Shown: positions 1-24,107 of the stretch, one piece after another
How positions within the stretch are numbered: position 1 is the first letter of the stretch
Layout: the number at the start of each line of letters is the position of its first letter
From: a virus
Reading direction: 5' to 3' (one strand)
Virus record (IMG/VR): IMGVR_UViG_3300010411_000152
Span: 1 to 24,107 of that record
DNA length: 24,107 nucleotides
Made by a program: the position numbers and the translations under genes
The notes under the pieces: model-generated
The model's database searches: none
The model's input: only the letters and a program-made list of their open reading frames with translations
What the model was told of the DNA's origin: nothing

Positions 1-160
1 GGCGGAAGGGGTAACGCTATTAAGCAGACTTGCTTGCAGGTGATAAAAAAATTACTATGCCATGATTATCAAACAGTTATGAAACCATGAGTCAGATAAA
101 AATCAGGCGGCGCGCCGGGCAAAAATATTTTTTACGCGGCGATTAGAATTTACCGGAAAG

Positions 161-174
161 TAGTGACGTCACTA
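161..174. promoter_or_regulatory. Perfect 14-bp palindrome, possible operator
   Basis: TAGTGACGTCACTA is its own reverse complement. It lies in non-coding DNA about 290 bases before the regulator start. The two-fold symmetry suits binding by a dimeric protein. No second copy was noticed in the window, so an operator role is inference. Confidence 0.35.
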
Positions 175-213
175 AGATTTTGAGGGTAAATCGGGAAAAT
201 TTCAACGCCCGAC

Positions 214-231
214 AAAAAACTTTGCACAAGT
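214..231 (-). promoter_or_regulatory. Operator-like repeat, copy 1 (inverted)
   Basis: Read on the minus strand this is ACTTGTGCAAAGTTTTTT, identical over 18 bases to the copy at 295-312. The core is itself nearly symmetrical: TTTGCAC and GTGCAAA flank a two-base centre at 221-236. This is typical of sites for dimeric GntR or LacI-type regulators, and the adjacent gene encodes such a protein. Confidence 0.5.
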
Positions 232-294
232 GCAAAAACACGGCTTGGCAACTTGGGTGCCGGAAGGCCAAAAATCAGGGGTAAAACCAGGCCA

Positions 295-312
295 ACTTGT
301 GCAAAGTTTTTT
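295..312 (+). promoter_or_regulatory. Operator-like repeat, copy 2
   Basis: ACTTGTGCAAAGTTTTTT is an 18-base exact inverted match to copy 1, and its 12-base core recurs at 378-389. The site lies in the leader of the regulator gene. Autoregulation is the simplest reading but is not shown. Confidence 0.5.
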
Positions 313-377
313 CCGTAACTACCGTGTTGCCAAATATTTAATTTTTCAGTCCTTAAACAGCAAAAGCTCCTTCCGGC

Positions 378-389
378 ACTTGTGCAAAG
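378..389 (+). promoter_or_regulatory. Operator-like repeat, copy 3
   Basis: ACTTGTGCAAAG matches the core of the other two copies. With the two preceding bases, GCACTTGTGCAAAG also matches copy 1 over 14 bases. It is the copy nearest the gene, about 75 bases before the ATG, where a bound repressor could block transcription. Confidence 0.5.
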
Positions 390-463
390 CTACGAAATTA
401 TCATTTTTGCCTTCTTTTCCAGATAAGCCGGGAATTTCATAAAACAAAAACAGGAGTGGTCCC

Positions 464-1624
464 ATGACACACGAAAATCAACAATCCCAATCCGTCCAGC
501 CGTTCCGTATCGCGGCTGATTATGTCCGCCGGAAAATTCGGCTTGGCGAATATCAGCCGGGCGAAACGCTGCCCAGCGCAAAGCAACTGGCGGAGAAACT
601 TGGTCTCCACCGCAACACGGTCGATGCCGGCATGAAACTGCTGCGGAAAGAAAAACTGGTGTCCAGCCGTTTCGGCGGCGGGACCGTAGTGCGTTCGGAA
701 CTGCCGGAAAGTCTGAAAAGCGTGGCGCTGCTCTTGCCCGATACCGATTCGGAACACTGGCAGCGGACATCGAAAGAGATTGGCGTTTGGCTCCAGTGCG
801 CGGGCTGGAAACTGGATATCCATCAGCATCGCGGCAACGCCTGGGCGTTTCGGAAAATGACCCGTAAACTGGCGGCAGGGCATTATGCCGGGGCGCTGAT
901 CTCGGCAACGCCGGAACTGGTTAACGGTTACATGCCGCTGGCGGCGCTGGTCAGGGACGGGTTCCCGGTAACCTTCATCGGGCGCGGACTGGACGGAGCC
1001 GACTGCTGGCGGGTTGACGACGGTGATTTTGCCGGCGGCTACCATGGAACGAAACACCTGCTCGAATGCCGTTTCAAACGCGTCGGCCTGATCGGCTGCC
1101 CGGTTTACAACGGACAAGAATTTCTCAGGGGCTGCCGCGAGGCGCTGCGGGAATTCAACATTGAACCTATGGCGGTGGGCTCTGCGCAGGATGAAAAGGA
1201 CGCGCTGAAATTATTAGAATCGTGGCTGGATGATGAAAATATCCGGCTCGATTCCGTGTTCTTTCACCGGGTTGAACAGGCGCAGAAAGCATTCGAGTAT
1301 CTGCAGTCGAGACGAATTCAAATCGGCAGTGACATCGGATTCATCACTTTTGACGACACTTTGTTCCGCCGACTGACGATACCGTCACCGAGTGCCGTCC
1401 GGCGTTATCCGGAACGGCTCGGCAAGCGGATTGCGGACACATTCCTCGCCCAGTTGTCTGTACCGTTCGAGCAGCGGAATTTCGCCAAAACCATAGAAGC
1501 CCAGGTCGGATTGGAAGTCGGCCGCGCCACCGGTGACCGTTCCGCCAGAAAAGTATTCCGCGCCATTGATCCCTACGGCGGCAGGCGCGAATATGATTAT
1601 CCTTACAGTCGTTTTTTCTATTAA
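464..1624 (+). CDS. GntR-type regulator with LacI-like sensor domain
   Basis: This is a predicted one-component transcription factor of 386 residues. Residues about 12-75 form a GntR winged helix-turn-helix; the stretches IRLGEYQPGETLPSAKQLAE and LGLHRNTVDAGMKLLRKE are characteristic. Residues about 80-345 resemble the periplasmic-binding-protein fold used by LacI-family sensors, with blocks such as VALLLPD, FPVTFIGRG and GFITFDD. Family members usually bind a sugar or related ligand and release DNA. The ATG follows AGGAG with normal spacing. Three repeated operator-like motifs lie just upstream, which suggests autoregulation. It could be the host gene flanking a prophage, or a host-type regulator captured by the phage; its orientation with the phage operon allows either. 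The 128 bases after it show no gene. Confidence 0.85.
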   Translation: MTHENQQSQSVQPFRIAADYVRRKIRLGEYQPGETLPSAKQLAEKLGLHRNTVDAGMKLLRKEKLVSSRFGGGTVVRSELPESLKSVALLLPDTDSEHWQRTSKEIGVWLQCAGWKLDIHQHRGNAWAFRKMTRKLAAGHYAGALISATPELVNGYMPLAALVRDGFPVTFIGRGLDGADCWRVDDGDFAGGYHGTKHLLECRFKRVGLIGCPVYNGQEFLRGCREALREFNIEPMAVGSAQDEKDALKLLESWLDDENIRLDSVFFHRVEQAQKAFEYLQSRRIQIGSDIGFITFDDTLFRRLTIPSPSAVRRYPERLGKRIADTFLAQLSVPFEQRNFAKTIEAQVGLEVGRATGDRSARKVFRAIDPYGGRREYDYPYSRFFY

Positions 1625-1752
1625 TTCTGTTTAAGTCTCCCGTTACGCAACCTTGCGCATCGGTAAGCAATAATCCCTTTTTTCGCCCGTTCCGAGCATT
1701 TCAATCCCTGCCGTTCTTACACGAGAATTGGCTCTAAATTCAGGAGGTCTCT

Positions 1753-2958
1753 ATGCAAATTGAGCTGAAAAACATTAATGAAATCAAACCCTATGAGAAG
1801 AATCCGCGCATTAATGATGAAGCGGTGGACGCGGTTGTCACCAGCATCCGGGAGTATGGCTTTCGGCAGCCGATTGTGGTGGATGCTGATGGCGTAATCA
1901 TCGTGGGACATACAAGATGGAAAGCGGCAAAACAGCTCGGACTGACGGAAGTTCCGGTGCATATAGCCACCGATCTTTCGCCGGAAAAAGTCAAAGCGTA
2001 CCGGATCGCGGACAACCAGACCGGGAACATCGCAGAGTGGGATTACGACTTGTTGCCGGTTGAGTTATCGGAACTCCAGGCGATGGATTTCGATCTGTCG
2101 CTCCTGGGCTTCGACTCAGACGAGCTGGATAAACTGCTCAATGGCGATGACGCGGTTGCCGAGGGCATGACCGCCCCGGACGAAGTTCCGGAAACACCGG
2201 AGGATCCGGTCAGTAAACGCGGTGAAATATACCAGCTCGGCAATCACCGGCTAATGTGCGGAGATTCAACAGATAATGCTAATGTCGAAGCATTAATGCA
2301 TGGTAAAAAAGCGAACCTGCTGCTCCAGGACCCGCCGTATAATGTCGCTTATGAAGGCGGCACGACTGAACATTTAACCATTCAGAACGACAATATGGAT
2401 GACGCGGCGTTCTTCAACTTCCTGACGGACGCGTTCAAGTGCGCGGTCGATGTGATGACTCCGGGCGCTTCGTTTTACATCTTCCATGCGGATAGCGAAG
2501 GCTACAATTTCCGGGGAGCTTGTAAAACTGCGGGTTTGCAACTTCGTGAATGCTTGATCTGGGTTAAAGATTCCTTGGTACTCGGACGGCAGGATTACCA
2601 TTATCAACATGAGCCGATTTTGTACGGCTGGAAGGACGGAGCCGCGCACAACTGGTACTCAGACCGTAAACAAACCACTGTGTTGGAATTCGATCGCCCG
2701 AAACGGAGCGAGCTGCATCCTACGACAAAGCCTGTCGAAATACTGGTTTACCTGATCAAAAATTCATCGCAGCGCAATGATCTGGTCGCGGACTTTTTCG
2801 GCGGTTCCGGGAGCACGCTGATTGCGGCCGAACAGACCGGCCGCAAGGCGTATCTGATGGAACTTGACGAAAAATACTGCGACGTCATTCGCAAACGCTG
2901 GGCGGAATTTGTCCATGGCGAGGGCTGTGACTGGCAGGCGTTAACCCAGAAAATATAA
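1753..2958 (+). CDS. ParB-domain DNA methyltransferase (beta class)
   Basis: This 401-residue protein joins two domains. Residues about 1-100 are a ParB/sulfiredoxin-like domain, including INEIKPYEKNPRIN, the segment IIVGHTRWKAAKQLG and RIADNQTG. Residues about 155-395 are an amino-methyltransferase (N6-adenine or N4-cytosine) using S-adenosylmethionine. The catalytic DPPY is at 193-196 and the cofactor motif DFFGGSGS starts at 347. The order, catalytic motif first and cofactor motif last, defines the beta class. AGGAGG sits at 1742-1747 before the ATG. Such fusions are common in phages and usually lack a partner endonuclease, as here. A role in protecting phage DNA from restriction or in regulation is inferred. 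The target sequence cannot be read from this. Confidence 0.9.
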   Translation: MQIELKNINEIKPYEKNPRINDEAVDAVVTSIREYGFRQPIVVDADGVIIVGHTRWKAAKQLGLTEVPVHIATDLSPEKVKAYRIADNQTGNIAEWDYDLLPVELSELQAMDFDLSLLGFDSDELDKLLNGDDAVAEGMTAPDEVPETPEDPVSKRGEIYQLGNHRLMCGDSTDNANVEALMHGKKANLLLQDPPYNVAYEGGTTEHLTIQNDNMDDAAFFNFLTDAFKCAVDVMTPGASFYIFHADSEGYNFRGACKTAGLQLRECLIWVKDSLVLGRQDYHYQHEPILYGWKDGAAHNWYSDRKQTTVLEFDRPKRSELHPTTKPVEILVYLIKNSSQRNDLVADFFGGSGSTLIAAEQTGRKAYLMELDEKYCDVIRKRWAEFVHGEGCDWQALTQKI

Positions 2959-2972
2959 GGAGAATTTCAGCT

Positions 2973-3407
2973 ATGAATCAAAATATATTGAAGATATCCC
3001 CCGCAAAAGCACACATAATGCGCATAAGGATCAAGGAAATTGGATTAAAGGTTCCGGAGTGGTTCGACAATCTGAGCGATGCCGAGCTGGCCACCTGCTA
3101 CAACGGCGCGGGCGGAGACCATACTCCGAAAGCAATCCGGAAAATTCTCACCCGGCTCCTGGGCTTTGCCGAGGAAGCGATTCTGATCCATGACGCGGAA
3201 TTTCAGTACACAAAACGTTTTTATCCGCTTGACTATTACAGCCAGCAGAATTTCCATGCCGCCAACCGGAGGCTGGGAGAAAACGCGATAGTCCTGGCTC
3301 AAATAAGCAAACCATGGTATTCGCTCCTCAGGTATTGGCGTTTGTTTGTCGCCTGGAATAGCCGTCATGTGGTGGATGAATGGGGGTACGATGAATGGAT
3401 AATGTAA
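2973..3407 (+). CDS. Uncharacterised phage protein next to the terminase genes
   Basis: This is a 144-residue soluble protein with no signal peptide or membrane segment. The start has AAGGAGA at 2957-2963, which overlaps the preceding gene's stop. Visible features are CYNGAGGDHTPKAIRK, an acidic IHDAEFQYTKRFYP segment around residues 72-87, and an aromatic C-terminal third with WYSLLRYWRLFVAW. The 'HD' followed by an aromatic-rich helix and F-x-x-AN resembles small phage proteins commonly found just before terminase, but I cannot name a family with confidence. The last 13 bases overlap the next gene, so it belongs to the same transcription unit. A role in packaging is only suggested by position. 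Confidence 0.75.
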   Translation: MNQNILKISPAKAHIMRIRIKEIGLKVPEWFDNLSDAELATCYNGAGGDHTPKAIRKILTRLLGFAEEAILIHDAEFQYTKRFYPLDYYSQQNFHAANRRLGENAIVLAQISKPWYSLLRYWRLFVAWNSRHVVDEWGYDEWIM

Positions 3408-3607
3408 GCTCCCCGCAACTGAGGCTTACGGCCTTGCCTATTTCCGACCTGGTCAAACTCCTGAAACGTTCGGGCAGCCGTACTGCTTCGGAAGATACGG
3501 TCAGAGAAGACGTCGCCAACGGCGCACCGGTAAATCCCGATGGAACCTTCAACCTCATAAACTATGCCGCTTATCTGGCAAAGGATACTGACGATGCCGC
3601 AAATTAA
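3395..3607 (+). CDS. Small helix-turn-helix protein, candidate small terminase
   Basis: This 70-residue protein overlaps both its upstream neighbour (13 bases) and the terminase start at 3594 (14 bases). Residues about 15-62 show a pattern of the Nu1/MerR-like winged-helix type: LPISDLVKLLKRSG, then DTVREDVANGAPVN, then FNLINYAAYLAK. The same pattern recurs at the N-terminus of the following large terminase. In phages the gene before the large terminase usually encodes the small subunit that recognises the packaging site. The protein is short for a complete small terminase and lacks a visible oligomerisation domain, so a DNA-recognition accessory is equally possible. The helix-turn-helix reading comes from sequence pattern only. 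Confidence 0.65.
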   Translation: MDNVSSPQLRLTALPISDLVKLLKRSGSRTASEDTVREDVANGAPVNPDGTFNLINYAAYLAKDTDDAAN

Positions 3608-5933
3608 CCCGTCCTCGATGCGCCCGGTGGAAGTGGCGCGATTGATAAATTCCACAGAACTTGGTTTCGTGCTGCCGCAGGCGCGGATTTACCGGGATTT
3701 CAACCGCGTGGGCTTCCGTATCGCATCCTCCGGAACCCCGCGAAACATCAACCTGCTCAAATACATCGCCTGGATGTTTGATCAGGAACATACACAGCAT
3801 GACGAAACTTCGGCGCGTTCATACGAAGAACGCCGGGATGCCGAACGCCAGCGCCAGGCAAACCAATCCTTGTTAGGCCGCGACATCGGCCCCTTGCCGG
3901 AAGTCGGTAATCCTCGGCGAAAAGCGGAATGCGAGCGCAATTTTCGGCTTTTTTGCGAGTGTTACTTCCCGGATACTTTTTCCTTGGACTGGTCCGAAGA
4001 TCACATCAAAGTAATCACCAAGATCGAAACAGCGGTGTTGTTCGGAGGGCTGTTCGCACTGGCGCTCCCGAGGGGTACAGGTAAAACTTCACTTGCCGAA
4101 GCCGCCTGTTTGTGGGCGATGCTCTACGGTCACCGCGAATTTGTGGCGTTAATCGGGGCAACTGAAGGCGCCGCGCTGGAAATTCTCGACAGCATCAAGA
4201 CTGAGCTGGACGTAAACGAACTTCTGGCGGAGGATTTTCCTGAGGTGTGTTTCCCGGTAGATCAGCTTAACGGAATTGCCAATCGCTGTGCCGGGCAACT
4301 TTACCTGGGTGTGCGTACCCGCATTACCTGGACGAGCAACGAAATCGTCCTGCCGACTATTAAAAACAGCCGGGCCAGCGGCATCATTGTCCGGGTGGCT
4401 GGGATTACCGGGCGTATTCGCGGGATGAAATACAAACGTTCCGATGGCCGGAATGTGCGCCCCTCTCTAGTAATTATCGACGATCCGCAAACCAGTGAAA
4501 GCGCCGGAAGCCTGGAGCAGACCCGGAAAAGAATCCGTGTACTTGCCGGTGACATCCTCGGACTTGCGGGGCCGGGACAGAAGATTTCCGGCGTCATGCC
4601 ATGCACCATCATCCGTCCCGGCGACATGGCCGATACCATTCTGGATAAAAATAAACACCCTGACTGGAACGGCGAAAAGACGCGCATGGTCTATAAATTT
4701 CCTGACAACATGAAGCTCTGGGAAAAGTATGCCGAAATTAGAGCAGAATCCCTGCGTACCAACGGCAATTTCCAGGCGGCGACAAAATTCTATGAAGAAA
4801 ACCGGGAAGCGATGGACGCCGGTGCGGAAGTTTCGTGGGAAGCACGGTACAACCATGATGAAATCTCCGCGCTCCAACATGCCATGAACCTGAAGTTCCA
4901 GGATGAAACGGCTTTCCGGAGCGAATACCAGAATGAACCGGCGCCGGAGGACATGAATGAGGACGTGATCATGACCGCGGATGAAATCGCGGCCAAGCTC
5001 AACAATATGAAGCGCGGCGAAATCCCGGTCGGGGCAACCTTCCTGACAATGTTCATCGATGTCCAGAAGGAACTTTTGTATTACCTGGTGGCCGCATGGG
5101 AAGAGTGTTTTTCCGGCTATGTGGTGGATTACGGCGTCTATCCGAAGCAGAACCGCAGATATTTTCTACTGCGGGACGCTCGTCCGACTTTGCAGGACGC
5201 CGCGTCCGGTTCCGGGCTGGAAGGCTCGGTTTATGCCGGGCTTGAGGCGTTGACGGATGAGCTTTTAAGCAGAGAATGGCCGCGCGACGACGGGGCGATG
5301 ATGAAAATCGAACGCTGCCTGATCGACGCCAACTGGGGCCAGACAACGGATGTTGTTTACCAGTTCTGCCGTCAAAGCACACATTCGGCAATACTGCTGC
5401 CCAGCCACGGCCGTTATGTCGGGGCCGGTTCGAAACCGATGAGCGAATACCGCAAACAGCCTGGCGACCGGGTCGGCCACAACTGGATGATCCCTAACGT
5501 CCGCGGTAAACGGGCGGTACGGCATGCCTTGTTCGACGCCAACTACTGGAAAAGCTTCATTCATGCCCGTTTTGCGGTTGGGATGGGAGACAGGGGATGT
5601 TTGTCGTTATACGGAAACCAGGCGCTGGCCCATCAGCTTCTGGCCGTACACCTGACTAGTGAATACCGCGTCAAAACCGAAGGCCGCGGGAGGAAAGTCG
5701 ACGAATGGAAACTTCGCCCCGAAGCTTCCGACAACCACTGGCTGGACTGCCTGGTCGGCTGTGCGGTAGCCGCCTCGATGCAGGGAGCGACGCTGCCGGG
5801 CATCGGGGATTCCGGCAAACCGCTCAGGCCGCGCAAGCGGATAAGCCTTGGCTCATATCAACGCCAGCAATTAAGTCAATCGTCCGGCCAACGCAAAATA
5901 CTGACTCCATCGACTCCTCGAAAAAGGCTGTAA
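3594..5933 (+). CDS. Terminase large subunit, GpA-type
   Basis: This is the 779-residue motor that pumps DNA into the prohead and cuts it. Walker A is LPRGTGKTS at residues 158-166 (Lys164). Walker B is LVIIDDPQ with acidic residues 296-297. The nuclease half has acidic candidates at D489 (TMFIDVQKE), D578 (CLIDANWG) and D718 (HWLDCLVGCAVA), as in lambda gpA-type terminases. I chose the ATG at 3594 because AAAGGA at 3580-3585 sits eight bases before it; the ATG at 3564 has no such site. Residues about 7-65 look like a second copy of the small helix-turn-helix domain in the upstream gene, an unusual N-terminal addition. The family assignment is firm; the fused-domain reading is inference. Confidence 0.93.
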   Translation: MPQINPSSMRPVEVARLINSTELGFVLPQARIYRDFNRVGFRIASSGTPRNINLLKYIAWMFDQEHTQHDETSARSYEERRDAERQRQANQSLLGRDIGPLPEVGNPRRKAECERNFRLFCECYFPDTFSLDWSEDHIKVITKIETAVLFGGLFALALPRGTGKTSLAEAACLWAMLYGHREFVALIGATEGAALEILDSIKTELDVNELLAEDFPEVCFPVDQLNGIANRCAGQLYLGVRTRITWTSNEIVLPTIKNSRASGIIVRVAGITGRIRGMKYKRSDGRNVRPSLVIIDDPQTSESAGSLEQTRKRIRVLAGDILGLAGPGQKISGVMPCTIIRPGDMADTILDKNKHPDWNGEKTRMVYKFPDNMKLWEKYAEIRAESLRTNGNFQAATKFYEENREAMDAGAEVSWEARYNHDEISALQHAMNLKFQDETAFRSEYQNEPAPEDMNEDVIMTADEIAAKLNNMKRGEIPVGATFLTMFIDVQKELLYYLVAAWEECFSGYVVDYGVYPKQNRRYFLLRDARPTLQDAASGSGLEGSVYAGLEALTDELLSREWPRDDGAMMKIERCLIDANWGQTTDVVYQFCRQSTHSAILLPSHGRYVGAGSKPMSEYRKQPGDRVGHNWMIPNVRGKRAVRHALFDANYWKSFIHARFAVGMGDRGCLSLYGNQALAHQLLAVHLTSEYRVKTEGRGRKVDEWKLRPEASDNHWLDCLVGCAVAASMQGATLPGIGDSGKPLRPRKRISLGSYQRQQLSQSSGQRKILTPSTPRKRL

Positions 5934-6073
5934 ATCTGTCTTTTAACCCATTCCCTGCAAGAAATTTTCATTAAAAACGCTTCCACCCCCAGTTTCATGG
6001 GTCTGGATTTCGCTCCCAGCTCGTATGTACAGAGTGGAAAGGCAATCACTGTCGAAATCTCAAAGGAGGCACT

Positions 6074-6175
6074 ATGCAGAAAGAAACACAGACGACTAAC
6101 TCACCACTTCAGGAAGTCGCATCCATTCTCGCCAACGGCATCATCCGCCTGAAAAAGAAAGGGAAACTGAAATAA
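6074..6175 (+). CDS. 33-residue micro-protein coupled to the cytosine methyltransferase
   Basis: The reading frame starts at an ATG preceded by the very strong Shine-Dalgarno AAAGGAGG at 6062-6069. It ends in TAATG, so its stop overlaps the next gene's ATG by one base. The peptide is MQKETQTTNSPLQ followed by a short amphipathic segment EVASILANGIIRLKKKGKLK: a hydrophobic helix then a basic tail. Similar tiny 'LAxILAxGxLRL' proteins occur in phage structural regions, but I know no assigned function. It could be a leader peptide that sets translation of the methyltransferase, or a small structural or DNA-binding protein. The preceding 140 bases (5934-6073) hold no gene and only weak inverted repeats. 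Confidence 0.6.
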   Translation: MQKETQTTNSPLQEVASILANGIIRLKKKGKLK

Positions 6176-7899
6176 TGCGGTACGGGAGCATTTGCAGTGG
6201 AGTAGAAGCGGCAACCCTTGCCTGGGAACCGATGGGCTGGAAACCGGCGTTTTTCGCCGAGGTTGAGCCATTTCCGTGTGCGGTACTGATGCAGAAATTC
6301 GGCGCGACGAAGCCGAAACGCGTGCTGGTGCCGGATGAAGCAGACACGGCAAAGGAACGCAAGCAGCGCGAGCTGTGGCAAAAACAAATCGCCAAGTTCC
6401 CGGAGGGCGGAAGTATTCCGAACCTCGGGGATTTTACAAAGATCACAAAGGAGGATTATGACGGAAAAATCGACTTGCTTATCGGAGGCCCGCCCTGCCA
6501 GTCGTATTCATGCGCGGGGCTTAGAAAGGGACTTGATGATCCGCGCGGCAACCTCTCGCTTGAGTTTGCTCGACTGGCTTACCGCCTTGAATCACGATGG
6601 TTTTGTCTTGAAAATGTCCCAGGGATGCTGTCACAAAGCAATGGCCGGGCCTTTGCTGAAATACTATCGGCTTTCTGCGGATGGGAAGTTGAAGTTCCTG
6701 TGCTCAGAAGAAAGAAAAACGGCGAAGTCGTCAGAGGCTGGAAGAAGTCCGGCGTCGTCACTCCCGCTCCCGGAGGATACGGGCTGGCATGGCGAACTCT
6801 TGACGCTCAGTTCGTGCGAGTGGACGGGTATTCACGGGCTGTTCCTCAAAGACGAAGGCGTCTCTTCCTTATCGGAAGTATTGGAAGCTGGGAACGTGCC
6901 GCGGCGGTACTTTTTGACGAAGAAAGCCTGCGAGGGAATACTCCGCCGGAGCGAAAAACGAGGCAAGGAGCTTCCTGTGGATTTGAAGTCGGCCCTGCTG
7001 GAGGTCGTCAATCTGACGTAAGTGCCACCCTTGATACGAAGTGCAAAGACGGGGCGGTCCGCAACCAGACGGGCATGCTTTGCATGGCTCACGGTCAGGG
7101 CAATGCGGAGCTTTTGAGTGAGAAATCCCCCACGTTGAACTGCAACCATGAAGCTCCGATTATCTGCCGTGAATCCGGACAGGGCTTTTGGCGGCAGGAT
7201 GAAGCATCCGGCACAGTCAAGGTTAATGGCGCTGAACCGACAACCGTGGTCTGTCTGAACAACCGCCCGCAGGAATTCAAAACCGAGGAACAGATTCATT
7301 ATCCGCTTCGGGCTACCGATTATAAACAGCCTCCGGTTATCTGCTACGAAAACCATCCGAATGATTCCAGGATAAAGGAACTGACTGAAGGTGTGTGTCC
7401 GCAGATAAATGCCCGGGCCGGTACCGGCGGTGGAAATTTGGGCTTAGTGCTGCATGTCGCCGGGTTCCTGCCGGGGCAAGGGCAGAAAGCGGGGAGCATA
7501 GGGTACGAGGATGATTTGGCTCCGACGCTGCGCAGCGGATGCGACAACTACGGCGTATTTAAAAGCTACGCCATAGCCGAAAACATCATCAACCGCAAAG
7601 TCAAAAACGGCGGCAACGGGACCGGGGTAAAAGAAGGTATTCAATACACCTTGAACACAGTTTCACCGCATGGCGTTTCCTACAAATCCGTGGTTCGCCG
7701 GATGATGCCTGTTGAGTGTGAACGCCTGATGGGCTTTCCGGATAACCACACCAGAATCGCCTGGAACGGCAAAGGTGAAGAAGAATGCCCTGATTCCCAT
7801 CGCTACAAAGCCTGCGGGAACAGTTTCTGCACAAACGTAGCCAGATGGGTCGGAATGAGAATTCAAATGGTGGAGGATTTTTACAATGAGCGAACTTGA
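6175..7899 (+). CDS. DNA cytosine-5 methyltransferase
   Basis: This 574-residue enzyme transfers a methyl group from S-adenosylmethionine to C5 of cytosine. Motif I is YGSICSGVEAA at the N-terminus. The catalytic PCQ is in GGPPCQSYS (Cys108). Motif VI ENV is at E146. Motif VIII is PQRRRR near R226. The C-terminal motifs are RMMPVECERLMGFPD and GNSFC (Gly548). The region between motifs VIII and IX, residues about 280-470, is long and holds a degenerate repeat of about 30 residues, probably the target-recognition region. The ATG overlaps the micro-protein stop by one base. No restriction endonuclease is nearby, so it is an orphan phage-type methyltransferase, presumably for anti-restriction. 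A further frame inside the gene (6335-7021) is a shadow. Confidence 0.93.
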   Translation: MRYGSICSGVEAATLAWEPMGWKPAFFAEVEPFPCAVLMQKFGATKPKRVLVPDEADTAKERKQRELWQKQIAKFPEGGSIPNLGDFTKITKEDYDGKIDLLIGGPPCQSYSCAGLRKGLDDPRGNLSLEFARLAYRLESRWFCLENVPGMLSQSNGRAFAEILSAFCGWEVEVPVLRRKKNGEVVRGWKKSGVVTPAPGGYGLAWRTLDAQFVRVDGYSRAVPQRRRRLFLIGSIGSWERAAAVLFDEESLRGNTPPERKTRQGASCGFEVGPAGGRQSDVSATLDTKCKDGAVRNQTGMLCMAHGQGNAELLSEKSPTLNCNHEAPIICRESGQGFWRQDEASGTVKVNGAEPTTVVCLNNRPQEFKTEEQIHYPLRATDYKQPPVICYENHPNDSRIKELTEGVCPQINARAGTGGGNLGLVLHVAGFLPGQGQKAGSIGYEDDLAPTLRSGCDNYGVFKSYAIAENIINRKVKNGGNGTGVKEGIQYTLNTVSPHGVSYKSVVRRMMPVECERLMGFPDNHTRIAWNGKGEEECPDSHRYKACGNSFCTNVARWVGMRIQMVEDFYNERT

Positions 7900-8080
7900 A
7901 CAGAAAATCAAAGACAACGCGTCCGGGCCGAAATCGGCGGAAAGCGATGGACAGAAAGTCGAGCAGCATTCCATCAAAGACCAGATCGAAGCGGACCGCT
8001 ATCTGAACTCGAAACAGGCCATGAAGAATAAAAGTCTGGGAATAAGAATCAGTAAACTGTGTCCACCGGGAGGCGCGTAA
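7886..8080 (+). CDS. Short conserved phage protein upstream of the portal
   Basis: This 64-residue, highly charged protein overlaps the methyltransferase end by 14 bases and has GGAGG at 7872-7876. The C-terminal half, DQIEADRYLNSKQAMK followed by GIRISKLCPPGGA, has the look of a short protein often seen immediately before portal genes in phages, where an 'ADRYLAS' and 'PPG' signature recurs. That recollection is not backed by a search. It has no membrane segment or signal peptide. The stop is three bases from the portal GTG, so translation is probably coupled. Function is unknown; it is probably a virion or head-tail accessory protein. Confidence 0.7.
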   Translation: MSELEQKIKDNASGPKSAESDGQKVEQHSIKDQIEADRYLNSKQAMKNKSLGIRISKLCPPGGA

Positions 8081-8082
8081 TA

Positions 8083-9567
8083 GTGAAGCCAGAAGGTAAA
8101 TATCTTTACTATCCTGACGGCAGAAGGATGGAAATAAAAGCTTCTCCCCGGCCCGTATTCAGGCCGCATGGGATTTCCGGCTGGAACCGGCAGGTGACGG
8201 CGCGGTTCGACGCGGCGCAGACCACACACGACAACCGCCGTCACTGGGCAGCGGCCGGGAACCTGAGCGCCGATGCCGAAGCCTCTCCCGTAGTCCGGCA
8301 AATTCTGCGCAACCGGGCCCGGTACGAGATTTCCAATAACTCGTATGCGAAAGGCATCGTCCTGACGCTGGCGAACGACGTTATCGGTACCGGGCCGAGA
8401 TTGCAGATGCTGACTTCGGATGACGTATTCAACCGCCGGATTGAACAGGATTTAATGCTATGGGCAGCGGCAGTGCGGCTGCCGGAAAAACTCCGCACCA
8501 TGCGGATGGCGAGGTGCCAGGACGGCGAAGCTTTCGGGATCATGGGAACGAACCCTAAAGTCCCGCACGAAATCCAGCTTGATTTGATGCTGCTTGAAGC
8601 AGATCAGATTGCCAGCGGATTCGCTTTGAGCATGGATAAATACGAAGTCGACGGAATAATCATGGACAGTTTCGGCAATCCTGACCTTTACCGGGTGCTG
8701 AAGTTCCACCCCGGCGGCGCCAGTTTCAACCGTTACGACGACGCGGTGACTATTCCTGCTGAATCCATGCTGCATTGCTTCCGCGTTGATCGTCCCGGAC
8801 AGCATCGGGGAGTACCGGAAATGACTCCGGCGCTGCCGATTTTCTCGCAACTGCGCCGCTTTACGCTGGCGGTACTCACAGCGGCCGAAGCGGCGGCTGA
8901 TTTTTCCGGGATTCTCTACACGGACGCGCCGCCCAACGGCGAGGCTGACGAAGTCGATCCGATGGCGCTGGTCGAACTCGAGCGCAATATGCTCCTGACC
9001 ATGCCCGGCGGCTGGAAGATGGCGCAGCTCGACCCCAAGCAACCGGCGACAACATATGCAGAATACGTCGACAAACTGATTGACGAAGCGGTACGCTGCA
9101 TCCTGATGCCGAGCAACATCGCCAAAGGAAATTCGAGCGGCTACAACTATGCCAGCGGCAGGCTTGACCATCAGGTTTATTTCAAGGCCATCCGGGTGGA
9201 CCAGTCGTTTATCGCGTCTGTGATTCTGGACAGGATTCTGCACTCCTGGCTGCGGGAATATTTCCTGCTGCATCCGGTATTCGAAATGAATTATCGCTAT
9301 CCGCTGCCGCAGCACGCCTGGTTTTGGGACGGCAATTCGCACGTCGATCCGATGAAGGAAAGCCGGGCTCAGGATATCCGGCTCAAAAATCATTCCACAA
9401 ATTTGGCTTTGGAATATTCCCTCGCGGGCAGAGACTGGGAATCGGAACTCCGTCAGGCGGCGCGGGAAAAGAAGCTGATGCAGGAACTCGGACTGACCGA
9501 TGAAGACATAACCCTTTTACGAAATAACCACGCCGAAAAGGAGGACAACGCTATGAACGACGAATAA
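8083..9567 (+). CDS. Portal protein, lambda gpB-like
   Basis: This is the 494-residue portal, which forms the dodecameric ring at one capsid vertex through which DNA enters and leaves. The N-terminal third has the typical block RARYEISNNSYAKGIVLTLA followed by NDVIGTGPRLQ. The central part has the conserved QHRGVPEMTPALPIFSQLRR and AAADFSGILY. Length and order fit the lambda portal family (lambda B is 533 residues). I chose the GTG at 8083 because GGGAGG at 8068-8073 precedes it by nine bases. An earlier in-frame GTG at 8059 lacks a ribosome site and lies inside the upstream gene. The downstream 135 bases are non-coding and carry a pentamer repeat. Confidence 0.92.
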   Translation: MKPEGKYLYYPDGRRMEIKASPRPVFRPHGISGWNRQVTARFDAAQTTHDNRRHWAAAGNLSADAEASPVVRQILRNRARYEISNNSYAKGIVLTLANDVIGTGPRLQMLTSDDVFNRRIEQDLMLWAAAVRLPEKLRTMRMARCQDGEAFGIMGTNPKVPHEIQLDLMLLEADQIASGFALSMDKYEVDGIIMDSFGNPDLYRVLKFHPGGASFNRYDDAVTIPAESMLHCFRVDRPGQHRGVPEMTPALPIFSQLRRFTLAVLTAAEAAADFSGILYTDAPPNGEADEVDPMALVELERNMLLTMPGGWKMAQLDPKQPATTYAEYVDKLIDEAVRCILMPSNIAKGNSSGYNYASGRLDHQVYFKAIRVDQSFIASVILDRILHSWLREYFLLHPVFEMNYRYPLPQHAWFWDGNSHVDPMKESRAQDIRLKNHSTNLALEYSLAGRDWESELRQAAREKKLMQELGLTDEDITLLRNNHAEKEDNAMNDE

Positions 9568-9587
9568 AAAAATAATTTTTCAGATAC

Positions 9588-9672
9588 TGCACAGCTTAAC
9601 GCGGCAATACGAGGTTAGGCGCTGCTTGGCTAGGCGGGGCAATGCGAGGCTGGGCGTGGCAAGGCAAGGTGA
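9588..9672. repeat. Degenerate pentanucleotide-periodic repeat (GGCNN)n
   Basis: The non-coding gap between portal and capsid genes can be cut into 17 consecutive five-base units: TGCAC, AGCTT, AACGC, GGCAA, TACGA, GGTTA, GGCGC, TGCTT, GGCTA, GGCGG, GGCAA, TGCGA, GGCTG, GGCGT, GGCAA, GGCAA, GGTGA. Positions 2-3 of each unit are nearly always GC while positions 4-5 vary. The strongest part is 9603-9672. No frame reads through it as a credible gene, and a five-base period does not fit codons. It ends about 30 bases before the capsid-fusion ATG. An RNA-level or protein-binding role is possible. Confidence 0.7.
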
Positions 9673-9702
9673 ATTTTTAATCAAAAAAAGGAAAAACAGG
9701 AC

Positions 9703-11652
9703 ATGGAAGAATTTCTCATTATCGAAGCTGCTGCTGACAATGGCGGCAAACCGAAAGTTATGGGACTGGCTTACGGCGGCGGCAAAATGAATCTCCCCGG
9801 CTGGAAATACCCGGTGGTGGTCGATCTGGCGGGAATGGAAATCCCGGAACAGGTACCGCTCCTGGCGAACCATGAAAACAAGGTGGCGTCACGAGTCGGC
9901 ATGGTCGCGGCGAAAATCGTGAACAATACGCTGGAAATCGAAGGCAATATCGTCGCCAACGGAGAACAGGCCGACGACATCGTCGCCCAATCCAAGGCCG
10001 GGGCTGACTGGCAGCTCAGTATCGGAGCCGAGGTCAAAAAATCTGAACTGGTCAAAGGCAAACGCATCGTCAACGGTCAGGAACATTCCGGGCCGTTTTA
10101 TCACGTCGGCGAATCGACGTTGAGGGAAATTTCGGTGATTCCGGTCGGCGCGGACGGCGGCACAAAATTAAAGGTCGCGGCCAGCTTCAATATCGGCAAA
10201 GAACCGGATGAAAAAGAACCGGAAAAGAAAATTACTGCAAAGGAGGAAAAAACTGTGGCAGCGGAAAAAAAGATCAACCCTGAAACTGAAATCAAACCGG
10301 AAAAAACGGTTGTTGCCGATGGTGACGTCGCGCTCCAGGCAATTCGTATCGAGCGTGAGCGCGTGGGAAAAATCCAGGCGATCTGTGCCGGAGAATACGC
10401 CGACATCGAACGCCAGGCGATCAGCGCCGGGTGGACTCCGGAGGAAACTTCGGAAAAAGTCCTGAAGGCCTTGCGGGAGAACCGCCCGGCTGCCGATGTC
10501 AACATCATTGTCAAACGCAAACCTGCAGGTGACCGTCTGCGGAAAAACCTCGAGGCGGCCATGTGCCTGCGAGTGGGAGTTCATGCCGAAGACCTGGTAG
10601 CTTCCTACGGTGAAGAAGTGGTCGAGGCCGGATCGAACGATATGGATATGCCGGTTAAACAACTGCTTATTGAATGCCTGCGTATGGATGGAATCGAACC
10701 GCCGCGCTCCTTCGGCAACGAAACCATCCATGCGGCATTCTCAACAGTGAGTCTGCCGGGAATCCTGAGCAACGTCGCCAACAAGAAGCTGCTGGACTCC
10801 TTCCAGGCGCAGCCGATCATTGCGACCAGACTGTGCAGCGAAGGCGATCTTTCCGACTTCAAGGAAAACCAGCGGTTCCGCTTGACCGACGTCGGGGATT
10901 TGGCGCCGATTGCGGCCGACGGCGAAATCAAGGAAGGTGGACTCTCTGAAGAAAAAGCTACCAATCAGCTTGACACCTACGGGAAAAAGTTCTGCCTTAC
11001 TCGAAAAATGGTAATCGACGACGACCTCGGAGCGTTCATGAAAGTTCCAACCGCCATGGGCAACCGTGCGGCACGGCTGATCGACCAGTTGTTCTTCCGC
11101 AGGCTGCTGTCCAACCCGAACCAGTCCGACAACAGCGCTCTCTTCGCGGAAGCACACAAAAATCTGCTTTCCGGAGCCACCAGCGTTCTCGCGGCGGAAG
11201 GCCTGCGCCTGGCGATCAAACTCTTTCTGGATCAGGTGGACGCGGACGGCGAGCCAATCAGCATCGAACCAAAATTCCTGCTGGTTCCAACCGCTTTGAA
11301 ACACACTGCCATAGAGCTGACCAAGGGGGCGACGCTGATTATGGCAGGCGGTGATACTCCCTCAATCCGTCCGGCGCTGAATGTGCTCGCGGATGAAAAT
11401 CTCGAAGTGGTAAGTTCACCGTACCTCTCGAATCCCAAATACGCCGGCAACAGCGAAAATGCCTGGTATTTGTTCGGAAGTCCATCTCAGATAGACACTT
11501 TTGAGATCGGCTTTTTGAAAGGGAAACGCACTCCGACGGTGGAAAGAGGCGACACGGATTTCAACACGCTGGGGCTGTGGTTCCGGGTATATTTTGACCT
11601 TGGAGTCAGAGAGCAGGACTACCGCGGCATGGTCAGAAGTGCTGGACAATAA
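9703..11652 (+). CDS. Prohead protease-scaffold-major capsid fusion protein
   Basis: This 649-residue protein joins three head-assembly functions. Residues about 1-165 are an HK97-type prohead protease: catalytic His57 in LLANHENKVASRVG, Ser106 in WQLSIGAEV, and the conserved ESTLREISVIPVGAD. Residues about 166-260 are a Lys/Glu-rich helical region suited to scaffolding. Residues about 300-649 are an HK97-fold major capsid domain of the Mu gpT-like type, with AAFSTVSLPGILSNVANKK, LTRKMVIDDDLGAF and the C-terminal FRVYFDLGVREQDYRGMV. An in-frame GTG at 10255 with a perfect Shine-Dalgarno probably yields a separate scaffold-capsid product. The ATG has AAAGGA about ten bases upstream. Protease-capsid fusions are known; the domain limits are estimates. 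Confidence 0.9.
   Translation: MEEFLIIEAAADNGGKPKVMGLAYGGGKMNLPGWKYPVVVDLAGMEIPEQVPLLANHENKVASRVGMVAAKIVNNTLEIEGNIVANGEQADDIVAQSKAGADWQLSIGAEVKKSELVKGKRIVNGQEHSGPFYHVGESTLREISVIPVGADGGTKLKVAASFNIGKEPDEKEPEKKITAKEEKTVAAEKKINPETEIKPEKTVVADGDVALQAIRIERERVGKIQAICAGEYADIERQAISAGWTPEETSEKVLKALRENRPAADVNIIVKRKPAGDRLRKNLEAAMCLRVGVHAEDLVASYGEEVVEAGSNDMDMPVKQLLIECLRMDGIEPPRSFGNETIHAAFSTVSLPGILSNVANKKLLDSFQAQPIIATRLCSEGDLSDFKENQRFRLTDVGDLAPIAADGEIKEGGLSEEKATNQLDTYGKKFCLTRKMVIDDDLGAFMKVPTAMGNRAARLIDQLFFRRLLSNPNQSDNSALFAEAHKNLLSGATSVLAAEGLRLAIKLFLDQVDADGEPISIEPKFLLVPTALKHTAIELTKGATLIMAGGDTPSIRPALNVLADENLEVVSSPYLSNPKYAGNSENAWYLFGSPSQIDTFEIGFLKGKRTPTVERGDTDFNTLGLWFRVYFDLGVREQDYRGMVRSAGQ
10239..10257 (+). 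promoter_or_regulatory. Internal Shine-Dalgarno and GTG start inside the capsid fusion gene
   Basis: AAAGGAGG at 10239-10246 is followed eight bases later by an in-frame GTG at 10255-10257. It matches the anti-Shine-Dalgarno better than the site before the gene's own ATG. It lies exactly in the charged linker between the protease and scaffold-capsid parts. A chance purine-rich Lys/Glu codon run is the alternative. Confidence 0.55.
10255..11652 (+). CDS. Nested scaffold-major capsid product (predicted internal initiation)
   Basis: Initiation at the internal GTG would make a 465-residue protein, residues 185-649 of the fusion. It lacks the protease but keeps the charged scaffold segment and the whole capsid domain. 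In lambda, the scaffold Nu3 is made the same way from inside the protease gene C. Here it would solve a stoichiometry problem: a capsid needs hundreds of shell subunits but few proteases. The evidence is the strong ribosome site and its position at the domain boundary. There is no direct proof of use, and the full-length protein alone could also be cleaved by its own protease. Confidence 0.45.
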   Translation: MAAEKKINPETEIKPEKTVVADGDVALQAIRIERERVGKIQAICAGEYADIERQAISAGWTPEETSEKVLKALRENRPAADVNIIVKRKPAGDRLRKNLEAAMCLRVGVHAEDLVASYGEEVVEAGSNDMDMPVKQLLIECLRMDGIEPPRSFGNETIHAAFSTVSLPGILSNVANKKLLDSFQAQPIIATRLCSEGDLSDFKENQRFRLTDVGDLAPIAADGEIKEGGLSEEKATNQLDTYGKKFCLTRKMVIDDDLGAFMKVPTAMGNRAARLIDQLFFRRLLSNPNQSDNSALFAEAHKNLLSGATSVLAAEGLRLAIKLFLDQVDADGEPISIEPKFLLVPTALKHTAIELTKGATLIMAGGDTPSIRPALNVLADENLEVVSSPYLSNPKYAGNSENAWYLFGSPSQIDTFEIGFLKGKRTPTVERGDTDFNTLGLWFRVYFDLGVREQDYRGMVRSAGQ

Positions 11653-11662
11653 CTCTCAACTC

Positions 11663-11684
11663 AAAGGGAGTGAAAGCTCCCTTT
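11663..11684 (+). terminator. Hairpin between capsid and decoration genes
   Basis: AAAGGGAG at 11663-11670 and CTCCCTTT at 11677-11684 form a perfect 8-bp stem with a six-base loop. It is followed by TCTTTCAACTTTC, a weak T-rich tract. It lies ten bases after the capsid stop. It may be a partial terminator or an RNA-stabilising end for the highly expressed capsid message, since the operon continues downstream. Confidence 0.45.
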
Positions 11685-11719
11685 CTTTCAACTTTCAACT
11701 ATAAAATCAGAGGTATTAC

Positions 11720-12328
11720 ATGCTTGCAAAATATATTCAAAGAGGACATGAAATCGACTTTACTCCCGAAACCGACGTGTCGGCGGGAGATGTGGTAATC
11801 ATCGGCGATCTGACCGGAATCGCGAAACTGGATATCAAGGCGGGAACCCTCGGCGCTCTGGCGCTGGTCGGGGTGTTCGACATTCCCAAAGCGACTGGTG
11901 AAGGCACGGCGATTGCAGTCGGAACCATAGTGTTCTGGGATGCTGAAAATAAACAGATAACCACCACCGGCGGAGATAATAAATATCTCGGCAAAACCAT
12001 CATCGCTTCAAGCGATAATGACGCTCATGCGCGGGTGATTATCAATGTTTCCCGTGATGTGCCGATCAGCGCGGCGGCGGCAATCGCCGATCCTGAAGCC
12101 AGTGCCGAGGATATCGATGACCAGTCCGGCGGCACGGCCAGTGAAACCCATCAACTGGCGGTGGTTGGGGATACTTCCACCGCTGACCAGTCCGGTGTGA
12201 TCAACAACAACTTCGCCACCATCGGCGCAGAGTACAACGTCCTCAAGAGTGATGTTGAAGTTAACAACGGCAAACTTGACTCCATACTGGCGGCACTGCG
12301 GACGCTGGGGCTGATCGCTACCGAATGA
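11720..12328 (+). CDS. Capsid decoration (cement) protein, DUF2190-like
   Basis: This 202-residue protein directly follows the major capsid gene. Residues about 1-115 match the small beta-rich capsid-cement family: GHEIDFTPETDVSAGDVVII, then GALALVGVFDIPKA, then AVGTIVFWDAENKQ and a conserved hydrophobic ending ARVIINV. Residues about 120-160 are a Ser/Asp/Thr-rich flexible linker. Residues about 160-202, NNNFATIGAEYNVLKSDVEV onward, form a helical tail resembling trimerising head-fibre ends. The protein probably binds the outer capsid surface and stabilises it. AGAGGT at 11709-11714 precedes the ATG. Its TGA overlaps the next ATG by four bases. The family call is good; the fibre role of the tail is inferred. 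Confidence 0.82.
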   Translation: MLAKYIQRGHEIDFTPETDVSAGDVVIIGDLTGIAKLDIKAGTLGALALVGVFDIPKATGEGTAIAVGTIVFWDAENKQITTTGGDNKYLGKTIIASSDNDAHARVIINVSRDVPISAAAAIADPEASAEDIDDQSGGTASETHQLAVVGDTSTADQSGVINNNFATIGAEYNVLKSDVEVNNGKLDSILAALRTLGLIATE

Positions 12329-12690
12329 CGGATATGCTGAAAAACGGGCTTGCCTGGCTGGAAGCCCAGCGGAAAACCCACCTGACCGTGCCGGTAATTT
12401 ACCGGCGCGGCGGGAATTCCGCCGAGGTGCCGGCAACTGTCGGCAAAACGGTGTTCAAAGTCACCGACGATTACGGCCGTTTCCAGTATATCGAGAGCCG
12501 GGATTTCCTCATAAGCGCCGCCGAACTGGTGTTAAATGATGCCAGAATCCTGCCCGAACCGGGCGATGAAATTATAGAGGATGGCTTCGTTTACGAGGTT
12601 ATGGCTCCTAACAACGAGCCGGAATGGCGGTACTCCGACAGTTGCCGGAACACACTAAGAATTCATACAAAATTAACCGGAAAGGAGTAA
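12325..12690 (+). CDS. Head-completion / head-tail joining protein candidate
   Basis: This 121-residue soluble protein overlaps the decoration gene by four bases (ATGA), so the two are translationally coupled. It is beta-rich, with VPVIYRRGGNSAEVPATVGK near the start, then YIESRDFLISAAEL, LPEPGDEIIEDGFVYEV, and a closing RNTLRIHTKL. The 'E-x-RDFLI' and 'P-x-x-GD-x-I' pattern is typical of small head-closure and stopper proteins that compare a property to a polymer ring, as in the lambda FII or HK97 gp7 position. The assignment depends on gene order and this pattern. It ends two bases before the antirepressor-like gene. Confidence 0.6.
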   Translation: MTDMLKNGLAWLEAQRKTHLTVPVIYRRGGNSAEVPATVGKTVFKVTDDYGRFQYIESRDFLISAAELVLNDARILPEPGDEIIEDGFVYEVMAPNNEPEWRYSDSCRNTLRIHTKLTGKE

Positions 12691-12692
12691 AT

Positions 12693-13382
12693 ATGTCAAA
12701 GAAAAATGAAATAATCAAAATTCCGTTTTACGGAAATGAAATTGTCGTAATTGAAAAAAATGGCGAGCGGCTGGTCGCCATGAAACCCATCACGGAAGCA
12801 TTGGGTTTGGAATGGCATAAGCAATTTGAATTAATTAATCGCGATCCTGTTCTATCCAAAGTAACCATTCCCGTTACGGGAATAGTTGCCGAAGATGGCA
12901 AACGGCGTAAAATGCTCTGTCTGCCCTTGAAATACCTGAACGGCTGGCTGTTTAAAGTTCCGGCGTCCCGGTATACGGGCAAAAAGCGTGAAACTATAAT
13001 TCGCTACCAGGAAGAGTGTTATTCTGCGCTGTACGAATACTTTCACAATGGCGGAGCTGTAAACCGGAATATAAATCAGGATCAACTTGCAGATTTACTT
13101 CAGGCGGTAGCCTCCACGACAGCACACGCGGTATCCGAAGCTATGGGCAATAAAATCCTTGAGATTGCGCGGCAGGTTAAAAACTTTGAAAAGGTTGTCA
13201 TTGATCTGCAAAAAGAAAACGCTCTGCTCAAAGAATTTTCTCCCAATGGTTGTCCCGGAGAAATTTCCAGGGTTACCGGATTGCCGAGGGATCGCTATGT
13301 GCGTGGCTATTACACCAGTAATAGAAGCGGAACTCCAGTCGCCAATTTGTATCTGCAGCTTGAATTACCGCTGGGAATTTAG
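12693..13382 (+). CDS. Antirepressor-like protein, P22_AR_N domain, copy A
   Basis: This is a 229-residue protein whose residues 1-120 match the P22 antirepressor N-terminal domain: IPFYGNEIVVIEKNGERLVA, MKPITEALGLEW, CLPLKYLNGWLFKVPASRY and IIRYQEECYSALYEYF. Such proteins bind and inactivate phage repressors. Residues about 128-190 are helical, with a likely coiled coil ILEIARQVKNFEKVVIDLQK. The C-terminus (GLPRDRYVRGYYTSNRSG) differs from its paralogue. The start is the ATG at 12693 with AAAGGAG at 12681-12687; an upstream in-frame start would lie inside the previous gene. It sits among head-tail genes, away from the usual immunity region. Base composition looks more A/T-rich than its neighbours. 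Confidence 0.82.
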   Translation: MSKKNEIIKIPFYGNEIVVIEKNGERLVAMKPITEALGLEWHKQFELINRDPVLSKVTIPVTGIVAEDGKRRKMLCLPLKYLNGWLFKVPASRYTGKKRETIIRYQEECYSALYEYFHNGGAVNRNINQDQLADLLQAVASTTAHAVSEAMGNKILEIARQVKNFEKVVIDLQKENALLKEFSPNGCPGEISRVTGLPRDRYVRGYYTSNRSGTPVANLYLQLELPLGI

Positions 13383-13406
13383 AACAAAACTTGGGAATGA
13401 ATAATT

Positions 13407-14012
13407 ATGGCAAAGAAAAACAAAATAATCAAAGTCCCGTTTTACGGAAATAAAATTGTAGTAATCGAAAAAAACGGCGAACGTCTGGTCGCCATGAAGC
13501 CAATCGTGGCGGCATTGGGCTTGGAATGGAGCGGACAGCTTAAGCTTATAAAGAACGATCTTGTCCTTCACAAAGGTATGGTTGTAACGTCCATACCTTC
13601 GGAAGGCGGAGTTCAAGATACTGTTTGTCTGCCTTTGGAATATCTGAATGGCTGGCTGTTTAAAGTTCCGGCTTCCCGTTACAAGGGCTGGAAGCGTGAA
13701 GCCATCATCCGCTACCAGAAAAAATGTTACCGGGCGCTTTATGATTACTTTCATCATGGCACCGCGGTCAATCCGGGAATTACCTTTAAACAGGTTACCG
13801 GCGTTCTTAACAAATTACTGGACAAGCTGGATCAGAAAGACGACGTCATACGAGAGCTTGAATGTGAATGCCGGAACCAGCGGGAAATTATCAACGCCGT
13901 AATTTTCGGTCCGAAACTTATCCTTACCCGGCAGTGTTGCGGAAAGCATAAAGCGAGAAAATCCAAAAGCCGTATGCGGACAATCTTCGGCTTTTTCATC
14001 GGGAGAAAATAA
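13407..14012 (+). CDS. Antirepressor-like protein, P22_AR_N domain, copy B
   Basis: This 201-residue protein is a tandem paralogue of the gene before it. The first 41 residues share 35 identities with copy A. The CLPL-x-YLNGWLFKVPASRY block is nearly identical, and the DNA is also clearly similar at the 5' end. Residues about 42-75 differ strongly, as does the C-terminus. The C-terminus carries a short coiled coil (DKLDQKDDVIRELECECRNQ) and then a Cys- and Arg/Lys-rich tail (RQCCGKHKARKSKSRMR). The ribosome site is weak (GGAATGA). The pattern suggests duplication followed by divergence of a partner-binding segment. It may be an antirepressor acting on another repressor, or a decayed copy. Confidence 0.8.
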   Translation: MAKKNKIIKVPFYGNKIVVIEKNGERLVAMKPIVAALGLEWSGQLKLIKNDLVLHKGMVVTSIPSEGGVQDTVCLPLEYLNGWLFKVPASRYKGWKREAIIRYQKKCYRALYDYFHHGTAVNPGITFKQVTGVLNKLLDKLDQKDDVIRELECECRNQREIINAVIFGPKLILTRQCCGKHKARKSKSRMRTIFGFFIGRK

Positions 14013-14014
14013 TT

Positions 14015-14257
14015 ATGCCCAACGGAAATGACAACCCCGATTTGCGTGACGTCTGGACTGCGGTCAATGAAGCCAGGCGGGAGCTTGCCGAGCTCAAGGG
14101 AATGTTGAATGTGCATTTTTCGGATCATAATATCCACCACAGCCCGCCGTGCCATGCGGCGGAGGATATGCGCAAAACCATGCTCTCGGCGGCGGGTGCT
14201 GCAATCCTGGCATTGCTAGCCGCCATCGGTTCGATCATCACCACAGTTATGAGGTGA
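14015..14257 (+). CDS. Small membrane protein, XhlA/holin-like
   Basis: This is an 80-residue protein with two parts. Residues about 8-35 form an amphipathic coiled coil (DVWTAVNEARRELAELKGML). A His-rich segment HFSDHNIHHSPPCH follows at about 34-47. Residues about 56-78 are one hydrophobic membrane span ending in a short basic tail. This architecture matches XhlA-type phage membrane proteins that act with holins at lysis. No endolysin is nearby, and the position between head and tail genes is unusual. It could instead anchor a superinfection-exclusion or assembly function. GGGAGA about ten bases before the ATG serves as ribosome site. Confidence 0.6.
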   Translation: MPNGNDNPDLRDVWTAVNEARRELAELKGMLNVHFSDHNIHHSPPCHAAEDMRKTMLSAAGAAILALLAAIGSIITTVMR

Positions 14258-14260
14258 GTT

Positions 14261-14680
14261 ATGGCATTGCTTATCGACATAGCCGACGCCGTGGCTGCGG
14301 AACTGAATAATGCGGAGCTTTCGCTGGAATTTACCGCCGAGGTTAATCTCAAGCCGGAATTTGAGCTTAAGGATTTAAAGGAACTGAAAATTACAGTGGT
14401 TCCGAAATCGCTCAAGTTTTCCGGCGCGACCCGGCTGGAATCGGCTAAGGAAGTGCAGATCGACATCGGAGTGCAGAAGAAAACCGCCAATCCGGAGCAA
14501 CTTGCGGCCTTGCTGCAACTGGTCGAGGAGATCGCCGGGATTTTCGACCGTAAACGCCTGACTGAATACCAGAAAGCGGTGTGCGTCGGGATCGAAAATG
14601 AGCCGGTTTACGATCCTGAACATCTGCGGCAGTACCGGCAGTTTACCAGCGTCGTAACGCTGAAATTCCGGGTGACCTGA
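14261..14680 (+). CDS. Tail terminator / tail completion protein candidate
   Basis: This is a 139-residue soluble protein. Its N-terminal helix IADAVAAELNNAELSLEFTA, central beta strands, and ending RQYRQFTSVVTLKFRVT have the layout of small proteins that cap the tail tube and join it to the head. The helix-rich middle LEEIAGIFDRKRL also fits. Its place between head-completion and tail-tube genes supports this. The start follows AGGTGAG, which overlaps the preceding stop, so it is in the same message. The name comes from position and general pattern rather than a diagnostic motif. Confidence 0.6.
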   Translation: MALLIDIADAVAAELNNAELSLEFTAEVNLKPEFELKDLKELKITVVPKSLKFSGATRLESAKEVQIDIGVQKKTANPEQLAALLQLVEEIAGIFDRKRLTEYQKAVCVGIENEPVYDPEHLRQYRQFTSVVTLKFRVT

Positions 14681-14681
14681 A

Positions 14682-15074
14682 ATGTTCAACATGCGCGGCC
14701 GTTCCCGGTTTGACGCTCGAAAAGTCAGGAAAAAGGCCGAAGCCGGAACGTTCAGGAGCCTGAACCATGCCGCAGCCGCAATTCGCTTGACCGCCAGGCG
14801 GAGCATCAGGCGCAGCCCGAAGGAATCCTCCGCCGGTACCCCGCCGCACACCCGGCGCGGTTTGCTGAAACGCTCGCTTCTTTACAACGTGGACAAAGCG
14901 AAAATGCGAGCAGTCGTCGGGCCGGCTTATTCCATCGTCGGACGCTCCGGCAGCGCCCATGAATTTGGGGGTAAATACTACGGCAGAAACTATCCCAAAA
15001 GGGCATTTCTCGGTCCAGCTTTGAAGATAAATGAGCGACGCCTGCCACTTTTCTGGCGTGGGTCCATTAAATAA
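14682..15074 (+). CDS. HK97 gp10-like tail/neck protein
   Basis: This is a strongly basic 130-residue protein. The N-terminal half is Arg/Lys-rich and helical. The C-terminal half has the hallmark of the HK97-gp10 family: GRSGSAHEFGGKYYGRNYPK followed by RAFLGPALKINERRLP. These proteins sit at the neck, between connector and tail tube, and this gene lies between the terminator candidate and the tail-tube gene as expected. The ATG at 14682 is one base after the previous stop. Its C-terminal bases run into a 16-base gap before the tail-tube gene. Confidence 0.75.
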   Translation: MFNMRGRSRFDARKVRKKAEAGTFRSLNHAAAAIRLTARRSIRRSPKESSAGTPPHTRRGLLKRSLLYNVDKAKMRAVVGPAYSIVGRSGSAHEFGGKYYGRNYPKRAFLGPALKINERRLPLFWRGSIK

Positions 15075-15090
15075 CTATTTGGAGGTTTTT

Positions 15091-15528
15091 ATGTACAAAA
15101 TAGGATTTGAAGCGAAGATTTTTTATGGGGCCGCGGGGGCAAAAGCCTCGACGGTCCTCAAACACGTCGCCGATTCGGTGTCATTGAACATCGAAAAAGG
15201 CAGCGCGGAGGTAGCCGTGCGGTCGTCCGGCTGGAAAAAAGTGCTTTCCGGATTGAAGGACGCCTCAGTGGAATTTACCCTTGCCGGAGATACTTCCGAT
15301 GCCGGGTTCCAGGCGATCCAGAACGCCTTTTTCAACGACACGGCGATTGCGCTCTTTATCGCCGACGCGGAGACCGGCGGGGTCGGCTTGGATGCCGACT
15401 TTGAGGTGATTTCATTCAACCGCACCGAAGGTCTGGAAGAAGTCATCAATTACGCGGTGAACGTCAAACCGTCCGGCAAGTCAACCCGTGAGCCCAGTTG
15501 GGAAGGCGGAGCCGGAGGCGGTGAATAA
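15091..15528 (+). CDS. Major tail tube protein
   Basis: This 145-residue protein probably polymerises into hexameric rings to make the tail tube. Features are an early VADSVSLNIEKGSAEVAVRS, a strand-rich core ASVEFTLAGDTSDAGFQAIQ, and a closing EEVINYAVNVKPSGKSTREP, as in TP901-1/siphovirus tube proteins. The start is the ATG at 15091, preceded by GGAGG at 15081-15085. An earlier in-frame start at 15031 lies inside the previous gene and lacks a site. The stop overlaps the chaperone ATG by one base (TAATG). No sheath gene precedes it, which argues for a non-contractile tail. Confidence 0.8.
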   Translation: MYKIGFEAKIFYGAAGAKASTVLKHVADSVSLNIEKGSAEVAVRSSGWKKVLSGLKDASVEFTLAGDTSDAGFQAIQNAFFNDTAIALFIADAETGGVGLDADFEVISFNRTEGLEEVINYAVNVKPSGKSTREPSWEGGAGGGE

Positions 15529-16019
15529 TGAAATGCTTCAAAGATAACCAGAACCGCAACTGGACAATCGTGGTAAATGTCGCCGCGGTTAAACGGGTGC
15601 GTTCGCTGCTGGAAATCAACCTGCTGGATGTGGTCAAACTCGATGAGAAGAATCGCCCGAATGTGGACTTGCTTGAACAGTTGGCGTCCGATCCGGTGTT
15701 GCTGTGCGATGTGATCTACTGCATCTGCAAACCGGATGCCGATGCGCAGAACATTTCCGATGAGGATTTCGGAGCGGCAATGGGCGGCGACGCTATCGAA
15801 CACGCCACTACCGCGTTATTGGAGGAACTGGTCGATTTTTTCCCCGAAGCGAAGCGGCTGGTGCTTCGCAAGCTCATGAACGCCGGGGAAAAGGTCAAAC
15901 TTCAGATGGAGAAAGCGTTGAAGCTGGAACTGGAGAATCCGCAGCTCGACAAGGAACTGGAGAAACAGGTGAAGGAATATATAACTTCATCTACCAGCTC
16001 GCCGGAATCCTCGGAATAA
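15528..16019 (+). CDS. Tail assembly chaperone, gpG-like
   Basis: This is a 163-residue acidic, helical protein between tail tube and tape-measure genes, the usual place for the G-type chaperone that coats the tape measure during assembly. The N-terminus CFKDNQNRNWTIVVNVAAVK and the segment DAIEHATTALLEELVDFFPE are typical. The last 40 residues are Glu/Lys-rich and end in a Ser/Thr/Glu tail, as if the frame runs past the real fold. The -1 frame is open across this end and continues to 16255 with a conserved-looking sequence, so a longer G-T fusion is likely made by frameshifting, as in lambda. The ATG overlaps the tail-tube stop by one base. Confidence 0.78.
   Translation: MKCFKDNQNRNWTIVVNVAAVKRVRSLLEINLLDVVKLDEKNRPNVDLLEQLASDPVLLCDVIYCICKPDADAQNISDEDFGAAMGGDAIEHATTALLEELVDFFPEAKRLVLRKLMNAGEKVKLQMEKALKLELENPQLDKELEKQVKEYITSSTSSPESSE
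15887..15893 (+). other. Possible -1 ribosomal frameshift site
   Basis: GGAAAAG, read as codons GAA AAG in the chaperone frame, contains an A-AAG slip motif in the correct phase. The -1 frame is open from here to 16255. It is not a canonical X-XXY-YYZ heptamer, because the first codon pairs poorly after slipping. The true site may lie anywhere between here and about 15980. Confidence 0.3.
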
Positions 16020-16054
16020 ACCCCGATCCGTTCACGCTCCGGGAACTTCTGATC

Positions 16055-16255
16055 ATGGCGGATTCCAGGGGACGAGACAACTGGAACCACACCTCGAGCC
16101 TTCTGGCGATGCTATTCAATATCAACCGCGACCCGAAAAAGCAGCGGGCCATTTCGCCGGATGTTTTCAATCCGTATGTAACCCGTAAACCCAAAAAAGA
16201 CACCCGCATGGCTTTCGATTTTATGCGGGAACTTTGGACTGAAAGCAAAGATTAA
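16055..16255 (+). CDS. gpT-like tail chaperone extension, probably expressed by frameshift
   Basis: The first ATG in this frame gives 66 residues, but the coding pattern begins well upstream of it. From about 15980 the same frame reads YNFIYQLAGILGINPDPFTL, then RELLIMADSRGRDNW, and on through LLAMLFNINRDPKKQ. No ATG, GTG or TTG precedes 16055 within that conserved part, and the ribosome site before 16055 is weak. This frame is -1 to the chaperone gene. In many siphophages the T domain is made only as a G-T fusion that recruits the tail tube to the tape measure. I infer the same here; independent initiation at 16055 would make a truncated protein. Confidence 0.6.
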   Translation: MADSRGRDNWNHTSSLLAMLFNINRDPKKQRAISPDVFNPYVTRKPKKDTRMAFDFMRELWTESKD

Positions 16256-16275
16256 AAAATTGGAGGAAAAATGAT

Positions 16276-16488
16276 ATGTGCTACAAAGGACATCTGGGGA
16301 TGGTTGGAATTACCGGTCGGGAACCCGATTGGGAAAAAGCCATTCGCAAAAAACGCAATGAACTGCTCGGCGCGCTTTATGCGGCGGTTCCCCAAGCCAC
16401 CAGCCTTGAAGATGTAATAGACCCGGAGTTTGAAAAGATCGACGCACTTCTCGCAACTCTGCTGAACAAACTTAGAAACTCTCAATAA
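16276..16488 (+). CDS. Unknown small protein before the tape measure gene
   Basis: This is a 70-residue soluble protein, mostly helical, with KAIRKKRNELLGALYAAVPQ and an acidic-hydrophobic C-terminus FEKIDALLATLLNKLRNS. I chose the ATG at 16276 because GGAGG at 16262-16266 lies nine bases upstream; an ATG at 16271 is too close and in another frame. It lies between the chaperone region and the tape measure. I do not recognise a family. The position suggests a tail-assembly helper. Confidence 0.6.
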   Translation: MCYKGHLGMVGITGREPDWEKAIRKKRNELLGALYAAVPQATSLEDVIDPEFEKIDALLATLLNKLRNSQ

Positions 16489-16501
16489 TTAAGGAATAAT
16501 A

Positions 16502-18835
16502 ATGCCTTCAAGCGCCAACATTCGAGCCGGTGCCGCCTATGTCGAGCTGACTGTGGAAAACAGCGCGCTCATTCGCGGGCTTAAAGCCGCGCAAACCAAG
16601 CTGAAGAATTTCAGCCGTAGCGTGACTGCCACCGGTAAAAAGCTGCTGGGAATCAGCGCGATCCTGGCAATGCCGTTTATCGGCGGAGCTACGGTTTTCG
16701 CTGATTTTGAGGAGCAGATGGCGAATGTTTCGACGATGCTCGATGAACCGGCAAAATATATGGATTCCTTCAGGAAAGGCATCCGTAAAATGTCGGTCGA
16801 GTTCGGCGAAGGCACCGATACGTTGGCGAAAGGGCTATACGATATCCTTTCAGCGTCGATCGATCCGGCCAAGGCGCTGGATGTGCTGGCGGTCTCGGCC
16901 AAGGCTGCCAAGGCTGGGATTACCGACACCGGAGTGGCGGCGGACGCGATCACCACCATCCTGAATTCCTACGGCTTGAGCGCGGATCAGGCGCAGAGCG
17001 TTTCGGACATGCTGTTCGCCACAGTCAAGCGCGGGAAGACGACATTTGCGGAATTAGCGCCCTCAATCGGGATGGTGGCATCGACCGCCGCCAGCGCGAA
17101 TGTCCCCCTTGAGGAGCTGGGCGCGGCCATCGCAACCATGACCCGGAACGGGGTCAAAACCGATAACGCGGTGACGGCATTAACTTCGATTATCGCGGCA
17201 TTCCTGAAACCATCAAAAGAAGCGGCGGCGTATGCAAAAACCCTCGGCTTTGAAATGAGTTCCGCAACGATTAAAGCGGAAGGATTGAAAGGCGTATTTG
17301 AGCGGATTAAGAAGCTGCCGCCTGACGCGATCAGCAGACTGTTCCCGAAAATCCGGGCGCTGCGCGGAGTGCTTCCCGCTTTGCGGAACATGCAGGGATT
17401 TGTCGAAGATATCGAGCTGATGAAAAACCGCGCCGGGATGACTGAAACCGCCTTTGCGAAAATGTCAAAGACATTGAGCATGGCTTTCAACAGGCTCAAA
17501 CAGGCGGGCTTGCTTGCGCTCTCCGTAATCGGCGAAGCCCTGGCGGATGATTTGCGTAAAGTTGCGAGTGTGTTTATGCGGGTCATCAGCGCGGTGACAG
17601 CCTTCATCAAGCAGAACAAAAAGCTGGTGGTGACGGCGGCAAAAGTAGTCGGAGTTGTCGCGTTGATCGCGGGCGGACTGCTGACGCTGGGGGCGATTGC
17701 CGGGACATTGTCCTTCGCCATTGGCGGACTGGTTTCGATTGTTTCTGTATTTACCGGTGTGCTCAGTTTTCTGATCGGGACTGTGGGCGTCATCGTTTCG
17801 GTGCTGACCGCCAGTATCTCCGTCTGGTGGCTGGTAGCCGCGGCAGTAGCCGCGGTCGGGGCGACCTTCCTCATCCAGAGCGGGGTTATCGGCAAGGTCA
17901 TCGACTGGTTCGGGGCGAAATTTGCACAATTAAAAGCCTTTGCTGTTACCGCGTTTGACGGCATCAAAGCGGCGTTGGCTTCCGGAGATTATTCCCTGGC
18001 GGCGCGGATACTCTGGCTGAGTTTGCAGGTCGCCTGGCAGAAGGGAATAAGTGTGCTTTTGGGCTACTGGATCAGCTTCAAACAGGCATTCATGACCGCG
18101 ACGCTGGAAACGTTCTATGGGGCGCTTAGCATCATTACCGATTCCTGGGCCAGTCTCAAATCCGCCTGGGTGAGTGTGGTCGGTTTCCTGAAAAAGTTCT
18201 GGATCGGGTTTACCGGGGCGATCATGAAAGCCTGGAACAGCACTTTTGCCTGGCTCGCTAAAAAATGGCTCGACATAAAAGGCATGTTCGACGATTCCAT
18301 CAATGTTGAGGCAGAACAGAAAAAAATCGACGCGGAAGCGGCAAAGAAAAATGCCGGAGAAGATGCGGCTTACAATCAGATCGACGCCGATTCCCAGAAA
18401 CAGAAATCCCAGATTGAACAGCGCAGGCAGATCGAACAGGATGCCATCGGCCAGCAGATGGCGGAAGATATGAAGCAGCATAATGCGCAGTATGCCGATG
18501 AGTTATCCAAATCCCGGCAGGCATTGACTGACGCCCGTAAGGAATGGCAGGCGGCGATTTCCGAAGCGAAAAGCAAGTCCACGGACACTAAAAAAGCGGA
18601 CGGCGGTCCGGTGAAAAACGCGATGGGCAAGCTGAAGGATGCTGGCGGCGCGGTAGCGACGGCGCAGGGCAAAGTGAAAGTACAGGGTTCTTTCTACGCT
18701 CAGGCTTCGCAGTCGCTTTCCTCCGGCACCGCCGCCGAACGCACCGCCAAAGCCTCCGAAGACATCAAGAAAAACACAAAGAAAACCAACCAGCTTCTTA
18801 AGGAAAAGAACTCCGGCGAGCTGGCTTTCGAATAA
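16502..18835 (+). CDS. Tail tape measure protein, TP901 family
   Basis: This 777-residue protein sets tail length and is ejected with the DNA. Residues about 65-300 are the conserved TP901 core: FADFEEQMANVSTMLDEPAK, KMSVEFGEGTDTLAKGLYDI and DAITTILNSYGLSADQAQ. Residues about 375-465 are very hydrophobic, with several potential membrane segments. The last 200 residues are Lys/Glu/Gln-rich coiled coil ending in KKTNQLLKEKNSGELAF. By the usual relation of about 0.15 nm per residue, the tail would be near 115 nm; that is an estimate from family knowledge. AAGGA precedes the ATG. Long antisense frames within it are shadows. Confidence 0.93.
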   Translation: MPSSANIRAGAAYVELTVENSALIRGLKAAQTKLKNFSRSVTATGKKLLGISAILAMPFIGGATVFADFEEQMANVSTMLDEPAKYMDSFRKGIRKMSVEFGEGTDTLAKGLYDILSASIDPAKALDVLAVSAKAAKAGITDTGVAADAITTILNSYGLSADQAQSVSDMLFATVKRGKTTFAELAPSIGMVASTAASANVPLEELGAAIATMTRNGVKTDNAVTALTSIIAAFLKPSKEAAAYAKTLGFEMSSATIKAEGLKGVFERIKKLPPDAISRLFPKIRALRGVLPALRNMQGFVEDIELMKNRAGMTETAFAKMSKTLSMAFNRLKQAGLLALSVIGEALADDLRKVASVFMRVISAVTAFIKQNKKLVVTAAKVVGVVALIAGGLLTLGAIAGTLSFAIGGLVSIVSVFTGVLSFLIGTVGVIVSVLTASISVWWLVAAAVAAVGATFLIQSGVIGKVIDWFGAKFAQLKAFAVTAFDGIKAALASGDYSLAARILWLSLQVAWQKGISVLLGYWISFKQAFMTATLETFYGALSIITDSWASLKSAWVSVVGFLKKFWIGFTGAIMKAWNSTFAWLAKKWLDIKGMFDDSINVEAEQKKIDAEAAKKNAGEDAAYNQIDADSQKQKSQIEQRRQIEQDAIGQQMAEDMKQHNAQYADELSKSRQALTDARKEWQAAISEAKSKSTDTKKADGGPVKNAMGKLKDAGGAVATAQGKVKVQGSFYAQASQSLSSGTAAERTAKASEDIKKNTKKTNQLLKEKNSGELAFE

Positions 18836-18844
18836 AGGTGAATA

Positions 18845-19669
18845 ATGGAAACAAAAATTGAACCGGCGTTTTTTGACCGGACCCAGGCAATCGACAATGA
18901 CGGCAACTATACGACCGCCGAAATTCCGTATTTCGTTTTTGAAGTTGAAGACGAAAGCGCGGCGATTGAGTTTGCCCTGGCGAATGTGCCGCTTTTGTAT
19001 AACAGCATTCCGCTGGAATCCATCGAGATCGACGAACGCATCAGCTCGAATGTATTCAAGATCACGGCGCAGTACAAGGCCGGGTTCGATGAAAATACTC
19101 TGTCCGGGAATGAGGAGCCCGATCCGGTTTATTCATTCGACACCGGCGGCGGTACTCAACATTTGACGCAGTCATTGAAAACCGTCGCGAAATATCCGTC
19201 CACCGCTCCGGATTACAACGGAGCTATTGGTTATGATGGTGAAAACGTCAAAGGTGTTGACGTTACTATGCCGGTGATGAATTTTTCCGAAACCCACTAC
19301 CTGAAACCGAGCAAGGTTACCACCAAATACAAGAAAAACCTCGGCGAACTGACCGGAAAAGTCAATGACGGCTCGTTCAAGGGCTATTCAGAAGGTGAAG
19401 TGCTGTTCATGGGGGCGACCGGTTCTCGCCGGGGCGATTCCCGCAGCGATTTGTGGGAAGTTACCTACAAATTCGCTATGTCGGCCAACCGCAAAAATAT
19501 CAAGGTCGGCGATCTGACCGTCTCCGAAAAGAAAGGCTGGGATTACTTGTGGGTGCGCTATGCCGATGATGTGAAGGACAAGAAAACCCTGGTCAAGAAA
19601 CCGATAGCCGCCTATGTCGAAAAAGTTTATGAGCGTAAGGATTTAGGCAAGTTGGGGATCGGGAGATAG
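18845..19669 (+). CDS. Distal tail protein of unknown family
   Basis: This is a 274-residue, beta-rich soluble protein directly after the tape measure, where distal-tail or tail-tip genes normally lie. Recognisable blocks are VYSFDTGGGTQHLTQSLKTV, AIGYDGENVKGVDVTMPVMN, FSETHYLKPSKVTTKY and a late WEVTYKFAMSANRKNI. The FDTGGGTQH...QS signature recurs in my memory of uncharacterised proteins from prophages of Planctomycetes-type bacteria, but I cannot cite a named family. It may form the ring at the tail end, with a galectin-like or tube-like fold. A short AGGTG site precedes the ATG. Confidence 0.7.
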   Translation: METKIEPAFFDRTQAIDNDGNYTTAEIPYFVFEVEDESAAIEFALANVPLLYNSIPLESIEIDERISSNVFKITAQYKAGFDENTLSGNEEPDPVYSFDTGGGTQHLTQSLKTVAKYPSTAPDYNGAIGYDGENVKGVDVTMPVMNFSETHYLKPSKVTTKYKKNLGELTGKVNDGSFKGYSEGEVLFMGATGSRRGDSRSDLWEVTYKFAMSANRKNIKVGDLTVSEKKGWDYLWVRYADDVKDKKTLVKKPIAAYVEKVYERKDLGKLGIGR

Positions 19670-19677
19670 GTAACATT

Positions 19678-20577
19678 ATGAATAAAGTTTCGACCGGCGA
19701 AAAATTCAAGGTCAAGGCCAATACCTGGAACTCGTTTATCGACGCGGCGAATTATCATAAGAATCATCAGCTCAGACTGGGGTCCGAGGCGCTGCGCGGC
19801 AATGCAAAAACCGGGATCGTCCTGGTCAGCAACGACAGCGGTAGCCTGCTTGAACAGTTTTCCCCGGTAATTCTGGATAACCTGATAATCCAGCCGGACA
19901 ATGACGAAAAAGAGCAGGAATTTAAAAGCCGCGTCCCGGTATTTTCCGGGAAAAAGGTCTCCGCCGACAATAAGGACAAGCCGTTTGCGATCCTGCAGGT
20001 TCCGCTTGAAGCGGCAAAGCTCGGCAAGGCGCTGCTTCAGGGGATCACCCCGGCAAAGATCAATATCGCCAACGAGTCGCACGAATTTGCGAAACTTGAC
20101 GCGAGTGAACTGGTTTCAACAAACAGCGGGATCGGCAGAATCCTCTGGAAAGAAAGCGGCACCGGCGAAAAATGGGCGCTTTTGCAGCTTGGCGGGGGCG
20201 ATTCCGGCGGCAACAACTACAGCGGTTTTTTCCGGTTGACCGCCGATGAGGATAATGAAAACACCATCAAGGTCGTCGATGGCAGCGATACGCTGGGAGA
20301 CGAAGACTGCGGCGTTTTTGTTTCCGGGATCGACAAGATAACCGTGCCGGTAAAAACGCTCTCCATAAGTGGTGAATCCTATGTCGTTTTCGAGGCGGTT
20401 TACGCTGACGAAGAGTGGACTACCGAGATCAAAGCGCAAAGCTCGTTTCCGGAATTCACCGCCAACAAGTTCACCGCGCTCCTTGGCGTGGTCAAATGGA
20501 ACTCCGAGGAAAGCGCGACGGGCGAGATCGTCCAGATCTGGAATAACGGAATCATCTACAACAACAGGTACTCATAA
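19678..20577 (+). CDS. Tail-tip protein of unknown family
   Basis: This is a 299-residue soluble protein. The N-terminal helix FKVKANTWNSFIDAANYHKN is followed by a strand-rich body with VSNDSGSLLEQFSPVILDN, a charged ILWKESGTGEKWALLQLGGG near residue 155-175, and a C-terminal beta domain from about residue 180. The first part resembles uncharacterised phage tail proteins that often accompany the preceding gene. Its stop overlaps the following ATG by one base (TAATG), so the products are probably made in equal amounts. A role in the tail tip or as a fibre adaptor is inferred from position. Confidence 0.65.
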   Translation: MNKVSTGEKFKVKANTWNSFIDAANYHKNHQLRLGSEALRGNAKTGIVLVSNDSGSLLEQFSPVILDNLIIQPDNDEKEQEFKSRVPVFSGKKVSADNKDKPFAILQVPLEAAKLGKALLQGITPAKINIANESHEFAKLDASELVSTNSGIGRILWKESGTGEKWALLQLGGGDSGGNNYSGFFRLTADEDNENTIKVVDGSDTLGDEDCGVFVSGIDKITVPVKTLSISGESYVVFEAVYADEEWTTEIKAQSSFPEFTANKFTALLGVVKWNSEESATGEIVQIWNNGIIYNNRYS

Positions 20578-21462
20578 TGACCATCATAAAACCCATAAAA
20601 TGGAGCGACTGGACCGGCCTGCCGATACTGGCGCTGCCATCGGTCAAAGGCCATGAAATGTACGAGGCGATCCGGGAACGTATCGAATATCTGTTCCCGG
20701 AAATGAACGCCGATGAAATGCCGTCGGCGCTGAAACCTATGGTGGAAAACTTCAACCCGAATGAGGATTACAAGGTCATGGAGCGCCGGATGCATGACGC
20801 CGTAACTGAATTAATTCCGTGGTACCGCAACTGGACAAGCGACGACGCCAGACTGTGGAACGAGGCCGACTTGCTGGCGGCGCTGGAAGAGGATGAACGC
20901 CTGGTGCCTAATCCGTATTTTCTCTCGGCAAGATGGCTTAAGCAGATGTTTCGGATCGTCAATTACCTCCGCAAAAAAGAGGACATTATTTCGATCACCT
21001 GGATAGATGAAGCCGAGTCCGGCTACACATCGGGAACCACCTACGACGAACATAAGGCAATGTTCGAAGAGACCATCGGTTTTTATACGGCGGTAATCCA
21101 GCCAGGGGGGAGTAATTCCGGGCAGATTTTCGGTAGTTCCGGCAGGCCGTCGAACGTGCTTTACTATTCCTGCGAGCGCGATCCGTGCAACTCCATGACG
21201 CCTTTTATCATGGCATTGAACGCGCTCAAATCGCAGTATTTCGCGACGAAGTACACCATCGGACTGTTCGTCGATACGTCCGGTTCAATGAGTATGAGCA
21301 CCATTCAACCGGCCTACGATAATTTCGTCGCCTACATCAATGAATTTTACCCCGATTCCCGCCTGGTTGAACGCTCCGCCGGGAATGAAGCCTGGCTCAT
21401 CTGGACAAAAGAATACATCGACCAGTTGAGCTTTAATTTCGAATATAAGGAAGAAGAACAGG

Positions 21463-21470
<8 letters not shown>
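20577..21470 (+). CDS. Tail protein with von Willebrand A-type MIDAS motif
   Basis: This is a 297-residue protein. Residues about 1-220 show no family I can name; they are rich in Trp, Tyr and acidic residues, with PWYRNWTSDDARLWNEADLL. Residues about 225-285 are a vWA-like segment: YTIGLFVDTSGSMSMSTIQP, with the metal-binding D233-x-S235-x-S237, then a helix and a strand SRLVERSAGNEAWLIW. Full vWA domains are about 180 residues with further metal ligands, so this is a reduced version at the C-terminus. vWA domains bind proteins through a divalent metal, so host adhesion or fibre attachment is plausible. The stop overlaps the fibre gene by eight bases. Confidence 0.72.

Positions 21471-24107
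<2,637 letters not shown>

Follow-up and report, generated by a model that had tools for sequence, protein, structure and literature searches.

Nested protease and scaffold genes are classic in phage lambda, whose protease gene C contains the in-frame scaffold gene Nu3 (Shaw & Murialdo 1980, as cited in PMC8508860). The gene described here lies in a 24,107-nucleotide stretch of viral DNA (IMG/VR virus record IMGVR_UViG_3300010411_000152, positions 1 to 24,107; hereafter the window), and it shares with C/Nu3 an N-terminal protease and an internal in-frame start that would yield a protease-free product with the common C-terminal part. What characterizes the C/Nu3 type, an in-frame internal start with a ribosome-binding site after the protease that is kept in relatives, is found in the window gene. 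In lambda, however, the common part comprises only the scaffold, and the capsid protein E has a separate gene, whereas in the window the nested frame runs through the capsid domain; in addition, lambda C is a ClpP/SppA-type protease, while that of the window is of the S78 type. Since the nested frame includes the capsid, the arrangement would work like C/Nu3 and yet involve a different gene pair.

Phage Mu likewise has nested protease and scaffold genes (I/Z), and the capsid domain of the window gene is related to Mu gpT, but gpT is encoded by its own gene in Mu, whereas the capsid is fused in the window. Herpesviruses have nested protease-scaffold and scaffold genes, which provide a protease-bearing minority and a protease-free majority of scaffold, although this nesting operates through separate transcripts and leaves out the capsid protein. 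HK97 gp4/gp5 share with the window an S78 protease and a scaffold (the N-terminal delta domain) that forms part of the capsid chain until the protease cuts it off; the protease and the capsid of HK97 are nevertheless encoded by separate genes, as in FP_Epona, a split relative of the window gene.

The closest described proteins are the fusions of the NF045541, NF045540, phrog_4523 and phrog_133 families, including Stenotrophomonas S1 gp8, Rhodobacter RcOceanus gp8 and Pseudomonas MD8/F10 gp5, which have the same domain order as the window gene and a homologous capsid. The placement of protease, scaffold and capsid in one gene has been proposed for MD8 (PMC8508860), in a paper that does not mention an internal start (the word 'internal' is absent from it), and protease-capsid fusions have been noted in Arthrobacter phages (PMC5513430), in passages that mention no internal start for them. 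The open-licence PMC literature searched, the coverage of which is incomplete, holds no report of a nested start in capsid-including fusions, in agreement with the earlier note on this DNA, the author of which knew of no description of such a nested solution. The fusion thus has an NCBI family of its own, and nested protease and scaffold genes are long known, while the element that appears to be new is a nested start whose frame reaches the capsid.

Organization of the fusion gene

The open reading frame is uninterrupted over 649 codons (70.5 kDa) and places protease, linker, scaffold and capsid in one frame, which bears out the proposal, made earlier from the letters alone, of a single 649-residue chain. 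The features are as follows.

9703..11652, + strand: fused protease-linker-scaffold-major capsid gene, a single open frame in all full-length homologues
9703..10176, + strand: S78-type prohead protease domain, residues 1-158, from Pfam, PHROG and NCBIfam matches
9871-9873 and 10018-10020, + strand: candidate catalytic residues H57 and S106, invariant in 84/84 homologues
10177..10317, + strand: hypervariable charged linker, residues 159-205, predicted to be disordered (mean identity 17%; pLDDT)
10318..10734, + strand: helical scaffold-like region, residues 206-344 (predicted helices at 206-369; moderate identity, 51%)
10735..11640, + strand: major capsid domain, Phage_capsid_4 / Mu gpT-like, residues 345-646 (Pfam 2.5e-43)
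10255..11652, + strand: nested scaffold-capsid reading frame, 465 codons, 50.9 kDa, the counterpart of the separate scaffold-capsid gene in split relatives
10239..10246, + strand: internal Shine-Dalgarno (SD) sequence AAAGGAGG, anti-SD duplex -10.9 kcal/mol
10255..10257, + strand: internal in-frame start GTG, codon 185, with GTG at this place in 9/9 clade members
9688..9692, + strand: SD (AAGGA) of the main start ATG 9703, weaker than the internal one, duplex -4.9 kcal/mol

The Pfam S78 score of the N-terminal part (18.0 bits) is under the gathering threshold of 21, and the S78 assignment consequently rests on PHROG, NCBIfam and motifs: phrog_4523, 'major head and protease protein', matches residues 51-649 (1.8e-95), NF045541 matches residues 49-649 (3e-100), and H57 and S106 are among the 18 columns that stay invariant once distant S78 fusions are added to the alignment. 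The NF045541 score of 336.6 bits is below the NCBI curated cut-off of 525, which sets the Victivallis-type branch apart from the named fusion family; by NCBI's strict standard, the window gene is thus not a member but a divergent relative. The capsid domain is additionally matched by Pfam Mu-like_gpT (3e-7) and, weakly in sequence, by the JBD30 capsid protein. Given that the AlphaFold model of the fusion protein is poor (mean pLDDT 55) and that a Foldseek search with it gave no match at E<=0.001, only secondary structure and disorder were taken from it. Residues 149-207 have pLDDT <50, indicating predicted disorder, and the first scaffold helix begins at 206, so that codon 185 is predicted to fall inside the disordered stretch, about 20 residues ahead of that helix.

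The gene is part of an ordinary head block consisting of the terminase large subunit, portal, fusion gene, cement protein, head-tail joining protein and tail genes, and no second capsid gene was recognised in the window. A GC-rich array of GGCNN-like pentamers (9587-9675) lies in the spacer between the portal and fusion genes; the array varies in length among relatives (L071, L072, L063, L054) and is lacking from L002, L003 and L061. The 3' end of the portal gene (9536-9567) reads, in frame, AAAGGAGG, 8 nt, then ATG AAC GAC GAA TAA, and this plan of an SD, an ATG, a few acidic codons and a stop, common to L004, L005, L063, L071 and L072, resembles another start or a mini-ORF. Elsewhere in the window, tandem paralogues with P22_AR_N (antirepressor-type) domains (12624-13382 and 13407-14012) stand in the middle of the head-tail block, a ParB_N + N6/N4 methyltransferase fusion (1753-2958) and a C5 cytosine methyltransferase (6175-7899) flank the terminase region, and 9- and 18-bp tandem repeats of collagen-like G-X-Y type (22450-24047) probably belong to a tail fibre.

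The internal start signal

The signal itself is established. Eight nucleotides separate AAAGGAGG from GTG 10255, which is in frame (9703+3x184) as codon 185 and is followed by 465 residues, exactly as the earlier note had read it; its placement of the site in the charged linker after the protease also holds, as residue 185 falls within residues 159-205. The claim that this site looks better than the one before the first ATG is confirmed by the anti-SD duplexes of -10.9 and -4.9 kcal/mol, respectively. GTG is a weaker start codon than ATG. The internal site lies in one of the least structured stretches of the gene.

Conservation of the site among relatives

Homologues were collected from 69 loci of IMG/VR and 27 loci of GTDB genomes, many of them from Victivallaceae, other Lentisphaeria and Kiritimatiellae, with Victivallis vadensis DSM 14823 included, a prophage of which carries a homologue with AAGGAG-4-ATG (L075, in one 90% cluster with L013); the window is that of a phage of Victivallis-type bacteria. 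The comparison set of 84 homologues was reduced to 45 representatives by clustering at 90% identity. A site was counted where an SD of at least 5 contiguous matching nt was followed, at a spacing of 4-11 nt, by an in-frame start in the linker, and chance was controlled for by synonymous redrawing of codons with each gene's own codon usage (500 redraws), by codon permutation, by out-of-frame starts and by the rest of the gene.

An SD with an in-frame ATG or GTG in the linker is present in 44/45 representatives, and the absence from close homologues that had been named in advance as counter-evidence did not occur. The SD reaches at least 5 nt in 41/45 representatives, against a mean of 14.6 and a maximum of 24 in the synonymous null, and at least 6 nt in 27/45, against a mean of 6.8 and a maximum of 14; codon permutation of the 45 gave an even lower null. 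Conservation beyond what Lys and Glu codons require, the comparison that the earlier note had called for, is thereby established across the family. Three further representatives carry AAGG-7-ATG at the aligned place, and only one full-length relative (L029, 3001-4917) among the 45 has no recognisable internal start in the linker. An SD precedes 32/50 in-frame linker ATGs as opposed to 2/66 out-of-frame linker ATGs (Fisher 1.6e-13, kinship ignored), and it precedes about 5% of in-frame ATGs elsewhere (protease 6/179, capsid 28/455; Fisher 6e-26 against the linker, kinship ignored).

No part of the protein is less conserved than the linker, which has a mean identity of 17% compared with 67% for the protease, 51% for the scaffold-like region and 72% for the capsid, and the site is therefore an island of conservation. 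In the window's own clade, the SD and GTG are kept in 9/9 representatives while the neighbouring residues vary. The start Val is GTG in 9/9 (26% in the rest of those genes), the Lys of the SD is AAG in 9/9 (33% in the rest), and the Gly within the SD is GGA in 27/32 cases across the set, compared with 408/2199 (18.6%) elsewhere; the Lys and Gly figures are partly inflated by the picking of the best site, a flaw from which the synonymous null is free. In 14 representatives the first base of the SD core falls on codon position 1, and in 30 it falls on position 2; the window clade, with position 1, reads GCA AAG GAG GAA AAA ACT GTG, and most others, with position 2, read GAA GGA GAA GTT ATG. On a tree of the homologues from which the linker was left out, the configuration (frame, spacing, start codon) has changed at least 10 times, and the site was lost only once. 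The occurrence of the site in different codon frames, with different peptides, indicates that selection acts on the nucleotides. The internal SD is stronger than the main one in 24/28 genes (mean -7.8 vs -5.5 kcal/mol), a comparison tilted towards the internal SD by the selection of the best linker site.

Split relatives and the origin of the fusion

FP_Epona encodes a separate 177-residue protease and a 531-residue scaffold-capsid protein, the latter with its own SD, and the relatives of Pd_22F are a mixture of fused and split genes. Most split Pd_22F relatives have GGAGG(T) in the 3' end of the protease gene or just after it, with a scaffold-capsid ATG that abuts or overlaps the protease stop codon. 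Where the genes are split, the separate scaffold-capsid gene thus starts at the same boundary as the internal start of the fusion, and this match is directly observed. In three loci (L287, L303 and L307) the protease and scaffold-capsid genes are in the same frame, with only the stop and one codon between them. These three have little SD of their own, which suggests that their scaffold-capsid gene may be coupled by reinitiation, and they stand one step from a fusion. Two other candidates for split genes were rejected: L046 proved to be an ordinary fusion, and the contig of L096 is rearranged, containing an inverted piece of the terminase along with a reverse-transcriptase-encoding, intron-like insert. 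In the latter (L096:900-4168), scaffold-capsid is joined to an inverted terminase fragment with a reverse-transcriptase ORF of the group II intron type within, and the region is rearranged or mis-assembled.

The fusion probably originated when a protease gene was joined with an adjacent or overlapping scaffold-capsid gene. Loss of the intervening in-frame stop would give a fusion that retains the internal start. The ancestral scaffold-capsid ribosome-binding site would already have been located within the protease 3' end and would then have been retained under selection.

Alternative explanations

The site may be viewed as a by-product of a linker rich in Lys and Glu, in which AAG GAG GAA happens to resemble an SD and GTG is merely a Val codon; about one-third of sequences do gain a site under synonymous redrawing. 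The excess of 41/45 over at most 24/45 in 500 redraws, the contrast between in-frame and out-of-frame starts within the same linkers and the codon bias render this explanation exceedingly improbable. The same low standing applies to the idea that the conserved element is a peptide, for instance a motif for binding or for cleavage by a protease, rather than a start signal. Some clades do have (E/K)GE..M or KGNSIM in common, but the clades differ among themselves (KEE, KET, EGE, KGG, EGG, KEA, KRS), since the SD sits in different codon frames, and what they have in common is the nucleotides and the start codon.

An SD-like sequence exactly at a domain boundary is also what would be expected if it paused ribosomes for the folding of the protease instead of initiating translation. 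However, an in-frame start follows within 4-11 nt after 73% of linker SDs of at least 6 nt, as opposed to 24% and 17% elsewhere in the gene, no linker SD of this length is paired solely with an out-of-frame start, and the same place is the gene start in split relatives, all of which leaves pausing highly unlikely. The existence of split relatives, from which the fusion probably derives, could also make the site an unused fossil of the ancestral separate gene. An unused signal would be expected to decay, whereas this one has persisted, with shifting frame, spacing and start codon, while the linker has fallen to 17% identity with many indels, and a fossil is thus hard to credit.

A proposed nested two-product gene

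The interpretation strongly favoured by these comparisons is that the window gene is a nested two-product gene, similar to lambda C/Nu3 and extended to the capsid, which would supply 70.5 kDa full-length and 50.9 kDa protease-free subunits. The weak site at ATG 9703 would give the full-length protease-scaffold-capsid chain, while independent initiation at the strong site, GTG 10255, would give a scaffold-capsid chain without the protease. As the main start is weaker and the internal site is little structured, more of the 50.9 kDa than of the 70.5 kDa product is predicted. A strong start after the protease, conserved in nearly all relatives, very probably means that protease-free capsid subunits are many and protease-bearing ones few. 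Both chains share the capsid domain and would co-assemble, so that the protease would be present on a minority of procapsid subunits; after assembly, it would remove the linker, the scaffold and itself, leaving a shell protein of about 33 kDa. Co-assembly and processing are modelled here on the biology of HK97 and lambda.

Other fusion families

A comparable pattern is found in RcOceanus-type S78 fusions, of which 22/33 have an SD of at least 5 nt and an in-frame linker ATG (null mean 9.0, maximum 14; 300 redraws). In this family an SD precedes 22/37 in-frame ATGs in the linker and 14/337 in the rest of the gene, and it uses all three codon positions. As a reading of sequence comparisons, the claim of a nested start is firm in both the window's family and that of RcOceanus. 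Beyond them it is suggestive, including in ClpP-type fusions: the site occurs in 6/10 Pd_22F fusions (null 2.0, maximum 7) and in 4/7 ClpP-type relatives of Psul1 (null 2.0, maximum 4; borderline and not significant), whereas the AGGA-8-ATG of 11/11 ClpP-type mEp460 relatives is below threshold, and these genes are too similar and the site too weak to discriminate. A set of 18 distant, assorted named phages did not depart significantly from the synonymous null (8 vs 7.8 at >=5 nt). In Rhodococcus phage RRH1, an unrelated minimal-genome actinophage, the fusion carries AAGGA-7-ATG where the protease meets the scaffold, at codon 274 (L119:4439-6424).

It is on balance plausible that nested two-product expression is general for tailed-phage protease-scaffold-capsid fusions (S78, ClpP and the unrelated RRH1-like), in which case the ratio of main to internal starts would set the procapsid protease dose, and what is annotated as the 'fusion capsid protein' would be the lesser of the two products of its gene.

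Conclusions

Annotations of many phage and prophage genomes list a single protease/capsid fusion protein, although a shell of hundreds of subunits can hardly hold a protease on each; a conserved internal start would solve this problem and makes protease stoichiometry directly testable. The locus would provide an example of the fusion of adjacent phage genes that preserves their separate products, and in a named NCBI family the major capsid precursor as now annotated would have to be corrected. The nested-gene principle of lambda C/Nu3 would thereby be extended to the capsid itself.
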